From contig NZ_JBFNXJ010000003.1 in assembly GCF_040812015.1 (NCBI RefSeq), positions 62,001 to 126,000 on the forward strand: 64,000 bases of DNA, read 5' to 3'. The position numbers and the translations under genes were made by a program. The DNA is from Chitinivorax sp. PXF-14. Lineage in GTDB: Bacteria; Pseudomonadota; Gammaproteobacteria; Burkholderiales; SCOH01. Shown here piece after piece: positions 1 through 64,000 of this stretch (position 1 is the stretch's first letter; each line of letters opens with the position of its first letter). The notes beneath the pieces are model-generated. The model was not told the origin of the DNA. It was given only the letters and a program-made list of their open reading frames with translations, and made no database searches.

Positions 1-494
1 CTATACGGGATGCGGAAGGCGACGAACAGAAAGGCGCTCGGCGTGGCGATATCCGCCAGTTCGGCGAGGAAGCGGCCCGCCTCGGGGGTGAGATGGGCAC
101 TGCTGATCTCCCAGCACCGGCTGTAGAAGCCCGTCTCGAAGCTCAGTCGCCGCACAACTTCCCGCGCGGCCTCCTCCGAGTAGGTGTCGCCGACGTGCGC
201 GGGCTGGCCGAAGTCTTCACCGCTGATGGCATGGACCACGGTGCGCACCACGCCCTCGCTCTGGTATTGGAGGACCTCCAGGTTTTCGGGAATGTCCTGG
301 CCTTCGGTGATCAGGGCGAAATCGTTGTTGAAGATGCAGGGGAAAAGTGCGACCTGCTCGTCGGGCAGATGTGCCTGGCTGGGATGCAGTGGGCGCCAGG
401 CCGGCGGACAGTCGTCCTCGTAGGTGATGCACAAGGTGCGCTCGATGCGCAGGTTCTGGTAGCCGCGGAGGAATGGGTTGGAATTCGGGGACAT
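1..494 (-). CDS. Conserved ICE accessory protein, DUF5983-like, C-terminus off the window (partial)
   Basis: The gene reads leftward from an ATG at 494 and is still open at base 1, so its 3' end is missing. The upstream strand carries GGAG shortly before the ATG. The visible 164 residues are a diverged copy of the complete 238-residue protein at 61457-62173. Both share HPSQ, the block GDTYSEEAAREVV, RCWEISSAHL and FLFVAFRIPY. In the complete copy the C-terminus ends with a DADAPVLDGLP motif, which from memory resembles the DUF5983 domain of mobile elements. No catalytic signature is visible and the function is unknown. It belongs to the accessory operon of element A, downstream of the 130- and 83-residue genes in the same order as in element B. 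Confidence 0.8.
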   Translation of the reverse strand, partial: MSPNSNPFLRGYQNLRIERTLCITYEDDCPPAWRPLHPSQAHLPDEQVALFPCIFNNDFALITEGQDIPENLEVLQYQSEGVVRTVVHAISGEDFGQPAHVGDTYSEEAAREVVRRLSFETGFYSRCWEISSAHLTPEAGRFLAELADIATPSAFLFVAFRIPY

Positions 495-649
495 GGGATT
501 TCTCCATCAGAGGAAGTGGAGCCCATCCCCTGCCGGGGAGAAAGCCCCAGCGGGTGGTTGAAAAGATGTGGAGGGACATGGCCCCGAATGGGGACGCATG
601 TCCCTTGCGGGGTGGGAAGAAGAATTGGCGGCGACGAAGCGAGTCGGAT

Positions 650-1042
650 TCACCAACCGCTGTAGTGCAGCACCAGATCGGCGATGACCTTGCGGCGCTC
701 CAGATCGAGGCCTCCCAAATCGGAAAGTCCCTCGAAACCGCAACGCTTGAGCATCGCGCCACCCTCGCGGGCGTTGTAGAAGCTCACCATCGCAGACAGG
801 AACAAGCGCTGGCCGCCGCTGAGGACATCCAGGGCGTCGTTGAGCATCAGCACCTTGGGGCGCAGATCCCACTTGCTGGTGGCGCGCTGCAGGCCTTCAG
901 GCGTGCCGTCGCCGAACCATTCGGCACCGGCGATTTCCGCACCGCGCTTCCATGCTTCGAGGAAGGCCCGCGGTGCTTCGGCGAAGTGCCGTTCTTCCGC
1001 AGCGATCTGATCAACTACGTCTTGGGGCAAAGACTGGTTCAT
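650..1042 (-). CDS. Conserved ICE hypothetical protein, 130 aa
   Basis: The predicted product starts MNQSLPQDVV at an ATG at 1042; the reading frame stays open further upstream, but the paralogue at 62382-62774 has exactly 130 residues from the equivalent Met, which fixes the start. The two copies are about 80 percent identical by eye. They are nearly invariant in the C-terminal half (FYNAREGGAMLKRCGF, LDLERRKVIADL). There is no signal peptide, membrane segment or catalytic motif that I recognise. The composition suggests a small soluble alpha-helical protein. It lies between the DUF5983-like gene and the 83-residue gene, all transcribed leftward, so it is probably co-transcribed with them. 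Function unknown. Confidence 0.8.
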   Translation of the reverse strand: MNQSLPQDVVDQIAAEERHFAEAPRAFLEAWKRGAEIAGAEWFGDGTPEGLQRATSKWDLRPKVLMLNDALDVLSGGQRLFLSAMVSFYNAREGGAMLKRCGFEGLSDLGGLDLERRKVIADLVLHYSGW

Positions 1043-1067
1043 GAAATGGCTCCTGGTAAGTAGGAAG

Positions 1068-1319
1068 TCAGGGGTGGATGCGTTGCTGCCAGCGACCTGT
1101 TGCCAGGGCGTGGTCGGCGGCGTGCTGCGAGCGGAAGTACTCGACGGACTCGCGGGACACCGGGCCGTCTTCATCGGCGGTGCCGATGTAGTGGCCGGCG
1201 GCGCTGTGGCGCACCTGCAGAGGCAGGCGCTTGCCGGTGTGGGCCAAAGCCAGATAGCCAATGGCTTTGGCACGGGCCTGTGCAGCGCTCAGCGGCGCCG
1301 CTGTGGATGCAAGGGACAT
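1068..1319 (-). CDS. Conserved small ICE protein, 83 aa
   Basis: The start is the ATG at 1319, preceded by AGGAG on the coding strand. An upstream in-frame extension to 1400 is rejected because the paralogue at 62799-63050 also begins at this point and has the same length. Shared blocks are GKRLPLQV, SAAGHYIGTAD and DGPVSRESV-YFRS. The small glycine- and histidine-containing core could be a compact beta-rich domain, but I recognise no family. It is the first gene of the leftward accessory run in element A and is preceded by one copy of the three-hairpin RNA element (1440-1530). Confidence 0.8.
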   Translation of the reverse strand: MSLASTAAPLSAAQARAKAIGYLALAHTGKRLPLQVRHSAAGHYIGTADEDGPVSRESVEYFRSQHAADHALATGRWQQRIHP

Positions 1320-1439
1320 GGGGCTCTCCTGGTTGAAGGACCGGGAGCCCAACCCCAAAACGGGAGCGGATATCTCCCGAAGGGTTGAAGAAAGAAGCAT
1401 CGGCGTCGTGAAGGCGCTCGTCCGCGGTGGGCGATGCGA

Positions 1440-1530
1440 GGCGAACTGGAGGAGCCAACAGGGAAGCCCTGTCGCAGCCTGATGCCCCTGGCTGCTGGCA
1501 TGGTGCTGACTGCATCAGCAACACGTGCGG
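1440..1530 (-). ncRNA. Three-hairpin repeat element, copy 1 of 6
   Basis: Three consecutive inverted repeats are visible: ACAGGG/CCCTGT (1458-1463 with 1467-1472), GCAGCC/GGCTGC (1474-1479 with 1490-1495), and a two-part stem GCATG/CGTGC (1498-1502 with 1524-1528) enclosing TGCTGA/TCAGCA (1504-1509 with 1515-1520). The same architecture recurs at 35.2, 54.9, 58.3, 61.3 and 63.2 kb with different bases but preserved pairing. This copy sits about 120 nt upstream of the 83-residue gene. The strand is assigned from the leftward genes around it; the fold is symmetrical enough that the other strand is possible. I do not recognise it as a named RNA family. Confidence 0.7.
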
Positions 1531-1540
1531 CCAGCATCGG

Positions 1541-1844
1541 GCCGGCTTGTTGCTCCGTCACTCGGAAATCCGAACTAGGGGTTGCCCAGGTTCCGACCGA
1601 AGATCGGGCTAGGCCAAGCGGCTGTCGAACGCGGCGAGATTTTTTTGAGGCGGCTCACGGGTTGTGGAGTGGTCCGCAAGCTGGCGATCAAGCTTGGGAT
1701 GCAGCCGAAGGGGTTATGACGCTGGTACAGCGAAGCGATTGGCTATCGACGAAGTTCAGCGGCCGCTGCGCAGAAGCGATGGAGGCAAACCGAAAGCGGT
1801 GTTTCGGGAGTCCATATAGGATTGTTAGCAGCTAACTTTGGGTG
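1541..1844. other. Gene-free stretch beside cargo genes
   Basis: No convincing gene is present. One frame reads like a decayed coding fragment interrupted by a stop near 1719. A perfect inverted repeat GTTAGC-A-GCTAAC lies at 1824-1836, immediately downstream of the TfoX-domain gene. The segment has no counterpart in element B, so it probably arrived with the two cargo genes. Confidence 0.4.
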
Positions 1845-2195
1845 CTAGACCTTCATGGTGTCTTTGGGCGGTGACTTTTTTGCCTTGGGCTTCGGTATGG
1901 GAAGTTCGCTTTCCGTAGTTCGAATCAAACGCGAAACCCACTCTCGATCGTCAAGCCGATCTCCGACCAAAAAATAGGGTTTGGCGCCCGGGTACGGGGG
2001 CGCTTCGGTCACATTCCCAACCAGTAATCGCCCGCGATCGGTTGGCTTTACAAACAACTGGTTATCACAAACTAAGGCGACAACTTTGCCGTTGCAGTAG
2101 ACGGCGTATTCACCAAACATTTTTCGGAAGGAGATCGAGCCGGCGTCGCTGATCTGATCGCAGACGTATTCAACGAATTCTAGATCTGAGGCCAT
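1845..2195 (-). CDS. TfoX N-terminal-domain protein
   Basis: The product of 116 residues begins MASDLEFVEYVCDQI, with AAGGA six bases ahead of the chosen ATG at 2195. A Met six codons further upstream lacks a better ribosome site. The sequence has the TfoX_N pattern: RKMFGEYAVYCNGKVVALVCDNQLFVK followed by a PPYPGAKPYF block. TfoX-N domains occur in the competence regulator TfoX/Sxy and in many uncharacterised stand-alone proteins. The C-terminal tail is lysine- and proline-rich. The gene lies in cargo DNA absent from the matching place in element B and appears less GC-rich than the ICE core. A role in competence is not shown by the sequence. Confidence 0.8.
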   Translation of the reverse strand: MASDLEFVEYVCDQISDAGSISFRKMFGEYAVYCNGKVVALVCDNQLFVKPTDRGRLLVGNVTEAPPYPGAKPYFLVGDRLDDREWVSRLIRTTESELPIPKPKAKKSPPKDTMKV

Positions 2196-2280
2196 TTTTT
2201 CCTTATTGAACAAGGTTTGGCGAGTGCGCCGACCAGCAAACTAACAGCTAGCTCAGTGGGCGGCGGTCCGCTGGAGCGGG

Positions 2281-2847
2281 TTATGTTTTTTGGATGCGAT
2301 AAACACTGTATTCCCAATACTTTCTAGGCGGTCTCTCGGAGCATAACCACCCCATGCTTCTTAGATATTTTGCGATGAACCAGTTTATCGAGCCGTGTCC
2401 AACAAACAACACGGAGCCATGAGCGGAAGCCAAACCGGCCAGATGCTCGGCGCAACGGCGCGCTCTCTCTTTCGCGGCTTTGAATGACTCCACATTCGCT
2501 GAATATCCGAATGCCCAAGCAAGCCGAAAAAATACTGACCACATCGGCAAAGAGAGCCTTGGGAAAGGCCACTTTGCATGAGGCATATCCATCTCTCGGA
2601 ACGTGGCGTCGCAAACGCCGATATGCTTGATACCAAGAACCCCTGCAGACTCCAAGGAGCGTGGAAGGTGGCTGCATACGGTAACAGCGCATTGATTGGC
2701 TTGCTCAATTGCCCCTTGCGGAGGCGTGTGCTCAGTGTCGATACCGGAAGCATTGTATTTTTCGACCCAAGCGCCGAACTCTGCCGCATTCAATCGGAGA
2801 TGTTTGTCGATCTTTGGCTTCCCATGCCTCATTAAAACGATTTGCAA
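2281..2847 (-). CDS. Histidine phosphatase superfamily protein
   Basis: I place the start at a TTG at 2847, because AGGAG lies seven bases upstream and the product then begins LQIVLMRHGKP, giving the first beta strand and the catalytic RHG motif of the phosphoglycerate-mutase-like fold. The second catalytic histidine is in VLFVGHGSINWF, and an acidic residue in FREMDMPH fits the proton donor. The length of 188 residues suits a single-domain SixA/PhoE-type phosphatase. The substrate cannot be inferred. It is the second cargo gene next to the TfoX-domain gene, in the same orientation, and its base composition is lower in GC than the ICE core. Confidence 0.8.
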   Translation of the reverse strand: MQIVLMRHGKPKIDKHLRLNAAEFGAWVEKYNASGIDTEHTPPQGAIEQANQCAVTVCSHLPRSLESAGVLGIKHIGVCDATFREMDMPHAKWPFPRLSLPMWSVFFRLAWAFGYSANVESFKAAKERARRCAEHLAGLASAHGSVLFVGHGSINWFIAKYLRSMGWLCSERPPRKYWEYSVYRIQKT

Positions 2848-2964
2848 CCGAGGGCTCCTGCAACATAAACGCCGACATTGTCGCCCGGCATAGAGGGATT
2901 GGTCGAGTCCGTCCTGGCGTCGAATGTGCCTATCCACGGGGCGCCATGTTCAAGCTTGCTCCTC

Positions 2965-3010
2965 TCGAAAAGACTGGAAAAGCGCGCCGAAGACCTACAG
3001 GCCTTCGGCT
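2965..3010 (-). terminator. Hairpin terminator ending the conserved noncoding segment of element A
   Basis: GCCGAAGACC and GGCCTTCGGC (2986-2995 and 3000-3009) form a 10-bp stem with one wobble pair and a TACA loop. On the leftward strand the stem is followed by CGCTTTTCC and then more thymines. The equivalent hairpin in element B at 63387-63410 has a different stem sequence with the same shape. Confidence 0.65.
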
Positions 3011-3435
3011 CAAGAGGAGGAAACCACCTGTGGGCTGTAGCAGTCCCGTCCGTCGTCCAAAGCCGCTCGCTGCGTCAGCAATCGCACCCGACCCGTGTCG
3101 TGGCTGGGGTCGACATCCTTCGGCACACATCCGCGCACAAAGGGAACCCGTTGTTCCGCCGGCGGGCACCGGCACCGAATACCGTCGACCCGAGGGGTCT
3201 CCTGACGGCTCGCCGCGGCACAGGCCCGCCTGTCGTCAGGAGACCCCTCGTCATCGACGGAAGAGCCTCGATCAACAAAGTCTCAGCAAACGCGATTTGC
3301 GGAGGAACAGCCTTCTCGTCTCGCGGACCCGTCGCTGGGCCGCGAGACGCGCACACCGTTGCAGAAGGAGGCGTGTGCTGGGGAGTCCCGCGGGGCGCGG
3401 GAGGTTGGCCCCGCCGTTGGAAACGGCCGGCGTAG
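2986..3435 (-). ncRNA. Conserved noncoding segment downstream of topB, copy A (candidate large RNA or leader)
   Basis: About 450 bases between the end of topB and the cargo genes match 63387-63857 of element B in order and spacing, although neither copy has a conserved reading frame. Shared blocks include CGCCGGCGGGCACCGGCAC, GCGCACACCGTTGCAGAAGG and CTGGGGAGTCCCGCGGGGCG. A perfect 16-bp inverted repeat (3192-3207 with 3234-3249) is retained in shorter form in copy B. The leftward end is a terminator-like hairpin. In element A an IS3-family element has inserted at its topB-proximal edge. Alternatives are a long 5' leader of the accessory operon or a transfer origin. Confidence 0.5.
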
Positions 3436-3477
3436 TGAACCGCCCCGGGAATCGCGGAGGCTGGTTGGTTTAAGTGC

Positions 3478-4383
3478 TCACGCTGCCACGGCCGATTGCT
3501 CGGCAAGCTGGCGATAGTAGTTTGCCTCAGCCTCGGCCGGCGGGATGTAGCCCAGTGGCCCCATCAACCGGTGGTTGTTGAACCAGGACACCCAAGTCAG
3601 AGTAGCGAGCTCGACGGCTTCGCGGGTCTTCCAAGTGCGCCGGTGAATCACCTCAGCCTTGTACAGACCATTGATCGTCTCGGCCAGGGCGTTGTCGTAG
3701 CTGTCGCCCTTGCTGCCCACAGAGGGCTCCACGCCGGCTTCTGCCAGACGCTCCGAGTACCGGATGGAGACATATTGCGACCCGCGATCGGAGTGATGAA
3801 TCAGACTGCTGTCGCGCTCAGGCTGTCGGTCATACAGCGCTTGCTCCAGCGCATCAAGGACGAAGTCCGTGGTCATTGAGGTGCTCACGCGCCAGCCCAC
3901 GATGCGCCGTGCGAACACATCCACCACGAAAGCCACGTACAGCCAGCCTTGCCAGGTCGAGACGTAGGTGAAGTCCGATACCCACAGCTGGTTGGGCCGT
4001 ACGGCACAGAACTGCCGGTTGACCTTGTCCAGCGGGCACGGTGCTTTGGGGTCGCCGACCGTGGTGCGCACCACCTTGCCGCGCTTGACGCCCTGCAGGC
4101 CCAGACGCCTCATGAGACGCTCAACGGTGCACCGTGCAACGGCCGCACCCTCGCGGTTCATCTGCATCCACACCTTGTCGGCACCGTAGACCTGCAGGTT
4201 CTCGCTCCACACCCTCTCGATGATCGGCATCAGCGCCGCATCGCGCTGGGCTCTGGCGCTCAAAAGCTGAGCGTCTCGCAATCGGGCGGCGTGCCGGCGA
4301 TAGGCCGACGGGGCGATCTGCAGAACACTGCACATCGGCTCGACCCCATGGACTTCGCGGTGTTCGTCCACGAGCCGGTACAT
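3478..4383 (-). CDS. IS3-family transposase OrfB, DDE catalytic domain
   Basis: The 301-residue product contains an HTH_21-like N-terminus (YGADKVWMQMNREG) and an rve integrase core. The DDE residues sit in WVSDFTYV, HHSDRGSQY and ALAETINGLYK. The ATG at 4383 overlaps the OrfA stop codon. In IS3 elements the active transposase is usually an OrfAB fusion made by programmed -1 frameshifting near such an overlap, so independent translation of OrfB is uncertain. No stop codon or frameshift interrupts the domain, and the element appears intact. Confidence 0.93.
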   Translation of the reverse strand: MYRLVDEHREVHGVEPMCSVLQIAPSAYRRHAARLRDAQLLSARAQRDAALMPIIERVWSENLQVYGADKVWMQMNREGAAVARCTVERLMRRLGLQGVKRGKVVRTTVGDPKAPCPLDKVNRQFCAVRPNQLWVSDFTYVSTWQGWLYVAFVVDVFARRIVGWRVSTSMTTDFVLDALEQALYDRQPERDSSLIHHSDRGSQYVSIRYSERLAEAGVEPSVGSKGDSYDNALAETINGLYKAEVIHRRTWKTREAVELATLTWVSWFNNHRLMGPLGYIPPAEAEANYYRQLAEQSAVAA

Positions 4384-4703
4384 CACTTGAATCGGCGGTC
4401 GAGCTCCGCCTGGGCGAAAAACGCGCTGGCCAGCTTCAGGATCTCATTGGCCTTGCGCAGTTCACGGTTCTCGCGTTCAAGTTCCTTGATGCGCTGCGCC
4501 TTGGCCGTGGAGACACCATCACGCTGACCGGAATCGACCTCGTGCTGCTTCACCCAGGTGTGCAAGGTCTGTGGCACGCAGCCGATCTTGTCGGCAATGG
4601 ACTCGATGGCCGCCCACTGCGACGGATGCTCGCTGCGGTGCTCTTGAACCATGCGCACGGCCCGCTCGCGCATCTCGGGGGAAAACTTCGGTGACTTTCT
4701 CAT
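4383..4703 (-). CDS. IS3-family OrfA, helix-turn-helix protein
   Basis: The 106-residue protein has an HTH_Tnp_1-type DNA-binding domain ([13 protein letters not shown], then [15 protein letters not shown]). It is followed by a leucine-rich helix ([20 protein letters not shown]) that would dimerise the transposase. It recognises the terminal inverted repeats in related elements. The gene starts about 50 bp inside the right inverted repeat and its stop overlaps the orfB start, the standard IS3 layout. Confidence 0.92.
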
Positions 4704-4775
4704 CTTGGCTCCATTCTCTAGCGAAGGAGCCTCCGCGAAAGTCGGGGCGGTTCATAGCGCGGGGATTCGTCGACG

Positions 4776-6791
4776 TCAGGAAGCCTTGCGGGACGCCCGC
4801 TGCTTGCGCGGCGCCCCACGCTTGCCTGTCGAGCTATCGATCGGCAGCGTTCCCTTGCAGTCCGGGTAGCGGCTGCACGACCAGAAAGCGCTGCTCTTGC
4901 CGGTGCGCTGGCGCATGGGAGCGCCGCACTGCGGGCAGGATGGTGATGGCGGCAGCTTGATGGCGAGCGTCGCGCCGCTGTACTGCTGCACGAGTTGCGC
5001 CACCCAGGCGGATTGCTTGGCGATGAAGGTGTCCAGTGTCATCTGGCCGGCCTCGATCATGTCCAGGGTCTGCTCCCAGACCGCCGTCGTACCCGGATCG
5101 GCAATGGCCGCCGGTACGGTGTCGATCAAGGTGAAGGCGGCATCCGAGGCGCGGATGGCGCGGCCTTCCTTCAGCAGATAGCCGCGGCCAAGCAGGCCGC
5201 TGATGATGTTGGCGCGCGTGGCTTCGGTGCCGATGCCCGTCGTGTCCTTGAGCTTCTGCTTCAGGCGCGGGTCGGTGACGAGCCTGGCGACGCCTTTCAT
5301 AGCCTTGACCAGTTCGCCCTGCGTGTAGGGCTTGGGCGGCAGGGTCTTCAGCGCCTTCAGGTCGACATGGCCGACCTGGCAGGACAATCCTGCTTGCAGT
5401 GCCGGCAGCACTTGGCTGCGCTGGGCGTCGTCGCCATCCGGATCGCCGTCCTCCAGTGCCGCCAGCAACTGGTGCCACCCGGCCACGGCGATCTGCTTGC
5501 CGACGGCCAGCAGCGACTGCCCGCCGCAAACGAGGTGCGCCACTGTCCGATCGAACTCGTGATGTGGCAGGAACTGCGCCAGGTAATGCGCGCGGATCAG
5601 TCGGTAGACGGCCAGTTCCTTGTCGTTCATGGCCGAAAGGTTGGCGGGTTCCAGTGTCGGGATGATGCCGTGGTGCGCCGTGACCTTGGCGTCGTTCCAG
5701 GCGCGCGAGCGCTGATTGCGGTCCAGGCGATCGATCAATGGGCGCAGACCGGGATCGGTCTTGACCAGGCTGTCGAGAACGGCCGGCACCTCGGCCAGCA
5801 TGCTTTCGGGCAGGTAGCCGGAATCGGAGCGCGGATAGGTCGTCGCCTTGTGCGTCTCGTAGAGCGCCTGGGCGATGTCCAGCGTCTCCTGCACGTCCAG
5901 GCCCAATTGTTTGGAACACACCTCCTGCAGCGTGCCCAGGTCGAACGGCAACGGCGGGCCTTCGCGCACGCGCTCCGTCTCGACCGACACCACCTGGGCG
6001 TTGCTGGCGGCGCGCATGCGTTCCGCGGTCTGCTGGGCAACCGGCTGCTGAAGGCAACGGCCGGCGTCGTCCGTACAACCCTGCGGCGGCGTCCAGCTTG
6101 CGATGACGGATTGGCCGGCATGGGACAGCGTGACCTCGATGGCCCAGAACGGTACGGAGACGAAGCTTGCAATCTCGCGGTCGCGATCCACCACCAGCTT
6201 CAGTGTCGGCGTCTGCACCCGCCCCACCGACAGTACGCCGGTGTAGCCGGCCTGGCGCCCCAGCAGCGTGAACAGTCGGCTCAGGTTCATACCGATCAGC
6301 CAGTCGGCACGCGAGCGGGCCAGGGCCGAGTAGTACAGCGGCAGCGTCTCGGCGGACGGCTTCAACGTGCCCAGTGCCTTGCGGATCGACGCATCGTTGA
6401 GCGCCGACAGCCACAGGCGCTGGATGGGCCCACGGTAGCCGCACAGCTCGATGATCTCGCGGGCGATCATCTCGCCTTCGCGGTCGGCGTCGGTGGCGAT
6501 CACCAGCTCGCTGGCCTGGCCGACGAGCTGCTTGACGATCTTGAACTGCGCGGCGGTCGCCGCCTTGGGCTCGACGCGCCAGCGCTCGGGGATGATGGGC
6601 AGTTGCTCGATGGTCCAGCGCTTGTAGCTCTCGTCATAACCCTCGGGCGGAACCGCTTCGACCAGATGCCCGATGCACCAGGTCACGACGATACCCGCAC
6701 CGCTGTAGCAGCCGGAACTGCGCTGGCCGGCGCCCAGCACACGGGCGATGTCCTTGCCTTGCGAAGGCTTCTCGCACAGGAATACGCGCAT
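4776..6791 (-). CDS. topB: DNA topoisomerase III (type IA)
   Basis: The 671-residue product opens with a TOPRIM domain (Glu7 in FLCEKPSQ, and Asp101-x-Asp103-x-Glu105 in ATDADREGE). The central topoisomerase domain carries GVLSVGRVQTPTL and the active-site Tyr319 in TTYPRSD. The C-terminus has a four-cysteine zinc ribbon (CPQCG ... CSRYPDC) and a basic tail. Type IA enzymes pass single strands through transient breaks and can decatenate replication intermediates; ICEs of this class carry their own copy close to ssb. It follows ssb in the leftward replication/partition module. The IS3 element sits just behind its stop. A second, diverged copy begins at the right edge of the window. Confidence 0.96.
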   Translation of the reverse strand: MRVFLCEKPSQGKDIARVLGAGQRSSGCYSGAGIVVTWCIGHLVEAVPPEGYDESYKRWTIEQLPIIPERWRVEPKAATAAQFKIVKQLVGQASELVIATDADREGEMIAREIIELCGYRGPIQRLWLSALNDASIRKALGTLKPSAETLPLYYSALARSRADWLIGMNLSRLFTLLGRQAGYTGVLSVGRVQTPTLKLVVDRDREIASFVSVPFWAIEVTLSHAGQSVIASWTPPQGCTDDAGRCLQQPVAQQTAERMRAASNAQVVSVETERVREGPPLPFDLGTLQEVCSKQLGLDVQETLDIAQALYETHKATTYPRSDSGYLPESMLAEVPAVLDSLVKTDPGLRPLIDRLDRNQRSRAWNDAKVTAHHGIIPTLEPANLSAMNDKELAVYRLIRAHYLAQFLPHHEFDRTVAHLVCGGQSLLAVGKQIAVAGWHQLLAALEDGDPDGDDAQRSQVLPALQAGLSCQVGHVDLKALKTLPPKPYTQGELVKAMKGVARLVTDPRLKQKLKDTTGIGTEATRANIISGLLGRGYLLKEGRAIRASDAAFTLIDTVPAAIADPGTTAVWEQTLDMIEAGQMTLDTFIAKQSAWVAQLVQQYSGATLAIKLPPSPSCPQCGAPMRQRTGKSSAFWSCSRYPDCKGTLPIDSSTGKRGAPRKQRASRKAS

Positions 6792-7074
6792 GAAGCCTCC
6801 TCGGGAATGTGCGGTTCATCGGATGGGCAACAGCATGGCTGGGCCAGATGAGACCGGCAGCAAGGAAGCCGGACAGCATGGACACCGAATTGTGATCGGC
6901 TGCGGAATGGTTGCCGCAGCGGCATGCATTGATCGCAGCGGTATGAGGGGCGGGAGATTGATGTCGGGAGGGCAGCCTGGAACTCGGTGGACCGTAGTGG
7001 AACTATCCCCAGGGGATAGCCCACTGGTGCAAGGCGGGCGTCTGACGGTTGCTACAGCCGCCCTCGATGCTCGG
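6792..7074 (-). other. Intergenic region ssb-topB with a palindrome
   Basis: No gene is supported in these 283 bases. The palindrome CTATCCCCAGGGGATAG lies at 7003-7019, about 210 bases upstream of topB, so this space may hold the topB promoter and a binding site for an ICE regulator or ParB. Confidence 0.5.
7003..7019. promoter_or_regulatory. 17-bp palindrome CTATCCCC-A-GGGGATAG, site 1
   Basis: This is a perfect dyad. The same sequence with a different centre base occurs at 8889-8905 and 12705-12721, with a shortened form at 10888-10902. All lie between topB and parB. It could be a parS-type ParB site or an operator; the sequence does not decide. Confidence 0.55.
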
Positions 7075-7458
7075 TCACTGGCCTCCGGCAGGCTTGGCTC
7101 CGAGGGTCACCGCCTCGAGGCGGTACGGCAGGATGCCGACGCGCCGGGCCTCGATCTTGAAGGTGACGCGTTCGTTCTCGTCGGCGTCTTCCCACTCGTC
7201 CTTCACCGTACGGCCTTCGACCAGCACGCGCATGCCCTTCTGGTACAGCGACTGCCAGTGCTCGGCATCGCGATGCCACAGTTCCACGGGCGCCCAGAAG
7301 CCGCCGCGGTCCTCGTACTCGCCATCCTTCTTCGGGATGGGATTGTCGAAATAGACGTTCAGCCGCAGCAGCCTGCGCGGTTCGTCGTTGCCGTTGGGAA
7401 ATTGACGGTACTCCGGCGCGGAACCGATGTTGCCCTCGCCGACGAAGTGCGTGCTCAT
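7075..7458 (-). CDS. ssb: Single-stranded DNA-binding protein, ICE type
   Basis: The chosen ATG at 7458 gives MSTHFVGEGNIGSAPEYRQF, the normal N-terminus of ICE/plasmid SSB proteins, and overlaps the stop of the preceding DUF3158 gene by four bases. The 127 residues cover one OB fold: LLRLNVYFDNPI, FWAPVELWHRDAEHWQSLYQKGMRVLVEGR and FKIEARRVGILPYRLE. The usual acidic C-terminal tip of bacterial SSB is missing; the protein ends in a glycine-rich tail, as plasmid versions sometimes do. It would protect single strands during ICE transfer or replication and is translationally coupled to the upstream genes. Confidence 0.93.
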   Translation of the reverse strand: MSTHFVGEGNIGSAPEYRQFPNGNDEPRRLLRLNVYFDNPIPKKDGEYEDRGGFWAPVELWHRDAEHWQSLYQKGMRVLVEGRTVKDEWEDADENERVTFKIEARRVGILPYRLEAVTLGAKPAGGQ

Positions 7459-8003
7459 GATGACTCCTTGGGGGTGGTGGGTATGGTCGCGGCATGCCCG
7501 TGGACACGCCGCAGATAAGTCGCCTCGGCTTGGACCATCCTGCTGGCGCACTCCAGGGCGAGTCGAGCGATGCTGTGGGTCAGGCTGATCTGCATGTTCA
7601 GCGCGATGCGCTGTAGCTCAATCGCATACAGGTCGTCGATCAGCGAGGCCGGTGTCGTGGGGCGATCGAGCAAGGACTCCCACAAGGCGACGCCCATGGC
7701 CGAGCGGTCGAGGTTGCGCCAGCGCAGAAAGGTTGTCCCTGCGCCAGTCGTCTGCTGGGCCAGTTGCACATCGAGCAGATTGAAGGGATAGGCCCGCGCC
7801 TGTGGCAACACCTGCCGTTGTGCCAGGGTGATCAGCTCGTCGCGCAATGCCATGCACTGGCTGGCCCAGGTCTCCAGACTCCCCTTACCTTTAAAGGGCT
7901 GTAAAAGGCCTTTTAGGTAGCCTGCGTGTTCCAGCCGCTGGAAGTCCGCGTGTGCCAGTGGAGTGAAGCGCGATGAACGGCTGGAAGAAGTCGCTGCCAT
8001 CAT
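7455..8003 (-). CDS. DUF3158 family protein
   Basis: The 182-residue product resembles, from memory, the DUF3158 family that accompanies the TIGR03761 gene and ssb in this ICE class. It is mostly helical (LETWASQCMALRDELITLA, FLRWRNLDRSAMGVALWESL) without membrane segments or catalytic motifs. It overlaps the upstream TIGR03761 stop and the downstream ssb start by four bases each (ATGA), so the three genes form a tightly coupled unit. A role in ICE replication or maintenance is inferred only from position. The coding sequence includes an unusual AT-rich hairpin at 7886-7919. Confidence 0.8.
   Translation of the reverse strand: MMAATSSSRSSRFTPLAHADFQRLEHAGYLKGLLQPFKGKGSLETWASQCMALRDELITLAQRQVLPQARAYPFNLLDVQLAQQTTGAGTTFLRWRNLDRSAMGVALWESLLDRPTTPASLIDDLYAIELQRIALNMQISLTHSIARLALECASRMVQAEATYLRRVHGHAATIPTTPKESS
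7886..7919. repeat. AT-rich nested palindromes inside the DUF3158 gene
   Basis: CCTTTAAAGG (7888-7897) and AAAAGGCCTTTT (7903-7914) are perfect palindromes. Together with the outer arms TACCT/AGGTA they can form one long imperfect hairpin. The block contrasts with the high-GC coding sequence around it. It may be a replication or protein-binding site, or a coincidence of coding. Confidence 0.4.
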
Positions 8004-8767
8004 GCCTTGGCGCCTTCGTCTTCCGCCGCGACGTCGGCTGTGCCATCAGCGACCCCTGGCTCCGAGTCGTCAGGTGCCGGTGACTCGGGCCGGCTTCCCC
8101 GCCGTGCGATGGGTGGCGCAAAGCGCGAACGGCGCGTGCCTTCGAGCACGTCCTGCGGCAACTCGCCGAACTTCTCCAGCGCGGCTCGCGCCACGGCGTT
8201 CTTCGCCGCGAAGTCGTCGCGCGTCGCGCCGGAATAGCGGTACTGCTGCGCCAGGGAAAACAGGCTGCGCAGTGCATGCGCGCCGTCGTTGAGCCAGCGC
8301 TCCAGCGTGCTGCGGTCGATCAGCGCCGTGTGGTGCGCCAGGATCAGCTTGCGCGCCAGATCGTCGTAGTCGGCCAGCAGGTACACCGCCATAAAGCCTA
8401 GCTGCGCGTTGACGAACAGCGGCAGCTTCACTGGCTGCACGTTCATGTTCTCGCCCAGGGACAGCGCGGGCGGCACGTCGGACAGGGCTTGGTCCACCTG
8501 CTCGCGCAACGTCTGCAAGCGGGTCTTGGTATCGGCCAGCTTGTCCTCGATGCGCAGCATCCACCAGTCCGAATAGGGATCGTCCTGTTCGGCGCCGCGC
8601 TTCATCTTGTTCATCGTACTGATGAAGCCGTTGAGGCCGATGATGCCGGGACGTCCCTCGGCCGGCGCGCGGCCGTGCCAGATGCGCGAAGCGTGGTGGG
8701 TGTGCAGCGTCAGCGACATCGCGCTGCGCAGCGATCCGAGGTTCAGTTGCAGGGGTTCGTTGGCCAT
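8000..8767 (-). CDS. Integrating conjugative element protein, TIGR03761 (PFL_4669) family
   Basis: The 255-residue product begins MANEPLQLNLGSLRSAMSLTLH and contains ASRIWHGRAPAEGRPGIIGL, the characteristic block of this ICE-specific family. The N-terminal half includes a TxNKMKRGAEQDDPYSDWWML segment. The C-terminus is low-complexity and acidic. There is no signal peptide, so it is probably cytoplasmic. The family is confined to ICEs of this class and its biochemical role is not established. It lies between the inserted helicase gene and DUF3158, overlapping the latter by four bases. A palindrome at 8889-8905, about 120 bases upstream, may regulate it. Confidence 0.88.
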   Translation of the reverse strand: MANEPLQLNLGSLRSAMSLTLHTHHASRIWHGRAPAEGRPGIIGLNGFISTMNKMKRGAEQDDPYSDWWMLRIEDKLADTKTRLQTLREQVDQALSDVPPALSLGENMNVQPVKLPLFVNAQLGFMAVYLLADYDDLARKLILAHHTALIDRSTLERWLNDGAHALRSLFSLAQQYRYSGATRDDFAAKNAVARAALEKFGELPQDVLEGTRRSRFAPPIARRGSRPESPAPDDSEPGVADGTADVAAEDEGAKA

Positions 8768-8888
8768 GGAGACGACTCGTGGTGATTGAACGAGTCGCCA
8801 GCATCGGCATCGGCTGGAAGGCCGTCAGTCAACAAACCGCATCCAACGGTCGCCAGGTTCACACGAGGCGGAAGGCTGTATGTGCTGG

Positions 8889-8905
8889 CTATCCCCTGGG
8901 GATAG
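8889..8905. promoter_or_regulatory. 17-bp palindrome CTATCCCC-T-GGGGATAG, site 2
   Basis: A perfect dyad in the 231-base gap between the helicase gene and the TIGR03761 gene. It is the same motif as sites at 7003 and 12705. Nothing else is evident in this gap. Confidence 0.55.
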
Positions 8906-8998
8906 GCAGGTGGAAATCAAAGTCGGAAGGGACAAGACCGGAAACAGCCCGTCGTTGTCCGCCGATGGCTTGGCCGCCGGCAAAACCGATGCGGTCTG

Positions 8999-11900
8999 CT
9001 ACACCTCTGGGATCGATTCCTGATCGTCCGCGAGCGCAAACGCTGCATCCTGTACCGTACGCCGATCCCGCACAGCCTTAACGCTTCTTTCTGGAAGCCC
9101 ATCCAGCAGTTCGCGGAAGTAGTCCAGGCCGCCCCACTGGCTGGCATCGCCGATCACGTACAACCGACATTGCGCCCGGGTGACCGCCACGTTGAGCAGG
9201 TTCGGCTTGCTCGCCGCCCAGCCGCGGGCGCCCGAGCCGGCTTGGCCTGGGGCCGTACCCAGCACCAGAAAGACGATGTGCGCTTCCTTGCCCTGGAAGG
9301 TGTGGACGGTGCCACATTCGATGCCGCCGAATCGGCGGCGAATGCGTTCGCCGCACGCCTGGGCGACCTTGCGGAAGGGCGAGATCACGTAGACCTTGGT
9401 CTTCCCGCTTCTCTCGCTCTGCAATTGCGCCAAGCAGTCGAGCAGACAGGCGATTTCGTCCTCCGATACGGGGTGATTCACGCGGTCTGAGCGCACGTCG
9501 AACCATGCGCTTTCGCCCAGGCTGCAGGAGAAGTCCCAGGGTGTAGGTTGGCCTGATTCGTCGACACGACCCTGCACCATCTGGCCGGCGTAGGCGATGC
9601 GGTTGGCCACCGAGAACATCGGGTCATCGCAGCGGCGGTGGGTGCGCAACGGCATGCCGGTCCACAGACGTTCGGGCGCGTCATTTGGGGACGAGCTGCG
9701 GGTCTTCTCAACCCAGGAGCCGAAAGGCGTGATGCGATCCGCCAACGTCTGCACGGATTCGTCGATGGGCGACCAATGCGTTGCCACGTCGTGGCGGTGT
9801 CGCAACTCCTCGGCCAGACTCCTCGGAACGGTGAAAACCGGTTCTATCTGCAGGGGATCACCCACGATGACCGCGCGCCGGCTGCGCCAGATCGCACCCG
9901 CCGCCGACTGCGGCGTGGCCTGACCCGCCTCATCGATCAGCAGCCAGCCCAGGCTGTTCTGCCCCATGCCGACGAACAGCCGATCAAACGAAGCGAGGGT
10001 CGTGGAAACGACCGGTACAACGAAGAAGAAGGCGTCCCACAGCAGCGGACGGTGCTCGGGAGACAGCTTGTCGCGCGAACCCCCGGTGAGCATGCCATTC
10101 ACCGCTCGCAGGTTGGCGATGAACTTGCCGGCGTTGGCCAACACGGTAAGGCGGTGCAGATCCACCGCCTGTAGGAAGAGCTTGGCGCGCAGTTCATCCA
10201 GCTTGGGGCCGACAGCGACGCTGGCGCGGTGACGTGTATCGGCAGGCAAGGCCCAGAACTGTGTGTCGGGGAAGTGCTTGGCGCCCGTTGCGTAGCCAGC
10301 TTGCAGCGCTCGCAGATGGGTTTCCAGTTCGCGCTCCAGCGCGACCCGCGCGGAGGAAACGGTTTTCTGCCGCTCTCGTCGCTGACCCAATTGGGCTTCG
10401 GTTACCGCTACTTCCTTGGACATTTCCGCGAGGGCGGCCGAAGCGTCAGCCAAAGCTTGCGTGGGCGCTTCCAACGACTGCCGCAGGTCTGCCATCCGGC
10501 GGGTCTCGCGGCCAAACAGGCTCATCAAGCGGTCCCATAGGTTGCGCGGCGTGCCGGCACGCAGTTGCTCCAGCACGACCCGATTACCTTCGACGACAGT
10601 GCGCTGGGTAGCCACGGCTTCGCGATGCTGTGCAAGGGCCAGCTCGCGGGCTTGGATGTCCTGGCCAAGTGCCTGCTCTTCGACCAAAAGGCCGTTCAAC
10701 CGGCTTCGCTCGTCGTCGATGTGCAGGGCAGCCTTCTCAGCCCGCTCCAGCACCTTGCGACAGCTCTCGAACTCCGCCTGCAGCGCCAGGAAGGCCTGCT
10801 TGGCCTTCTGCCACTCACCCACGCATTGCCGACGCTTGTCCGGGACATCTGCCGCTTCGAGGATCTGCCTCATTGATGGCGATCGATCATCCCCAGGGGA
10901 TGGCTCATCGCTATCTTCGTTTGCCAGGTCAGCGCCGGTGTTTTGTTCGTCCTCCTGCACCTGCGCATCCTCGGCTTTGCGAGGCGGTACATATTCGTCG
11001 CGAAAGAAGCCTTGCGCGAACGAGCGCCGGTTGCCGGCGTTGCCCAGGGCTGCGGCGACCGCCCCCCAGGTTTCGATGGGCTCCTTGTTCTCGTCCAGAA
11101 CCTTTTGCGCCCGGAAGACTTCGCGCATGACATCCGCAAAGTAATCCGCCGAACTGAATTCGTCCGCGACCTTCTTGCGTGCGGGCAACTCCTGAGTGAT
11201 GTTCTTGACCGCGTTGTTGTTCGTGCTGGCCACCACGATCGAGGTACCGGCAACCACATCGGCTTTGAGCGGAAAGAAACCCTTGCCCGCAACGGTCATC
11301 TTGTCCTCGAACATGGCAACCGGGCGATCCAGCGCAGCGATCCGCCGCGCTCGCTCGGTGACGATCTCGGCGATGATGTCGCACAGAAGCGTGGTCTTGC
11401 CGGTCCCAGGGGGGCCATTGACGCCAATCAGTCCCTCAGCTTTGCCAAGCGAGCTCATCACCTGCGAGACCGCGGCCTGCTGCGCAAGGACGAGCGGGTG
11501 TTTGGGGGAAGCCGGCCATCGCGCGCTGGGCAAGCGCTTCGCACTGACCAGCCCGGCCATGGCGCCGTTGTCGGTGAGGATGTCGACACGCTGCTGCTCT
11601 TGTAACGCTGGCCCGAGATAAGCCCCCAACGCTTTGCCAAAGGGCCGTTTCCTTTCTGCCTGGGCGATCAATCGGTCAAGATCATCCAAGTAGAACGAGT
11701 TCAGAAAATCGGTTGCGGCCTGCAGGCTGTCATCCAGGTAGCGTCGCTTGACTCGGCTGGTCCGCACGACGACACGCCAATCCAGACTCGGATCGTTCGC
11801 CGCTTCGCCGAGCAGGCTGCGCACGATGTGCAGTTCTTCATCGAGATCTTCCCAAGCCAGGATGGCCTCGGCCGAAGCGGGACCCGCAGCATTGGCGCCG

Positions 11901-12415
11901 CCAACTTTCTGCTCCTGCTTCTCCGGGAGTTGGTGGCGGCGCTGAGCGAATTCCTCTTTCGCCCGCTCTAGACGAGCGTTGATGTTGTCCAGTGCTTTTG
12001 TTTCCCGCACTGCCGCCACACCGTGCGCGAAGCTGGCGGGCAGGTAGCTGTCGGGTTTGGGGCGCCCCAGTTCATCCACTACGAAAGCGGCCAGCCAACC
12101 GTTGCCAGTTACACGCTGGCGCTCTCGCTCGCTCAGGTCGCGGTCCGGGAAGAGACCCTGGAGCAACAATCGAGACAGGTCTTCCGTGTCGGCCACGCCC
12201 AGATAGACGACGTGCACGTAGCCGAACTTGTCCGTGGGCGAGAAGTCCGCATGCCGCCAAGGCAGGGTATTGCTGCGGGAATAACGGCGCCGCAGCGTGG
12301 CGATTTTCGTTTGGTCGTTGGCATCCCGGGCGGAAGGAGCAGCCGGGATATTGAAGATTTCAAGGTCGCGCCAGAAGCGCAGGACGCGTAAGGGTTCGTT
12401 GCTCGTGGAACTCAA
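8999..12415 (-). CDS. Large superfamily 1 (Upf1/Dna2-like) helicase, probable cargo
   Basis: The 1138-residue product starts at a TTG at 12415 with GGTGAGG seven bases upstream. Walker A is GVNGPPGTGKTTLL (Lys near 340). Walker B/motif II is LLIDEAGQATPQSA (about 826), followed by GDPLQIEPV. The C-terminal motifs are VYVISPFRKVAQ, TVHTFQGKEAHIV and LNVAVTRAQCRLYVIGD. Between the two RecA lobes lies a long coiled coil (roughly 530-690). The N-terminal 300 residues are not recognised. Homologous core modules usually run straight from STY4528 to TIGR03761, so this gene looks inserted. Single large SF1 helicases in such positions are often defence genes, which is inference here. Confidence 0.9.
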   Translation of the reverse strand: MSSTSNEPLRVLRFWRDLEIFNIPAAPSARDANDQTKIATLRRRYSRSNTLPWRHADFSPTDKFGYVHVVYLGVADTEDLSRLLLQGLFPDRDLSERERQRVTGNGWLAAFVVDELGRPKPDSYLPASFAHGVAAVRETKALDNINARLERAKEEFAQRRHQLPEKQEQKVGGANAAGPASAEAILAWEDLDEELHIVRSLLGEAANDPSLDWRVVVRTSRVKRRYLDDSLQAATDFLNSFYLDDLDRLIAQAERKRPFGKALGAYLGPALQEQQRVDILTDNGAMAGLVSAKRLPSARWPASPKHPLVLAQQAAVSQVMSSLGKAEGLIGVNGPPGTGKTTLLCDIIAEIVTERARRIAALDRPVAMFEDKMTVAGKGFFPLKADVVAGTSIVVASTNNNAVKNITQELPARKKVADEFSSADYFADVMREVFRAQKVLDENKEPIETWGAVAAALGNAGNRRSFAQGFFRDEYVPPRKAEDAQVQEDEQNTGADLANEDSDEPSPGDDRSPSMRQILEAADVPDKRRQCVGEWQKAKQAFLALQAEFESCRKVLERAEKAALHIDDERSRLNGLLVEEQALGQDIQARELALAQHREAVATQRTVVEGNRVVLEQLRAGTPRNLWDRLMSLFGRETRRMADLRQSLEAPTQALADASAALAEMSKEVAVTEAQLGQRRERQKTVSSARVALERELETHLRALQAGYATGAKHFPDTQFWALPADTRHRASVAVGPKLDELRAKLFLQAVDLHRLTVLANAGKFIANLRAVNGMLTGGSRDKLSPEHRPLLWDAFFFVVPVVSTTLASFDRLFVGMGQNSLGWLLIDEAGQATPQSAAGAIWRSRRAVIVGDPLQIEPVFTVPRSLAEELRHRHDVATHWSPIDESVQTLADRITPFGSWVEKTRSSSPNDAPERLWTGMPLRTHRRCDDPMFSVANRIAYAGQMVQGRVDESGQPTPWDFSCSLGESAWFDVRSDRVNHPVSEDEIACLLDCLAQLQSERSGKTKVYVISPFRKVAQACGERIRRRFGGIECGTVHTFQGKEAHIVFLVLGTAPGQAGSGARGWAASKPNLLNVAVTRAQCRLYVIGDASQWGGLDYFRELLDGLPERSVKAVRDRRTVQDAAFALADDQESIPEV
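10888..10902. promoter_or_regulatory. Shortened palindrome CATCCCC-A-GGGGATG
   Basis: A 15-bp dyad inside the helicase coding sequence that matches the core of the 17-bp sites but differs at the outer bases. It may be a weak member of the same site family or chance. Confidence 0.3.
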
Positions 12416-12628
12416 GTTCGGACCTCACCTTTCTATTCGGCGCGTCCTCCCCCTGTGATGTCCGAGCACTGGCCGATAGCGATCAATTCTGTCTATGAAA
12501 AGCATCAAAACGTCATCATAGCCGTCCATGGACAAAGGGACCATTCGGCTTGGTGGGATGGAACGGGAAGGTTGCGCTTTGCCCGGCCCAGTGTGAGTGA
12601 CTCATCCAGGCAGGAAAGCGACTCCCCG
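12416..12628 (-). other. Intergenic region upstream of the helicase
   Basis: No gene is visible. The middle (about 12480-12530) is AT-richer than its surroundings and could hold a promoter for the inserted helicase gene. No clear -35/-10 pair can be assigned. Confidence 0.35.
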
Positions 12629-13810
12629 CTACCGCAACTGCAGCTTGTCCCGCAGCTTGGCGATGTGCTGCAGGGCAACCTCGCGGGTGGAGGGGGCGGA
12701 AGCGCTATCCCCTGGGGATAGCGGCGATGGGGGCGCATTCTCTTGGACAGCGTGACCTGCCCAGGCCTTGAACTCCCCCCGAATCGCCTTCTGGATGATG
12801 CCGAACAGGTAGCCGGCCGGGCTGCGCACCGTGCTGCTGCGGCACCGTGCCGCCCACTCGTCGAGCACCGCCTGCCGCTGGGTTTCCTCCACCTGCTGTA
12901 GAGCGATCATCGCACCGGCCTGCTGCTCTTCCTTCAAGCGCAGGAATCGCTCGGGAAGTCGCAGGCTCTGTAGCGCCTTCGCGCGCGGTACTGTACGTAC
13001 TTCATCAATACGATCCTTACGTACTGTACGGTCCTCCTTCGGATTCCGAAGAGAGCCTTCCGGCGCGGGTTTCGGCCCCACTTCGGATTCCGAAGACGGG
13101 CGTTCGTCGTTCCGAAGAGGGGTTTCCTGCCCTTCTTCGGATTCGAGGCCGACATCCCCTTGTGGATAACTTGGCGCCGTCCATCCATGCCGGGCCATGT
13201 GCTGGGTCAACACCTGCAAGCGTGTCGGCAGCGTGCGGCCACTGAGCAGCGGGTCTTCGGCGATCTCCTTCAATGTGTGCATGCCGACGATCTGCACCGC
13301 TTTGGCGGCATGGGTGAGGGCTTGGCTCACCAGACCCAGATAGTCAGGGTCGAGCTGCATCGCCTCAAAGGGCGTCAGCGGCTCGTCGTGCAGGACATAG
13401 AGGTTGCCCAGAATGCGGCCTGTCTTCGGGTCGCGGCGGCGGCGCACCAGGCTGAGCCAGCGTGTCAGGCGCAGCAGCGTCAAGGCGCGCGCGACGGTCT
13501 CGTGCGACGCCTGCGACCCACACGGTATGGAGGCCAGGTAGGGTCGAAGCTGGTCATAGGTCGGGAAGGCCGTCACACCGTCGTCGTTGAGCTGGAGACG
13601 AAAGACCTGCCAGGCGTTGCGCTCCAGCGGCGTCAGGCGCCGGTCGAGAAACAGCGCGCGAGGCACGCTTTCATGGCGATTGCCGCTGTACAGGAAGCCA
13701 TCGCCGGCTGGCGCCGGGCCTTGCTCCTGCGCCAGGTTCTGCAGCGCATCGTCGAATAGCGCCGACAGCGCCATGGGACCATCGCGCCGTGGTGCGCCGC
13801 CCGTCGCCAT
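12629..13810 (-). CDS. Pathogenicity-island replication protein, STY4528 family
   Basis: The 393-residue product has the N-terminal block PRALFLDRRLTPLERNAWQVFRLQL. A winged-helix-like region follows (LRPYLASIPCGSQASHETVARALTLLRLTRWLSLV) and then a variable linker rich in charged residues (about 220-290). The C-terminal tail ends in a basic KLRDKLQLR. STY4528 proteins are found in SPI-7 and related ICEs and are thought to act in replication of the excised element. It is preceded by DUF2857 with three bases between. The 17-bp palindrome at 12705-12721 lies within its 3' coding part. Confidence 0.88.
   Translation of the reverse strand: MATGGAPRRDGPMALSALFDDALQNLAQEQGPAPAGDGFLYSGNRHESVPRALFLDRRLTPLERNAWQVFRLQLNDDGVTAFPTYDQLRPYLASIPCGSQASHETVARALTLLRLTRWLSLVRRRRDPKTGRILGNLYVLHDEPLTPFEAMQLDPDYLGLVSQALTHAAKAVQIVGMHTLKEIAEDPLLSGRTLPTRLQVLTQHMARHGWTAPSYPQGDVGLESEEGQETPLRNDERPSSESEVGPKPAPEGSLRNPKEDRTVRKDRIDEVRTVPRAKALQSLRLPERFLRLKEEQQAGAMIALQQVEETQRQAVLDEWAARCRSSTVRSPAGYLFGIIQKAIRGEFKAWAGHAVQENAPPSPLSPGDSASAPSTREVALQHIAKLRDKLQLR
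12705..12721. promoter_or_regulatory. 17-bp palindrome CTATCCCC-T-GGGGATAG, site 3
   Basis: A perfect dyad that extends by two more base pairs on each side (12703-12723). It is embedded in the last part of the STY4528 coding sequence. A site inside a coding region favours a binding-site role over a simple promoter operator. Confidence 0.55.
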
Positions 13811-13813
13811 GGC

Positions 13814-14374
13814 CTACACCAGTCCCTGGTCGATCCAGTTCCGTATCGCCGCCCAGACCACCGACATCGGGAGCGCCAGGGTCTCGGCGAGGTCCATGGC
13901 CTGGCCCAGCATGGCCAGCTCGTCGTCCAGCGGGATGTGGCGCTCGGCGACGCCGGCCTTCCAGTGCCTCCAGAGAGCGGCTTCCTGCGCCTCGTCCAGC
14001 ACCGGGTGCCGACCCTTGCGCTTGGGCAGCCCGAGGATGTCGCGCCGCAGGGCGACCTCCTGATGCGTGAGACCGTGGAAACGGCTCACCATCTCTGTGC
14101 TTGCACCCAGACGTAGCATGCGGTCCACCGTGGCGATTTCCTGTTCCACGTCCTGCACTTGGTTCAACAGCCGCTTGAGCACTTCGCGGTTGACCGAGAC
14201 CGAGCACCACGACACCGTGGCGTTGACCAGTACGCTGACCAGGGCTGGATGTTTCAGCGCATCCAGCTCCTCTTCGCCAAAACCCATCGCCTTGCAGCGT
14301 CGCAGTTGGCCATTGCGCAGATCGTGCAGCGCCTGGGCGATAACGGCTTGGTTGAGCGGATGGGGTGACGACAT
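13814..14374 (-). CDS. DUF2857 family protein
   Basis: The 186-residue product contains MSSPHPLNQAVIAQALHDLR and FHGLTHQEVALRRDILGLPKRKGRHP, a segment that looks like a helix-turn-helix with a basic recognition helix. A leucine-rich helix precedes it (LKRLLNQVQDVEQEIATVDRMLRL). From memory this matches DUF2857, regularly found between parB and STY4528 in ICEs of this class. There is no signal peptide or membrane segment. A DNA-binding accessory role in replication or partition is plausible from fold and position only. It starts 15 bases after the parB stop. Confidence 0.85.
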   Translation of the reverse strand: MSSPHPLNQAVIAQALHDLRNGQLRRCKAMGFGEEELDALKHPALVSVLVNATVSWCSVSVNREVLKRLLNQVQDVEQEIATVDRMLRLGASTEMVSRFHGLTHQEVALRRDILGLPKRKGRHPVLDEAQEAALWRHWKAGVAERHIPLDDELAMLGQAMDLAETLALPMSVVWAAIRNWIDQGLV

Positions 14375-14389
14375 ACTGGTCTCCCTCGC

Positions 14390-16087
14390 TCAGGAATCGC
14401 GGCCTGGATCAGCGGGGACCGCACCGCTTTCCAAGTCCATCAGCCGGCGCGCCAGACGCAGCAGCCGGAACAGCTTCACCAGGCTGGCGTCGCTCAGGCG
14501 GATGGACGCTCCGCCGCTGCCGTGCAGCAGCGGCGCCAGGTCGTCGGCCAATCGCGCGCGATCCAGCGCGGTCGCGGGTACCGACGCCGCGCTCAGCGCA
14601 TGTAGCAGCGTCAGCACGGCACGAGCGAAGGCCGGCAAGGCCTTCGCCTGTGAAACGGACGGAGCCGCGCAAATGAAACCGATGCCATCCTCACCAGGCT
14701 CGATGTGCCTCGCTACCGCTGCCTCCTCGGCAACCTCGCGGGCAAACTGCGCGATATGCACCCGGAGCCGGTCCGGTACATCCAGCCCGGGCTCGATGTA
14801 CCAGACATCCGAAATCGGGTAGAGCCCATCGACCTGCACGGGGATTGCGCGCAATGCATTGGCCTCGAAGTCGGGTAGTTTGTCGCCCAACTGGTCAGCC
14901 ACCAGGCGCTGGATGGATTGCAGGCGTTCGGTGGTCGTTGCAGGAGACACGATGTGCCCTTGCAGACGCTCCGTGTCGCTGTCGGCCGCTACTGGCGCAG
15001 CGCCTGCTTCCTCGATCTTCCCGTCGCCAGCCGCGGGAGCCGTGACGGTCTGTGTCGAGGGCATCTCGGCAGCGGGTTCTGCCGGTGCGCCGGCCCCCTG
15101 TGCGGTAGTCGCCGCTGCGGATGGCGGTGCGGGACGTGGCGCCACAGGCACCGTGGGTGCGGTCGGGATCGCCGGCAACGGCTCGCTGGTCAACACCCGC
15201 TGCCGGCTCTCGCTGTCGTCGATCTCCAGGCTCAGCGTGTCATAGTCCGCGTCCAGCAGCTCGGCCATCTGGCCCACCAGTTCGTCCTGTACCCGCTGGA
15301 GCGAGAAGGCATCCGGCTGCGTGTCGAACTGCGACAACACATCCTGGAACAGCGAAGCGAAGTCCGCAGCGAGCCGGCGGCCCAGCGCTTTCCGTTCCCA
15401 GATGCGCTCGCACGCCCTGCGCAGCACCGCGAGCCGTTCCACCTGATGCCGGCCCAGCCCGCCGTACAGCACCGTCGGTATCGCCGGCAGCAGGTGGCGC
15501 ACCGCGTCCTGCATGCGGCTGATGTGCGACTGCTGCACCGGGTAGCCGTCGGCCGTCAGGCGCCGCGCCAGTTCGGACTGCGACAGCACCTCTCCCCCAT
15601 TTTCCTGCTCGTACAGGGCGCGTGCCTTCTCGACGCCCAATGCCCGCTCGATGAAGGTGAGTCCACCGCGCAGTTCGTTCTCGGCCAGGTGGCCGGTGAG
15701 CGCCACGATCTCGCCGCGTTGCGGCCAAGGTCGGAACAGGCAGGCGATCCGGAAGAAGCGTTCCTCCTTCGTCTCGCTCCACAGCTCCCGCAGGATCGCC
15801 AAGCGCGTGTTGCCACCGTTGCGGATGATGTAGTGGGCCTCTCCGGGCCGCCGCGTGACCGCGGGCGACGCGTCCAGCCCGCGTTCGCGGATCGACGCCT
15901 TGATTTCCTCGTAGGCCGGGTTGCGGGTCACGCGCGGGTCGTGGTCGTAGGGGCGTAACTGGTCCAGCGTCACCACCATCGGTGTGTCGGCGATGGGGTC
16001 GCTCAAGGCCGCGGCCGTCGGGCCGCTGCGCTCGAAGCCGGTTTCCATCAGCTTGGTGGCCATGTCCCGCGGGGTCAGCTCAGCCAT
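14390..16087 (-). CDS. parB: ParB family partition protein, PFGI-1 ICE class (TIGR03764)
   Basis: I start the protein at the ATG at 16087 (MAELTPRDMATKL), which overlaps the upstream HicA-like stop by eight bases. The longer open frame to 16138 runs into that gene. The 565 residues include a ParB/Srx-type domain (TLDQLRPYDHDPRVTRNPAYEEIKASI in pieces, then RNGGNTRLAILREL). A ParB helix-turn-helix follows (LSQSELARRLTADGYPVQQSHISRM). Then come an alanine/proline-rich linker and a C-terminal domain typical of the ICE subclass. It should bind centromere-like sites and cooperate with ParA to stabilise the ICE. The 17-bp palindromes nearby are candidate sites. Confidence 0.92.
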   Translation of the reverse strand: MAELTPRDMATKLMETGFERSGPTAAALSDPIADTPMVVTLDQLRPYDHDPRVTRNPAYEEIKASIRERGLDASPAVTRRPGEAHYIIRNGGNTRLAILRELWSETKEERFFRIACLFRPWPQRGEIVALTGHLAENELRGGLTFIERALGVEKARALYEQENGGEVLSQSELARRLTADGYPVQQSHISRMQDAVRHLLPAIPTVLYGGLGRHQVERLAVLRRACERIWERKALGRRLAADFASLFQDVLSQFDTQPDAFSLQRVQDELVGQMAELLDADYDTLSLEIDDSESRQRVLTSEPLPAIPTAPTVPVAPRPAPPSAAATTAQGAGAPAEPAAEMPSTQTVTAPAAGDGKIEEAGAAPVAADSDTERLQGHIVSPATTTERLQSIQRLVADQLGDKLPDFEANALRAIPVQVDGLYPISDVWYIEPGLDVPDRLRVHIAQFAREVAEEAAVARHIEPGEDGIGFICAAPSVSQAKALPAFARAVLTLLHALSAASVPATALDRARLADDLAPLLHGSGGASIRLSDASLVKLFRLLRLARRLMDLESGAVPADPGRDS

Positions 16088-16337
16088 GACCGTTCTCCCG
16101 AGGCACCGGTCCGTCGATGGCCGCCTGCCGGTCGGCACGGCGAAGCTGCGCGCGGGCGTTAAGCCCGGCGCGGCGGTCGCCCGGCGTCGAACTGGTGTAG
16201 ATCGACGCGCAGCCTGGCTTGGTGAACTTCAGATGACCGCCCGGCGTGCGCACGACGTACCAGCCTTCGCTCAGCGCAAAGTCGATCAGCGCACGCAGCC
16301 GTTTGTGGCCGCGCGCCAGATCACGTGCGCCCGCCAT
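16080..16337 (-). CDS. Small HicA-like protein between parA and parB
   Basis: The 85-residue product overlaps parA by 17 bases and parB by 8. The core GWYVVRTPGGHLKFTKPGCASIYTSSTPGD resembles the HicA/YcfA double-stranded-RNA-binding fold, including the glycine-histidine pair that in HicA toxins carries the catalytic histidine (shown here in two readable parts, GWYVVRTPGGH and LKFTKPG). No HicB antitoxin gene is adjacent. Its fixed place inside the par operon suggests a maintenance or regulatory role rather than a free toxin. It could also bind RNA without cleavage. Translation is probably coupled to parA. Confidence 0.75.
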   Translation of the reverse strand: MAGARDLARGHKRLRALIDFALSEGWYVVRTPGGHLKFTKPGCASIYTSSTPGDRRAGLNARAQLRRADRQAAIDGPVPRENGHG

Positions 16338-17199
16338 GGTCCTCGCTCCCCGCCATGCCTTTCGCGTTGTGCCGGCCAGTCACACACTCAAACCGTTCCC
16401 GCCACTGTGGAAACAGTTCGCTGGCGAGGGCACACATCGTCACCAGCGCCGAGGGCGCGACACGGCCGACCGGCCGCCGGTTCTCCTCCCGATGCACCGG
16501 CAAGCCACGGGTCGCGGCGCGCGGGTAGGCTTCGATGGCCGGCACGTCGGTGTCCAGCACCCGCACGCTGGCCTGTCCCTCGAACATCTGCCGCAGCGTC
16601 TGCTGAATCAGCCGCGCATTCGCCGACACCGGATGCACCCGGTTGATGAGCAGGTGCAGGGGTGGCGGCTCAATGCCCAGGTGTCGGTACGGCCCGATGT
16701 CCTCGATCAGTTGCAGCGTGCCACGTCGCAGTTCGCGCGCCGCCAGGATCTCCGGCGTTACCGGCGACAGCGCTAGGTTCGAGGCCAGCACCGCCATTTC
16801 CAGCAGCACACTGCGCGCCCCCTGGGTGTCGATCAGCAACAGGTCGTAGAAGGACGCCAGCGCCGGCAGCAGGTGTCGGAGCCGCAGGCGCCCGTCCGGC
16901 GCGTGCAGCAGCAGTGTGTTCAGTTCTCCACGGTCGTCGTTCGACAGAACCAGGTCCAGCCCGGCGATGGTGGTATGCGACACCAGTTGATCGAGGCGGC
17001 GCTCGTTGAATGCCAGCAATTCGTAGATACCGGCGGGCGCACGCTCGGCCAGCGTGAAGTAGCTCGACAGCGTGGGTTGCACGTCCAGGTCCAGCAGCAG
17101 CACGCGCAGCCCGGCGTCGGCCGCGAAGCCGCCCAGGTTCGCGGCGGTGGTCGTCTTGCCCACGCCGCCCTTGGTCGAGATGATCGAGATGACCAGCAT
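16321..17199 (-). CDS. parA: ParA family ATPase, ICE partition protein
   Basis: The 292-residue product begins MLVISIISTKGGVGKTTTAA, the deviant Walker A of ParA/Soj proteins (residues 10-17). A second motif LLLDLDVQPTLSSYF and Walker B YDLLLIDTQGA follow. There is no N-terminal helix-turn-helix, so it is the short ParA type. It would hydrolyse ATP on the nucleoid and position ParB-bound DNA. The C-terminus is extended by a basic, low-complexity tail that overlaps the HicA-like gene. It follows alpA by 42 bases, and the two are probably one transcription unit. Confidence 0.94.
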   Translation of the reverse strand: MLVISIISTKGGVGKTTTAANLGGFAADAGLRVLLLDLDVQPTLSSYFTLAERAPAGIYELLAFNERRLDQLVSHTTIAGLDLVLSNDDRGELNTLLLHAPDGRLRLRHLLPALASFYDLLLIDTQGARSVLLEMAVLASNLALSPVTPEILAARELRRGTLQLIEDIGPYRHLGIEPPPLHLLINRVHPVSANARLIQQTLRQMFEGQASVRVLDTDVPAIEAYPRAATRGLPVHREENRRPVGRVAPSALVTMCALASELFPQWRERFECVTGRHNAKGMAGSEDHGGRT

Positions 17200-17241
17200 C
17201 GTCAGGCTCCTCGTCGCGTTTGATGGGGAACGGAACGAGGA

Positions 17242-17457
17242 TCAGATGCGCTCACTGCGGCGCTCGGCAATCCACTGCTCGATCTCGATCGAGTCCCAGC
17301 CGACCGCCCGAACTCCCAGACGCATGGCTTTCGGGAACTTGCCCGCCTTCATCAGGTTGTAGATGTGGGCGCGCTTGAAGCCGGTCTTGGCTTCGACTTC
17401 ATCGCGGCGCAGGATGCGGCGTTCGCCAACAGGCGGCGGAAGCGGCTTGTCCGACAT
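17242..17457 (-). CDS. alpA: AlpA-like DNA-binding regulator
   Basis: The 71-residue protein starts at the ATG at 17457, with GGAG eight bases upstream. RRILRRDEVEAKTGFKRAHI and YNLMKAGKFPKAMRLG form a MerR/excisionase-like winged helix; VGWDSIEIEQWIAERR is the classic AlpA/Pfam HTH_17 ending. AlpA proteins act as transcriptional activators of integrase genes or as excisionases in P4-like elements. Located at the right end of element A just before parA, it may control excision or the partition operon. Regulation is not evident in the sequence. Confidence 0.88.
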   Translation of the reverse strand: MSDKPLPPPVGERRILRRDEVEAKTGFKRAHIYNLMKAGKFPKAMRLGVRAVGWDSIEIEQWIAERRSERI

Positions 17458-17590
17458 GAGGGGCACTCCTTAGCGCTTACTGGCGCTTGTTTTGCGTGAC
17501 CCGTAATTGACAGGAACTCCCGGGAAATGAACACCGCAAATGCGGTTTCCGGGACCGCAGATTGGGGCTTGACGCCAGGTTTGCCGCGCT

Positions 17591-18322
17591 TCAGGGGCTC
17601 GATGCCTGCACCTTGCGGCGTGCCTGGGCGAACTTGGCTTGCAGCGTGCGCTCGGTGATCCCCATGAGGTTGTCGTGGTGGGCAATCAGGGCGCTGATGA
17701 TCGCGTCCTGGCTGTTGAAGCTGGAGTAGGGGACCCCGGACGGAGTGCGTCCAAGCATCAAGGCCAACAGCGCACCGACGATGTTCAGATAGGTGGTCTC
17801 GGCACGATCGCTGAGGTGGCACAGGGCGCAGGTGAGATTCGGGGAGCCTTGCTTCTTCTGCTGCTCCTGAAGTTGATGCAACTGGTGGCGACACTGCTCC
17901 AGCTGGGACTTCAACGCCTCCCGTTCCACGAGAAGCGCATGGCCGGCCTCCAGAGTGATCACCGGGTGGGCGATCCTCTCGTGGCGGGAGAAGAGAAAGG
18001 CCGGCCGCTGCTCCGGATAGGTTCGAAGCATCCACCGTTTGAGGTCGACGTGGCGAACGGTCAGATCGGGCGAGTCCCACAGGGACTTGTCGTTCATCGT
18101 GATGCCGTTCAGTCCGTAGGGCAGCTCACCGTGGAAGATGGCATCGTAGATGCGATCGGTATACAGACGAAGCTCGCTGCAGCGCGGGCAATCCTGCGTT
18201 GCCCACAGACGTCCGGATCTGAGGGTAATGAGGATGTCATCCCTGAACCGGTACAATCCGGCCCAACGGATGGCCGCATCGATGGGGTGGTAGTACACCT
18301 CCGAAAGCGAACTTCCTTGCAT
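17591..18322 (-). CDS. Unrecognised ICE terminal protein, 243 aa
   Basis: The start is the ATG at 18322 (MQGSSLSEVYYHPIDAAIRW) with GGGAGG seven bases upstream. The N-terminal half includes two CxxC-like clusters (DCPRCSELR, CALCHLSD) that could bind metal. The middle has a coiled coil (ALKSQLEQCRHQLHQLQEQQ). The C-terminal quarter contains NIVGALLALMLG, PYSSFNSQDAIISALI and GITERTLQAKFAQARRKV, which looks like a helix-turn-helix. Similar proteins sit near the attachment end of related elements, but I cannot name the family. It is the last gene of element A before the att core, so a role in end control or regulation is plausible. Confidence 0.75.
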   Translation of the reverse strand: MQGSSLSEVYYHPIDAAIRWAGLYRFRDDILITLRSGRLWATQDCPRCSELRLYTDRIYDAIFHGELPYGLNGITMNDKSLWDSPDLTVRHVDLKRWMLRTYPEQRPAFLFSRHERIAHPVITLEAGHALLVEREALKSQLEQCRHQLHQLQEQQKKQGSPNLTCALCHLSDRAETTYLNIVGALLALMLGRTPSGVPYSSFNSQDAIISALIAHHDNLMGITERTLQAKFAQARRKVQASSP

Positions 18323-18845
18323 GTGGTTGCCTCCCTGTTGCCCCCCATCAAGGACACCTGTCTGCCCCGGCCGAGGCCAGCGCATCGAAGGCTGGCGCTA
18401 CGCAGTCCTGCGCTGAGGAATCGAGCTTCATCGAGAGAGCCTGGATGGGGATGTCCTGCACCTTTGCCGCGCATGCGAGGATCATGGCTGCGCGAAGTGC
18501 CGGCAAGACCAACTGGGAATGGGCTGATCTCGCCAATGTCTCCGACCTTGAGACAATTGGCGGGGCGAAGCCACAAGGCGCCAGAATCCCGGCGGAAGCG
18601 CCTTGGGTCAGACCTGTTCGGTATGCCGATAGGCTGAAATGGAATCGTGCCGAAGAATGGCACCCCCATTCGACGGGGGCGAGGGAGACGACCCCGCGTC
18701 CTGGCAGTCCGTGGCTGTTGGTGGCTTGCCTTGGAACGAGCGCGTTGCCTGCTCCCCGGCTGGCAGGGTAAACTAGTCCATCAGCCAGTCCAGAGACTGG
18801 TTGGGGTTCTGGAAAATCGATTTAGACTCAACAACCTGAGAGTCG
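18323..18845. other. Noncoding right end of element A
   Basis: About 520 bases without a supportable gene separate the last gene of element A from the att core. The stretch contains a GC-rich hairpin-like segment around 18662-18685 and becomes AT-richer towards the att core. A leftward open frame across the att core (18773-19153) has no ribosome site and is not accepted. Regulatory sequences for element A's outermost gene are expected here. Confidence 0.5.
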
Positions 18846-18850
18846 GATTC

Positions 18851-18870
18851 GATTCCCTTCACCCGCTCCA
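18851..18870 (+). repeat. ICE attachment core: tRNA-Gly 3' end
   Basis: GATTCCCTTCACCCGCTCCA is the 3' part of a bacterial tRNA-Gly (T-arm end, acceptor strand CACCCGC, discriminator T, CCA). The identity extends a few bases left (TTCGATTC). No tRNA body precedes it, so this is a recombined att copy, not a functional tRNA gene. The integrase begins 240 bases to the right, and the parA/alpA end of another element lies to the left. ICEs of this class integrate at tRNA-Gly 3' ends. Confidence 0.85.
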
Positions 18871-19109
18871 CTTCAACTTTCCAAGGACTTCCAGAAAAGA
18901 CCGAGGAACGTCGCAAGTGATTGTCACCATTCAGCTTTTTCACCATCGCTGAATCCAGTGACTTCCAGCGAAAACCACTGACTGCCGGTACAAAACGGTA
19001 CATCAAGTGGTGCATCGGAAAGCGGAGCTTCCCGCTTCCGCATAGTTGCTGGAGGAGCGCGCGGTCGAACAGGACCATGCAGCCAACTCGATTCTCAGGA
19101 GTTGGGCTC

Positions 19110-21029
19110 ATGCTCTCAGACCTCATGGTTCGCCAGGCCAAGACCACCGGCAAGACCTACACGCTGGCCGATTCGGACGGCCTCTCCCTCTTCGTTTCCG
19201 CCAACGGCACCAAGGCCTGGCACTTCCGCTTCACCTGGGGTGGCAAGCGCGATCGCATGTCCTTCGGCAGCTACCCGGCGCTCTCCCTGAAGGAGGCGCG
19301 CGAGCTTCGGGACGAAGCTCGCAACCTGCTCGCCAAGGGCGTCAATCCGCACACCGAACGCAAGCGCAAGCGCCACGCGATCGTGTTGGCGGGCGAACAC
19401 ACGTTCCAGGCGGTTTACGACCAGTGGTTGAAACACCGCAAGCTGTCGCTGGAGGAAGGACGGCAGACCAGCCTGGAGCAGATCGCCCGCGTTTTCAAGA
19501 AAGACGTATTCCCGGCGCTGCGTCACCTGACCATCTACGACATCACCCGCGCGCACCTGCTGGACATCATCGGCAAGGTGGAAAAGCGCGGGTCGCTGTC
19601 GGTGGCCGAGAAGCTGCGCACCTGGTTCACCCAACTGTTCACCTACGCCACGGTGGCGATCCCAAACATGCACGACAACCCGTCCAAGGACTTGGAGGTT
19701 GTCGCGCTGCCGCTGCCTCCGGTCGAACACAACCCGTTCCTGCGCATGCCCGAGCTTCCGATCATGCTGCAGACGTTGCGCAAGTACCGTGGCCGGCTGA
19801 ACACGCAGTTGGGCATTCGGCTGTTGATGCTCACCGGCGTGCGCACCGGCGAGCTGCGTTTCGCCACGCCTGATCAGTTCGACCTCGAACAAGGCCTGTG
19901 GATCATCCCGGTGGCCAGGCTCAAGCAGCGTGCGCTGCTCACCAAGAAGAAGCGCAAGCGCCTGGTGGACATCCCGCCCTACATCGTGCCGCTGTCGGTG
20001 CAGGCCCAGGAGATCGTTCGCCACCTGCTGGACCAGTGCAAGCCGGCCCAGGTCTACATCATTCCGGGCGACTGGTGCCTGAAGCATCCCGTCAGCGAAA
20101 ACACGTTCAATGCCGCGCTCAAGCGCATGGGCTACGAGGACCAGCTCACGGGCCACGGAATCCGCGCGACGATCTCGACCGCGCTCAACGAACTCGGCTA
20201 CCCGAAGAAGTGGGTGGATGCCCAGCTCTCGCACGCCGACCCGGACAAGATCAGCGCGACCTACAACCATGCCGAGTACGTCGAGCAGCGCCGCGTCATG
20301 ATGCAGGATTGGGCCGATCGCTTGGACCTGTTCGAGCAGAACCAAGCCGAGGTCGCCAGCCGGCATCTGACCATCACGCTGCAAGGCCTGCCGACCATCG
20401 CCGGCCAGGCGGCGATGCAGCCGCCGGTGGTCGACCCCACCGCACCGAAGCTGATCGTGACCGCACCAACGCCCGACATGCCCGCGGCGCCGCCATCGGT
20501 GCAGCGGCTGTCGGCCGTGCGCATGCCCGAGTACGCTCGCCCGCGGCTATCGGACGTGCAGCGCGAACGCCTGCAGGTGCTGGAGACCTTCGAGGCGCCG
20601 CACAACCTTTCGGTGGCGGACTACGCCAAGCTCGCTGGCAAGTCGCGCCGCTGGATCACCTACGAGATCCAGGCCGGCAACCTGCTGTCGATCCATATGG
20701 GTAACCGTGGGCAGCGGGTGCCCGACTGGCAGCTTGATCCGCTCAAGCGCAGGCTCGTGCAGTCCGTGCTCAAGCAGGTGCCGCGGGGTCTTGATACCTG
20801 GGCGGTCTACCACGCGCTCCTGCAGCCCTACGACGCGCTCGGCGGGCGCTCCGCCATCGAGGCGGTCAACCCGAAGAACCTGCACCTGGCCGCGCGCCTG
20901 GTCGCGGCGCAGAGCATCGCTGCGGACGATCCCGAGGAGGGCATCCCGGTGCAGGTGTGGCGCAGCGTGCAACGGTTGGTGCAGGATGCCATCATGGCCG
21001 ACCCGACAGAAAACCTGACGGAGCCTTGA
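19110..21029 (+). CDS. int: Tyrosine integrase of element B (IntB13/P4-like, long form)
   Basis: The start is the ATG at 19110, with AGGAG eight bases upstream. The open frame continues to 18921 but lacks a ribosome site there. The 639 residues comprise an N-terminal arm-binding domain (LADSDGLSLFV, FGSYPALSLKEAREL), a core-binding domain, and a catalytic domain with Arg245 (LTGVRTGELR), His349/Arg352 (GHGIRATIS), His375 (QLSHADP) and Tyr385 (ATYNHAEY). Residues from about 490 to 600 form an extra C-terminal domain. It catalyses integration into and excision from tRNA-Gly. It is the first gene inside the left end of element B and reads inward, as in ICEclc. Confidence 0.95.
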   Translation: MLSDLMVRQAKTTGKTYTLADSDGLSLFVSANGTKAWHFRFTWGGKRDRMSFGSYPALSLKEARELRDEARNLLAKGVNPHTERKRKRHAIVLAGEHTFQAVYDQWLKHRKLSLEEGRQTSLEQIARVFKKDVFPALRHLTIYDITRAHLLDIIGKVEKRGSLSVAEKLRTWFTQLFTYATVAIPNMHDNPSKDLEVVALPLPPVEHNPFLRMPELPIMLQTLRKYRGRLNTQLGIRLLMLTGVRTGELRFATPDQFDLEQGLWIIPVARLKQRALLTKKKRKRLVDIPPYIVPLSVQAQEIVRHLLDQCKPAQVYIIPGDWCLKHPVSENTFNAALKRMGYEDQLTGHGIRATISTALNELGYPKKWVDAQLSHADPDKISATYNHAEYVEQRRVMMQDWADRLDLFEQNQAEVASRHLTITLQGLPTIAGQAAMQPPVVDPTAPKLIVTAPTPDMPAAPPSVQRLSAVRMPEYARPRLSDVQRERLQVLETFEAPHNLSVADYAKLAGKSRRWITYEIQAGNLLSIHMGNRGQRVPDWQLDPLKRRLVQSVLKQVPRGLDTWAVYHALLQPYDALGGRSAIEAVNPKNLHLAARLVAAQSIAADDPEEGIPVQVWRSVQRLVQDAIMADPTENLTEP

Positions 21030-21041
21030 GACAACCTGTCT

Positions 21042-21668
21042 TCAGGACACGGAGCGGACACGGCGTACAAACCTCTCCTGCGGCTCAGTCAGGGCCGCAC
21101 AGGTGTGCAGCAGATAGGCCATCACGACCGACGGTGCGCCCGCCAGCGGACGCACCGCAATCCCCCGACACTGGTAGCTTGCCAGCCTCGCGGCCGGCGC
21201 GATGGCGACGCCGTACCCGGCGGCGACCAGCGTCATCGCCATGTCGAAGGTGCTCACCGTTTGCTCGTGAGCCGTCGGCTCACCTTCGAGCAGCTGATGC
21301 ACGATCGCCAGCCACGGTTCGCCGGCGGAAGACCTTGCATTGATGATCTGCTGCCTCAGCAATTCATGGCACGGGACTTCGCGATAGACCAAAAGATGGG
21401 AGCGCTTAGCGACAGCGACTGCGAGCGTGTCATGCCAGAGCGGCTCGCATACCCAGCCCGGCCACTTCAAATCCGCGGGAGACACGGCGAAGTCGAAGCC
21501 GTCGCGCACCGATTCGTTCATTGATTCAGCGGCGTCCGATTCAACCAATGAAGCGGCGGTCTCGGGTTCTTCGGCGCGCTGCAGCGCCAGCACGTCGGCA
21601 AGCTGTGAAGGCACCCACTCGCCAAGCACGGCGACCCGGATTGCGGCGGAAGCATCGGTTGATGTCAC
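21042..21668 (-). CDS. Stand-alone LysR-type effector-binding domain
   Basis: A GTG at 21668 with AAGGAG six bases upstream gives a 208-residue product. It has the LysR substrate-binding fold: IRVAVLGEWVPSQLADVL, FDFAVSPADLKWPGWVCEPLWHDTLAVAV, and FDMAMTLVAAGYGVAIAPAARL in pieces. The N-terminal helix-turn-helix of normal LysR regulators is absent and no remnant of it is visible upstream. It is divergent from the XRE gene 120 bases away. The two may work together, with the XRE protein supplying DNA binding and this one sensing a ligand. It stops 12 bases after the integrase stop, in convergent orientation. Confidence 0.75.
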   Translation of the reverse strand: MTSTDASAAIRVAVLGEWVPSQLADVLALQRAEEPETAASLVESDAAESMNESVRDGFDFAVSPADLKWPGWVCEPLWHDTLAVAVAKRSHLLVYREVPCHELLRQQIINARSSAGEPWLAIVHQLLEGEPTAHEQTVSTFDMAMTLVAAGYGVAIAPAARLASYQCRGIAVRPLAGAPSVVMAYLLHTCAALTEPQERFVRRVRSVS

Positions 21669-21739
21669 GTCCAGCTCCTTCCCAGGGCAGAAAACGCATG
21701 GCGAAGGCGAAAGCATCAAGTGCGCGATCGCGTTCCTGA

Positions 21740-21751
21740 GTTAAGTTTAAC
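21740..21751. promoter_or_regulatory. Operator-like dyad in the LysR-like/XRE divergent gap
   Basis: Arms GTTAA and TTAAC flank a two-base centre in the AT-rich part of the 120-base divergent intergenic region. This is a plausible site for autoregulation by the XRE protein and lies among promoter-like AT-rich sequence. Confidence 0.35.
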
Positions 21752-21788
21752 GTGGTTTATATCAAGTCCATCGTCGACGCTTTTGCTA

Positions 21789-22082
21789 ATGCAAAAACGT
21801 CCGATTCAAAGAGGCCGACCCACCGGAGCCACCACCTACGAAGCCGAACCCGCTATCGCGTTTGGAGCCGCCGTTCGAGAAGTGAGAACCGCCCAGGGCA
21901 TCGCCCAGGAAACGCTGGCTCACATCGCCGGCATTGAGCGCTCGCACATGGGCAAGATCGAGCGTGGCGAGCACACGCCTACGCTCCCCATGATCCTCAG
22001 GATTGCCCGTGCTCTGAAATGCAGTTCCGCCCACTTGATGGCCCTGACCGAGGCCAAGCTAGCCGAGCCGGCTCCTCCCTAG
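21789..22082 (+). CDS. XRE-family helix-turn-helix regulator
   Basis: The ATG at 21789 gives a 97-residue product beginning MQKRPIQRGRPTG. A more upstream start would place the gene across its own promoter region. The HTH_3 domain is clear: AFGAAVREVRTAQGIAQETL, AHIAGIERSHMGKIERGEHT and PTLPMILRIARALKCSSAHLM. No ribosome site is strong. It is transcribed rightward, divergent from the LysR-like gene, and ends 37 bases before the convergent traI stop. It probably regulates the integrase-end genes or itself. Confidence 0.85.
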   Translation: MQKRPIQRGRPTGATTYEAEPAIAFGAAVREVRTAQGIAQETLAHIAGIERSHMGKIERGEHTPTLPMILRIARALKCSSAHLMALTEAKLAEPAPP

Positions 22083-22119
22083 CTTGAGGGCTGAAGCCGG
22101 CCCGGACGTGGCCGCCTAC

Positions 22120-23988
22120 CTATCCCTGCTCGTCCCTATCGTTTTCGCTCTGAACTGAGGGATTTTCGCGCTTTGGGGCTTCATTAGCGAGACGCAGATA
22201 AGGATTGTCGGGTGGCACTTCCCCGAATAGCACATCGGACCGCGCCAGCAGATATCCATGAAGCCGCCGCGATTTACGCGGCCCGGTGACATCACAGGTC
22301 CAGATATTCAGGCCACTGGCCTGCTTGCGGTGCACGGCCAGTTTCTCGAAGCGCTTCTGTACCCACTGCCACGCTTCCAACTTCTCCTGCCGGGCGATGA
22401 CCGCGAGCGGGGGGTGCTCCTGCGCGTATCGCTGAAAGACACCGGGGCTCACCAGGTAGGCAGTGCCTGCGACGGTATGCACCAGGGCTTTGGCGTCATT
22501 GATGATGAGCTTGCGCGTCCGCACGCCCTGCGTCAGCCAGGCCATGAAATCTTCGCCGGAGGGTTCGGCTTGGGGCTGCGGCGCTGGGACTGACGGTATC
22601 GGCGGCGTGGGGGCCATCGTCTCGGTGCCGGGATCGTCCTCGGCGTTGGTGACGGGCACAGGCGATATCGCGGGGGCCACTGAGGCAGCGGGGGCCATGT
22701 CCAACAGATCGAGCAGCGCGCCGACGCCGTTGTCCGTCGCCGCGGTCAAGATCGGCGGCGCGGCGCTCGGCCCAGCCTCCGGTACCGTCGCACCAGGCGC
22801 AGTCGGTGTCTGATGTACGGAGTCCTCTTGCTCCTGCTCGACCCTCACCTGGCCTGCGAACGGCGCGGGCCGATCGGCCACCTCCCAGATCAGCGCGGGC
22901 GACAGCTTCAGGAACGTGAAGCTGTGTGACCAGCCGGCATCGCTCGCGACTGTTGCTTTCCAGATCGCCTTGCCGTCCGGCGTGGGCAAGGCGATGCCGT
23001 GGTCCTGCAGCACGTTGAACACCGCCGTGTTGTTGGCCGGAATGCCGTCGATGCCTTGCTGCAGAAGATGCGCGCGCAGTTTGTCCGAGACGGTTTTGCT
23101 CACCAGCCACAAGGCATCCTGGGTCAGCCAGCCATCCGAGGCCTGGGGTTGGTTCAGCTTGAATTCCTCGCGCAGCAGGAAACGCAGGCCATCGAGCAGC
23201 TTGCGCTGGAGGGTGTGCTTGGGCGCGGCCAACGCCTTGCTGGGATCGCCGCCGAGTTCCTGGGCCACCGAGGCCTGGTCGGCCTGCACCACGAGCTCGC
23301 CGAGCGTCCCGGCATGCTCATACTGGCCAGCCAGCACGTACAGGAGCGCGGCCCAGAGGTCGGGATAGCCGACAAGCCAGTCGAAGATGCCGGGATCGAG
23401 CAGCCGAGCGTAGAGCAGCCCTGTGGCGGCGCTGTGCAGCCGGTACTCGCGCTCCTTGAGGTAGCGGAAGCGGTAAGGCCGCCGCAGCGGGCCGTGCCAG
23501 GGGTGCCAGACGGTGCCGTCGGCGTACTCGACGTGCAGGTCCACAGCGATCTTGCCGATGTCGTGCAACAGTGCTGCGTAGGCCGTGCCGGCGGTCCAGG
23601 CCTCAGCCTGGGCTGCCTGCGCCTCCGGCGTAGCACCGGCGGGCAGCAAGTGCGACTGCCGCAGCTTGAGCGCGTAGGCCACGATCTCCAGGCCGTGATC
23701 CAGCATGCCGCCCGGATAGGCATGGTGATGGCTCTCAGATGCGGGGAATTGCTGGACTAACTCGGCGTAGCGTTCCAGCGGCGCCAGGTACAGCGTGGTG
23801 AACTGGCGGCGAGACAGCGAGGTGCGCTGCCAGATGTGTTCCAGCAGTCGCTGCCGGCGCGGTGTCGCCAGCAGCGATGCGGCCGGCTCCGGCCGCATTA
23901 GCCCTTTACCAGGATCGGCGGGAGGTGTGGGTGTCGGCGCCGCGCCGGAGGCGGGCGGCACCCGTTTGCGTTGGAACAGAGAGAGCAT
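22120..23988 (-). CDS. traI: MobH-type conjugative relaxase TraI (PFGI-1 class)
   Basis: The start is the ATG at 23988 (MLSLFQRKRVPP); the frame extends upstream into a repeat-rich noncoding stretch that is not expected to be translated. The 622-residue product has the TraI_2 domain with HHHAYPGGMLDHGLE (about 85-100) and the HD motif LLHDIGKIAVD (about 139-149), which are metal ligands of MobH relaxases. The C-terminal TraI_2_C region follows a proline/alanine-rich linker (about 430-510). It nicks oriT and leads the strand into the recipient. The repeat-rich DNA immediately upstream is the natural oriT candidate. Confidence 0.92.
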   Translation of the reverse strand: MLSLFQRKRVPPASGAAPTPTPPADPGKGLMRPEPAASLLATPRRQRLLEHIWQRTSLSRRQFTTLYLAPLERYAELVQQFPASESHHHAYPGGMLDHGLEIVAYALKLRQSHLLPAGATPEAQAAQAEAWTAGTAYAALLHDIGKIAVDLHVEYADGTVWHPWHGPLRRPYRFRYLKEREYRLHSAATGLLYARLLDPGIFDWLVGYPDLWAALLYVLAGQYEHAGTLGELVVQADQASVAQELGGDPSKALAAPKHTLQRKLLDGLRFLLREEFKLNQPQASDGWLTQDALWLVSKTVSDKLRAHLLQQGIDGIPANNTAVFNVLQDHGIALPTPDGKAIWKATVASDAGWSHSFTFLKLSPALIWEVADRPAPFAGQVRVEQEQEDSVHQTPTAPGATVPEAGPSAAPPILTAATDNGVGALLDLLDMAPAASVAPAISPVPVTNAEDDPGTETMAPTPPIPSVPAPQPQAEPSGEDFMAWLTQGVRTRKLIINDAKALVHTVAGTAYLVSPGVFQRYAQEHPPLAVIARQEKLEAWQWVQKRFEKLAVHRKQASGLNIWTCDVTGPRKSRRLHGYLLARSDVLFGEVPPDNPYLRLANEAPKRENPSVQSENDRDEQG

Positions 23989-24020
23989 GGCGGACCCCGG
24001 GCGGCGAGCCGGTCGGGGGG

Positions 24021-24106
24021 CCTTTGGCCTTTTCGGGTAGGGCCATTCCCCTTGGCCCCATTCCCTTGCCCCTTCCCCAGCCCTTTGGCCTTTAGGAGCC
24101 TTTGGG
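24021..24106. other. Repeat-rich oriT candidate upstream of traI
   Basis: Within the 247-base gap upstream of traI, CCTTTGGCCTTT occurs twice exactly (24021-24032 and 24082-24093), with a third partial copy CCTTTGGG at 24099-24106. Between them ATTCCC-TTGG-CCCC is repeated in tandem (about 24045-24072). Direct repeats next to a relaxase gene are typical of transfer origins; no nick site can be assigned. Confidence 0.4.
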
Positions 24107-24235
24107 TATAGGGGCAGCAACGATGCGACGCCACGATCAATGCGACACAGCGCTATCCCGACAAGCCGGAAGCGCGGCGTGCCCGCTGTGGTGCCTTGCC
24201 CAGATCGGTAGCGAACTGGACGGCCTCCAGCGCCC

Positions 24236-24817
24236 TCAGTAATAAGCGTTGTTCTGTTCCATCTCGCCCAGCCAGGAATAGATTCCGCCCAGCAGCATGA
24301 ACACGCTGTCCATGATTTCGGAGAGGTGCCTTACGTTGACGTGCCGTAACTCTGGGAGCGACACCTCGCCCTTCTTCGTCGTGGGGTACCGGAAGGCAAA
24401 CGAACCGGGATCGACGGCATCGAGTTGGTGGATGAAATCCTCAACGGCTGGCAACTCTTTCTCGTCCTCTCGAGGGTTGAGCTGTCCGAGGTGCCTGCGC
24501 AGTTCGCTCCACAGCGACATCAGGCCGTGTTGGTGGTCGGCGACGGCTTCCTTGCCAGCCAGGCGGCGGGCCAGCGGCAGGATCAGTTTCAGTTGGAGTT
24601 CCAGTCCCTGGCGATACAAGAACACCAGCGGGTAAACCACGCTGTCGAGGAATGCCTTGCGCTCGGCCAATGCCCCAACCAGTGCGTCGGCAGCGTCCTT
24701 GTAGCCAGCAGCGTAGATGTCCCAAGGAAAGTGGGTCCAACCCAGCATCGCATTGTTGTGCCAGTCCTCGCCCTGGATGAAGAGTTGTTGCCCGGCGAAG
24801 TCGGAGGGCGACCTCAT
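24236..24817 (-). CDS. HEPN-like helical protein
   Basis: The 193-residue product is all-helical. FLYRQGLELQLKLIL is followed by a histidine-containing segment, HQHGLMSLW, resembling the Arg-x4-6-His region of HEPN-type domains found in toxin and abortive-infection RNases. A canonical RxxxxH motif is not obvious, so catalytic activity is uncertain. It sits 95 bases downstream of the nuclease-like gene 24913-26280, in the same orientation, within the defence block of element B. The pair may be one system; the start ATG at 24817 has only a weak ribosome site. Confidence 0.6.
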   Translation of the reverse strand: MRSPSDFAGQQLFIQGEDWHNNAMLGWTHFPWDIYAAGYKDAADALVGALAERKAFLDSVVYPLVFLYRQGLELQLKLILPLARRLAGKEAVADHQHGLMSLWSELRRHLGQLNPREDEKELPAVEDFIHQLDAVDPGSFAFRYPTTKKGEVSLPELRHVNVRHLSEIMDSVFMLLGGIYSWLGEMEQNNAYY

Positions 24818-24912
24818 TCTGGCGAGCGGATCAATCTCCGCTGATGCATCGTCTTGGTCGTCCTGCGCAATGCTCTCCCAGAAGTTCGGTGGTGGCCCAT
24901 GGGGCTGGTTTG

Positions 24913-26280
24913 TCAGTTCGTCGGGACGCCGTAGCGTTTGAATAGAGCCTCGAAGAAGGTCTTAACGTCTGCCTTGGCCGTGGGCGCCTGCAGCTCCGCT
25001 GCGCCGAAGCGAAAGACCTCGTACCCCGCCAGCTTGAGTTCGCGGTCGGCCCTGACCATCTGCGCGTACTGCTGTACATCGGCGGTGCCTGCGGTATCCG
25101 CGTAGTGGTGTTTGCCGTCGACCTCAATCACGACTCGAACACCCTGCGGCAGCAGGAGCAGGAAGTCCATGCGAAAGCGCAAAAGCGCATCCGGCCCTCG
25201 CTCCTTGACCGTGCGCGGGTCCCAGTGCAACCATACTTCCGGCAGCAGCGCTGGCAGGTTCGGCACGGCACTGCGGAACCCCTCGAAGAAGGCATCGAAC
25301 AGCAGGGACTGCGGCGGGGAGTTGCGGGGCAAGCTGGCCTTGAGGCGCGCGTATAGCGAACGCTTGGCCTGCGTGGCATCCGCGATCTGCTCGGTATCGC
25401 TCCACCATTGCTGCAGGTCGTTCCAGCGCAGTCCGTCGTTGCCGATGGGGCGGTCATAGACTAGCACCTTGTCCGCGTTGGTGACGATCTCGACGTCGTT
25501 GTCCAGCGCGTCACGGAAACGCAGGTCAGGCTTATCGGGTGAGGCGAAGATGAGATTCTTCGGCCTGCCTTTGGTCGCCGCGTGCAACGAGACCATTGAG
25601 AAGACCGGGTAGCCGCCCTCCGAACCAGTCTCACGCAGCTCAACGCCGCAACTGCGCAACGACTCGTTGACGCATGCGACGAAGTGGCGTTGCGCTGCCT
25701 CGTCGGGGCGCACATCGGCCGAAGCGAGTCCCTCCAGGAACAGCGCAAAGCGCCGGTCGGAAGCATCATAGGCGCCCAACTGGTCGAACAATGTTTCAGC
25801 CGGCCAGTCCTCCGGATTGCGATGGACGTGCTGCTGAATTTCTGCGCGCAATCCCGTGGGCTTCCCACCCAGCATGTGCATCCAGTCATCGGCATCCAAG
25901 ATCCACATTTGCTCCAGCAAGTCGTCGAACTTGCGAGCATCCCCATACAGCTCTTCGTTATTGAGCCGCCGCGCGACCTCGCGCCGATACCGCTTCGGGA
26001 TCGGTGGACACGCACTGTCGCTCCAGAGAATGTCCTGAATCTGGTTGCGCGTGGTGGCATTGGGCGGATGGCGCACCAGCAGCTTGCGTGCAACCGCAGG
26101 CAGGTCGGTGTCCGCTACCGCGTCGAAGCTGGAGGTCATGCGCTCGCGCTTGGAACCGTCAGCGGCAGGCGCAGGCAGCCCCAATTCTTCGCAAAGCGTC
26201 GGCAGCATGGTATGCGTGCCGGCGTCTTTCAACCCCGTGACGAGCGGTTCCAGCAGCGTGCGAAGTTGCGCGTAGTCCAT
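24913..26280 (-). CDS. Abortive-infection-like protein with C-terminal PD-(D/E)XK nuclease-like domain
   Basis: The 455-residue product has an N-terminal helical domain (LRTLLEPLVTGLKDAGTH, SKRERMTSSFDAV) that weakly recalls AbiJ N-terminal domains. The C-terminal 86 residues look like a DUF559/Vsr-type endonuclease: RMDFLLLLPQGVRVVIEVDGKHHY in two parts (Asp372, Glu386, Lys390), then RADRELKLAGYEVFRFGAAEL. It is flanked by the HEPN-like gene and the AbiE-like pair. The domain order suggests phage defence with nucleic-acid cleavage, an inference from fold and neighbourhood only. Confidence 0.65.
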   Translation of the reverse strand: MDYAQLRTLLEPLVTGLKDAGTHTMLPTLCEELGLPAPAADGSKRERMTSSFDAVADTDLPAVARKLLVRHPPNATTRNQIQDILWSDSACPPIPKRYRREVARRLNNEELYGDARKFDDLLEQMWILDADDWMHMLGGKPTGLRAEIQQHVHRNPEDWPAETLFDQLGAYDASDRRFALFLEGLASADVRPDEAAQRHFVACVNESLRSCGVELRETGSEGGYPVFSMVSLHAATKGRPKNLIFASPDKPDLRFRDALDNDVEIVTNADKVLVYDRPIGNDGLRWNDLQQWWSDTEQIADATQAKRSLYARLKASLPRNSPPQSLLFDAFFEGFRSAVPNLPALLPEVWLHWDPRTVKERGPDALLRFRMDFLLLLPQGVRVVIEVDGKHHYADTAGTADVQQYAQMVRADRELKLAGYEVFRFGAAELQAPTAKADVKTFFEALFKRYGVPTN

Positions 26281-26292
26281 CGGGTGCGTGAC

Positions 26293-27165
26293 TCAGCCTC
26301 GCAGCGCCATGGCGCGCAGCAGCGCATCGATTTGCCCGAACGCATCCTGCTGCCACTGATCGGGCGCGCGATCACCCAGCGCATGGGTGTCTTCGACAAA
26401 GCGTCTCACACAGGTGGGGCCGTATCCCTCAAAGGTGTCGAACTTCTCTGCGATGTGCCGGAAGCCGCGTTCACCACTTGCATGCCCCAGTAGTGGACGG
26501 CATTCCTCCGCGAGCGCCTCGATCCCGCCAGGATAGTTCCGCACGCAGTAGTAGATGTCGTAGGCGTCCTTCTGCTTGTAGCGGCCCGCCAGCGCATGGC
26601 CTTTCATCGCCAGCAGAGCGGGAATGGAGCACACCGCGATCTCCACGCGGTTCGTCCCTCCATCCGGCATGGGCCCCGTCACAGCCACGAGTTGATAGAA
26701 CCGCATCGCCAGGTCGGCGCCATCTGCCCGTTGCACAGCGAAGTCGTTGATCAAGGGCGGATCGTTCTTGACGATTTCGGCGTCACGCGGCATCAAGAAA
26801 TCGACCACGACATCGATCGCTTCCCCGCCATCTCGCGCGGGAACCTGGCGAACCAATTGGAAACGCCGAAGCCCTTCGCGCTGAGCGTATCCATGGCCTT
26901 GGAGTGCGCCGACCAAGGTGGCGTACTCGCCGTCACCGAGTGCTTCCGCATCCAGCCCGACGTCCACGTCGAGCGTGCCAACGTGGGGCATGTCTTCGTT
27001 GGCCAGCAGCAGCCAGGGAACGGCGCCGCCGATGATGGCGAATTTGCCCTTGAAGCCGCCAAGAATCTGACCGATTTCGATCAGCACGGATTTCACGGCC
27101 GCGGTCGTGCGGTCGTCATACTCGGCCGCCGACTGCGGTTCCTTCTGGGGTGTCATTTGAGCCAT
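26293..27165 (-). CDS. AbiEii-like nucleotidyltransferase toxin
   Basis: The 290-residue product has a nucleotidyltransferase signature: FAIIGGAVPWLLL followed by TLDVDVGLD, with a further acidic residue in EAIDVVVDFLM. A later basic motif, YKQKDAYDIYYCVRNYPGG, matches the KxD-type motif of AbiEii toxins. AbiEii proteins of type IV toxin-antitoxin systems modify RNA or nucleotides and are countered by AbiEi. It overlaps the upstream antitoxin-like gene by 13 bases, indicating translational coupling. Type IV systems stabilise ICEs and protect against phage. Confidence 0.8.
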   Translation of the reverse strand: MAQMTPQKEPQSAAEYDDRTTAAVKSVLIEIGQILGGFKGKFAIIGGAVPWLLLANEDMPHVGTLDVDVGLDAEALGDGEYATLVGALQGHGYAQREGLRRFQLVRQVPARDGGEAIDVVVDFLMPRDAEIVKNDPPLINDFAVQRADGADLAMRFYQLVAVTGPMPDGGTNRVEIAVCSIPALLAMKGHALAGRYKQKDAYDIYYCVRNYPGGIEALAEECRPLLGHASGERGFRHIAEKFDTFEGYGPTCVRRFVEDTHALGDRAPDQWQQDAFGQIDALLRAMALRG

Positions 27166-28214
27166 GAGAGTCGCTCCTGCCGCAAGTGGTCGGCGGCCTC
27201 GGCGCCGCGCTCGCCGGCGATTGAGAGGTCTAGGTAAGTCTGAATAGGACTCGTGCAGACCGCGCCCGGTGCAGGTTCAACGGTGTCGGCGAGCAGTCCC
27301 AAGTCCTTCGGCACGGTGACGACCACGTTCTCCCCCTTAGAGGCGGGCGTGAGCTTCAGCGCTGCCTGGAGCTTGCGCAGGCCTTCATCGTCGGCGAAGA
27401 AGTAGTGCGTGCCGGTGCGCGCGTAAGGCGATAACCACTGCGCCGCCGAAAACGATGCGAAGGCTGCGCGCCCGGGACCGTGGTCGGCGCGGAGAGCGCT
27501 TCGAGCTGCGTCTTCGAGTGCGCTGCCATGCAGTGGCGTGTAGAAGCGCAATCGCTCACCTAGTGGCGCGGTGTAGCTGTCCCGCCATGCGTCCAACAGC
27601 GCATCGGGCTCCGAGAGGACCAGGCCATTGTCCGAGGCGCGTGCCCATTCCCGATCAATCAAGCCGGTGCGCACATTACTAACGTGTCCAAGGCTGACCC
27701 CGGAGATTTCCGACAACTCGGTGACCCGCCATGCACGGCCGGGCTCGCGCAGCATGGCGCGCAGTACCTGAGCAGATTTCGGCCTGAACAGCGACTTGAG
27801 TTCGCGTTGTTCGGTCACAGGCTTGTCCGCCACCATACGCTCGATGAACACGCCGCCGAAGGCGATCCGGGCGTTTCCCTCCAAGTCGAGATAGCCGACG
27901 CCTTTCTCTTCGCACAACTGCCTCACCGCAGGTGAGATGTAGGGGGCGATGAAGACGGGCGTCGCCTGGGGGGCTTGGTGCGCAACGTAATTCCGCAGTT
28001 CCAACAGCGCGGACCGGGCGTACCGCGGTTGCCCGTTCGACTTGTACTCACAGATGAGCAGGTGCTGCCGACCGTCCACAAGCAGCCGGGCGATCAAGTC
28101 CGGCTCCCAATCGCCAGACACGGCTTCGGCGTCGATGCCTTCCACCTGAAGGAACGGAATCTTCTCAAGCAATCCACGCAGTGCCTCACCAGCACGGGCT
28201 TCTGCCTCTTTCAT
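27153..28214 (-). CDS. AbiEi-like antitoxin and autoregulator (long form)
   Basis: The ATG at 28214 (MKEAEARAGEALRG) has AAAGAGG eight bases upstream, preferred over earlier Mets that fall in the operator. The 353-residue product has an N-terminal nuclease-like fold (WEPDLIARLLVDGRQHLLICEYK, then PVFIAPYISPAVRQLCEEKGVGYLDLEGNARI in pieces). A winged helix follows (VLRAMLREPGRAWRVTELSEISGVSLGHVSNV), and then a C-terminal domain. This resembles the long AbiEi class (COG4861). It should repress its own promoter; two similar dyads lie directly upstream. Confidence 0.78.
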   Translation of the reverse strand: MKEAEARAGEALRGLLEKIPFLQVEGIDAEAVSGDWEPDLIARLLVDGRQHLLICEYKSNGQPRYARSALLELRNYVAHQAPQATPVFIAPYISPAVRQLCEEKGVGYLDLEGNARIAFGGVFIERMVADKPVTEQRELKSLFRPKSAQVLRAMLREPGRAWRVTELSEISGVSLGHVSNVRTGLIDREWARASDNGLVLSEPDALLDAWRDSYTAPLGERLRFYTPLHGSALEDAARSALRADHGPGRAAFASFSAAQWLSPYARTGTHYFFADDEGLRKLQAALKLTPASKGENVVVTVPKDLGLLADTVEPAPGAVCTSPIQTYLDLSIAGERGAEAADHLRQERLSWLK

Positions 28215-28227
28215 CGAATGAACCTCT

Positions 28228-28244
28228 TTCAGCATGCGCTGAAA
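28228..28244. promoter_or_regulatory. AbiEi-type operator, proximal copy
   Basis: TTCAGCATGCGCTGAAA contains the perfect inverted repeat TTTCAGC/GCTGAAA around ATGC. It lies 14 bases upstream of the antitoxin ATG and matches a second copy at 28295-28311 in 14 of 17 positions. AbiEi proteins are known to repress by binding paired inverted repeats in their promoter. Confidence 0.6.
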
Positions 28245-28294
28245 ATACCATACTTCCTGAAAGGAGCCCACAAAATTTCACTATCCACGCACCC

Positions 28295-28311
28295 TTCAAC
28301 ATCTGCTGAAA
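28295..28311. promoter_or_regulatory. AbiEi-type operator, distal copy
   Basis: TTCAACATCTGCTGAAA is the second, less symmetrical copy of the dyad at 28228-28244. The two are 67 bases apart, bracketing the probable promoter of the toxin-antitoxin pair. Confidence 0.5.
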
Positions 28312-28391
28312 CACATCAACGGACTGAAATTCATCGGAAAGGCGGCCATGCCGCGCTGCGAGACCTCCTCTTTACTTGACAGCCCTCACTT

Positions 28392-28423
28392 AATGCCGTA
28401 CTTTTGTACGTAAATACGGCATT
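28392..28423. promoter_or_regulatory. Operator dyad upstream of the YfbU gene
   Basis: AATGCCGTA (28392-28400) and TACGGCATT (28415-28423) are perfect 9-base inverted arms, with a nested GTAC-TTTT-GTAC at the left arm. The downstream protein begins with a ribbon-helix-helix-like domain, so autoregulation at this AT-rich promoter region is likely. Confidence 0.6.
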
Positions 28424-28445
28424 TTACCGGAAAACTGGAGATTCC

Positions 28446-29135
28446 ATGGTACGCACTGAACGGCTGGAGCTGCGCGTCGACGAAGACCTGCTGCAGCGTA
28501 TTGATGACTGGATGGAGCAAACCGGCAGGGCCAGCTCGCGCTCGGATGCTTTTCGCCAGTTGGCGGACATCGGGCTGGGCACCATGACGGGCAAGACCGT
28601 CCACCTAAGCGCTGGCGACAAACTGAACTTCATGCTGTTGCGCGACATCGCCAAGCACTTGAAGGTGCCCACGGAAACCGACGTCGACCTGATGGCCGAA
28701 GTCATCTATGGTGGCCACTATTGGGCGCCGGCCTGGGAGATGCAGGGACTGTTACACAACCATGCCGATCGTCCCGCGGACGTGTCCCTTGTCGTCAATG
28801 TCCTGGACATGTGGAGCTTCATCGAGGAGCGAGTCGAAAAGCTCGAACCTAATGAACTGGAGAAGGTGAAGGCGGCAAACTATGGGCATGCGCCTAGGTT
28901 CGGCGGCTTCGATGGCAACAACGAAGCTGAGTTGATGAGCATCGCGCGGTTCCTCGTTGAGAAGATGAATCGCTTCTCGCGCTTCAAGGGACGGGACTTC
29001 AACTCGCACAGCCCCTCGGCTGCCCGTCAACGTCGTATGGCTGCAGCATTCGAGCCGATTCGCGCAACTTTGGCCCTGGGGCGTCAACTAAGCGCCAGCC
29101 AGATCATCGAGATCATTGAGGCGGGCCGCGCCTGA
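28446..29135 (+). CDS. YfbU-family protein with N-terminal ribbon-helix-helix
   Basis: The ATG at 28446 has GGAG five bases upstream. The 229-residue product starts MVRTERLELRVDEDLLQRID, a ribbon-helix-helix arm, then carries the YfbU domain: KLNFMLLRDIAKHLKVP, VIYGGHYWAPAWE, VLDMWSFIEERVEKL, FGGFDGNNEAELMSIARFLVEKM and SHSPSAARQRRM in pieces. E. coli YfbU overproduction is linked to cell death, and YfbU domains fused to DNA-binding arms are common in mobile elements. It is the only rightward gene of the defence block and appears separately regulated from the AbiE-like pair. Confidence 0.85.
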   Translation: MVRTERLELRVDEDLLQRIDDWMEQTGRASSRSDAFRQLADIGLGTMTGKTVHLSAGDKLNFMLLRDIAKHLKVPTETDVDLMAEVIYGGHYWAPAWEMQGLLHNHADRPADVSLVVNVLDMWSFIEERVEKLEPNELEKVKAANYGHAPRFGGFDGNNEAELMSIARFLVEKMNRFSRFKGRDFNSHSPSAARQRRMAAAFEPIRATLALGRQLSASQIIEIIEAGRA

Positions 29136-29203
29136 AGAGCGCAAAGTATTGAACAACTGTCGAGGCAAGACGAGACGCCATAAACGATCATGAGGTAGCT
29201 ACC

Positions 29204-29575
29204 GTGAAGACCGCCGCACAGACCACCTTCGCAGAACGCATTGGTCGCACCCTGGGCTGGGCCTGGCGAGGCTGTGCACGTCTGGATCAGCGAGCACAGG
29301 GCTGGTTGCACGCGAAGGGATGGACGCCAAGCGTTGCCAAGGCCGCGTTGCTGGTCGTCAAGCTCGCTGTGGTTGGCGTCCTGCTTTACACCACGTTCTG
29401 GCTGGCGTTGCTGCTTGCGTGCGTGATCGCAGGTGCTTGGCTACTCCGCAATGGCGATGGAAGCTACGACGAAGAGCAGAAAACAGAATGGCGGCACGGC
29501 ACTGCTGGCTTCGGTCTCTACACGGCCAATGAGCAGCGGATCGATCCGCACGATCCTGACGAAGATCAGCCTTAG
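29204..29575 (+). CDS. DUF3742 family ICE membrane protein
   Basis: A GTG start at 29204 with GAGG eight bases upstream gives a 123-residue product. MKTAAQTTFAERIGRTLGWA begins an amphipathic N-terminus. A single hydrophobic segment (VVKLAVVGVLLYTTFWLALLL in two halves, about 50-75) follows, and then an acidic, DPHDPDEDQP-ending tail. From memory this is DUF3742, a regular neighbour of traG in this ICE class. It is convergent with traG and the two stops abut with no visible terminator. Its role in transfer is not known. Confidence 0.82.
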   Translation: MKTAAQTTFAERIGRTLGWAWRGCARLDQRAQGWLHAKGWTPSVAKAALLVVKLAVVGVLLYTTFWLALLLACVIAGAWLLRNGDGSYDEEQKTEWRHGTAGFGLYTANEQRIDPHDPDEDQP

Positions 29576-31093
29576 CTACTTCACGGCCTTCAGCGCTACC
29601 CCTGCGCCTTTGCCCCCAGCAGCCTGCGCATCGCGCGTTCCAGCGGCCAATCCCTGAATCGCATTGCCGGCACGCACACCGACCCAGCCGAGCGAGGCCA
29701 CCCAGAACGTCGGCAGCACGATGAACATCGTCGCCATGACGAAGTTCAGCAGCATGTCTCCGAAGGCATTGTTCAGGCCGATCAGCGGATCGAAGTTGCT
29801 GTGCGGCCTGTTCGCACCGAACCCCCAGCCGTAGAGCGCATCGAGGATGGTGGAGTCGAGCCAGCGCGCAAGCTGGAACCAAAAGTCCACGAAGAACAGC
29901 GCGAACTCCACGCAGCTCACCGCGACCAGGGCCTTCAGCTCGTAGGTGCCGAAGACCAACACCAGTGGGATGCAGATGACCAATGCCATCTTGAGCAGCG
30001 TCAGCACCATCGGCAGTGCCTGACGCACCACGTCCATCGCCGGGAAAAAGCCCAGCGAGCCCATCGTCAACCCCAGGTCGCCGGCACCGCGCGTCACGAC
30101 GTTGGGCAGCGACTTCTCGATTTGCCCGCCGTAGTCGGTGTAAACGGCACCCTGGTTCATCTTCTGCTGCTGCGGCGAGACCACCGCACGGATCACCGAA
30201 TCGTTGACCTCGTTCTGCGACAAGAAGCCGGCCCAATGGCCAATGCGCGACAGCAGGCCAGGATCGACTTGAGCCAGCACCCTCGCACGCAGGCCATTGC
30301 TGCCGTCCGACCACCACTGCCCGCACGTCGGATAGCCGCCACCGCTGTCCACCTGCGCCAAGCCTGCATCGCGGCTGGCGTTGTAGGGCCAGGCCGTGCG
30401 CGGCGTGCTGGAGTGGTAGGTATCGTAGAAGCCCGCGGCGCTCTGGAAGTAGCTTGACCCGATCCAAGTGACGTCGTTCATCTGCTCATCGGACAGCGTC
30501 GGCCGGTCCATGAACAGCTTGGCCCGCGAAGGGCCGTAGCAGTCGTGTACGAAGTCCGCCACCTCCTGGGCAAGCACCGGGTCGTTGATGCGCGTCGCGT
30601 CCACGTCCATGCGGATCTGACGCAGATCCGTCCCGCAGGGGATCGCTGCCACCGCGGCGCCGGTGACAGCCTTGGAGATGGCGTGCATGAAATACCACCA
30701 CACCGGCACCAGCGCGCTCTGGTTGTTGAGCGTCGTGTAGGCGTTGGACCAGCCGGTGTCTGCCGGTTGCGGAACGCTGACCTGGCATTGCGCGGATCGC
30801 GTGGTGTCGAATCGGATCGTGGCGAGGTCGACCGGGATGAAGGGGATGCCGGCGAACATGATGACCATGATCGCCACCCACACGCGGTTTTCGATGCGCA
30901 TGGAGGACAGCACGCCCTTGTTGCCTTCGTCAGCCCCCTCGGCGCGCGCGCGAAGCCACTCCTGCACGACGATCACTACGAAGGGCAGCGCGAAAACGCC
31001 GCTGGCCACTAGGATGTTCCAGATGCCGTTGTTGACGATCCACCCGACGAGCGTCAGGTAATACTCCAGGTAGTCGGTCGTATAGAGGGTCAT
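29576..31093 (-). CDS. traG: Conjugal transfer protein TraG, N-terminal-domain family
   Basis: The 505-residue product is an inner-membrane protein with transmembrane segments near residues 10-45 and 72-90 and a C-terminal cluster (about 370-480). A cysteine-containing periplasmic stretch lies between (for example GGGYPTCGQWWSDG). It belongs to the TraG_N family of F-like/ICE conjugation systems, where TraG helps assemble the pilus and stabilise mating pairs. It is the most downstream tra gene of the leftward transfer operon and ends convergent to DUF3742. Confidence 0.9.
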   Translation of the reverse strand: MTLYTTDYLEYYLTLVGWIVNNGIWNILVASGVFALPFVVIVVQEWLRARAEGADEGNKGVLSSMRIENRVWVAIMVIMFAGIPFIPVDLATIRFDTTRSAQCQVSVPQPADTGWSNAYTTLNNQSALVPVWWYFMHAISKAVTGAAVAAIPCGTDLRQIRMDVDATRINDPVLAQEVADFVHDCYGPSRAKLFMDRPTLSDEQMNDVTWIGSSYFQSAAGFYDTYHSSTPRTAWPYNASRDAGLAQVDSGGGYPTCGQWWSDGSNGLRARVLAQVDPGLLSRIGHWAGFLSQNEVNDSVIRAVVSPQQQKMNQGAVYTDYGGQIEKSLPNVVTRGAGDLGLTMGSLGFFPAMDVVRQALPMVLTLLKMALVICIPLVLVFGTYELKALVAVSCVEFALFFVDFWFQLARWLDSTILDALYGWGFGANRPHSNFDPLIGLNNAFGDMLLNFVMATMFIVLPTFWVASLGWVGVRAGNAIQGLAAGTRDAQAAGGKGAGVALKAVK

Positions 31094-31116
31094 GGCGTGC
31101 TCCTCGCCTCAGTCGT

Positions 31117-31476
31117 TCAGCCGTTGCGCAGCAGTTGGCTGCCTTCGAGCAGCACCAGCGTCACAACGGCCGCGATCTCGACGTGCAGCAGGCGCTGGTG
31201 CGCCTCGGCCGATGGCTCGCGCTCGCGCAGGCGCCGACGCATCCACCACCAGCCGTAGGCCGTCGCGGCATAGACCAGCAGCCGCCACACCAGGAAGTGG
31301 GCCGAGTGCTCGCGCAGCCACCGTTCCCAGCCATCGATGCTGCCGACGACGCGCAGGCCAACGACGTTGACACCCGCGGCGATGCCGGCGACCACCAGCA
31401 CCCACAACAGCGCGAGGGCCACGCGCCGGTTGAACAACCAAGTGGGCCGCAGCCAGGCCCATGCACGCGCAGCCAT
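31117..31476 (-). CDS. Small ICE membrane protein upstream of traG
   Basis: The 119-residue product has at least three hydrophobic segments (VALALLWVLVVAGIAAGVNV, FLVWRLLVYAATAYGWWWM, LLHVEIAAVVTLVLLEGS) and a very basic N-terminus. It overlaps the TIGR03755 stop by one base and precedes traG by 23 bases, so it belongs to the transfer operon. Similar small proteins sit at this place in related ICEs without an assigned function. Confidence 0.75.
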   Translation of the reverse strand: MAARAWAWLRPTWLFNRRVALALLWVLVVAGIAAGVNVVGLRVVGSIDGWERWLREHSAHFLVWRLLVYAATAYGWWWMRRRLREREPSAEAHQRLLHVEIAAVVTLVLLEGSQLLRNG

Positions 31477-32876
31477 CAGTTGTTCCTCGGCTTCTGCACT
31501 TCCTTGAGCCGGTCGCGCGTCGTGTCGCCCTCGAAGATGCCGCGCGACCCGGCGGCGCGGGTTCCGTGCCGCTGCACGATCGCCATCGCCGAATTGCTGG
31601 CCAGCGTGCGCCGCAGCTCCAGCTCGGTCTTGAGGTTGTTGATCTCCTGCTCCAACGCCGTGTTCTCCTGATCGACCGCTTTCACGGCCAGCTCGTTGGC
31701 GGCGACGTTGGGCTCCTTCCTGCCGGTCAGCAGCGTACGCTGCAACAGCAGGGCCTTCTCCAGCACGCTCGACAGCGCGGCCTCGGACGCCAGGCGCTTG
31801 CCCAGCAGGTCTTGATCGGGTTCGTCGCGCAGTGCCTCGATGACGCCGCGCGTGATGGGCAGCGAGTTGCTGCCGGCGGCTTCGAGGTTCGCCACCGTCA
31901 TCGGCGTCGAGCCCGTCACGAGGCCCTGCAGCGCCTGCAGCTTGGTCTCGTACTCCTCCTGGATCACCGGCGTCAGGCCGACGCCGGGCGTCGTCTGCGT
32001 TTTGGTGCAGGTCTCGCAGGTGCGCTGCTCGCGCTCGCCGAGCACGCGGGTCGCGAAGTCCGCGGCCGCCTGCGGCGAGAACCAGGTCTGGCAGGTCAGC
32101 CGGTTGCCGCAGGACGCGCGCGGGATGGACGAGGTATCGGTGACGCCGCGGCTGTTGAGCAGGTTGTAGCCGGCACGAGTCACGTCACCGACCACCTTGA
32201 TCGAGCCCTGGCCCGAACCGCCCGCATTGCTGCCGCCGACCCAGGGCACGCCGTTGTTGCCCTTGTTCGATTCGGCCTGCTCCACGGCGGACACTGCATC
32301 GGTGCTGCTCACCGCATCGCGCAGCGCGAAGCCTTCAGCGAGCTGATCCCAGCCCGCCTGGCCGCCCGCCATGTCAGCCATCCGGTTGGCCATCGCCTTG
32401 CACGTCAGCTTGCTGCGGTCGAAATCGAGCCGGGCCTGCAGCACGCCGTTGGTCAGCAGGTTGTAAAGGCCCGGATCGGCGCGCTGGATGATCAGCGCCG
32501 GCAGCGAGGCCACGGCACTGGTCGCGCTCTGGATCACATTGCTCATGATCTGCTGGAAGCCGTTGGTGATGCCGTTCAGCTGGTTCTGCAGCGTCGTCGT
32601 GATGCTCATGTCGCCGCAGATCAGGTTGCTGTTCCAGCCAATGCCCACGCCGATGCTCTGCATGTTCCCGGCGCCGCCCATGGACACGGCGCGGCCGCCG
32701 CCGATGCTGTAGAGCACGTCGTCGCCGATGACGCTGCCTGTCACACCGACACCGTTGGGATCGATGCGGGTGGCCGCCCAGGCGACGCCAGCCGCAGCGG
32801 TGACGGCGCAAGCAAGCGCGATTCTGAGCGTGTAGCGCTTGGCGCCATGCGTGATGCGGGAGAGAGACGTTTTCAT
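31476..32876 (-). CDS. Integrating conjugative element protein, TIGR03755 family (TraH-like position)
   Basis: The 466-residue product carries an N-terminal signal peptide (ALACAVTAAAGVAWA, cleavage about residue 34) and is expected in the periplasm. The block GNMQSIGVGIGWNSNLICGD, several cysteines (for example CETCTKTQ and CGNRLTCQ) and a C-terminal coiled coil (ALEQEINNLKTELELRRTL) are visible. This ICE-specific family occurs next to TIGR03756 and TraG and is assumed to belong to the outer assembly of the transfer channel. The DsbA-like protein upstream may form its disulfides. Confidence 0.88.
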   Translation of the reverse strand: MKTSLSRITHGAKRYTLRIALACAVTAAAGVAWAATRIDPNGVGVTGSVIGDDVLYSIGGGRAVSMGGAGNMQSIGVGIGWNSNLICGDMSITTTLQNQLNGITNGFQQIMSNVIQSATSAVASLPALIIQRADPGLYNLLTNGVLQARLDFDRSKLTCKAMANRMADMAGGQAGWDQLAEGFALRDAVSSTDAVSAVEQAESNKGNNGVPWVGGSNAGGSGQGSIKVVGDVTRAGYNLLNSRGVTDTSSIPRASCGNRLTCQTWFSPQAAADFATRVLGEREQRTCETCTKTQTTPGVGLTPVIQEEYETKLQALQGLVTGSTPMTVANLEAAGSNSLPITRGVIEALRDEPDQDLLGKRLASEAALSSVLEKALLLQRTLLTGRKEPNVAANELAVKAVDQENTALEQEINNLKTELELRRTLASNSAMAIVQRHGTRAAGSRGIFEGDTTRDRLKEVQKPRNN

Positions 32877-32885
32877 GGGGACACC

Positions 32886-33836
32886 TCAGAGGAAGTCGAT
32901 GCTGCCGAGGAAGACCTGGCCGCGACGCTGGCAGCAGGCATAGGGCCGCCACAGCGCCCAGGCGTAGTCGCCTTGTTGCGCCTGCGTGAGGCTTCCGCCG
33001 TGCGGGAAGACCACGCAGCTGTTCGAGAGCGTGGGCGTGAGCGGCTGCCACTTGCCCGTCGAGGCGTCGGTCTCCATCAGCGCGCCGGCCGGCCAATAGC
33101 CGTCGCGGGCGTTGGCGAGCAGCGGTTGGTAGACGTGGATCTGGTTGCGGCGCGTCACGACGTCGCCCGCACGCTGCGCGACCACGGCGCCGCTCTTGTG
33201 GTCATCGGTCTGGTGCAGGAAGCCGCCGCGCGCGTATACGTTGCCCCACAGGTTCAGGCCCGTCCGTGTGCCGATCTCGCGCCGGCCGGGAATCAGCGCT
33301 TCGGGGTAGAAGGCTTCCGGGATGTTGTAGCGCCAGGCGATCGTGTCCAGCGTGCTGAGCAGGTACGGCATGAACGCCGTGCCCGCACCTTCGCACGAGT
33401 AGCCGAAGGAACTTGCGAACTGGCTGAACACGTAGCCTCCAGGGTGCCCGATGACATCAGCGTTCTTGAACTTGGCGAGGTTGTTTTCGTTGTCGTGGTT
33501 GGTCGTGCCGTCGCTGCCGGCTTGGGCGGTCGGGTTCGGCGTGCTCATCGCGCGCACCTCGACCCACGGGTTCTCGCCGGTGTTGCTGTAGCTCGATACC
33601 ACCGCATCCGGCACGTAGTGCTGCACCTTCACCGAGGTGCGCACCGAGCACCCGAACGGGGTGCAGAACAGCCAGTAGCAGATGCCGACGACGCGGTACT
33701 CGATGCAATCCGGCGACAGGGCTGAAGACACGATGGTGGCCGTGTTCAGCGCGAAGCTCGACGCCGCACCGCCCAGCAGCACCGAGGCAATGGCAAGGCG
33801 GGCACGGTACGACGCTGCCGACAGCAAGCGGTTCAT
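32886..33836 (-). CDS. Integrating conjugative element protein, TIGR03756 family (TraU-like)
   Basis: The 316-residue product has a signal peptide (IASVLLGGAASSFA) and many cysteines in a TraU-like arrangement (PDCIEYRVVGICYWLFCTP, FGCSVRTS). TraU proteins of F-type systems are periplasmic and disulfide-rich and needed for DNA transfer. It overlaps the TIGR03757 stop by four bases, and nine bases separate it from TIGR03755. The neighbouring disulfide oxidase fits its cysteine content. Confidence 0.88.
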   Translation of the reverse strand: MNRLLSAASYRARLAIASVLLGGAASSFALNTATIVSSALSPDCIEYRVVGICYWLFCTPFGCSVRTSVKVQHYVPDAVVSSYSNTGENPWVEVRAMSTPNPTAQAGSDGTTNHDNENNLAKFKNADVIGHPGGYVFSQFASSFGYSCEGAGTAFMPYLLSTLDTIAWRYNIPEAFYPEALIPGRREIGTRTGLNLWGNVYARGGFLHQTDDHKSGAVVAQRAGDVVTRRNQIHVYQPLLANARDGYWPAGALMETDASTGKWQPLTPTLSNSCVVFPHGGSLTQAQQGDYAWALWRPYACCQRRGQVFLGSIDFL

Positions 33837-34279
33837 GGCTGTGTTTTCCGATGGGCTTCGATACGGACCAGGGCACGCGCCACATCGGGCTCGCCGTAGA
33901 CGACATACCGGCGATCGACTACGACGGCGGGTACCTTCGCGACGCCCAGCCCCCAGGCATCGGCGACACCTTGGTAGGCGCTGCCGATGCGCCGCTGCAG
34001 GCTCTGGCCGCCATCGCGCAGGCGCTGCTGCACGAGCGCTGCTGCAGAGCTTGGGTCGTTGGGCAGGTTCACCGCCAGTTCGGCCTCGATGCGATCGGGC
34101 AGGTCCAGTTCGATCACACGCACGCCGGCAGTGGACTGCACCGGATGGCGGCTGTCAGTCACGACCAGCACGTCGGCGGCGAAAACGGCTTGGCCGGACA
34201 GACACAGCAGCAGCCCTTTCGCGCACACGATGCGCGTGGCCCGCAGCCGCAGGATTGAATTGAACAAGGGAGCCGTCAT
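33833..34279 (-). CDS. Integrating conjugative element protein, TIGR03757 family (TrbC/TraW-like)
   Basis: The ATG at 34279 gives 148 residues; the longer open frame upstream overlaps an intergenic hairpin region and is rejected. A hydrophobic signal-like segment (IVCAKGLLLCLSGQAVFA) is followed by a thioredoxin-like/TrbC pattern: VLVVTDSRHPVQSTAGVRVIELDLP in two parts, and WGLGVAKVPAVVVDRRYVVYG. It is probably periplasmic and part of channel or pilus assembly. Its stop overlaps the TIGR03756 start by four bases. Confidence 0.85.
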   Translation of the reverse strand: MTAPLFNSILRLRATRIVCAKGLLLCLSGQAVFAADVLVVTDSRHPVQSTAGVRVIELDLPDRIEAELAVNLPNDPSSAAALVQQRLRDGGQSLQRRIGSAYQGVADAWGLGVAKVPAVVVDRRYVVYGEPDVARALVRIEAHRKTQP

Positions 34280-34387
34280 GGCGGGCGTCCTGGGAATGAG
34301 AGCAAGGCCCCTAGTCGAACGCCGAAGGCATGCCCGCTGCGACAAGGAATGCGCACCGCGCACACCCCGCTTTCGCAAGCAGCGCGA

Positions 34388-34417
34388 GGAAGAAGAACGG
34401 GAGCCGAAGCTCCCGTG
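34388..34417 (-). terminator. Rho-independent terminator after the 196-aa gene
   Basis: ACGGGAGC and GCTCCCGT (34397-34404 and 34409-34416) form a perfect 8-bp stem, closed on the leftward strand by a TTCG loop and followed by TCTTCTTCC. It would separate the 196-residue gene from the downstream tra genes. Confidence 0.65.
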
Positions 34418-34421
34418 GGGA

Positions 34422-35012
34422 TCAGCCGACCGTAGCCGTGGCGACAGCCGCCGAGGCCTGAACGGCGCGGCGGGCATGGGCCTGCCAGAATGGATCGACC
34501 AGCCGGCCGGCGAGCACGCGGGCGCGCAGGCGCAGGCCTTCGGCCGTGCTGTAGTTGTCCCAGCCGGCCTCCTCGGAGGCTTCGCCGCACAGGTCATCGA
34601 CCTGCTTGGCAACGGCGGCCGCTTCCTCGTCGGACGTGATGGGTTCGGACCAACGGATGCCCGCGCCCCACACCTGGCCGGTGAGCACGAGGCGGTTCAG
34701 GGAATTGCGCACGAGGACCAACTCCGGCCGGAAGTCCAGCGCGTCGCTGTCCGGGCTCAAGTCGAACTCGTCTGCCGACACGCAGGCAAGCGCCAGGGCC
34801 ATCGCATCCTCGATCAGACCGTGTTGGCCGAATTCGAGGATGGAAGGCGTCCAGTAGGTGCCGTAGATCGGGTCATCTTCGACGTACTCGTCGTATCCCT
34901 GGCAGGTGACAGGGAACTGGCGCCAGAACACGTCCTCGCGGATGAAGGTTCCGGCGCGGTAAGGCGTGGCCACGAAGGTCACGCCATCGACAACATGGGT
35001 CTTGGGTTGCAT
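34422..35012 (-). CDS. Conserved ICE accessory protein, 196 aa, inserted in the tra cluster
   Basis: The product starts MQPKTHVVDGVTFVATPYRA at the ATG at 35012. It contains REDVFWRQFPVTCQGYDEYVEDDPIYGTYW, split here as REDVFWRQFPVTC and YDEYVEDDPIYG, and an acidic, tryptophan-rich middle. I recognise no family, membrane segment or catalytic motif, and the protein is probably cytoplasmic. Unlike its tra neighbours it has its own long leader carrying a copy of the three-hairpin RNA element and is followed by a terminator. It therefore looks like an independent unit of the accessory type placed between dsbA-like and TIGR03757 genes. Confidence 0.75.
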   Translation of the reverse strand: MQPKTHVVDGVTFVATPYRAGTFIREDVFWRQFPVTCQGYDEYVEDDPIYGTYWTPSILEFGQHGLIEDAMALALACVSADEFDLSPDSDALDFRPELVLVRNSLNRLVLTGQVWGAGIRWSEPITSDEEAAAVAKQVDDLCGEASEEAGWDNYSTAEGLRLRARVLAGRLVDPFWQAHARRAVQASAAVATATVG

Positions 35013-35160
35013 GGCAGTCTCCAAAGAAGGTGCGGGAACGCCATGCAGCCCTGCGGGCGTGGGCGACCCGCGTGGGATGAACAACAAGCGAAGGAAGAAC
35101 GTGCATCCGCCACCGCGGCGCGGCGGCTGTTCGCGTCCAGGATGTGAGGCGAACGGGGCC

Positions 35161-35241
35161 GATCAGCGCGGCCGGGGCCGCGTCGTAGCCTTGAAGATCG
35201 GGGCTACCTGGGCATGTCGCCGAGGGACTCGGCGGGCATTT
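35161..35241 (-). ncRNA. Three-hairpin repeat element, copy 2 of 6
   Basis: Stems: GCGCGGCC with GGCCGCGT (35166-35173 with 35176-35183), GTAGCC with GGCTAC (35185-35190 with 35202-35207), and CGCCGAG with CTCGGCG (35218-35224 with 35228-35234). The outer CATG pair of the third stem is lost here (CATT). The element overlaps the stop codon and last residues of the dsbA-like gene and is 150 bases upstream of the 196-residue gene. Confidence 0.7.
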
Positions 35242-35959
35242 CCTTCGATGCAGTCTCGGTGGTGCCGCCGGCCGCCAGCAGATCGATGGCCGACAGCAGC
35301 GCATCGCCCTCCACCGGGCCATGCAGCAGCAGCGTCTTGCCGGACTGGCGGTCCTGCAGGCGCAGCGTGGGCGTGACCTTGATGCCCTCCTGCACGGCGC
35401 TCGCCGACTGCGTGCGGATCAGCGTGTCGGGGCGCTCGCTGTCCAGGCACTGCTGGGCGGACGGCGTGATGCCGGGATAGCCCAGGCCCTCGGGCAGGCC
35501 CTGGCCGTCGCCCCGGGTGTGTGCGTAGACCCATTCGACGGCCTGCCAGAACGCGGTCGGGCCGCCGGCCTCGCCGACGCACTCAACCAGGCGCGCATTG
35601 GCGGACGCGGCCGGCTCGTGCGTCGTCAGCGGCAGGTGGTGCCACTGCCAGTTCACCTCCGGGTGTGCGTCGATCCACCGCTTGAGCACCGGGAAGTACG
35701 CGCGGCAGAACGGGCATTCAAAGTCGGCGTACTCGATCACCGTGAAGCGCGCATCGTCTCGGCCATAGCGCCACGGCGGACCGGACGAGGTTGAGGTCAT
35801 CGTCACCGGCGCCGCAGTGGCTTCGGCGGAGAGCGAAATGGGCTCGGCGGTCGGCGCCTGCCGGTGCAGGCCCAACCAAGCCGCTGCGATCAGCGCGGCG
35901 ATCAGCAGCAGCGCGACGAAGGCGACGGATCGCGACGGCATGAAGCGATTGATCTGCAT
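35204..35959 (-). CDS. DsbA/DsbC-like thiol:disulfide oxidoreductase
   Basis: The 251-residue product has one N-terminal membrane anchor (VAFVALLLIAALIAAAWLGL) and a thioredoxin fold with the active site Cys82-Pro-Phe-Cys85 in FECPFCRAYFP. A cis-proline region, GIKVTPTLRL, fits DsbA-family enzymes. It would act in the periplasm on the cysteine-rich TraU-like and TIGR03755 proteins. It lies between the ATPase gene (13-base gap) and the accessory 196-residue gene. The final residues are encoded by the three-hairpin element, so the C-terminus may be an addition specific to this copy. Confidence 0.9.
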   Translation of the reverse strand: MQINRFMPSRSVAFVALLLIAALIAAAWLGLHRQAPTAEPISLSAEATAAPVTMTSTSSGPPWRYGRDDARFTVIEYADFECPFCRAYFPVLKRWIDAHPEVNWQWHHLPLTTHEPAASANARLVECVGEAGGPTAFWQAVEWVYAHTRGDGQGLPEGLGYPGITPSAQQCLDSERPDTLIRTQSASAVQEGIKVTPTLRLQDRQSGKTLLLHGPVEGDALLSAIDLLAAGGTTETASKEMPAESLGDMPR

Positions 35960-35971
35960 CGTGTTCTCCCC

Positions 35972-38878
35972 CTACGCCCGTGCATCGAGCACCAGCGACT
36001 CGATGCCACGGGCGCGGTCGATCTTCTCAGCGATCTTGAAGGCCGCATCCAGCTCGCCGATGCCGTACTGCTGCATCAATTGGAAGCGCTCGGCCTTCTC
36101 CTCCGGCTCGGTCTGGGCTAGCGCCAGATAGAGGCTAGGCGGCACCGCACGGAACAGCACTTCCATGCTCTTGGAGAGGATGACGCCCTCGGTGAACTTG
36201 CCCGCCTCCTTGCGAGCCGACAGCATCAGCGCCTTCTGCGCCGGGTTCAGCTCGCGGAAGCGCGCGATCTTCTCCACCTCGTCCGGTGGCATGGAGAGGC
36301 AGATCCACCACTCGATCATGTTCAACATTGGCTCGGCCGCCTTGGGCAGGTCGTCGATGTTCTGCGTCGCCAGCCAGTACCAGGCGCCGAGCTTGCGCCA
36401 CATCTTCGTGATCTTCACGACATAGGGTGCGAGCAACGGGTTCTTGGTGATGATGTGGCCCTCGTCCGTCACGTTGATGATCGGACGGCCCAGGAACTGG
36501 TCGCGCTCGGCGATGTTGTTGACCGTGTTGATCAGCGAGATGTAGGCGATCGAAAGCTGCGCGTTGTAGCCCTCGCGCGCGAAGGTGGCGAGGTCCACGA
36601 TGGTGATGTCAGCCTCGGGCCACGGCGTGCCGGGTCGGTCGAACATCTCGCCGTCGATACCTTGGCAGAACATGTCCATGGCGTCGGCCATCTCCAGCAG
36701 CCGCGCGCGCCGCACCTCGGGCAGCGAGGTGTCACGGGCGCGCTCGCGCAGCGCATCGCGCACGTCGCGCGTCAGCACCGTCTGCTGGTCGGCCACGCAC
36801 CGCTGGGCAGCGTCGAGGATGCACTGGCGGATTTGGCTGCGGTCGGCGCGCGTCATGCGCGCTTCTTCCTTGTCCTCGCCGCCGGTGATCATCAGCCGCG
36901 CGGTGATCTCCAACTCGCCGAGCACATCGCGCTGCTCCTCGGCTTCATCGCCACGATTCGCAGCCTTGACGGCAGGCTCCTGGTCTTCGTCCAGTGCATC
37001 GGCGTCCAACGTCTGCACCTGACCGGGCGTGTCCACGAGCCGGTGCGCGTCGGCGAACGGCGCGAGGCTGACTCCGGCACCAGGCGCGAGCTTCACGCGA
37101 TGCACCTTGAGGCCCAGCCGCGTGGCGAAGTCGCCAAACAGGCCGAACGAGTTGCCCGCTTCCACGATGAACAAGCGCGGCCGGTAGATGGCCGTCACCT
37201 GGTTCAGGATGTTGTTGAGCGTGGCGCTCTTGCCCGAGCCGGTGGGGCCGAACAGGAAAAGATGCGCGTTCATTTGCCGGTCGAGCCGGTTCAGCGGATC
37301 GAAGGTGATCGGCCCGCCACCGCGGTTGAAGAACGTGATGCCCGGATGGCCGGTGCCCTGGCTGCGGCCCCACACCGGCGCAAGGTTCGCGGCATGCTGC
37401 GCGAACATCAGTTGCGTGTACCACTGGCGCTTGTCCGCGGCTGGATCGAACACGCACGGCAGCCAGCGCAGGTAGCTGTTGAGCGGCGCCACCTCGTCTT
37501 CCTCACGCACCGGCTGCAGGCCGGCGTTGAGCATCACGTTCGCCAGTTGCAGGCCACGGCTGTCGAGCTGCGCGTGATCGCGCCCACGCAGGTAGAAGGC
37601 CAGCGCGCCGCGGTAGAGCTTGTGCGCGCTGCCGATCAGACCACGCGCCTCCTGCACGTCGCGGCGCGCCTGCTCCGAGGCCAGCGTCTCGCCCACGGCC
37701 TTCTTGCTCAGATGGTTCAAATGCGCTTCGAGCACGTCCTGAGGCGTGGCGACCACCGTCAGGCACATCACTGTGTCCTCGGGCATCTGGTCGAACAGCG
37801 CGTTGACCGCATCGCCGCCCTTGCGGGTTTCGCCGGTGACGTGGCCCGTGGTGGGCGGCATGCGCAGCCGGTCCATCACGATGATCCGGTGTGGCATGCC
37901 ATCAAAAAGCCAGGTGCCGTTCACGATGTCCGAGCGCGGCTGGCCGAAGAACAAGCGCTGCGCAAAGTCGCCGCTGGCCAGCTCTATCTCGCCGTCTTCG
38001 GCTTCCTCGGGGTAGCGCGTCAGCGCATAGAAACGCTCGCGGTCGTCAGCGCTGGGGCCAAGCAGCGTCGGGTGCGGGTTGAACCAGCGCAGCAGCCAGT
38101 CGTGGATGTCACTGGCCTCCATGCGGCGTGCCTTCACGCCCGTGTTGGCGAGGCCACCCACCAGCCGTTCACAGATCGTCGTCAGTGCCTGTTCGGGCGA
38201 CTGACCGCGCCGAGACATGGTGGCCGCGCTTGCACGACGGTAGACCACCATGCGCACGCGCCGGACCTGGCCGCGCCACGGCAGCCGCGTCACCGTCGTG
38301 TCCTCGAACAGCCCGCCGGGCTTGGCGATGGCGCGCAGGTGGTGGCCGAAGAAGCGCAGGTAGAAGTTGGTGAATGCGCTGCCCTGGGCGCGCGGCCGCA
38401 CGTAGTCGGCCAGCCCGCGCAGGTAGTTGTCCCAGGTCGATTCGTCCTGGGCGTAGAGCTGTACCACCCACGGGTTCTCGTCGAGTTCGTCGAACGAGTC
38501 CTGCAGGGCGTTCTCCAGCGCATCGCGGGCCTGCCACAGCCAAGCCATCTCACGGCCTTCTGTGCCGATCGGCACCAGCTCGAAGAAGCCCGCAACCGAC
38601 TGACCGTCTTCCAGCAGCATGCTCTTGGAGCCGGGCAGATACTCCACCCAGGGCAGCAGATCAGCGAAGGACGGTGACACGCCGTAGAGCGTCTGCATGT
38701 CCGCCTCAGTGGCTGGACGGCGTTGCCGGTCTTCCGTGGCGGCCCCCGGCTCCGGGATGCCGTGTGCCGTCAGGGTCGTCACGTGCTGCGACCAGACGTC
38801 ATCGGCATCCGGGTCGGGGGCGCCGGGTGGTCGCGCCACTGCGCTGGCCTTGCGCATCCAGGGCAAGGACCAGGCCAT
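35972..38878 (-). CDS. Conjugative transfer ATPase, VirB4/TraC type (TIGR03744)
   Basis: The ATG at 38878 (MAWSLPWMRKAS) overlaps the preceding lipoprotein stop (ATGA). The frame extends upstream only as a read-through of that gene. The 968-residue product has an N-terminal VirB4 domain. Walker A is FLFGPTGSGKSATLNNIL (Lys550) and Walker B is NVTDEGHIITKN (about 806), followed by YWLATQNIDDLPKAA and a C-terminal helical region. It powers type IV secretion assembly at the inner membrane. An acidic insertion of about 60 residues (EDQEPAVKAANRGDEAEEQ) sits between the Walker motifs. Confidence 0.94.
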   Translation of the reverse strand: MAWSLPWMRKASAVARPPGAPDPDADDVWSQHVTTLTAHGIPEPGAATEDRQRRPATEADMQTLYGVSPSFADLLPWVEYLPGSKSMLLEDGQSVAGFFELVPIGTEGREMAWLWQARDALENALQDSFDELDENPWVVQLYAQDESTWDNYLRGLADYVRPRAQGSAFTNFYLRFFGHHLRAIAKPGGLFEDTTVTRLPWRGQVRRVRMVVYRRASAATMSRRGQSPEQALTTICERLVGGLANTGVKARRMEASDIHDWLLRWFNPHPTLLGPSADDRERFYALTRYPEEAEDGEIELASGDFAQRLFFGQPRSDIVNGTWLFDGMPHRIIVMDRLRMPPTTGHVTGETRKGGDAVNALFDQMPEDTVMCLTVVATPQDVLEAHLNHLSKKAVGETLASEQARRDVQEARGLIGSAHKLYRGALAFYLRGRDHAQLDSRGLQLANVMLNAGLQPVREEDEVAPLNSYLRWLPCVFDPAADKRQWYTQLMFAQHAANLAPVWGRSQGTGHPGITFFNRGGGPITFDPLNRLDRQMNAHLFLFGPTGSGKSATLNNILNQVTAIYRPRLFIVEAGNSFGLFGDFATRLGLKVHRVKLAPGAGVSLAPFADAHRLVDTPGQVQTLDADALDEDQEPAVKAANRGDEAEEQRDVLGELEITARLMITGGEDKEEARMTRADRSQIRQCILDAAQRCVADQQTVLTRDVRDALRERARDTSLPEVRRARLLEMADAMDMFCQGIDGEMFDRPGTPWPEADITIVDLATFAREGYNAQLSIAYISLINTVNNIAERDQFLGRPIINVTDEGHIITKNPLLAPYVVKITKMWRKLGAWYWLATQNIDDLPKAAEPMLNMIEWWICLSMPPDEVEKIARFRELNPAQKALMLSARKEAGKFTEGVILSKSMEVLFRAVPPSLYLALAQTEPEEKAERFQLMQQYGIGELDAAFKIAEKIDRARGIESLVLDARA

Positions 38879-39312
38879 CAGTAATCCTCCAGACGCTCGC
38901 CGGGCATGGCGTATTGCACGCGCTGGTACAGCGGGAAGACGGTGGTGTAGCCAGGCACCGGCACCGGGTCGCTGCCGGCCAGGTGCGGGAACACGTACAT
39001 CACCAGGTCCGGGTTCGGCAACCGGTGGAACTGACGGTAAATCTCGTTGGTCGCAGTGCGTGTGTAGGCGGCAGCGACGGTTGGCGCCGCCTGTACTTCG
39101 GTCTCGGTCAGCGGCCGGCGCAGCCCCTGGCGCGCATCGAGCAGTTGCCGGGCGGCCTGGCCACCACCGGCACTGCCGCCAGTCTCCTGGGTCCAGACGT
39201 CGAGCATGGTGCTGTTGCCGTGCGGCAGCAGTTCGTCCTTGCTGGTGGCGCAACCGCCCAGCACAACGACCGCGCACAGCGCCGCGGCCGATTCAATCCA
39301 GATCCGACGCAT
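38878..39312 (-). CDS. Conjugal transfer lipoprotein, TIGR03751 family
   Basis: The 144-residue product starts MRRIWIESAAALCAVVVLGGCAT, shown here as a signal peptide with lipobox LGGC (Cys21). The mature part contains GGQAARQLLDARQGLRRPLT and FHRLPNPDLVMYVFPHLAG. It would be attached to the outer membrane, like TraV/VirB7 factors that stabilise the channel. It overlaps TIGR03752 by 20 bases upstream and the ATPase by one base downstream, so all three are co-translated. Confidence 0.9.
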   Translation of the reverse strand: MRRIWIESAAALCAVVVLGGCATSKDELLPHGNSTMLDVWTQETGGSAGGGQAARQLLDARQGLRRPLTETEVQAAPTVAAAYTRTATNEIYRQFHRLPNPDLVMYVFPHLAGSDPVPVPGYTTVFPLYQRVQYAMPGERLEDY

Positions 39313-40762
39313 GCTGGCCTCCGATGCGGTGATTGACCCGGCGCCCCTTGGCGTCGTAGTCGATGTTGAGCGGCTGCTCCAGATGCACGGCGACCTTGGC
39401 CCCCGGCTGCACATAGACGGCGGCAAAGGCCTGGCCGTAGAGCTTGTTGACCCAATCGGCCATGTCGCGCACGCCACCGGCCAGGATGCGGCCCATCGCC
39501 TCATTGCCGCTGATACCGACCGTGCCGAGCGAGCCGTTGCTGTTGGCAACCACGGCCACGCTGCCGTTGTTCGACTTGATCAGCGACGCCGCGCCAGCAC
39601 CGGCTGCAGTGATCAGTGCCTGCGAGCCCAGGTACTGCTGCGCGTTGCTGCGCCGTTCGCCGCTGACACAGGGAATGCCGTAGGGATCGCTGATCCAGCC
39701 CAGGCCGACATGGATCGTGCTGTTCGCACTGCCGCCCTGGCCGCCGCTGCCGTTCTGGTTGCGGTTGCCCTCCTCGGGCATGGTGCGCACCGTGCCGTCG
39801 TTGAAAACAAACGTCACCGAGCGGATCTGGCCGCGCACACAGGAAAGCGTCCAGTCGCCCGAGGCCGTGCCGCTGACCACGGCGCCGGCCACGTCGGGGA
39901 TGTCGATGCCGTTGGCGGTCAGGTTGTCCGGACCGATCAGCACCTTGAAGGGATATGGATCGTTGACCGTGCCGTCGATCGGCACGCGGCCGATCAGCGC
40001 GGTCATTGCGATCGAGCCTATCAGCGTTGAGTTCGACGGCACCGTATAGACCGGCTTGGCCGAAGTGCCCACCGCGCGGCTGCCTGCGTCCGATACGGTG
40101 CTTGCCACGTTGTCGGTCGTGTCGGAAAGCGTCTTCTGCGCCGGGCCGAAGCTGGTCGGGAAGCTCGGGCCGCTGCTGCTGCCGTTCTTCGCGGACGGCT
40201 TCGCGTCGTCGGGCTCCACCCATCGCGTACCGCTGGTACTGCGTGCGCCGCCACTCGGGTTGCCGCCGAAGCTCTTGCCGTCGCCGTCCTCCAAGCCGAG
40301 GCCCACCGGCAGCTCGGTCTGGCTGCCCTTGCCGGAGAGTCCGTCCAAGCGCCGCTGCAGGTCTTGCAGCAGGCCCTGGGTCTGCTGGCGGTCGCTGGCC
40401 ACCTGCTCGCGGTCCTGCTGCACGCGGCCGCGTTCACCTTCTAGCGCGGACTGGATGCGTTGGTCGATCGCGCTCTCCCGCGCGCGCATGCGCTCGTTCT
40501 CGGTTTTCTGGTTCTTGTTGTCGTTGAGCGCCGTCTGCAGTTCGTTGCGCAACTGCTTGACCTGGGCCACCAGCGTCGCGACGGTATCGCGCGGCGTGTC
40601 GCCCTCGATGCCGAGCGACTTCATCTCTTCGGGCGTGAGTTGGCTGGCGCCAGCGGCGGTAGGCTTGCCTCCGCGATCACCGGAGAACAGCTTGATGCCG
40701 ACGAACAGCAGCACCAGCACCATCGGGATCAACAGCCACTTCAGGAGGGGGTTACTTTTCAT
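39293..40762 (-). CDS. Integrating conjugative element protein, TIGR03752 family (TraB/VirB10-like)
   Basis: The start is the ATG at 40762 (MKSNPLLKWLLIPMVLVLLF). The 489-residue product has one N-terminal membrane segment and a long coiled coil (VAQVKQLRNELQTALN through LLQDLQRRLDGL, about 70-160). A glycine/serine-rich linker leads to a beta-rich C-terminal domain typical of TraB/VirB10 proteins (STLIGSIAMTALIGRVPI, YVQPGAKVAVHLEQPL). Such proteins span the envelope and sense ATPase energy during secretion. It overlaps TIGR03749 by 11 bases. Confidence 0.9.
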   Translation of the reverse strand: MKSNPLLKWLLIPMVLVLLFVGIKLFSGDRGGKPTAAGASQLTPEEMKSLGIEGDTPRDTVATLVAQVKQLRNELQTALNDNKNQKTENERMRARESAIDQRIQSALEGERGRVQQDREQVASDRQQTQGLLQDLQRRLDGLSGKGSQTELPVGLGLEDGDGKSFGGNPSGGARSTSGTRWVEPDDAKPSAKNGSSSGPSFPTSFGPAQKTLSDTTDNVASTVSDAGSRAVGTSAKPVYTVPSNSTLIGSIAMTALIGRVPIDGTVNDPYPFKVLIGPDNLTANGIDIPDVAGAVVSGTASGDWTLSCVRGQIRSVTFVFNDGTVRTMPEEGNRNQNGSGGQGGSANSTIHVGLGWISDPYGIPCVSGERRSNAQQYLGSQALITAAGAGAASLIKSNNGSVAVVANSNGSLGTVGISGNEAMGRILAGGVRDMADWVNKLYGQAFAAVYVQPGAKVAVHLEQPLNIDYDAKGRRVNHRIGGQHASDLD

Positions 40763-41669
40763 GGCGGACACCTCCTTCGGCCTGGCCGGCCGCTGCTGCC
40801 GGCGGCAGGTTCGCCGTCGCGTCGATCGGCGCCAGCTTGGGCAGCAGCGACTCGGCCAGGCCGTGGCCACGGGTAACGAGATAGGCCACGGTGGTGTCGT
40901 CTGCGCGCCCCGACGATCCAAGGGTCGGATGCTGGAACGTCGCTGCCACGAAATCGCCCTGCAAGGCCCTCGGGTCCAGCGCGATCCAGCGCGCGGAGGT
41001 GTTGGTCAGCTTGACGGCGGTCACCCACTGGTCTTCGAGCCGCCACGCAGCCAGCACCTGCGCGCGCACGGGCAACGTGGGCAGCAGGGTGGAAAGCTCC
41101 AGGCCTCGCCGCAGGTTGACCCGGCCGATGCCGGCGACGGGTTCGACCGTGCGCAGCGGCGCATAGAGGTTCTGTGCGGCATAGCGCGTCAATATCACCG
41201 CCACGGGCGTCGCGCGCCGCGGAATCGTGGGGGACGTATCGGCGGATTCCCCGTCTGTCGCGGAGGCTTTGGCCGCGACTGCATCACGCAGGGGAACGTT
41301 ATCGCCCTCAACGATCCGCACGGGTTCCAACGGTGGTTGGCCAGCCTTGGCCGGCTCTGCCGCGATGTCAACGAGGATCAAAGCGCCAGTGTCGGCGTCC
41401 TGTAGTTGCAGGCGCGACGGTGGAATCGGCTCGCTCGCGCGCAGATAGATCGCTCCACCCGCGCTCTGCACGCGCAGGCGCGCGCCGAGGCCCTCGGGCA
41501 TGCCGACACGCACGTTGTGGTCGATGAACACCACGCGCTCCTGGCCGACCACCAGCGGCACGGCCAGTGGCAGGCGCTGCCAGCGCAGGATTTCGACTGC
41601 CTGGCTGGTGAAGACAACTCCCAGGCTCAGAAATAGGCCGGCCAGTGCCGGCAGAACATAGCGTTTCAT
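40752..41669 (-). CDS. Integrating conjugative element protein, TIGR03749 family (TraK/VirB9-like)
   Basis: The 305-residue product has an N-terminal signal peptide (ALAGLFLSLGVVFTSQA). A beta-rich region follows (LPLAVPLVVGQERVVFIDHN, VQSAGGAIYLRASEPIP), then ILTRYAAQNLYAPLRTVEPV. This order matches TraK-like secretins, which form the outer-membrane core with TraB and TraV proteins. It overlaps TIGR03746 by four bases and TIGR03752 by 11. Confidence 0.88.
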   Translation of the reverse strand: MKRYVLPALAGLFLSLGVVFTSQAVEILRWQRLPLAVPLVVGQERVVFIDHNVRVGMPEGLGARLRVQSAGGAIYLRASEPIPPSRLQLQDADTGALILVDIAAEPAKAGQPPLEPVRIVEGDNVPLRDAVAAKASATDGESADTSPTIPRRATPVAVILTRYAAQNLYAPLRTVEPVAGIGRVNLRRGLELSTLLPTLPVRAQVLAAWRLEDQWVTAVKLTNTSARWIALDPRALQGDFVAATFQHPTLGSSGRADDTTVAYLVTRGHGLAESLLPKLAPIDATANLPPAAAAGQAEGGVRHEK

Positions 41670-42358
41670 GGGGTGTCTCCCTGCAAAGGGGCGCTGGCAC
41701 TGGAGGGCCTACCGGGCAGCGCCGGAGGCGGCGGGATCTCGATGCGTTCGGGCGCGTGCGCGTAGCAGTCCAGCGCCAGGCCGAAGGGGTTACGTTCGGG
41801 ATCGACATCGCTGCGCACGACTTTCAGCGCATAGCGCACCAGCGCGCGCTTGACCTGTTCGGAGCCGAGGTACTCATCGGCGCTCACGTCCAGCGTCACG
41901 ATCCAGTTGTTCACTGACACGGTGCGCACCCGAGCCGAGGGATCGTCGCCATAGCCGCGGCCGGGAATCTCGTAGATGCCGCGTACCCGCTGACGCAGCT
42001 CGCCATTGCCGCGCCGGAACTCGAAGTCCTGCTGAAGGAAGGCGCGGCAGCTAGGCGTGAGGTAGGCACCCAGCGCCTTGAGATTGCGCGGGTAGTCTTC
42101 TTCGCCGTTGGTGGGCCAGCGCTGTGCCTGCTGCCAGATGTAGAAGCTGAAGGCGTAGACGCTCTCGGGCGGCACGTCCCACCACTTGCGCGTGCTGCCC
42201 GAGCGCAAATCAGGCGGCACGTGGATAGTCAGGCTGCGTGGTGCACTCCACCAACCCAGGCCCAGCAGCAACGCCACGAAGAACAACGCACCCCCGGCGA
42301 GGCGCAGGGTCTTGACGTGGGCCTGCAGGTGTAGGACTTCGTTTTTGAAGCGGCTCAT
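41666..42358 (-). CDS. Integrating conjugative element protein, TIGR03746 family (TraE/VirB8-like)
   Basis: The 230-residue product has a short cytoplasmic start, one membrane segment (LAGGALFFVALLLGLGWWSA) and a periplasmic domain (VYAFSFYIWQQAQRWPTNG, VNNWIVTLDVSADEYLG) like TraE/VirB8. These proteins nucleate the inner-membrane complex. The C-terminus is proline-rich. The gene overlaps both neighbours by four bases. Confidence 0.88.
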   Translation of the reverse strand: MSRFKNEVLHLQAHVKTLRLAGGALFFVALLLGLGWWSAPRSLTIHVPPDLRSGSTRKWWDVPPESVYAFSFYIWQQAQRWPTNGEEDYPRNLKALGAYLTPSCRAFLQQDFEFRRGNGELRQRVRGIYEIPGRGYGDDPSARVRTVSVNNWIVTLDVSADEYLGSEQVKRALVRYALKVVRSDVDPERNPFGLALDCYAHAPERIEIPPPPALPGRPSSASAPLQGDTP

Positions 42359-42783
42359 GGTGTACCTCCCCGAGGCCTAGGCCGCTGGCGTCGCGTGCTC
42401 CAGCAGCCCGCGCGAGTGACGAGCTGACCTCCGACATGGACGGCCAGCGCCGGATAACGCAGCGCGACGCGCCACTGGAGCTGGCGGTACAGCCAGGTGT
42501 CCGGCCGGCCGCGCTTCATGCGGCGCAGAAGGCCGCCACCGACGAAGACGCCGATCCCGATGCCGGCGACGATGAGCGTGGGTACCATCGCGATGCTGCT
42601 GGTCATCCAGGCCAGCGGCACGCCGAGCACGAGCCCGGCTGCGGCCGAGAGGCCGGCGCAAATCCACAGCTCGTCGGCCGTGAGCCCGCGCACGACCACC
42701 GGCTGGCGGTTCAGGCGATGCGGCAGGAAGGTCACAAGCCCGTCGCGGGAAGTCTCCCGCGGGCTCTCGAAGGCGCCGGCCAT
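42355..42783 (-). CDS. Conjugal transfer protein, TIGR03750 family (TraL-like)
   Basis: The 142-residue product has paired hydrophobic segments (LWICAGLSAAAGLVLGVPLA, SIAMVPTLIVAGIGIGVFVG) preceded by FLPHRLNRQPVVVRGLTADE. A basic loop, RRMKRGRPDTWLYRQLQW, follows. The pattern is that of TraL/VirB3-type inner-membrane proteins. It sits 12 bases downstream of the TIGR03745 gene. Confidence 0.88.
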   Translation of the reverse strand: MAGAFESPRETSRDGLVTFLPHRLNRQPVVVRGLTADELWICAGLSAAAGLVLGVPLAWMTSSIAMVPTLIVAGIGIGVFVGGGLLRRMKRGRPDTWLYRQLQWRVALRYPALAVHVGGQLVTRAGCWSTRRQRPRPRGGTP

Positions 42784-42795
42784 CGTTGCCGGTCC

Positions 42796-43170
42796 TTACA
42801 GCACGCCGGTGGCCTTGGTCAGCAGCCAGATGCCGACCACGAGCAGGATCGCGCCCACGCCGACGGTCAGACCGAACTGACCCCAGGTGGCCCGGCCCGT
42901 GTGGATCTCCGAGTAGCGGGTATAGGCGTGATAGCAGACACCGATGAACATCGAGGCCACGACCAGCAGCGCGATCAAGAGCACGATGTCGTAGCCGTAG
43001 TTCTGCAGCGTCTGCATGATGCCGCTTCCGGTGCCGCGCGAGGGGTCTTCCATGGTGGGAAGAGCTGCCCAGGACGCCAGCGGTGCCGCTGCGATGGCCG
43101 TCACAGCAAACATGCCGCCGGTCAAGCGAAGGATGCGCGGCGCGGTGCGGGGAGAAGTCGAAGCGTTCAT
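42796..43170 (-). CDS. Integrating conjugative element membrane protein, TIGR03745 family (pilin-like)
   Basis: The ATG at 43170 (MNASTSPRTAPRILRL) gives 124 residues. A signal-like segment (MFAVTAIAAAPLASWAA) is followed by two membrane helices (YDIVLLIALLVVASMFIGVC; FGLTVGVGAILLVVGIWLL). The small double-helix layout resembles VirB2/TraA-type subunits. Its abundance or assembly into pili is not shown. The gap to TIGR03758 is 29 bases. Confidence 0.86.
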   Translation of the reverse strand: MNASTSPRTAPRILRLTGGMFAVTAIAAAPLASWAALPTMEDPSRGTGSGIMQTLQNYGYDIVLLIALLVVASMFIGVCYHAYTRYSEIHTGRATWGQFGLTVGVGAILLVVGIWLLTKATGVL

Positions 43171-43199
43171 GGCGGGATACCTTTCGAGGTGGTCGGGGG

Positions 43200-43439
43200 T
43201 CAGGACAGGAGGAAGAAACTCAGCACCAGGTACATCGCGACGAAGCGCGCGACGACGCCGAGGAACTGACGCTGGGACAAACGCTGTTCGGCCCAGCCAA
43301 CGTAGGCCGTTCGCAGCGCCCACACGCCCCATAACAGCAGGACTGCGAAGACGAAACCCAGGACGACGGTGGAAACGGCCGAGGGCGTGAAACCGCCGTT
43401 GGCCTGGAAGGCAGCGACCTGATCGGCAGAGGGCGTCAT
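43200..43439 (-). CDS. Integrating conjugative element protein, TIGR03758 family
   Basis: This 79-residue protein has two hydrophobic segments (STVVLGFVFAVLLLWGVWAL and FLGVVARFVAMYLVLSFFLL) separated by WAEQRLSQRQ. It overlaps the RAQPRD gene stop by four bases. Similar small double-spanning proteins occur at this point in PFGI-1-type elements, and a pilin or pilin-accessory role is possible. Confidence 0.86.
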   Translation of the reverse strand: MTPSADQVAAFQANGGFTPSAVSTVVLGFVFAVLLLWGVWALRTAYVGWAEQRLSQRQFLGVVARFVAMYLVLSFFLLS

Positions 43440-43813
43440 CGCGACACCTCCTGTCGTTCGTCGCGGCGCACGTAGTCGCCGCTCAGCGGCACGGGATCGC
43501 GCGGCTGCGCGCGCTGCGGAACGAGGTAGTCCTGCAAGCCCGTGCGCACGCGCTGCAGGTCGGCGCGCAGCCGGACGTAATCGAAGTGGTAGCGGGCGCG
43601 CTCCAGCGGAGCGGCAACCGTCTGCTCGGCCAGATGGTTTGCCAGGCGATCAGCCAGTTCGATCTGACGTACCAGCGCAGCGAGTTGCTCGCGCTCAGGC
43701 GCATCGTCCGCAGCATGGGCTGGGTGCAGCGACGCGAGCGACAGGGCCAATGCCAGCGACGGCACGGCCATCGCGCGGCGCCATGCGCGGATGTGGCGGC
43801 GGATCGATTCCAT
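43436..43813 (-). CDS. RAQPRD family ICE protein
   Basis: The 125-residue product contains the name-giving motif RAQPRDP near its C-terminus (VPQRAQPRDPVPLSGDYVR). It has a signal-like N-terminus (VPSLALALSLASLHPAHA) and a helical middle (QLAALVRQIELADRLANHLA). It should be periplasmic and is the first gene of this sub-operon, with 122 noncoding bases between it and the TIGR03747 stop. Its function in conjugation is not established. Confidence 0.92.
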   Translation of the reverse strand: MESIRRHIRAWRRAMAVPSLALALSLASLHPAHAADDAPEREQLAALVRQIELADRLANHLAEQTVAAPLERARYHFDYVRLRADLQRVRTGLQDYLVPQRAQPRDPVPLSGDYVRRDERQEVSR

Positions 43814-43935
43814 CGTGCCATTCCTCGTTAAAGCGAATGGCTTCGATGCTCCGGCTCAAGTCCGACGTGCGCCGCAATCAATCGGAATCCATCGGCCACC
43901 GCTTTCCGGCACAACGTAGTGCGTAGGTGCGCCGG

Positions 43936-44685
43936 CTACAGATACTTCTTGAAAGTCGCCGCGGCAATTTCCACCGCGCCACCCAACAGCACCGCGCTCG
44001 GCAGCAGGACCAGCAACGGATGCACGCTCACCGGCAGCGCGAGGTAGATCACCCAGGGCAGCACGGCCAGCGGCATCAGCGTGGCCCTGGCGCGGTGATA
44101 GACGAAGCCCGATTCGCGCCCAGCGCCGAAGCTGCGCACGTCCCGTCGCACCAACCCGTCGACTAAGCCGACGAAGGCCGCCAGCAGAAACAGCGGCAGG
44201 GTCAGCGTCAGCACCAGCAGTCGCACGAGGAAGACCAGCACGGTGTAGGCCGAGGCGGTCAGGTAGCTCTCCACGTGCACGTAGACCTGGGCCATGTAGT
44301 AGCGGAAATCATGAGCGTGGTTTTGCGCGCCTGCGCGGGCCTGATCGGCCGCATCGCGCATCCAATCTAGAAACCCGCTTTTGACGAACAGCCAGTCATA
44401 GGCCAGCTCGACGAGGTGTTTGGCGCTACGGCCGGGCTCCTGCACGATCACGCTGCGCGTGAAGCTCTCCGACACCAGCGTCAGTTCGTGATTGAGCATG
44501 GTCTGTGCGTGGTGCCAGCCTTCCTTGGGCCAGAAGAAATGCATGCCCACGCATTCGATCACGATGCACAGGAAGAGCGAGCCGCACAGGACGCCGAAGA
44601 AACGGAAAGGCAGCGTGAGCAGGCCGGTGAGCAGTCCCTGCTGCCGGACCTGCTGGCGCTGTGCGGCGACGGCGGGGTCGTTCAT
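43936..44685 (-). CDS. Integrating conjugative element membrane protein, TIGR03747 (DUF4400) family
   Basis: The ATG at 44685 (MNDPAVAAQRQQVRQQ) overlaps the traD stop by four bases. The 249-residue product has a membrane segment near residues 20-50 and a C-terminal cluster (YTVLVFLVRLLVLTLTLPLF, LFLLAAFVGLVDGL, LPLSVHPLLVLLPSAVLLGG-type stretches). From memory it matches DUF4400, found directly after traD. It is likely an inner-membrane partner of the coupling protein. Confidence 0.87.
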   Translation of the reverse strand: MNDPAVAAQRQQVRQQGLLTGLLTLPFRFFGVLCGSLFLCIVIECVGMHFFWPKEGWHHAQTMLNHELTLVSESFTRSVIVQEPGRSAKHLVELAYDWLFVKSGFLDWMRDAADQARAGAQNHAHDFRYYMAQVYVHVESYLTASAYTVLVFLVRLLVLTLTLPLFLLAAFVGLVDGLVRRDVRSFGAGRESGFVYHRARATLMPLAVLPWVIYLALPVSVHPLLVLLPSAVLLGGAVEIAAATFKKYL

Positions 44686-46841
44686 GCCTCGGCCCCTTCG
44701 TCGGCGGACGCCATATGTTTGAAGTCCGCCAACAGATCGTCGGGCAATGCCTGGTTCTGCAGATCGGGAACGCCCTGGTTCTCCCACCACTCACCGGCCT
44801 CAACGTAGTGCTGGCGCATGTAGCCCGCCAGTTCCTGCAGATCCTTGGGCATGACCTCGTCCGAATCGGGCGCCGGCAAAGGCATGCGCACCTTCCACAG
44901 ATGGCCACCCTCAATCAGCGCGAAGCACTGTCCCTTGGGCAGGCCGACGACGTGTGCGGGCTCGATCAGCGGCACGCTGGTACTGCTGATGCGGTCCTGC
45001 GTGTTCGACGTGAATGCAGTGGTCCCGGTCGGGTCCGAGCTGTCGGTCGCGCCGCTCATGACCGTCGTCGCGTAGACCTCCACCTTGGGCAGTTGCCGCG
45101 TCAACAGTTCGGCCGTGGCGGTCTCGCGCACGCGCAACATGAACAGATTGTTGAAGTTGCCCACCACCTGGCCCGCCTTCGCCCGATTGCCGATGCGCGC
45201 TTCGATGTCCGAGAGCGTCTGCGTGTAGGCCGTGACCTGGACGCCGGCACCGCCGCCCTTGTTGACCATCGGGATGAATTCATCGCCCATGAGTTCGTTG
45301 AACTCGTCGGCGTGCACGTTGATCGGCACCTTCACGCCGGTTGCGGCGCCCGGCAGACCGTCGTCGATGCCGAACTTGTAGATGTGACCTGCCACCGAGA
45401 CAAGATCGGAGAACATCGAGTTGCCCACGGCCGCCGCAACTTCCGCGTCCGACAGCGCATCGAGCCCGACGTAGACCACAGCCCGCTTCCTGATGATCTG
45501 CATCCAGTCGAAGATCGGCCTCGGGTCAGAGAGGTCCGAGTAGTTCGGCGCCAGCAACTGCGCGATCTTGCCGGTGGTCAGTTTCTCCAGCAGTGGCAGA
45601 AGCGAGGCGACGATCTTGTCGAAGTACGTCCGGTCGTAGCGCACCGCGCTGCGCAGGCCATCAAGCACGGGGTCGTAGATGCGGATCTGCGACAGGTATT
45701 GCTCCAGCGCGACGACGCGCTTCTCGCGGCCGATCATGTTGCGCGGGATGTTCTTGTCGTTCAGCTTGGCTTCGAGCTGGACGATGACCTCCCAGGCCTT
45801 GGGCTCGTTCTTGGCGAAGTAGTTCTGGGCGTACTCGATGAACAGCGCATCGATGTTGATGACGTGGCGCTGGATCAGCAAGTAGTCGGGCCGCTGCCCC
45901 AGCTCGACCAGCGCTCGCGCGATGATGTTGACGAAGCGCCAGGCGAACTCGCGGAACGCCGCGCTGTTGCCTTCGCCCGAGAGCTGCCCCGCGATGCGCG
46001 TGGCGACTTCGCTGATGCGTCCGAAGCGCCCGACCGCGTTGTAGCGGGCACTGATGTCTGGCCATCCGAGATGGAAGACGTAGAACTCGCCTTCGCGCCC
46101 GGCGCGCTTGGCCTCCACATACATCCGTTTCAGGAGACCGGCGTCGCCCTTGGGATCGAAGACGATCACGACCTCATGCTGGCCGCCGACCTTGCGGCGA
46201 ATGTCCTGTGTGATGAACAGCTCTGCCAAGCGGGTCTTGCCGACGCGCGTGGTGCCGAGCACAAGCGAATGGCCGACACGCTCGCCCAGCGGCAGGGTGA
46301 CGTCGACCTCGCGCGGCTCGATGCCGTGCAAGCGTGGTAGCCCTCCCAACGGTGGCAGCGGCCGCACCGGGTTCAGTGGGCTGTCCCAGGCCAATGCCTT
46401 TGCGAGTTTGGACAGTGAATGCGGCGCGAATTCCAGCCGCGCCTCAAGATGCCGCGCGACCCTGTAGATCGCCGTGGGTTCAACGTAGCGGCGGAACTCC
46501 GGCCGGTAGGTCTGCATCAGCCGGTGTGTGTGGCGTTGATCCCACCGAAACCCCCGGCCAATGAACAACCGCTGTTGACTGACCGGCACATCCCGGCTGG
46601 TCATCACGTAGCGCGGCAGTCGGCGGATGTTGCGTCGATAGCGCAGGATGGCCGCGGCCTCGCGCAACCGGATCGCGCCGAAGGTGAGGAAGGCGAGCGC
46701 GCTGCCCAGCCCCAGCAAGGGACTCAGCGCGAGCGACCACGGGGCCACCAGGCACAGAAGTGCGGCGCCCGCACAGACCGCGACGGTGTATAGCTCCACG
46801 GCTGGCCGCAGTAAGACCTCAACGGCTTGTGGCTGGGCCAT
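44682..46841 (-). CDS. traD: Type IV coupling protein TraD (SXT/TOL class)
   Basis: The 719-residue product has N-terminal membrane segments (VAVCAGAALLCLVAPWSLAL, about 20-60), Walker A VLGTTRVGKTRLAEL (Lys near 205), and Walker B/DEFNE in VPINVHADEFNELMG. A VQVTAYTQTLSDIEARIGNR sensor motif follows. It is the hexameric ATPase that brings the TraI-DNA complex to the secretion channel. It is transcribed 15 bases after the TIGR03765 gene and overlaps TIGR03747. Confidence 0.95.
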   Translation of the reverse strand: MAQPQAVEVLLRPAVELYTVAVCAGAALLCLVAPWSLALSPLLGLGSALAFLTFGAIRLREAAAILRYRRNIRRLPRYVMTSRDVPVSQQRLFIGRGFRWDQRHTHRLMQTYRPEFRRYVEPTAIYRVARHLEARLEFAPHSLSKLAKALAWDSPLNPVRPLPPLGGLPRLHGIEPREVDVTLPLGERVGHSLVLGTTRVGKTRLAELFITQDIRRKVGGQHEVVIVFDPKGDAGLLKRMYVEAKRAGREGEFYVFHLGWPDISARYNAVGRFGRISEVATRIAGQLSGEGNSAAFREFAWRFVNIIARALVELGQRPDYLLIQRHVINIDALFIEYAQNYFAKNEPKAWEVIVQLEAKLNDKNIPRNMIGREKRVVALEQYLSQIRIYDPVLDGLRSAVRYDRTYFDKIVASLLPLLEKLTTGKIAQLLAPNYSDLSDPRPIFDWMQIIRKRAVVYVGLDALSDAEVAAAVGNSMFSDLVSVAGHIYKFGIDDGLPGAATGVKVPINVHADEFNELMGDEFIPMVNKGGGAGVQVTAYTQTLSDIEARIGNRAKAGQVVGNFNNLFMLRVRETATAELLTRQLPKVEVYATTVMSGATDSSDPTGTTAFTSNTQDRISSTSVPLIEPAHVVGLPKGQCFALIEGGHLWKVRMPLPAPDSDEVMPKDLQELAGYMRQHYVEAGEWWENQGVPDLQNQALPDDLLADFKHMASADEGAEA

Positions 46842-46856
46842 GGCGAGCGCTTCACG

Positions 46857-47414
46857 TCACGGTTCAATGCCGGTGGAGGTGATCAGCACCGGGTAATGCC
46901 GTAGGCCCAGGCGCTGGGCCAGGTCGTCGCCCGAGGCAGGCGACAGCATCAGACCCGGCGCGAGGTGGCGCAGCGCGGCCAATGCCTCGGGTGAGGCCAC
47001 GTTGACCACCAAGCCGACAGCGTGCAGTTGCTGCAAAGTCGCGCGCCGCTGTTTGAGCCAGGCGCGCGAGCGGTCGTCGTCGCCGACCAGGAACAGCGGC
47101 GTCAGGCCTGGTGCGCGGATCACGCGCCGCGGTTCCTCGCCGGGGGACAGCCGCATCGAACGCACCGGCAGCATAACTGCTTCGGCATCGGCTGGGCCGC
47201 CAATACGCGGCGCTGGCTGGGATGCGGAAGGCTGACCGGGCGGCGCGTCCTGCGGATTCAAAGGCCGGTAGTACGGCAGCGCCGAAGTGCCGCCCTTGTC
47301 CTCGACCACGATCAGCGGCGGGGAACCATTCTTGGCTGCGGGGCGGCGCTCCTGCGCGTGGGCCATCGTGGTCAGCAGCGCCGCAGCGGCGGCGGCAACA
47401 AGGGTGCGGTTCAT
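46857..47414 (-). CDS. Integrating conjugative element protein, TIGR03765 family
   Basis: The 185-residue product starts with a signal peptide (MNRTLVAAAAAALLTTMAHA). The mature part contains IRAPGLTPLFLVGDDDRSRA and LVVNVASPEALAALRHLAPG, a thioredoxin-like or periplasmic-binding arrangement. It overlaps the transglycosylase gene by four bases. The family is specific to ICEs of this class and its activity is not known. Confidence 0.87.
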   Translation of the reverse strand: MNRTLVAAAAAALLTTMAHAQERRPAAKNGSPPLIVVEDKGGTSALPYYRPLNPQDAPPGQPSASQPAPRIGGPADAEAVMLPVRSMRLSPGEEPRRVIRAPGLTPLFLVGDDDRSRAWLKQRRATLQQLHAVGLVVNVASPEALAALRHLAPGLMLSPASGDDLAQRLGLRHYPVLITSTGIEP

Positions 47415-48010
47415 GGCATGGAACTCCTGGCAACGGGAAGTGAGGCGCCTGATCCGAGCACGCGAGTCAGGTGCTGGTGGACGCTGCGGCGATAGCGGGC
47501 AGCCGGCGCCCCGCCCGCGGGGCGGTGATAGCGGCCGATGGCGACCAGCCAGTCCTCGCCGGGAGTGTGCTGCTCCTGCAGGATTTCCGTGGCGATGGCG
47601 AGGTTGCGGTAGGGGTCGAGCAGATCGCAGGGATGCCCGTAGCGGTGTGCGTGATAACCGAGGTTGACCTGACCGAGGCCAGCGTCGATGCGGTTGGCCG
47701 GCGCGCGGGCGAGTGCCCGGCGGATGCCAGCGCAGGCCTCAGCCCGTGTCGCATAGCGTTCGGCCCGGCCGGCGACGTTGAGCGTCCACGGCCAAGGGAT
47801 CAGATGGCCGCGTAGCCGCGCGCCGCTCTCTTGCAGCGCCACCGCGTACAGCACCGGAGACGGCACGCCCGCCTGTCGCGCAGCAAGCTGGTAGGCGGGA
47901 GGTGGCACTTCCAGGGCAAAAGCGAAGGCTGAGCAGGCATAGAGCCCCACGACCATGGCCGCGTGGCCCGCGCGGCGAGCCCAAGTCGGTGCCGTTACTG
48001 CCGCTGCCAT
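47411..48010 (-). CDS. Lytic transglycosylase-like protein of the transfer system
   Basis: The 199-residue product has a signal-like segment (MVVGLYACSAFAFA) and an SLT-type domain: VPSPVLYAVALQESGARL with the catalytic-type Glu in LQESG, a GLGQVNLGYHAHRYG motif, and LDPYRNLAIATEIL. It would open the peptidoglycan for the channel. It overlaps TIGR03759 by 16 bases and TIGR03765 by four. Confidence 0.9.
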   Translation of the reverse strand: MAAAVTAPTWARRAGHAAMVVGLYACSAFAFALEVPPPAYQLAARQAGVPSPVLYAVALQESGARLRGHLIPWPWTLNVAGRAERYATRAEACAGIRRALARAPANRIDAGLGQVNLGYHAHRYGHPCDLLDPYRNLAIATEILQEQHTPGEDWLVAIGRYHRPAGGAPAARYRRSVHQHLTRVLGSGASLPVARSSMP

Positions 48011-48726
48011 TGGCCGTTGACCTCGCGCACCACGGCGGGTAGGTCGCCGGGCAGGCCGAGCGACAGCCAGCGCCCGGCGTCATGGTTGAGCGTGATGGCG
48101 CGCGAGCGGACGCGGCCGGCGTCGATGCCGGCCTGCGTCGCCCACTGGCGGATGCGGGCGTCTTCCTGGCGGCTGCCGACCATGTAGAGGTCGAAGGCGG
48201 TTCCGGCCGCCTGCAACTGGCGCACGCGCTGTTCGCACAGCGGGCACTCAGCCTTCACGAAGACGGCCAGTCGGCCCGAACCCTTGTTGCCGACACCCGG
48301 CGCCTTCGCGCCCGGCATGTTCACGCGCTGCTGGCCGGGATAGAGCCGCTTCCAGGCCGCGTCGTAGGCCCGCTGGTAGGCCAGCGTCTTGCCCACACGC
48401 TTCGATTCCGCCTGCACCTGCAGCTCCGCATAGCGGTTGCGTTCCTCGTCGCTGCGCGCCTCGATGCCAAGCGCCGTGAGCGGATCAAGGTTCGGGGAAT
48501 AGATGCCCAGCGGCCCCTGCATCAGCTGGCGGTAGCGTGCCCACTCCTCGGGGCGCAGGCCCCAATCGCGGGCCAGGCGCTCGTCCAGCGCGGCGTCGTT
48601 GCTGTTCTGCACCTGGGCAGGAACGGTGCGCGAGGACGCGATCGGGGCCGATTGCGCCGAGGCTGTGCCTGCGGTGCCTGCAACGAAAGCAAGGGTGGCG
48701 GCGAAGCAGATCACGGGGTGCTTCAT
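47995..48726 (-). CDS. Integrating conjugative element protein, TIGR03759 family
   Basis: The 243-residue product has a signal peptide (ICFAATLAFVAGTAGTASA). RDWGLRPEEWARYRQLMQGP is followed by a C-terminal thioredoxin-like half (RLAVFVKAECPLCEQRVRQL) with a CPLC motif. It may have redox activity in the periplasm or have inherited the fold for assembly. It lies nine bases after the 214-residue gene and overlaps the transglycosylase gene. Confidence 0.88.
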   Translation of the reverse strand: MKHPVICFAATLAFVAGTAGTASAQSAPIASSRTVPAQVQNSNDAALDERLARDWGLRPEEWARYRQLMQGPLGIYSPNLDPLTALGIEARSDEERNRYAELQVQAESKRVGKTLAYQRAYDAAWKRLYPGQQRVNMPGAKAPGVGNKGSGRLAVFVKAECPLCEQRVRQLQAAGTAFDLYMVGSRQEDARIRQWATQAGIDAGRVRSRAITLNHDAGRWLSLGLPGDLPAVVREVNGQWQRQ

Positions 48727-48735
48727 GGCCAGCTC

Positions 48736-49380
48736 CTACGGCAGCGCGATGCGCTGGGTCTGGCCGTCCACGCTGAACACGGCGGCGCGTGCCTCGATCG
48801 CCAGCAGATGCCACGCACCCACGGCATCGCCTTCGCGCAGCAGCCGAACGTCCAGCACCGACGATGGCTTGGGTGCCGCCACCGACAGGAAGCGCTCGCC
48901 ACCGCGCAGTTCCACCCCCACGACGTTGAACGGCGGTTCGGGCACCTTGGGCTTGGCCGGCTCGGCGGTACGACGGGGCGCCGCGGAAGACGCGGCGGTT
49001 CTCTTCATGCGGGCTTCGATGTCGGCCACGCGCGCTTGCAGCGCCTGCAGTTCGCCGGCATGGGCGTCGGTGGCCTGGGCCTGCTCCACCAGCGCCAGGC
49101 GTTCATCCAGCGCCTTGCGGGCAGCCTCGAAATCGGGCTCGGTGACGGGCTTTGGCTGGCTTTTGGAGACCGCCGCCTGCTGTTCGAGTTCGGCGACGCG
49201 CGTGTTGAGCGCCTGCACGTGCGCATCCTGGGCGCTGGCCTGGCTCTGCTCGATCAGGCGCGACAAGCCCACGCTGTTGACTACGGCCAAGATGCTCACG
49301 AGCAGCAGCCAGACCGCCGCTGCGATCTTCAACCAGCGCGTGCGGCCAACGTTCTCGTCGGGAAGCTGCGGTAGGGTCAT
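48736..49380 (-). CDS. ICE conjugation-associated membrane protein with coiled coil, 214 aa
   Basis: The product has one N-terminal membrane segment (IAAAVWLLLVSILAVVNSVG) and a coiled coil (VQALNTRVAELEQQAAVS, ALQARVADIEARMK, about 45-125). A small beta-rich C-terminal domain follows (FNVVGVELRGGERFLSVAAP). It overlaps the PilL_N lipoprotein gene by four bases. The architecture suggests a periplasmic scaffold; I do not have a firm family name. Confidence 0.8.
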   Translation of the reverse strand: MTLPQLPDENVGRTRWLKIAAAVWLLLVSILAVVNSVGLSRLIEQSQASAQDAHVQALNTRVAELEQQAAVSKSQPKPVTEPDFEAARKALDERLALVEQAQATDAHAGELQALQARVADIEARMKRTAASSAAPRRTAEPAKPKVPEPPFNVVGVELRGGERFLSVAAPKPSSVLDVRLLREGDAVGAWHLLAIEARAAVFSVDGQTQRIALP

Positions 49381-49988
49381 GGCTGGGTCTCCGGGGGCAC
49401 TTTGGGATTGGCGGGGTCAGCGGCTGGCGCGCTCGATGCCGGCGTTGCGGCAACGGGGCTTGTGCTCGACGCACGGATGGCCGTCACGCGTGTGAAGCAC
49501 ACCGCACGCGCAGCGTCATCGACGGACAGCTCCCAAGCCGGCCCGGCGAGCGCCAGCAAGGCATCGCGCAGCGGCAGCGGCCCGAGCCGCAGATGCGCCG
49601 CCGGCAGCGGCAGCGTGAACAGCGATGCGGCGTCCGGCGCGTCGCAAAGGCGGTAGCCGGTGCGCAGCAGCACGTGCCGCAAGGCATCGCCGACGCCCGC
49701 GTCCAGGGTCGGCGGAATCGAAATCTCGATCACTTGGCGCAGCAGGTCGCGCTGCGCCGGTTCCGGCACCATCTCGACCAGGGTGTAGCGGCCGTAGCGG
49801 GCCACCGGGATGAGGCTCGGCTCGGGCTCTGGAGAGATGGTTCTGACGAACACTGCAGGCTCGGGAGGCGAGTCATCGGCAGTCAGGATGCTCGCCGCGT
49901 CTGTCGCGGCGCAGCCGGTGATGAGCACGCAGCCGGCCAACATGGCAGGCACGGCCAGGCGATGAGCGACGCAGATGAGTGGTTGCAT
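49377..49988 (-). CDS. PilL N-terminal-domain lipoprotein (PFGI-1 class)
   Basis: The 203-residue product has a lipoprotein signal (VPAMLAGCVLITGC, Cys25-type lipobox). The PilL_N domain carries VARYGRYTLVEMVPEPAQRD and LLRTGYRLCDAP. In SPI-7-like elements PilL belongs to a type IVB pilus used in conjugation; here only the N-terminal domain is retained and no other pil gene is visible. A proline/alanine-rich tail ends the protein. It is the first gene of the transfer operon, preceded by 159 noncoding bases with a terminator of the upstream helicase gene. Confidence 0.85.
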   Translation of the reverse strand: MQPLICVAHRLAVPAMLAGCVLITGCAATDAASILTADDSPPEPAVFVRTISPEPEPSLIPVARYGRYTLVEMVPEPAQRDLLRQVIEISIPPTLDAGVGDALRHVLLRTGYRLCDAPDAASLFTLPLPAAHLRLGPLPLRDALLALAGPAWELSVDDAARAVCFTRVTAIRASSTSPVAATPASSAPAADPANPKVPPETQP

Positions 49989-50100
49989 GGGGCAAGTCCC
50001 TGGAACACGGAGCCCTCACCATCGCCGCCGCGAAGCGTTCGGGCAGCAAACAAAGGGAACTGGCAGGCGCCCGACTTCATGGCCTGCCATCGATGCGCAG

Positions 50101-50137
50101 GAAAAAGAAGCCGGCGCCCCGAAGGGCAGCCGGCTTG
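50101..50137 (-). terminator. Rho-independent terminator after the SNF2-like helicase gene
   Basis: AAGCCGGC and GCCGGCTT (50108-50115 and 50129-50136) enclose an inner GCCC/GGGC stem. On the leftward strand the hairpin is followed by CTTTTTC. It ends the accessory transcription unit before the transfer operon. Confidence 0.8.
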
Positions 50138-50147
50138 GGTTGGCGGA

Positions 50148-52430
50148 TCAGGCCGCGACGAGCTGCCGGGCCAGTGCCACCTCGACGGAGTCCCCGTCCT
50201 GGTTCAGCACATCCAGTCCCGATTCAGGCACGTCTCCCGAGGTGCTCTGCGAGACCATGATCTTCCTGGCCATCAGCCCCAGGCAGGTCATCTGCGAGGA
50301 AGCCGCGTAGCCGAGATAGATGACGCGAACCGGCTGCTTCTGGCCAATGCGCCAGGAGCGCCGGGCCGCCTGCTGCAGGCTGTAGACGTTGTAGCCCGAC
50401 TGCATGAAAACGATCGTCGGAAACTCCAACAGGTCGAGACCCGTCTTGACCAGCTCCGGGTTCGTGATGAGCACGTCGATGCCGCGGTCCAACTGCTCGG
50501 CAATCCAGTCCTCGCGACGGCTGGCATCCACGCTTGCGCGCAACACCGCCACCTTGAAGCCTTCCTGCTCCAGCAGCACCTTCAAACGCGACGTGGTGTC
50601 GCGCGTGCCGGTGTAGACCGAATAGACCAGCGTCTTGCGACCCGCAGCTTTCTCCTGCTTACAGATCTCGATCAGCTCGCGCTCCTTGGGCATCACCTCC
50701 AGCTCGTTGAACTGAGCTGGAACGAAGGCCAAGGTCTGGCGCGTGCGCGGGTGCACCACCGTCTCCGACCGGAAGCAGCAATCCGGCCAGGCCAGCAGCA
50801 CGTTGAGGACCACGCCAAGCAGCGTCGTGTCGCGCTTGGCCAGCGCCTGTTTCAGCGCCGAGGTCAGACGAAACGACAGGTCGCGATAGGCCGCGGCTTG
50901 CGCCGTGTCCATCGCCACCTCGCGGAACTCCTCGTCGTAGGACGGCAGCACATTGCCGCCGATATCCTTCAACTTCAGGAAGACCGTGAACGGCAGGACG
51001 CAACGCAGCACGCCCTTCGGACCGAAGCCCGGCGCCTTGACCGTGCGCACCGAGACCTTGGTGCCCTTGGCCGTCTTGTGCGCCGTGCCGGTGCTCTCGG
51101 AATAGATGTCCTTGAGGATGCCGTGATCGCGCATGAACGCCATGGCCGCCGAGGTCATGCTGCCGCTCTTGGTCGGGCGGTAGCCGTCTTCGATCATTCG
51201 CCCCGGCAGGGCTCTGAACAGCAGGTGGAACAGGTCGTCGCCGTAGCCGCCCATCAGCGTGCCGGTAAGCAGCAAGGTCTTGCGAGCCTTCGCCGCCAGC
51301 ACGCCCATGGCCTGGCCCTGGGCACTGCCGCCGTTCTTGTACTCGTGCGCCTCGTCGGCGATGAGCAGGTCGAACGTGCCTTGCGGCAGGTGGCGTTTGA
51401 CGAACTCGGACGGCTGATAGCCGCCCTCACCGAAGCCGAACTCCATGTTCGCCATCGCCCGCTCCATGCGGTGCGCCTGGCGATCCGAGAACACCAGCTC
51501 GCCGTTGGCATCCATGAGGTTGATGAACTCGTGGATGTTGTCGCCGAGCATGGACGCCAGGAACGAGTCGCCGAACTTCTTCATCAGCTTCTGCGCCGTG
51601 ACTTCCCCGATGGTCGGGATGCGCTGCAAGGCTTTGAAGACGGCCGTTGACTGGTCGCTGGCGGACAGGCTCCGTGGTCGCATCAGCGTCCACAGCGGTG
51701 CGCCGCAGTGGCTGCACCGGCGGCGGTAGTCCTCGGCTTCGAGTTCGACCGGGTTGATCGGCTCGCCGTCAAGGTTGGTGATGACCTGGCCGCAGTCTGG
51801 GCATGCGCCCACTTCGCCGTGCTTCGTGCGCCGCACGTTGAAGACGGGCTTCCAGTGGAAACCCATGCGCATGCGGACGCGCCCGAGCACATAGAACTCC
51901 TGGCCGCGCACCGGTACGCCCAACTGCTCGCGCAGCTTGATGAGCTTGAACAGCGTGTCCGGGCCATTGAGCACCCAGACCTTCGCGCCGGCCACCGTCT
52001 CCTGGATTTCACGGCGCCACTTGTAGACCAGGTGCGGCGGAGAGAGCACCAGCGTGCGGCGGTAGCCTTCGGCGTGCAGCACGGCCGCCGTGGCGATGCC
52101 AACGGTGGTCTTGCCGCAGCCCATCTCGCCATTGACGATCGCAGCGCGTTCGCCGCGGTCGGCCAACAGCTCGGTGACGGCATGCACCACCTCGGCTTGC
52201 GCGCCGAACAGCTTGCGCTTGAGACTGGCCAGCACGAGCTGGCGATGCGGCCGGGCCTGGCCGGTGTAGACGGGAGGGTTGGCGCGGTTGAGCGAGTCCA
52301 GCAGCTCGTCGCCGAATTCGGCAACGAAATCCTGAAGGCTCATCGCCAGAGGAGAGGCAACCGCTTCGAGCAGGTCGCCCTGAACGGGCGCGCCATCGGT
52401 GGCGGGAACAACGTCGGTATCGAGGGACAT
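50148..52430 (-). CDS. SNF2/DEAH-type helicase of the ICE core
   Basis: The ATG at 52430 (MSLDTDVVPATDG) gives 760 residues. Motif I is VNGEMGCGKTTVGIATAAVL, motif II is DLLIADEAHEYKNGG and motif III is LLLTGTLMGG. The C-terminal lobe contains VLITNPELVKTGLDLLEFP and ARRSWRIGQKQPVRVIYLG, typical of SNF2 enzymes. Between the lobes lie two CxxC pairs (CPDCGQVI, CSHCGAPLW) that probably bind zinc. Homologues are constant in this ICE class; their role in ICE DNA processing is not known. It is followed by a strong terminator and has a hairpin in its leader. Confidence 0.92.
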   Translation of the reverse strand: MSLDTDVVPATDGAPVQGDLLEAVASPLAMSLQDFVAEFGDELLDSLNRANPPVYTGQARPHRQLVLASLKRKLFGAQAEVVHAVTELLADRGERAAIVNGEMGCGKTTVGIATAAVLHAEGYRRTLVLSPPHLVYKWRREIQETVAGAKVWVLNGPDTLFKLIKLREQLGVPVRGQEFYVLGRVRMRMGFHWKPVFNVRRTKHGEVGACPDCGQVITNLDGEPINPVELEAEDYRRRCSHCGAPLWTLMRPRSLSASDQSTAVFKALQRIPTIGEVTAQKLMKKFGDSFLASMLGDNIHEFINLMDANGELVFSDRQAHRMERAMANMEFGFGEGGYQPSEFVKRHLPQGTFDLLIADEAHEYKNGGSAQGQAMGVLAAKARKTLLLTGTLMGGYGDDLFHLLFRALPGRMIEDGYRPTKSGSMTSAAMAFMRDHGILKDIYSESTGTAHKTAKGTKVSVRTVKAPGFGPKGVLRCVLPFTVFLKLKDIGGNVLPSYDEEFREVAMDTAQAAAYRDLSFRLTSALKQALAKRDTTLLGVVLNVLLAWPDCCFRSETVVHPRTRQTLAFVPAQFNELEVMPKERELIEICKQEKAAGRKTLVYSVYTGTRDTTSRLKVLLEQEGFKVAVLRASVDASRREDWIAEQLDRGIDVLITNPELVKTGLDLLEFPTIVFMQSGYNVYSLQQAARRSWRIGQKQPVRVIYLGYAASSQMTCLGLMARKIMVSQSTSGDVPESGLDVLNQDGDSVEVALARQLVAA

Positions 52431-52449
52431 GGTGATGCTCCAAGGAAAT

Positions 52450-52487
52450 GGGGCATGCACCTCCCCTGCGGGGCGATGGCATGCCCC
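52450..52487 (-). promoter_or_regulatory. Leader hairpin upstream of the helicase gene
   Basis: GGGGCATGC (52450-52458) and GCATGCCCC (52479-52487) form a perfect 9-bp stem enclosing a smaller CCCC/GGGG stem. It lies 20 bases upstream of the ATG on the leftward strand. Similar GC-rich hairpins precede most genes from 50 to 63 kb. Confidence 0.5.
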
Positions 52488-52530
52488 GAGGTGGGAAGAA
52501 AGAACGGCACGAGGCCGCGGTCGATGAAGA

Positions 52531-52836
52531 TCAGTATTCGCTGGGCAGCAGCAGCGTGGTCACGCTGCGATCCCATTCGGTGATGATCCAGAGCTTCAGG
52601 TCAGGCGCGACCTGGTAGGACGAGAACAACCGATCCTCGCCAGAACGCAGCGCGGCGTCGTTCTGGCGCCGGTCGCTGTCGTCGAGGTCACCCCAATCGC
52701 CATTGAGATGGCGGCACAGGTACGGAGTCGGATTGAGCCGGCCTTGCTGGACCAGCGCATCGATGCCGCAGGTCATGACCAGGTGCCCAGGGGCAAAGCG
52801 TGCTTGCGACGCCACGTTGAGAACTGCGAGTGTCAT
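52531..52836 (-). CDS. Conserved ICE/plasmid protein, 101 aa
   Basis: The product begins MTLAVLNVASQARFAPGHLV and ends WIITEWDRSVTTLLLPSEY. Related proteins recur in ICEs and plasmids, with conserved LCRHLNGDWGDL and ALRSGEDRLFSSY segments. No signal peptide or catalytic motif is present. The function is unknown. It lies between the DUF6094 methyltransferase-like gene and the helicase gene and is preceded by a GC-rich leader hairpin. Confidence 0.8.
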   Translation of the reverse strand: MTLAVLNVASQARFAPGHLVMTCGIDALVQQGRLNPTPYLCRHLNGDWGDLDDSDRRQNDAALRSGEDRLFSSYQVAPDLKLWIITEWDRSVTTLLLPSEY

Positions 52837-52937
52837 GGTTTTCTCCTTCAGGAAAATGAGAGGGCCACGGCACCCGGCGGGGCAACATGACCCCGGTGGG
52901 TGGATGAAAGGGACGGCGAACCGTCAGGGAAGAACGA

Positions 52938-54056
52938 TCAGCGAATGGTCAACACCTCGCCGCAGGTCGACGAGCCCGGCGTCATGTCCCAGGCACGGAT
53001 GACCGGCACGAACTTGTCGGTCAGGATGCGCGTCTCGGCCACGGAGCCGTCGTCGCGCTCGGTGTATTCCGTCTGCAAGGTCTTCTCCTTGTGGGTGTCG
53101 CCCTTGACGACGAGCACACGGCCCGTCTTGGACTTCACCACGCCGGAGATCGCGCCTGCGGCCAAGGCCAGAGCGAGATGCCAGTGAGACAAGGCCCGCG
53201 CCGGAGGCCGCAGCGACTGCTGCGCGGCACCCAGGTGCGTGTCGAGCGTCGGCCAGAGCCCTTGCAGCCGGCCGACTTCATCGGCGAATTGCTCGGGCTC
53301 CATCGTCACGCGGTAGAAATGCTCCGGCTCGGCCGGGCTGGCAGGCACCGTGTACGGCAGGAACGGCCATTCGCTTGGCAGTTCCTCCGCTTCGGCATCG
53401 CCTTGCCCGATCTGCAGCAGCAGCGCGCGCGTGGCCTTCACCGAATCCGATGCCTGGTCGCGCAGGCGAACCTTGCGACCGAAGATCACGACCTGCTTGA
53501 ACTGCGCTTCCACTGCGCGGTAGATGCGCAGCTCGGCGAAGTGCCGGGTCAGCCAGCCGACCAGCTCGGCGTCGAGCACGTAGTGCGGAACGATGTAGAC
53601 CAGCACGCCGCCGTACTGCAGCAGCGGGAGCGCCTTCTGATAGAACAGCTTCTCCAACCTGGCACGGCCCTGGCCCTGGTAGCCGACGTTGCCGTTGGCA
53701 TCCTTGGCCAGGTCTCCATACGGCGGGTTAAGCCACAGTAGGCCGAAGCTCTGCCGGCTGATCAGCGTGTCCATTAGGTCGCCGTGGATGCAGCGATCGA
53801 CCAGTTGCCGGGCATGGCGCGCGCGCTCGGCGTCGTACTCGACGGCGAAGGCCTGGACCCGTCCGCGCCCGAGGGCGTGGGCGGCTTCGGCGATCGCCAC
53901 GCCTTCGCCGGCGCAGGGATCGAGGATGCACAGCGGCCCGGCCGAGGAATCGGGGGGCGCCAATGCGGCGAGTGCTCTTTCGAGCGTGGGTTCATCCGTG
54001 GGGAAGTACCCGTTCTTCACGAAGTTGCGGGCAAGCCGCGGGAACATGAGGGCCAT
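52938..54056 (-). CDS. DUF6094 family methyltransferase-like protein
   Basis: The ATG at 54056 has AGGAG six bases upstream. The 372 residues show a Rossmann methyltransferase fold: motif I LCILDPCAGEGVAIAEAAHA, an acidic motif (FAVEYDAERARHA), and the catalytic NPPY in GLLWLNPPYGDLA, as in N6-adenine DNA methyltransferases. No target-recognition domain or partner nuclease is adjacent. It may modify ICE DNA during transfer to evade restriction, an inference. It is constant in the accessory run of this ICE class. Confidence 0.86.
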   Translation of the reverse strand: MALMFPRLARNFVKNGYFPTDEPTLERALAALAPPDSSAGPLCILDPCAGEGVAIAEAAHALGRGRVQAFAVEYDAERARHARQLVDRCIHGDLMDTLISRQSFGLLWLNPPYGDLAKDANGNVGYQGQGRARLEKLFYQKALPLLQYGGVLVYIVPHYVLDAELVGWLTRHFAELRIYRAVEAQFKQVVIFGRKVRLRDQASDSVKATRALLLQIGQGDAEAEELPSEWPFLPYTVPASPAEPEHFYRVTMEPEQFADEVGRLQGLWPTLDTHLGAAQQSLRPPARALSHWHLALALAAGAISGVVKSKTGRVLVVKGDTHKEKTLQTEYTERDDGSVAETRILTDKFVPVIRAWDMTPGSSTCGEVLTIR

Positions 54057-54127
54057 AGGAGTCTCCTGGCAGTAGATGAATTGAAGGGCTGCGGACACGC
54101 GGGGCGCGCGTGTCCGGTGCAAGAACC

Positions 54128-54784
54128 TCAAGCCACCGCTTCAAGCGGTTGTGCCGAAGGGATGCGGCTGGCGGACGTGTCGGCGACGAGCGCGCCGCTG
54201 CGGATCAGGCCACCCAGCACCTGAGTCAGCGTCGGCACGTCGATGGCGAGCCGGTGGCCTTCTAGCGGCCCGAGGGCGAACGGCAGACGCGTCAGCATCG
54301 ACTTCGCCTGCAGCAGTTCCAGCACGGGTTCGCGCCAGGGATCGAGAAGCGGCAGCGGGCAGGTATCCCGCACCAGCTTCCACAGCCGGTCGAGCCGGTG
54401 TGTGGAATCGCGAGGCAGGAGCGCCAGCGCGCTGGCGTTGGCCTTGTCGGGCTTGACGCAGCGCCGATCGAACAGCCAGATGTTGGTCAGCGAGCCGAAC
54501 AGCGTGCGCCGATAGGCGCGTGCGCTGCGCTTGTCCAGGTTCTCGACGTTACCGACGAAGACCGGGACGCTCGCGCCCTGCTCGGTGATGATGTGGAACT
54601 GATCCAGTCCCTGTTCGTCCCGGCCCAGGGTGAGGCGGGCCAGGAATTCCTGGACGGCGGTGTCGCGCGCCCAGAGGGAGATGAAGACCAGGTTGCCGTT
54701 CTCGTCACCGACGACGCCATCGGCCATCAGGTCGGGGCACTCGTCGATGCGATAGAGCGTCTTGGGGGAAGAAGGTGCAGGCAT
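54128..54784 (-). CDS. Conserved ICE accessory protein, 218 aa
   Basis: The ATG at 54784 (MPAPSSPKTLYRIDECPDLM) gives 218 residues. Readable blocks are VFISLWARDTAVQEFLARLT, SARAYRRTLFGSLTNIWLFD and LPLLDPWREPVLELLQ. I recognise no family. The C-terminal LPTLTQVLGG-type segment could be a small winged helix, but this is weak. It is preceded by a terminator for the DUF932 gene and by a three-hairpin RNA copy. A GC-rich hairpin (54092-54101 with 54107-54116) follows its stop. Confidence 0.75.
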   Translation of the reverse strand: MPAPSSPKTLYRIDECPDLMADGVVGDENGNLVFISLWARDTAVQEFLARLTLGRDEQGLDQFHIITEQGASVPVFVGNVENLDKRSARAYRRTLFGSLTNIWLFDRRCVKPDKANASALALLPRDSTHRLDRLWKLVRDTCPLPLLDPWREPVLELLQAKSMLTRLPFALGPLEGHRLAIDVPTLTQVLGGLIRSGALVADTSASRIPSAQPLEAVA

Positions 54785-54884
54785 GGTGATGTCCTCGAAG
54801 TGAGCGGAGACAGCACCACCCGCGAGGGCAATCACTGCCCCTGGGGGATGGAAGAGAACGCGGTAAGCGTCGTGGCGAAGAATC

Positions 54885-54963
54885 AGAACGTGCGTCGCAA
54901 CGCACCGTAGCCTTGAAGGTCTGGGCTACCTGGGCATGTTGTCGGCAACGCCGACGGACATGG
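54885..54963 (-). ncRNA. Three-hairpin repeat element, copy 3 of 6
   Basis: Stems: GTGCGT with ACGCAC (54890-54895 with 54900-54905), GTAGCC with GGCTAC (54907-54912 with 54924-54929), GTCGGC with GCCGAC (54941-54946 with 54950-54955), and an outer CATG with CATG. It lies between a terminator (55055-55095) and the 218-residue gene, 101 bases upstream of its ATG. Confidence 0.72.
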
Positions 54964-55054
54964 GCCATAGCCTGCGCCAAGAGGTGCGTGCCGCGTGAGC
55001 CGAAAACCGACCTGGCACGCAACCCTGTTTTCCTTGACGCTTGCGCCGCCGGCA

Positions 55055-55095
55055 AAGAAAAAGCGGATCGTGCCGCGAGGACACGATCCGCTTTT
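55055..55095 (-). terminator. Rho-independent terminator after the DUF932 gene
   Basis: AAGCGGATCGTG and CACGATCCGCTT (55061-55072 and 55082-55093) form a perfect 12-bp stem. On the leftward strand it is followed by a thymine run (TTTTTC). It separates the DUF932 gene from the next RNA element and gene. Confidence 0.85.
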
Positions 55096-55098
55096 CGG

Positions 55099-55926
55099 TC
55101 AGGCTTTGAGCTGACGCAGGCCATCCGCGAGCAGCCACAGCGCCCGGTTGAGCCGGACGTTCTGGTCGATGCCCTGGACGGGTCGCGTGCGCTGCTGGCG
55201 CCCGTTGGCGGCGCGGCCGTTCAGGCCGCCCTTGACCAGGTTTTCCTGGACCCGGTTGAAGACCGACCACAGATCGGCGCGGTTGTCGTCGAAACGGCGG
55301 GGCCGCAGGATCTGGGTCTCGGTAATGGGCAAGGCCTTGCCCGAATCGTCGTACTTCAAGGTCAGCGCCGACCTGGCGAAGACTTCGGCCTCGCCGTTGT
55401 CCAGCGTAATGCCCCGCATGGCGTCGCGCGAGTCCTGCACGCGCTCGAAGCCGTGCAGCACCTCGTAGGCGCCTTCGATCACGTGATCGGTGACGTTGCC
55501 CTTATGGGGCACCCGCACGTCGGCGAAGGTATCGCCGCACACCAGGCCGTTGTGGCAGACGAAGCGGAACATGCCCGCGAGCATCTGGTAGCTGCTGCTG
55601 CCGTCGTGCGAGTTGAGCAGGATGATCTCGTTCGCCTCGGCGCCGTTGATCTGGCTGGCGTGGCGAAGGCGCAGCATGTGCTTGGTGTAGTCGCGGCGAT
55701 CCTCGTGTCGCACGCGGGTCTGGCACACCATGAACGGCTGGAAACCCTCCTTGCGAAGTTCGGTCAGCACAGCCGCCGTGGGGATGTAGCTGTACCGTTC
55801 GGATCGGCTTTCGTGCGGGTTGTCCGCGAAGATGGACGGGACCACGGTGCGAATCTGATCGTCCGACAGCGGATGGTCGGCGCGCAGCACCGGGGAACGA
55901 GAAGCGAAGCGGGATGCGAGTTGCAT
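55099..55926 (-). CDS. DUF932 family protein
   Basis: The 275-residue product begins MQLASRFASRSPVLRADHPL at the ATG at 55926. Blocks such as YSYIPTAAVLTELRKEGFQP, EIILLNSHDGSSSYQMLAGM and MFRFVCHNGLVCGDTF are the DUF932 signature found in phages and plasmids. The histidine, aspartate and glycine residues in HDGSS and CHNG are conserved in the family. The function is unknown; an association with phage-like replication is often assumed. A strong terminator follows and another hairpin precedes the gene. Confidence 0.9.
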   Translation of the reverse strand: MQLASRFASRSPVLRADHPLSDDQIRTVVPSIFADNPHESRSERYSYIPTAAVLTELRKEGFQPFMVCQTRVRHEDRRDYTKHMLRLRHASQINGAEANEIILLNSHDGSSSYQMLAGMFRFVCHNGLVCGDTFADVRVPHKGNVTDHVIEGAYEVLHGFERVQDSRDAMRGITLDNGEAEVFARSALTLKYDDSGKALPITETQILRPRRFDDNRADLWSVFNRVQENLVKGGLNGRAANGRQQRTRPVQGIDQNVRLNRALWLLADGLRQLKA

Positions 55927-55997
55927 GATGATCTCCTTGCGGAATGGAGCAATCGGCATCCAGCGGCCGAGGCCGGATGCGCGCGATTGCGTGGGAC

Positions 55998-56024
55998 GAA
56001 GAAAAGCCCTGCTGAACAGGGCCT
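55998..56024 (-). terminator. Rho-independent terminator after the 89-aa gene
   Basis: GCCCTG and CAGGGC (56006-56011 and 56017-56022) with a five-base loop are followed on the leftward strand by TTTTCTTC. Confidence 0.6.
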
Positions 56025-56065
56025 GGGGAAAGGGATGAAGCAGCGCGCGCTGCGTGAAGGCCGGC

Positions 56066-56335
56066 CTACGGAGTCGGAGCCGGCTCCCACCCGCGGGTCT
56101 GCGGGTTGAAGCACAGTGCTTCCTGGCCTTTGGTGATCGGCGTGAAGCCTTCTAGAAAGACGTGGCGCAGGTACAGCGTGCGGTAGGTCAATGCCTGCCA
56201 CGCCTGTTCTTCGCTGAGGCCGTTGGCGATGAAGTGCTCGCGCAGCTCGTCGTCGTCGGAAACCTCGTTGTTGGCCAACTGGTCTTCGACGAAGCGCAGC
56301 AGCTCGGTCGGCAAGGACGACAGGATGGTGTCCAT
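56066..56335 (-). CDS. Small ICE hypothetical protein, 89 aa
   Basis: The ATG at 56335 (MDTILSSLPTELLRFVEDQL) has GAGG five bases upstream. The N-terminal half is helical and acidic (SDDDELREHFIANGLSEEQA), the C-terminal half is beta-like (LYLRHVFLEGFTPITKG). No family is recognised. It begins seven bases after the 131-residue gene stop and is followed by a terminator. Confidence 0.75.
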   Translation of the reverse strand: MDTILSSLPTELLRFVEDQLANNEVSDDDELREHFIANGLSEEQAWQALTYRTLYLRHVFLEGFTPITKGQEALCFNPQTRGWEPAPTP

Positions 56336-56342
56336 GTGCGCC

Positions 56343-56738
56343 TCACTCGGTGACTGCACCGGCGGCCGCGTTGTACGTCGGCCGCTGCTGGTGGAAGGCA
56401 TGCACCCGTGCGCGCCAGGTGGCGCACCGCTGAGGCGCCATGTCGAGATAGCGCAGCGGGCACGAGTAGTAGTACGGGTGCTCGGCCTCGACCAGGGATT
56501 TGTAGCCCCATTCGCGGCCCTCGCTTTCCAGCAGATGGCAGCCGATCAAGGTGGCCGACTCTTCGGGTGCGAGACCCAGGATGCCGGCCTGCTTGGCGGT
56601 GACGCGCACCACCGTCCAGAGCACGTTGCCGACCAGCGTGTGGTCGATGACCTCATTGCGCGACCGCTCGGTTTCCTCTGTCGCGGTCAGCTCGCGGATC
56701 AACTGATCGCGCGTCATACGAACAAATGTCCAGCCCAT
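56343..56738 (-). CDS. DUF6927-like protein, 131 aa
   Basis: The product starts MGWTFVRMTRDQLIREL. It carries VVRVTAKQAGILGLA, WGYKSLVEAEHPYYYSCPLRY in two parts, and ATWRARVHAFH. From memory this matches the short DUF6927 domain of mobile-element proteins. It is probably cytoplasmic. A GC-rich leader hairpin (CCCGCC/GGCGGG type near 56770-56800) lies just upstream of its ribosome site. Confidence 0.7.
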   Translation of the reverse strand: MGWTFVRMTRDQLIRELTATEETERSRNEVIDHTLVGNVLWTVVRVTAKQAGILGLAPEESATLIGCHLLESEGREWGYKSLVEAEHPYYYSCPLRYLDMAPQRCATWRARVHAFHQQRPTYNAAAGAVTE

Positions 56739-56839
56739 GGAATGACTCCTGTGAGAAAGGGCCGGAGTCCTCCCGCCAGGGAAGGAACCCCGGCGGGTGG
56801 TGGAAAGCCGCAGGAACGCGGCGTGGAACGGCGGTCGGA

Positions 56840-57469
56840 TCAGACCCTGGCGAGGTGCCAGTCCTGGGACAGCGGAGCGAACTCGTAGCCCAGGTCGCCG
56901 AGGCGGTCGCGCTGCTGACGCAGCACGCGCCGATCCACGGTGGCATCGAGCTTGACGACGTCGCCCAGCGGCCAGAGTGCGCCGAACAGCGCCGCGTCGT
57001 CGCCGTCTTCCTCATGGGCCGAAGCCTCGGCAGACGCAGCAGCCGGTTCGCTGCCGAACGGCGTGGTGTCGACCAGCGGGTCGCGCGAACTGCGTGCCTT
57101 CTTCCGGCCGGCCGCCTTGGGGGCGGTCGTCGGCGTCGGCGTAGCGGTCTGCGTTTCCTCGTCGATCGGATCGACTTCCTGCGGACTCAGCCGGCTGGCA
57201 TCGTCACGGCTCAGGGCATCGATGGCTGACAAGGTCATCCCGCCCAGCAGGGCGCGAATCTCGATGACCATGCGGCCGTTGGCGGTGTATGTGGACGGGC
57301 GAATCTCCGCGATGGCGAAATCGCCCTCGTACTTGCCTTCGGCGTACTGGTCGAGTTCGGCGTTCTTCACGACGAACTCGCCGATGGAGGTCGCGAGGCG
57401 GCCGACGTTGAAGTCGCCGTTGCGGCCGTGGATAGTCTTGATGGCCAGTTGGCCGGGAATGGTGATCAT
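56840..57469 (-). CDS. DUF3275 family protein
   Basis: The 209-residue product has the DUF3275 N-terminal domain: MITIPGQLAIKTIHGRNGDF, then NVGRLATSIGEFVVKNAELD, and FAIAEIRPSTYTANGRMVIE. An alanine/proline linker and a C-terminal segment (LWPLGDVVKLDATVDRRVLR) follow. It is an ICE and plasmid family without known function, possibly binding nucleic acid like the neighbouring replication proteins. It lies 113 bases downstream of the DUF3577 gene, separated by a GC-rich hairpin. Confidence 0.88.
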   Translation of the reverse strand: MITIPGQLAIKTIHGRNGDFNVGRLATSIGEFVVKNAELDQYAEGKYEGDFAIAEIRPSTYTANGRMVIEIRALLGGMTLSAIDALSRDDASRLSPQEVDPIDEETQTATPTPTTAPKAAGRKKARSSRDPLVDTTPFGSEPAAASAEASAHEEDGDDAALFGALWPLGDVVKLDATVDRRVLRQQRDRLGDLGYEFAPLSQDWHLARV

Positions 57470-57582
57470 GAAGAACTCCTGCGGACGAAGCTGCGATCAC
57501 GCATGCGGCCGTCACGAAGACGGTCGCATACGCACGCGAGTGAGATGAAGACAAGACCCCGGGGGAAATGGGGCCTTGCGGA

Positions 57583-58131
57583 TCAGAACGACTCGGCAAC
57601 TTCCAATGCGGGAGCATCGGCAGTGGCTTCATCGGCAGCTTCGGCGGCGGGCTCGGACGCTGCGGCTTGCGGTTCAGCGGAAGTCGCGGGGACATCCGTG
57701 TCGCGCACGTCGCGTTCGTCGCGGTCATCGGTCGGCTTGGGCTCGGCCTTGTAGACGAGCTTGCCGTCGACCTTGATCCAACTGACGAACAGCAGGCGGG
57801 CCTTGAGGCTCACCCCCTGCTCGCCGGCACGCTTGCCCTTGGAGTAGGTGAAGGTGTCGGTCCACAGGTCACCCAGGCGGAAGCCGATCATCACCTTCTT
57901 CTCGGCATCGACCGCTTGGATGCAGCGGCGCACTAGGTGCTGCGCTTCTGAGCCAGAGACGCGCGTGTCGAAACGCACGTAGGCAACGTCATCGCTGGGG
58001 CCGTTGAGCGCCGCGATGTCGCAGGCCAGGAAAGTATCGCCTTTCTTGGGCTTCACTTCGCGGATGCGATTGAGGTACCCGAGGCCGGTGATGTGCAGGT
58101 CGAAGAAGGACTTGTCGGTGGAAGTGGTCAT
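57583..58131 (-). CDS. STY4534 family ICE replication protein (DUF3577)
   Basis: The ATG at 58131 gives 182 residues starting MTTSTDKSFFDLHITGLGYL. Then come NRIREVKPKKGDTFLACDIA and VKARLLFVSWIKVDG-type blocks that recall an OB-like fold. The alanine/glutamate-rich C-terminus is probably disordered and resembles the tail of single-stranded-DNA-binding proteins. The STY4534 family occurs in SPI-7 and related ICEs and is considered replication-associated. It is preceded by a leader containing a three-hairpin element (58286-58368). Confidence 0.88.
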   Translation of the reverse strand: MTTSTDKSFFDLHITGLGYLNRIREVKPKKGDTFLACDIAALNGPSDDVAYVRFDTRVSGSEAQHLVRRCIQAVDAEKKVMIGFRLGDLWTDTFTYSKGKRAGEQGVSLKARLLFVSWIKVDGKLVYKAEPKPTDDRDERDVRDTDVPATSAEPQAAASEPAAEAADEATADAPALEVAESF

Positions 58132-58285
58132 GGTGAATCTCCTGAGAACAAAGAGGCGGAGACACACCCGACCCAAGGCGGGGAAGGTGTGGAACCCCCG
58201 CGTGGGTTGAAGGGACAGCTTGGGTGGCATCACCATCGGGAGAACCGATGGCCGTTCGCGCTTGGATGCCGGAGCGAACTGGTTG

Positions 58286-58368
58286 ATCAGCGCGGTCGGA
58301 ACCGCGTCGCAGCCTTGAAGATCGAGACTGCCTGGGCATGCTGCTGACGGGTGTCAGCGGAACATGGC
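58286..58368 (-). ncRNA. Three-hairpin repeat element, copy 4 of 6
   Basis: Stems: GCGCGG with CCGCGT (58290-58295 with 58302-58307), GCAGCC with GACTGC (58309-58314 with 58326-58331, one mismatch), GCTGAC with GTCAGC (58343-58348 with 58353-58358), and outer CATG with CATG. It is in the 323-base gap between the XF1762-like gene and the DUF3577 gene, 155 bases upstream of the latter's ATG. Confidence 0.72.
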
Positions 58369-58454
58369 GACAGCGTGGCGCCGGACGCGCGCCCGCGCGA
58401 GCGGCAATCGGCACCGGCGGCTGTCCGCATTGGCGACCTGTGCCAGGCTCGCCG

Positions 58455-58904
58455 CTACGGCGCCTCCCACAGCAGCTTGGGCATGCGCAGCGCCTCGGGG
58501 GTGTCCTGCCGCGGCCGGCGCGCACGGTTCCAGTTCCCACCACCGCGCTGTCCGACCAGGCGCCAGCCGGCCGCCCGCAGGCTGGCGCCGCCCTCGGCTG
58601 GCAGCGTGTAGGTGATGAGACGTATGTAGCCCAACGCGCGTGCCGCGCGGTCGGCGGCCGCATAGAGCTTGCTGCAGGCGTTGGGCGTGCCATCGGTGCA
58701 CAGCCGCGTGACTTCGAGCATCCAGCCGTCATCGAGGTGCCGGGCCACCGGGCGGCCCACGATCACCACGCCGACGATGCGGCTTGGCACCGCATCGCCG
58801 TCGGTCAGCGCGACCGCCAGGCTGAACTTGCCGCCCTGCACAGGCCGGTGATGCCGGTGGTGTTCCAGCACGAAGGCGTTGGCCACACGCAGCGACAGTG
58901 GCAT
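58455..58904 (-). CDS. XF1762 family GNAT-like protein
   Basis: The ATG at 58904 (MPLSLRVANAFVLEHHRHHR) gives 149 residues; longer frames upstream overlap the pseudogene. Blocks FSLAVALTDG, VGVVIVGRPVARHLDDGWML, EVTRLCTDGTPNACSKLY and YAAADRAARALGYIRLITYT form a GNAT-like acetyltransferase fold from memory of the XF1762 family. The GTPNACSKLY motif is the strongest mark. It regularly follows the phosphoadenosine phosphosulfate reductase-like gene in these ICEs. Target unknown. Confidence 0.85.
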   Translation of the reverse strand: MPLSLRVANAFVLEHHRHHRPVQGGKFSLAVALTDGDAVPSRIVGVVIVGRPVARHLDDGWMLEVTRLCTDGTPNACSKLYAAADRAARALGYIRLITYTLPAEGGASLRAAGWRLVGQRGGGNWNRARRPRQDTPEALRMPKLLWEAP

Positions 58905-58935
58905 CACGTTGAGACGCGACGATACGGCCCGCGCT

Positions 58936-59778
58936 TCAATCGCCGCAGAAACAAGCGATGGATTCTTCGACGGCATCGAACAGGTCGCGCTGGTCGGCCG
59001 CGAAGCGCGCCAGGTCGGCGTAGCTCGGGCCATCGTTGCGGAAACGCGCGCCACTCGGGCGGCTGGCGAGGTTCAGCGATTCCATGCGTACCCACCACAC
59101 GGCCGCCTCCGGCCTGGCCTTGATGAGCGCCAGGCGCTAGCCGTGGGGTTTGAGAAAACACAGGTCGCAGTTGCCTTCGAGCGTGCGCCCGTTGACCGTC
59201 AGCAGGTCCAGATCGAAGGGCTGCGCCTGCCAGAAGGCGGACACGTCGCGCACGGTCACGCCGGCCTCGGCCAGCGGCATGCACATCGTCTCGTGGGTGG
59301 ATTCGGTGGAGTGGCCGCGCGCCCTGATCTTGGCGACCCGGCGCTGTTCGTCGGCGCGGATACCGATGAACTGGTCCCAATCGGTCCAGCCCTGCTGCCG
59401 CAGGAAGCGGTGCATCGGCCTGATCTTGAGCAATGTCGTGCACCCTCTCGCCACGGGGTTGGGCAGGTACTGCCGCTTGCGGATCAGCATCTCGAAGGGC
59501 TCGCCCGCGCGGCTGGCGGTGTCGAAGTCCACCACCACGAAGCCCGGTTCCGCTGGCCGGTACTCCAACCAATGAATGGGCACCTGCCAGTGTTCGGCGC
59601 AGTCGCGTACGAAGCGCAAGGTGGCGTCCACTTCCTTGCCCGTATTGGCGAAGCACACCACGACATCCGCGGGCAGGCCGCCATGGGCGTGCAGCACGCG
59701 CCAGAGCATGTACGCGCTGGTGCGACCGCCGCTGAAACTGATGCAGGTCGGTTACTCGATCTTGAACGGGTCTCGCAT
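58936..59778 (-). pseudogene. PAPS reductase-like PP-loop protein with two in-frame stops
   Basis: The frame starts at an ATG at 59778 with GGAG upstream. It would encode 280 residues with the PP-loop SFSGGRTSAYML, CFANTGKEVDATLRFV, GCTTLLKIRPMHRFL and CDLCFLKPHG, then RLALIKARPEAAVWWVRMES and a C-terminal CFCGD. It is interrupted by TAA at 59752-59754 (codon 9) and TAG at 59137-59139 (codon 214), both exactly in frame with sequence that continues to match the family. No frameshift is needed. The gene is probably inactive unless both stops are read through or the second half-start at 59709 is used without its PP-loop. Confidence 0.82.
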
Positions 59779-59875
59779 GCGTGCGTCTCCAGGCGGTGGC
59801 GCCGGCGATGGCCGGCGTGAGTGGCCCGAGTCGGGCTGGAGACGATCGCGTGCATGCGGCCATGAGCCGCGGCAC

Positions 59876-59906
59876 CAGAGAAAGAGAAGCCCCCGCGAGG
59901 GGGCTG
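59876..59906 (-). terminator. Rho-independent terminator after the DUF3085 gene
   Basis: GCCCCC and GGGGGC (59889-59894 and 59899-59904) with a four-base loop are followed on the leftward strand by TTCTCTTTCTC. Confidence 0.6.
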
Positions 59907-59919
59907 GGAAGCAGGACGA

Positions 59920-60285
59920 TCAGTGACCGGCTGGCGCAGCGGATACGGGCTGCATCGACAGGTGCGTAGCCGTGGCCGACACTTCGAGGTCGTCCTCGCT
60001 ATGCAGGATGCGGGCGAACACCCGTTCCTGCAGGTCGAAGAACTCGCCGAAGTCGTCGCCGCCGAACTCGGCGCGCGTCAGCTCCCACCAGTCGTCGAAC
60101 GCATCGACGTCGGGGTTGCAGCCCACGGCGTAGGCGATGGTCTTGCGCCGCCCATCGGGCCGGCTCTCGCCGCGCTCGGCCATGAAGTACACGCCCTGGT
60201 CCTTGACCAGGATGACGCGGCACTGGTTGGCCGCTGCCTCGGCGAGCACGGGCCGAAGCTCGGTACCTTTGAATCGAACAGTCAT
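59920..60285 (-). CDS. DUF3085 family protein
   Basis: The ATG at 60285 (MTVRFKGTELRPVLAEAAAN) has GGAG nine bases upstream. The 121 residues carry CRVILVKDQGVYFMAERGES and AYAVGCNPDVDAFDDWWELT, plus GGDDFGEFFDLQERV, the DUF3085 signature of plasmid and ICE proteins. No catalytic function is known. A perfect 11-bp hairpin lies in its leader at 60318-60344 and doubles as the terminator of the upstream gene. Confidence 0.88.
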   Translation of the reverse strand: MTVRFKGTELRPVLAEAAANQCRVILVKDQGVYFMAERGESRPDGRRKTIAYAVGCNPDVDAFDDWWELTRAEFGGDDFGEFFDLQERVFARILHSEDDLEVSATATHLSMQPVSAAPAGH

Positions 60286-60307
60286 GGAAGTGATCTCCAA
60301 CGGAGGT

Positions 60308-60346
60308 AGGGGAAGAAGGCTTCCCGCCGCGAGGGCGGGAAGCCGC
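60308..60346 (-). terminator. Strong hairpin between the 265-aa gene and the DUF3085 gene
   Basis: GGCTTCCCGCC and GGCGGGAAGCC (60318-60328 and 60334-60344) form a perfect 11-bp stem with a five-base loop, followed on the leftward strand by TTCTTCCCC. It may act as a terminator or as an RNA leader of DUF3085. Confidence 0.65.
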
Positions 60347-60363
60347 TTGGGGACGTGAGGGGC

Positions 60364-61161
60364 TCAGTGCTGGACGGGCTTGCGACCGGACAGGCACTGC
60401 ACGCGGATGAGGCGCCAGCTCCCGTCGTCGATCAGTCGCTCCAGAACCTGGCCCAAGGTGTCGAAGAACACTTCATCGACCCGCTCGACCAGTTCGCCGT
60501 CGCGGTGCAGTTCCACCGCGTAGGTGTCGAGGCCGCGTTCGTAGAGCACGGTGACGCGTCCCTGGAACTTCGCCGAGGCGACGGTGAAGCCGATGGCCGG
60601 CGGCGTGGCGATGATGTTGCTGGGGCTCGGATCGAACACCGTGAAGTCCCGCGCGCCGGCATCCACCAGCAGGTGCGTGATGCGCCGGAAGCCATCGGGT
60701 GCGGGCAACTGCTCCAGTTGGTGGATCAGTTCCTGCAACTCGGGGCACTGCGGCTCGGCGATCGGCAGCTTGGCCGGCGCCGAACCCAGGATGAGTCGCT
60801 TCACCGTGTACGGCTGGCCGTCGGCGGTGAACTCGGTGCTCTCCTCGGGCGTGTCCGCGCGCAGGCCGTCGAAGCGGCGCCGCGCATAAGGTTCGACCTG
60901 CACCTTGGCGCCCTCGTCGGGCACGTCGGTGACGAGCGCCCTGTCGAGCACCGCGAACTCGGCCCGCCCCGTCTTGACGACGATGGCCTCGTCGGTGGTG
61001 GCGATGACCTTGCCCTCGAAGGGCTTGGGGTCGATGTGAAAGCCCAGCGTCGAAACCTTGGGCTGGCCGTCGAAGATGTTGAACTTGAAGCTGCGGACGT
61101 TGGAAGGCACGTGGCCGCGAACCAGTGTCGGCATCTGTGCGCGGATGGCTTGGGTATCCAT
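60364..61161 (-). CDS. Conserved ICE accessory protein, 265 aa
   Basis: The ATG at 61161 (MDTQAIRAQMPTLVRGHVPS) gives 265 residues. Readable blocks are RSFKFNIFDGQPKVSTLGFH, VVKTGRAEFAVLDRALVTDV, and VASAKFQGRVTVLYERGLDT. The N-terminal half looks like a small beta-barrel. No catalytic motif, signal peptide or membrane segment is seen. Its leader contains a three-hairpin RNA copy, and its stop is followed by an 11-bp hairpin. Function unknown. Confidence 0.78.
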   Translation of the reverse strand: MDTQAIRAQMPTLVRGHVPSNVRSFKFNIFDGQPKVSTLGFHIDPKPFEGKVIATTDEAIVVKTGRAEFAVLDRALVTDVPDEGAKVQVEPYARRRFDGLRADTPEESTEFTADGQPYTVKRLILGSAPAKLPIAEPQCPELQELIHQLEQLPAPDGFRRITHLLVDAGARDFTVFDPSPSNIIATPPAIGFTVASAKFQGRVTVLYERGLDTYAVELHRDGELVERVDEVFFDTLGQVLERLIDDGSWRLIRVQCLSGRKPVQH

Positions 61162-61267
61162 TGGGAGGCTCCTTGTGGCAATCCAAGGAACTTCCGCCCG
61201 CAAGGGAGGCATGTCCCTTGGGGGTGAGGTGGATGGACGCGACATGCGCCCCGGAGAAGGAAAAACA

Positions 61268-61346
61268 ACCAGCACGGCGAACCGCGCCGCAGCCTCGAAG
61301 GTCTCGACTGCCTGGGCATGCTTGCCGGCAACGCCAGCGAACATGC
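61268..61346 (-). ncRNA. Three-hairpin repeat element, copy 5 of 6
   Basis: Stems: GCACGG with CCGCGC (61272-61277 with 61282-61287, one mismatch), GCAGCC with GACTGC (61289-61294 with 61306-61311, one mismatch), GCCGGC with GCCAGC (61324-61329 with 61333-61338, one mismatch), and outer GCATG with CATGC (61316-61320 with 61342-61346). It lies between a terminator and the 265-residue gene. Confidence 0.7.
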
Positions 61347-61419
61347 GAGCAGCGTGCGTCAGGCACAGGGCCAACGTCGCGGGGGAATCGGCATTGCACC
61401 GCCACCGGCTTCGTCCAGA

Positions 61420-61450
61420 AATGAAACGAGCCCCGCATGGGGGCTCGAAA
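61420..61450 (-). terminator. Terminator-like hairpin after the DUF5983-like gene
   Basis: GAGCCCC and GGGGCTC (61428-61434 and 61440-61446) with a five-base loop are followed on the leftward strand by GTTTCATTTC. Confidence 0.6.
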
Positions 61451-61456
61451 TGGGTG

Positions 61457-62173
61457 TCACTCGTCGTAGATTGGCAGTCCGTCCAGCACCGGCGCATCGG
61501 CATCGAAAACCAGCATGCGCACGTCCGCGAGCGCGGCCAGATGCAGCACGTGCACCAGCGATTCCGGCATGCCCTTCTTGCGATGCTCTTGCATCAGCCG
61601 CTGGGCCGTGATGCCTTCGACCGCGCGCAGGTTCTCGTCGGTCCAGGGCGTTGCGATCACCTTCAACCCGATGGCCGGGCTGTACGGGATGCGGAAGGCG
61701 ACGAACAGGAACAGCGTCGGCGTGGCGATGTCGGCCATCTCGGCGAGGAAGCGATGCGCCTCGGCGTCGAGGTGCGCGCTGCTGATTTCCCAGCACCGGC
61801 TGTAATAGCCGGTCTCGAAGCTCAGGCGCTGCACCACCTCACGGGCCGCTTCCTCGGAGTAAGTATCGCCCACGTGCAGCGGCTTGCCGCCTTCCTCGGC
61901 CATCACGGCGTAGACCACGTTGCGGGCGAGTCCGTGGCTGCGGCATTGCGCCTGCAGCTCGTCGGGGACAGCCTGGTCCTCGGTGATCAGCGCGAATTCG
62001 TCCGAGAAGGTGCAGCTTCGTCGTTCGACCAGGCTGTCCGGCAGATTCGACTGCGAGGGGTGCAGTGGCAGGTAGGTCAGCGGGCAGTCGTCGTTGTAGG
62101 AGATAGCGAGCAGCCGCTGGACGGACAGGCCGTCGTAGCCGCGGACAAAGGGATTGTTGTTCGAGTAGGACAT
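61457..62173 (-). CDS. Conserved ICE accessory protein, DUF5983-like
   Basis: The ATG at 62173 (MSYSNNNPFVRGYDGLSVQR) gives 238 residues. The upstream frame crosses the leader hairpin and is rejected. Blocks HVGDTYSEEAAREVVQRLSF, CWEISSAHLDAEAHRFLAEM and FLFVAFRIPYSPAIGLKVIA are shared with the partial gene at 1-494. The C-terminal VRMLVFDADAPVLDGLPIYD resembles DUF5983. No enzymatic motif is visible. It is the complete reference copy for the gene cut off at the left edge. Confidence 0.85.
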   Translation of the reverse strand: MSYSNNNPFVRGYDGLSVQRLLAISYNDDCPLTYLPLHPSQSNLPDSLVERRSCTFSDEFALITEDQAVPDELQAQCRSHGLARNVVYAVMAEEGGKPLHVGDTYSEEAAREVVQRLSFETGYYSRCWEISSAHLDAEAHRFLAEMADIATPTLFLFVAFRIPYSPAIGLKVIATPWTDENLRAVEGITAQRLMQEHRKKGMPESLVHVLHLAALADVRMLVFDADAPVLDGLPIYDE

Positions 62174-62381
62174 GGGATTTCTCCAGCAGAGGATGGCCGA
62201 GGCAGTCCCCTGCTGGGGATTGAACCCCAACGAGTGGATGAAGTGGCAGCCGGTCGGCCGGAAACGCGCATGGCGGCGCGCCCAGCAACCGACAAAGAAA
62301 TCGAGGGACACGGCCTCGTGCGGAGGCGCATGTCCCTCGTGGGGTCGGAGGAAGAGAAGATCGTCGGTGTGCCGAAGCGGC

Positions 62382-62774
62382 TCACCAGCCGTTGTAGTTC
62401 AGCGTCAGATCGGCGATGACCTTGCGCCGTTCCAGGTCGAGGCCGCCCAGGTCGGACAGCCCCTCGAAGCCGCAACGCTTGAGCATCGCGCCGCCCTCGC
62501 GGGCGTTGTAGAAACTCACCATCGCGGACAGGAACATCCGCTGGCCGCTGCTCAGGACGCCGAGGGCGTCGTTGAGCATCAGCAGCTGCGGCCGCAGATC
62601 CCACTTGGTGGTGGCACGCTGCAGGCCTTCGCGGGTGCCGTCGCCGAACCATTCGGCTCCGGCGATGTGGACGCCGCGTTTCCACGCCTCGAAGAAGGCT
62701 TGGGGCGCGGCGGCGAAGTGCTGGTGTTCCAGCTCGATCTGATCAAGTACCTCTTGAGGCAGGGCACGGTTCAT
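62382..62774 (-). CDS. Conserved ICE hypothetical protein, 130 aa (copy in element B)
   Basis: The product starts MNRALPQEVLDQIELEHQHF. It is about 80 percent identical by eye to the gene at 650-1042, with the same length and the same neighbours. WKRGVHIAGAEWFGDGTREG and FYNAREGGAMLKRCGF are the most conserved parts. Function unknown. A 208-base gap with a leader hairpin separates it from the DUF5983-like gene. Confidence 0.82.
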   Translation of the reverse strand: MNRALPQEVLDQIELEHQHFAAAPQAFFEAWKRGVHIAGAEWFGDGTREGLQRATTKWDLRPQLLMLNDALGVLSSGQRMFLSAMVSFYNAREGGAMLKRCGFEGLSDLGGLDLERRKVIADLTLNYNGW

Positions 62775-62798
62775 GACATGGGCTCCAGGTGGTTGGAA

Positions 62799-63050
62799 TC
62801 ACGGGTTGATGCGCTGCTGCCAGCGGCCCGTTTGCAGGGCGTGCTCGGCGGCGTGGTGCGAGCGGAAGTAGCTGACCGACTCGCGCGAGACCGGGCCGTC
62901 CGCATCGGCGGTTCCGATGTAGTGGCCGGCCGCGCTGCACAGCACCTGCAGGGGCAGGCGCTTGCCGACGTAGGCCAGGGCCTGGTAGCCGATGGATTCG
63001 GCGCGGGCCTGTTCAGCACTCAAAGGTGCCGATGCGAGCGCAAGGAACAT
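62799..63050 (-). CDS. Conserved small ICE protein, 83 aa (copy in element B)
   Basis: The ATG at 63050 gives MFLALASAPLSAEQARAESI, with AGGAG upstream. It matches the gene at 1068-1319 throughout (GKRLPLQVLCSAAGHYIGTA, VSRESVSYFRSHHAAEHAL). A leader with hairpin GGGAG/CTCCC and a three-hairpin RNA copy lies upstream. Function unknown. Confidence 0.82.
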   Translation of the reverse strand: MFLALASAPLSAEQARAESIGYQALAYVGKRLPLQVLCSAAGHYIGTADADGPVSRESVSYFRSHHAAEHALQTGRWQQRINP

Positions 63051-63185
63051 GGGTTTCTCCTGGTGGTTGAAGACCGGGAGCACCACGCCCTGACGGGAGC
63101 GGATACCTCCCGAAGGGTTGAACATCGAAAGCACCCGCGTCGTGGCGACGCGCGTCCGCGGTGGTCGGTGCGAAGCGGACTGGAT

Positions 63186-63268
63186 CGGTCAACGCGGCGA
63201 ACCGCATTGCAGCCTTGAAGACCGGGGCTGCCAGGGCATGGTGCTGACGACCGTCAGCGACACATGCG
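63186..63268 (-). ncRNA. Three-hairpin repeat element, copy 6 of 6
   Basis: Stems: CAACGCGG with CCGCATTG (63190-63197 with 63202-63209, one mismatch; the last G overlaps the next stem), GCAGCC with GGCTGC (63209-63214 with 63226-63231), GCTGACG with CGTCAGC (63243-63249 with 63252-63258), and outer GCATG with CATGC (63236-63240 with 63263-63267). It is the element B counterpart of copy 1 (1440-1530). Confidence 0.73.
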
Positions 63269-63379
63269 GGAAGGATGGAAGCGTGGCAGCGCGCCGTCAC
63301 CGATCAAACGGAACCGAACACCGTCCGGTTTGGCCTGGGCGCTGCTGCCCTCGGCGACGCACGATCCGTCTACCTACGA

Positions 63380-63412
63380 CAAAGGAGCCGAAGTCCCGAA
63401 GGACTTCGGCTG
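63380..63412 (-). terminator. Hairpin ending the noncoding segment of element B
   Basis: GCCGAAGTCC and GGACTTCGGC (63387-63396 and 63401-63410) form a perfect 10-bp stem, closed on the leftward strand by a TTCG loop and followed by TCCTTTGTC. It corresponds to 2986-3009 of element A. Confidence 0.6.
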
Positions 63413-63857
63413 GAGAGGAATCAATCCACCTGTGGGCTGCAAGCAGGCAAGGCCGTCGTCAAAGCCATTCGCTGCGTCAGCAATCTCACCCGGCCCGTTT
63501 CGTGGCTGGGGCCGGCATCCTCTGGCGTGTATCCACACACAAAGGGAGCCCATTGTTTCGCCGGCGGGCACCGGCACTGAATACCGTCAACCGCAAGCAG
63601 TCTCCTGGCACCTCGCAGCCTTGCGGGCCAAGGCGTCAGGAGACCGCTCCCGGATCGACGGAAGCAACTCGATCAACGGACCCGCGACAAGCGCGATTCG
63701 ATGGAGAAAAGACCTTCTCGCCCTGCCAGCCGTGATCGGCCCGTGCAGGGCGCGCACACCGTTGCAGAAGGGAACGCGCGCTGGGGAGTCCCGCGGGGCG
63801 CGGGAGGTTTGCCCCGCCGTCGGCAGCAGCCGGCGTGGCAGAGGGAGACGTGGGGCG
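63387..63857 (-). ncRNA. Conserved noncoding segment downstream of topB, copy B
   Basis: This 471-base stretch lies between the second topB stop and the three-hairpin leader of the 83-residue gene. It is collinear with 2986-3435 of element A. It shares CGCCGGCGGGCACCGGCAC, GAATACCGTC and GCGCACACCGTTGCAGAAGG and keeps an inverted repeat GTCTCCTG/CAGGAGAC (63600-63607 with 63637-63644). Divergence elsewhere without a shared reading frame argues for selection on RNA or DNA structure. Confidence 0.5.
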
Positions 63858-64000
63858 TCAGTTCGCCTTGGGGCGCCGGCGCGGTGCGTTGGATGTACGG
63901 CTGGATACGCCGCGCTTGCCTGCCACGGCATCTTCGACCGGCTGCGTGCCCTTGCAGTCCGGGTAGCGGCTGCAAGACCAGAACGCGCCGCTCTTGCCGC
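63858..64000 (-). CDS. topB: DNA topoisomerase III of element B, C-terminus only (partial)
   Basis: The last 47 codons of a second type IA topoisomerase gene enter from the right edge. GKSGAFWSCSRYPDCKGTQP is the same zinc-ribbon segment as in the complete protein at 4776-6791. The tail differs, being rich in Arg and Pro (NAPRRRPKAN), so this is a diverged paralogue rather than an assembly duplicate. Its start lies outside the window. Confidence 0.9.
   Translation of the reverse strand, partial: GKSGAFWSCSRYPDCKGTQPVEDAVAGKRGVSSRTSNAPRRRPKAN

Follow-up and report, generated by a model that had tools for sequence, protein, structure and literature searches.

A likely PesA-related structured noncoding RNA in the backbone of ICEclc-type and related conjugative elements

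To our knowledge, the regulatory RNA PesA has so far been described from one Pseudomonas aeruginosa island only. PesA (SPA0021) is encoded on PAPI-1 of P. aeruginosa PA14 downstream of pilM2 on the same strand and overlaps the 3′ end of PA14_59370. The RNA, which was shown by Northern blot, has a size of about 260 nt, arises by processing of a longer transcript, and builds up in stationary phase (PMC5493400). Its described function is that of a cargo RNA acting on pyocin S3, and a later paper counts it among the cargo of PAPI-1 (PMC8565334).

The window analyzed here, a stretch of 64,000 nucleotides from Chitinivorax sp. PXF-14, carries two elements with a noncoding block on the 3′ side of topB. 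These blocks had been noticed in a preliminary description as collinear and devoid of a common reading frame, and both observations were borne out: the copies in elements A and B are 77% identical over 450 nt, and 383 of 450 indels in the alignment of homologues have lengths not divisible by three. Because these indels break the frame, a conserved short protein does not account for the conservation, and the protein-coding reading was rejected; one antisense frame is open for 52 codons in 32 of 32 sequences. The two loci comprise the following features:

2986..3435, minus strand: RNA region of element A, separated from topB by an IS3-type element
3048..3064, minus strand: lesions found only in copy A, an inserted G and GCC changed to GAC, in a helix kept by the relatives
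3436..4754, minus strand: IS3-family element with ALIL pseudoknot, between topB and RNA of element A
4776..6791, minus strand: topB of element A, situated 5′ of the RNA; homologous loci are annotated as DNA topoisomerase III
63387..63857, minus strand: RNA region of element B, from directly after the topB stop codon to the 3′ hairpin
63858-63860: stop codon of topB of element B

The boundary of block A at position 3435 is explained by the IS3-type element starting at 3436, which is flanked by a 3-bp target duplication (TAG, 3433-3435 and 4755-4757). The helix lesions, present in one of 68 sequences, together with this insertion suggest that copy A has probably been decaying since the IS insertion. 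Copy B looks intact, and the folding of its RNA exceeds chance expectation (z = −4.37 on the topB strand, 0 of 100 shuffles as good; z = −2.48 on the opposite strand). We consider it likely that the region encodes a discrete, structured noncoding RNA of the ICE backbone, which is read from the topB strand, is homologous to PesA, and acts in trans for the ICE.

The RNA begins with a variable 5′ domain, which is followed by a long hairpin, a pseudoknotted 3′ core of about 165 nt, and, at the 3′ end, a hairpin resembling a terminator. R1 denotes a covariance model of the 3′ core built from ICEclc-type copies. From 5′ to 3′, the parts of the RNA are:

63751..63781, minus strand: 5′-domain hairpin of B, GCGCGC..GTGCGC, read by eye from alignments, without statistics
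63584..63661, minus strand: long hairpin of B, preceding the core; lineages differ in sequence and share the shape
3182..3260, minus strand: long hairpin of A, identical with the inverted repeat noticed previously
63425..63591, minus strand: conserved 3′ core of B (model R1), cmsearch 191 bits
3023..3189, minus strand: conserved 3′ core of A (model R1), cmsearch 184 bits
63559..63576, minus strand: core hairpin 1 of B (CCGG/CCGG); its GCCC loop is able to pair with GGGC at 63548-63551
63525..63540, minus strand: core hairpin 3 of B, with a GGAU loop and six pairs that are canonical to at least 99%
63490..63515, minus strand: core hairpin 4 of B, with the stem CCGGCC/GGCCGG and a conserved CAGCCACGAAAC loop
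63426..63439, minus strand: conserved 3′ strand CAGCCCACAGGTGG, which closes the core of B
63387..63410, minus strand: terminator-like 3′ hairpin of B
2986..3009, minus strand: terminator-like 3′ hairpin of A

As noted earlier, the inverted repeat is perfect in A and its counterpart in B imperfect, but it comprises 17 bp (3191-3207/3234-3250) and not the 16 bp given before. Between the lineages, the long hairpin consists of unrelated sequences in a single shape, so that the sequence turnover is complete; the 5′-domain hairpin is also recognizable in other lineages with a different stem sequence, as far as the alignments can be read. Within the core, the GCCC/GGGC pseudoknot of hairpin 1 is paired in 281 of 284 cells and shows compensatory changes in five sequences (L028, L050, L261, L267, and L282), and none of its single pairs was significant in the covariation analysis. 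Hairpin 3 contains a top-ranked covarying pair (C-G to U-A), and an alternative register with the GGAU loop fits better than the modeled one. Binding of CsrA/RsmA via this loop was considered and is not favored, since some members carry GUAU or other loops. In hairpin 4, all seven pairs display double changes, and the best covarying pair of the alignment is located here.

Aligning the region across many ICEs revealed compensatory changes in the 3′ core. For 71 distinct, divergent cores, in an alignment fitted to the model, 91.6% of the cells pair across the 38 core pairs. Changes on both sides occurred in 22 of these pairs, which none of 500 shuffles matched, and 175 double-change cells were observed compared to 43 in the shuffles. 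Because this alignment had been fitted to the model, the analysis was repeated on a plain, unfitted MAFFT alignment, and the null was obtained by relocating substitutions along the tree. Under this phylogeny-aware null, the four top-ranked column pairs were all helix pairs, and one helix pair was significant among all approximately 13,000 column pairs (E 0.025). A test confined to the structure pairs, for which the fitted alignment was used, gave E < 0.05 for six pairs belonging to four helices. In the full-length alignment of ICEclc-type sequences, a single pair passed the strict genome-wide covariation test, so that less certainty attaches to the 5′ domain than to the core. On the topB strand, G.U was found in 107 cells of 20 pairs versus A.C in 20 cells of six pairs, and G.U was the default in four pairs and A.C in none. 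This excess indicates that the structure is read on the topB strand.

Rfam 15 contained no family above the gathering threshold for the region; below the threshold, microRNA-type chance hairpins were listed. GOLLD, ROOL, and OLE are large, highly structured noncoding RNAs, the first two of which are also found in mobile elements. Structures have been reported (PMC12286853). The RNA of the window has no Rfam match to them, differs in size, and gave no indication of oligomers. Among structured RNAs of the same elements, the radC RNA (RF01754) forms a dense set of six copies in the window:

1397-1537, 35103-35250, 54818-54972, 58227-58376, 61194-61355, and 63131-63276, minus strand: radC RNAs

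The radC RNA is a cis-regulatory motif of about 149 nt ahead of genes and does not match the region. ARAGORN also listed a tRNA-Ser on the plus strand (55162-55240) within a DUF932 gene, which is probably a false positive.

To determine the distribution of the element, topB was searched in one genome per species, which yielded 80 loci. The element was located directly 3′ of topB in all 53 of the best, ICE-type topB loci; these loci belong to Beta-, Gamma-, and Alphaproteobacteria, including Pectobacterium, Rhizobium, and Acetobacteraceae. It was absent from all 27 more distant topB loci. R1 detected the element in 68 of 398 sampled Pseudomonadaceae genomes, in 8 of 399 genomes of the window's order, in 4 of 398 genomes of the phylum, and in 2 of 274 genomes in another draw from the class, with E-values of 1e-12 to 1e-25 for divergent members. 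Homologues are thus present in dozens of genomes. No homologue was found in E. coli genomes by blastn, and a short loose pattern gave mainly chance matches in viral_contigs. The preliminary description had compared two copies of one genome; the element spans far more than this class of ICE.

The slot of the RNA is defined by its upstream side. The gap to topB is steady at about 250-290 nt in most loci, and where topB is absent, a gap of 385-400 nt separates the RNA from pilM. The pilM-adjacent slot was found in pKLC102, pUM505, and P. veronii (L084), whereas the copies of the window lie behind topB; in topB-linked relatives such as L044, pilM is situated further upstream. In L016, the RNA has lost its 3′ hairpin: immediately after the core, beyond position 6440, an insertion bearing an IS6-type end (GGCACTGTTGCAAA) has taken its place. 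Which gene comes next on the downstream side varies between loci, and its distance from the RNA ranges from 0.3 to 3.6 kb; in pKLC102, it is an unrelated gene. This variability, set against the stable upstream distance, makes a leader for one operon unlikely. An attenuating leader for the accessory operon had been proposed earlier. If so, the downstream mRNA would begin with the RNA, and the 3′ hairpin would be a regulated terminator. Same-strand genes do follow the RNA, the block ends in a terminator-like hairpin, and these elements have radC cis-regulatory RNAs ahead of many genes; nevertheless, PesA accumulates as a free RNA of about 260 nt (PMC5493400), and we regard a cis-acting leader as very improbable.

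Transcription signals were detected in other lineages. In lineage 3 (P. fluorescens-type ICEs), TTGAC[A/G]-N17/18-TGTAGT follows the upstream gene and is kept amid variable surroundings, and in the pKLC102 lineage, TTGATA-N17-CATAAT is located directly behind pilM. Two of three lineages thus have sigma70-like promoter signals at the 5′ end, and a discrete transcript of about 480-550 nt is predicted for them. A consensus scan found no sigma70-like promoter in the window. At the other end, the hairpins described earlier for both copies are real in A and B, but the T tracts behind them are weak, and a terminator scanner barely accepted B and rejected A. The stem shape of this hairpin is kept in nearly all members, and a strong T run is present in part of lineage 3.

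The topB transcript of ICEclc runs toward the RNA region and is induced in stationary phase (PMC2892462). As no promoter was found in the window, the ICEclc-type RNA may originate from this transcript; the window copy would yield an RNA of about 450 nt either by topB read-through or from an unrecognized promoter. The same two observations would fit a stable 3′ untranslated region of the topB mRNA whose fold is protective and which lacks a function of its own. This we consider unlikely, because the RNA also occurs behind pilM without topB, promoter-like sequences lie between gene and RNA in two lineages, and the loops are as conserved as the stems.

The comparison with PesA was made via its closest relatives. 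A search with the pilM-linked form of the RNA recovered pKLC102 and pUM505 of P. aeruginosa, in which the gene order is pilM, RNA, other genes, and the gene for an STY4534-type protein. R1, although built from ICEclc-type copies, matches both at E 2.8e-14 and also matches other pilM-linked members (L302 at E 2.3e-17). In pKLC102, the match is located behind pilM (4335-4491 of L300), and a 260-nt stretch measured from the 3′ hairpin in the 5′ direction extends to the base of the long hairpin. The pKLC102 RNA and PesA thus agree in the slot behind pilM, the strand, and a compatible size and 3′ end. The window copy differs from PesA in that it follows topB, has another 5′ domain, and lacks an evident sigma70-like promoter. 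Homology to PesA is strongly suggested by the sister element pKLC102 in combination with the published gene positions, and the window region most likely represents the ICEclc-family branch of an unrecognized family of PesA-like RNAs, which is absent from Rfam 15. The pilM-linked form also occurs in two unverified bacteriophage records from human stool, L302 (MT835540.1) and L303 (MT836063.1), which look more like ICE fragments than phages.

ICEclc has two origins of transfer (oriTs; PMC5714925, PMC6561031), and oriTs of this type are marked by CCCTTT/GCCTTT repeats (PMC9298801). Like the RNA region, oriT1 and oriT2 are conserved noncoding regions of the same ICE family; they differ from it in their repeat clusters. 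In the window, an oriT-like CCTTTGGCCTTT cluster (24017-24110) is located at the start of the relaxase gene traI (TraI_2 domain, ORF 22120-24120), with six motifs in 375 bp compared to 0.66 per kb in the window. A gene adjoining the traI region (24913-26280) encodes a protein with an AbiJ N-terminal domain 3 and a possible function in phage defense. A second, weaker cluster (CCTTTAAAGGGCTGTAAAAGGCCTTTT, 7876-7925) was found about 1.1 kb upstream of topB in element A and, likewise upstream of topB, in genome G544; it is a candidate second oriT for ICEclc-type elements. G544 contains two RNA copies 342.7 kb apart, identical over about 10 kb, a layout like that of the two ICEclc copies described for strain B13 (PMC3395598), which G544 presumably is. 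Here, too, the repeats cluster at traI and upstream of topB, and the RNA has isolated motifs only.

These results bear on whether the region is a DNA element instead, namely oriT2 of ICEclc or a single-strand or replication origin whose helices form in single-stranded DNA, as had also been proposed. The existence of two oriTs in ICEclc, the topoisomerase and ssb genes nearby, the tolerance of G.T in single-stranded DNA as well, and the single CCCTTT motif in each RNA region are in line with it. One motif does not, however, amount to the repeat cluster of ICEclc-type oriTs, and such clusters lie elsewhere in both genomes. Moreover, in other lineages the element is situated between promoter-like sequences and 3′ hairpins, and its pKLC102-type relative has been proven to be an RNA. 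The proposal of a second origin is weakened accordingly: the RNA region is probably not an origin of transfer, and a DNA origin of any kind appears highly unlikely.

A large structured ICE RNA, one of the possibilities named at the outset, is supported by the covariation, the strand asymmetry, the promoter and terminator signals in relatives, and the Northern-proven relative PesA. The RNA of the window would be processed like PesA to a 3′ species consisting of long hairpin, core, and terminator, and would act in trans via exposed conserved loops or a bound protein. It would thereby serve the ICE and not the cargo. In view of the spread of the family, the PesA-like RNA reads as backbone, contrary to its listing as cargo, and most carriers have no evident reason to carry the pyocin S3 target. 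That the conjugative elements of this superfamily depend on the RNA, acting in its folded form or within a ribonucleoprotein, to transfer or replicate themselves is a more tentative proposition, which we hold to be possible but somewhat doubtful. According to the citing passage in PMC3349714, transfer of PAPI-1 was reportedly reduced by an insertion in PA14_59370, a gene overlapping with pesA; this may fit a role of the RNA in transfer, and other causes are possible.

If the homology is right, PesA is one branch of a conserved family in the backbones of ICEclc-, pKLC102/PAPI-1-, Pectobacterium-, and alphaproteobacterial-type elements and not a strain-specific cargo RNA. The effects of PesA on virulence and pyocin would then be by-products in one host, provided that the backbone function holds true, and transfer-defective mutants mapped to the PAPI-1 gene overlapping pesA would gain an alternative reading. 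This would provide, for elements carrying resistance and degradation genes, a structured RNA that is clearly modeled, occupies a fixed slot, and has a testable role in horizontal transfer.
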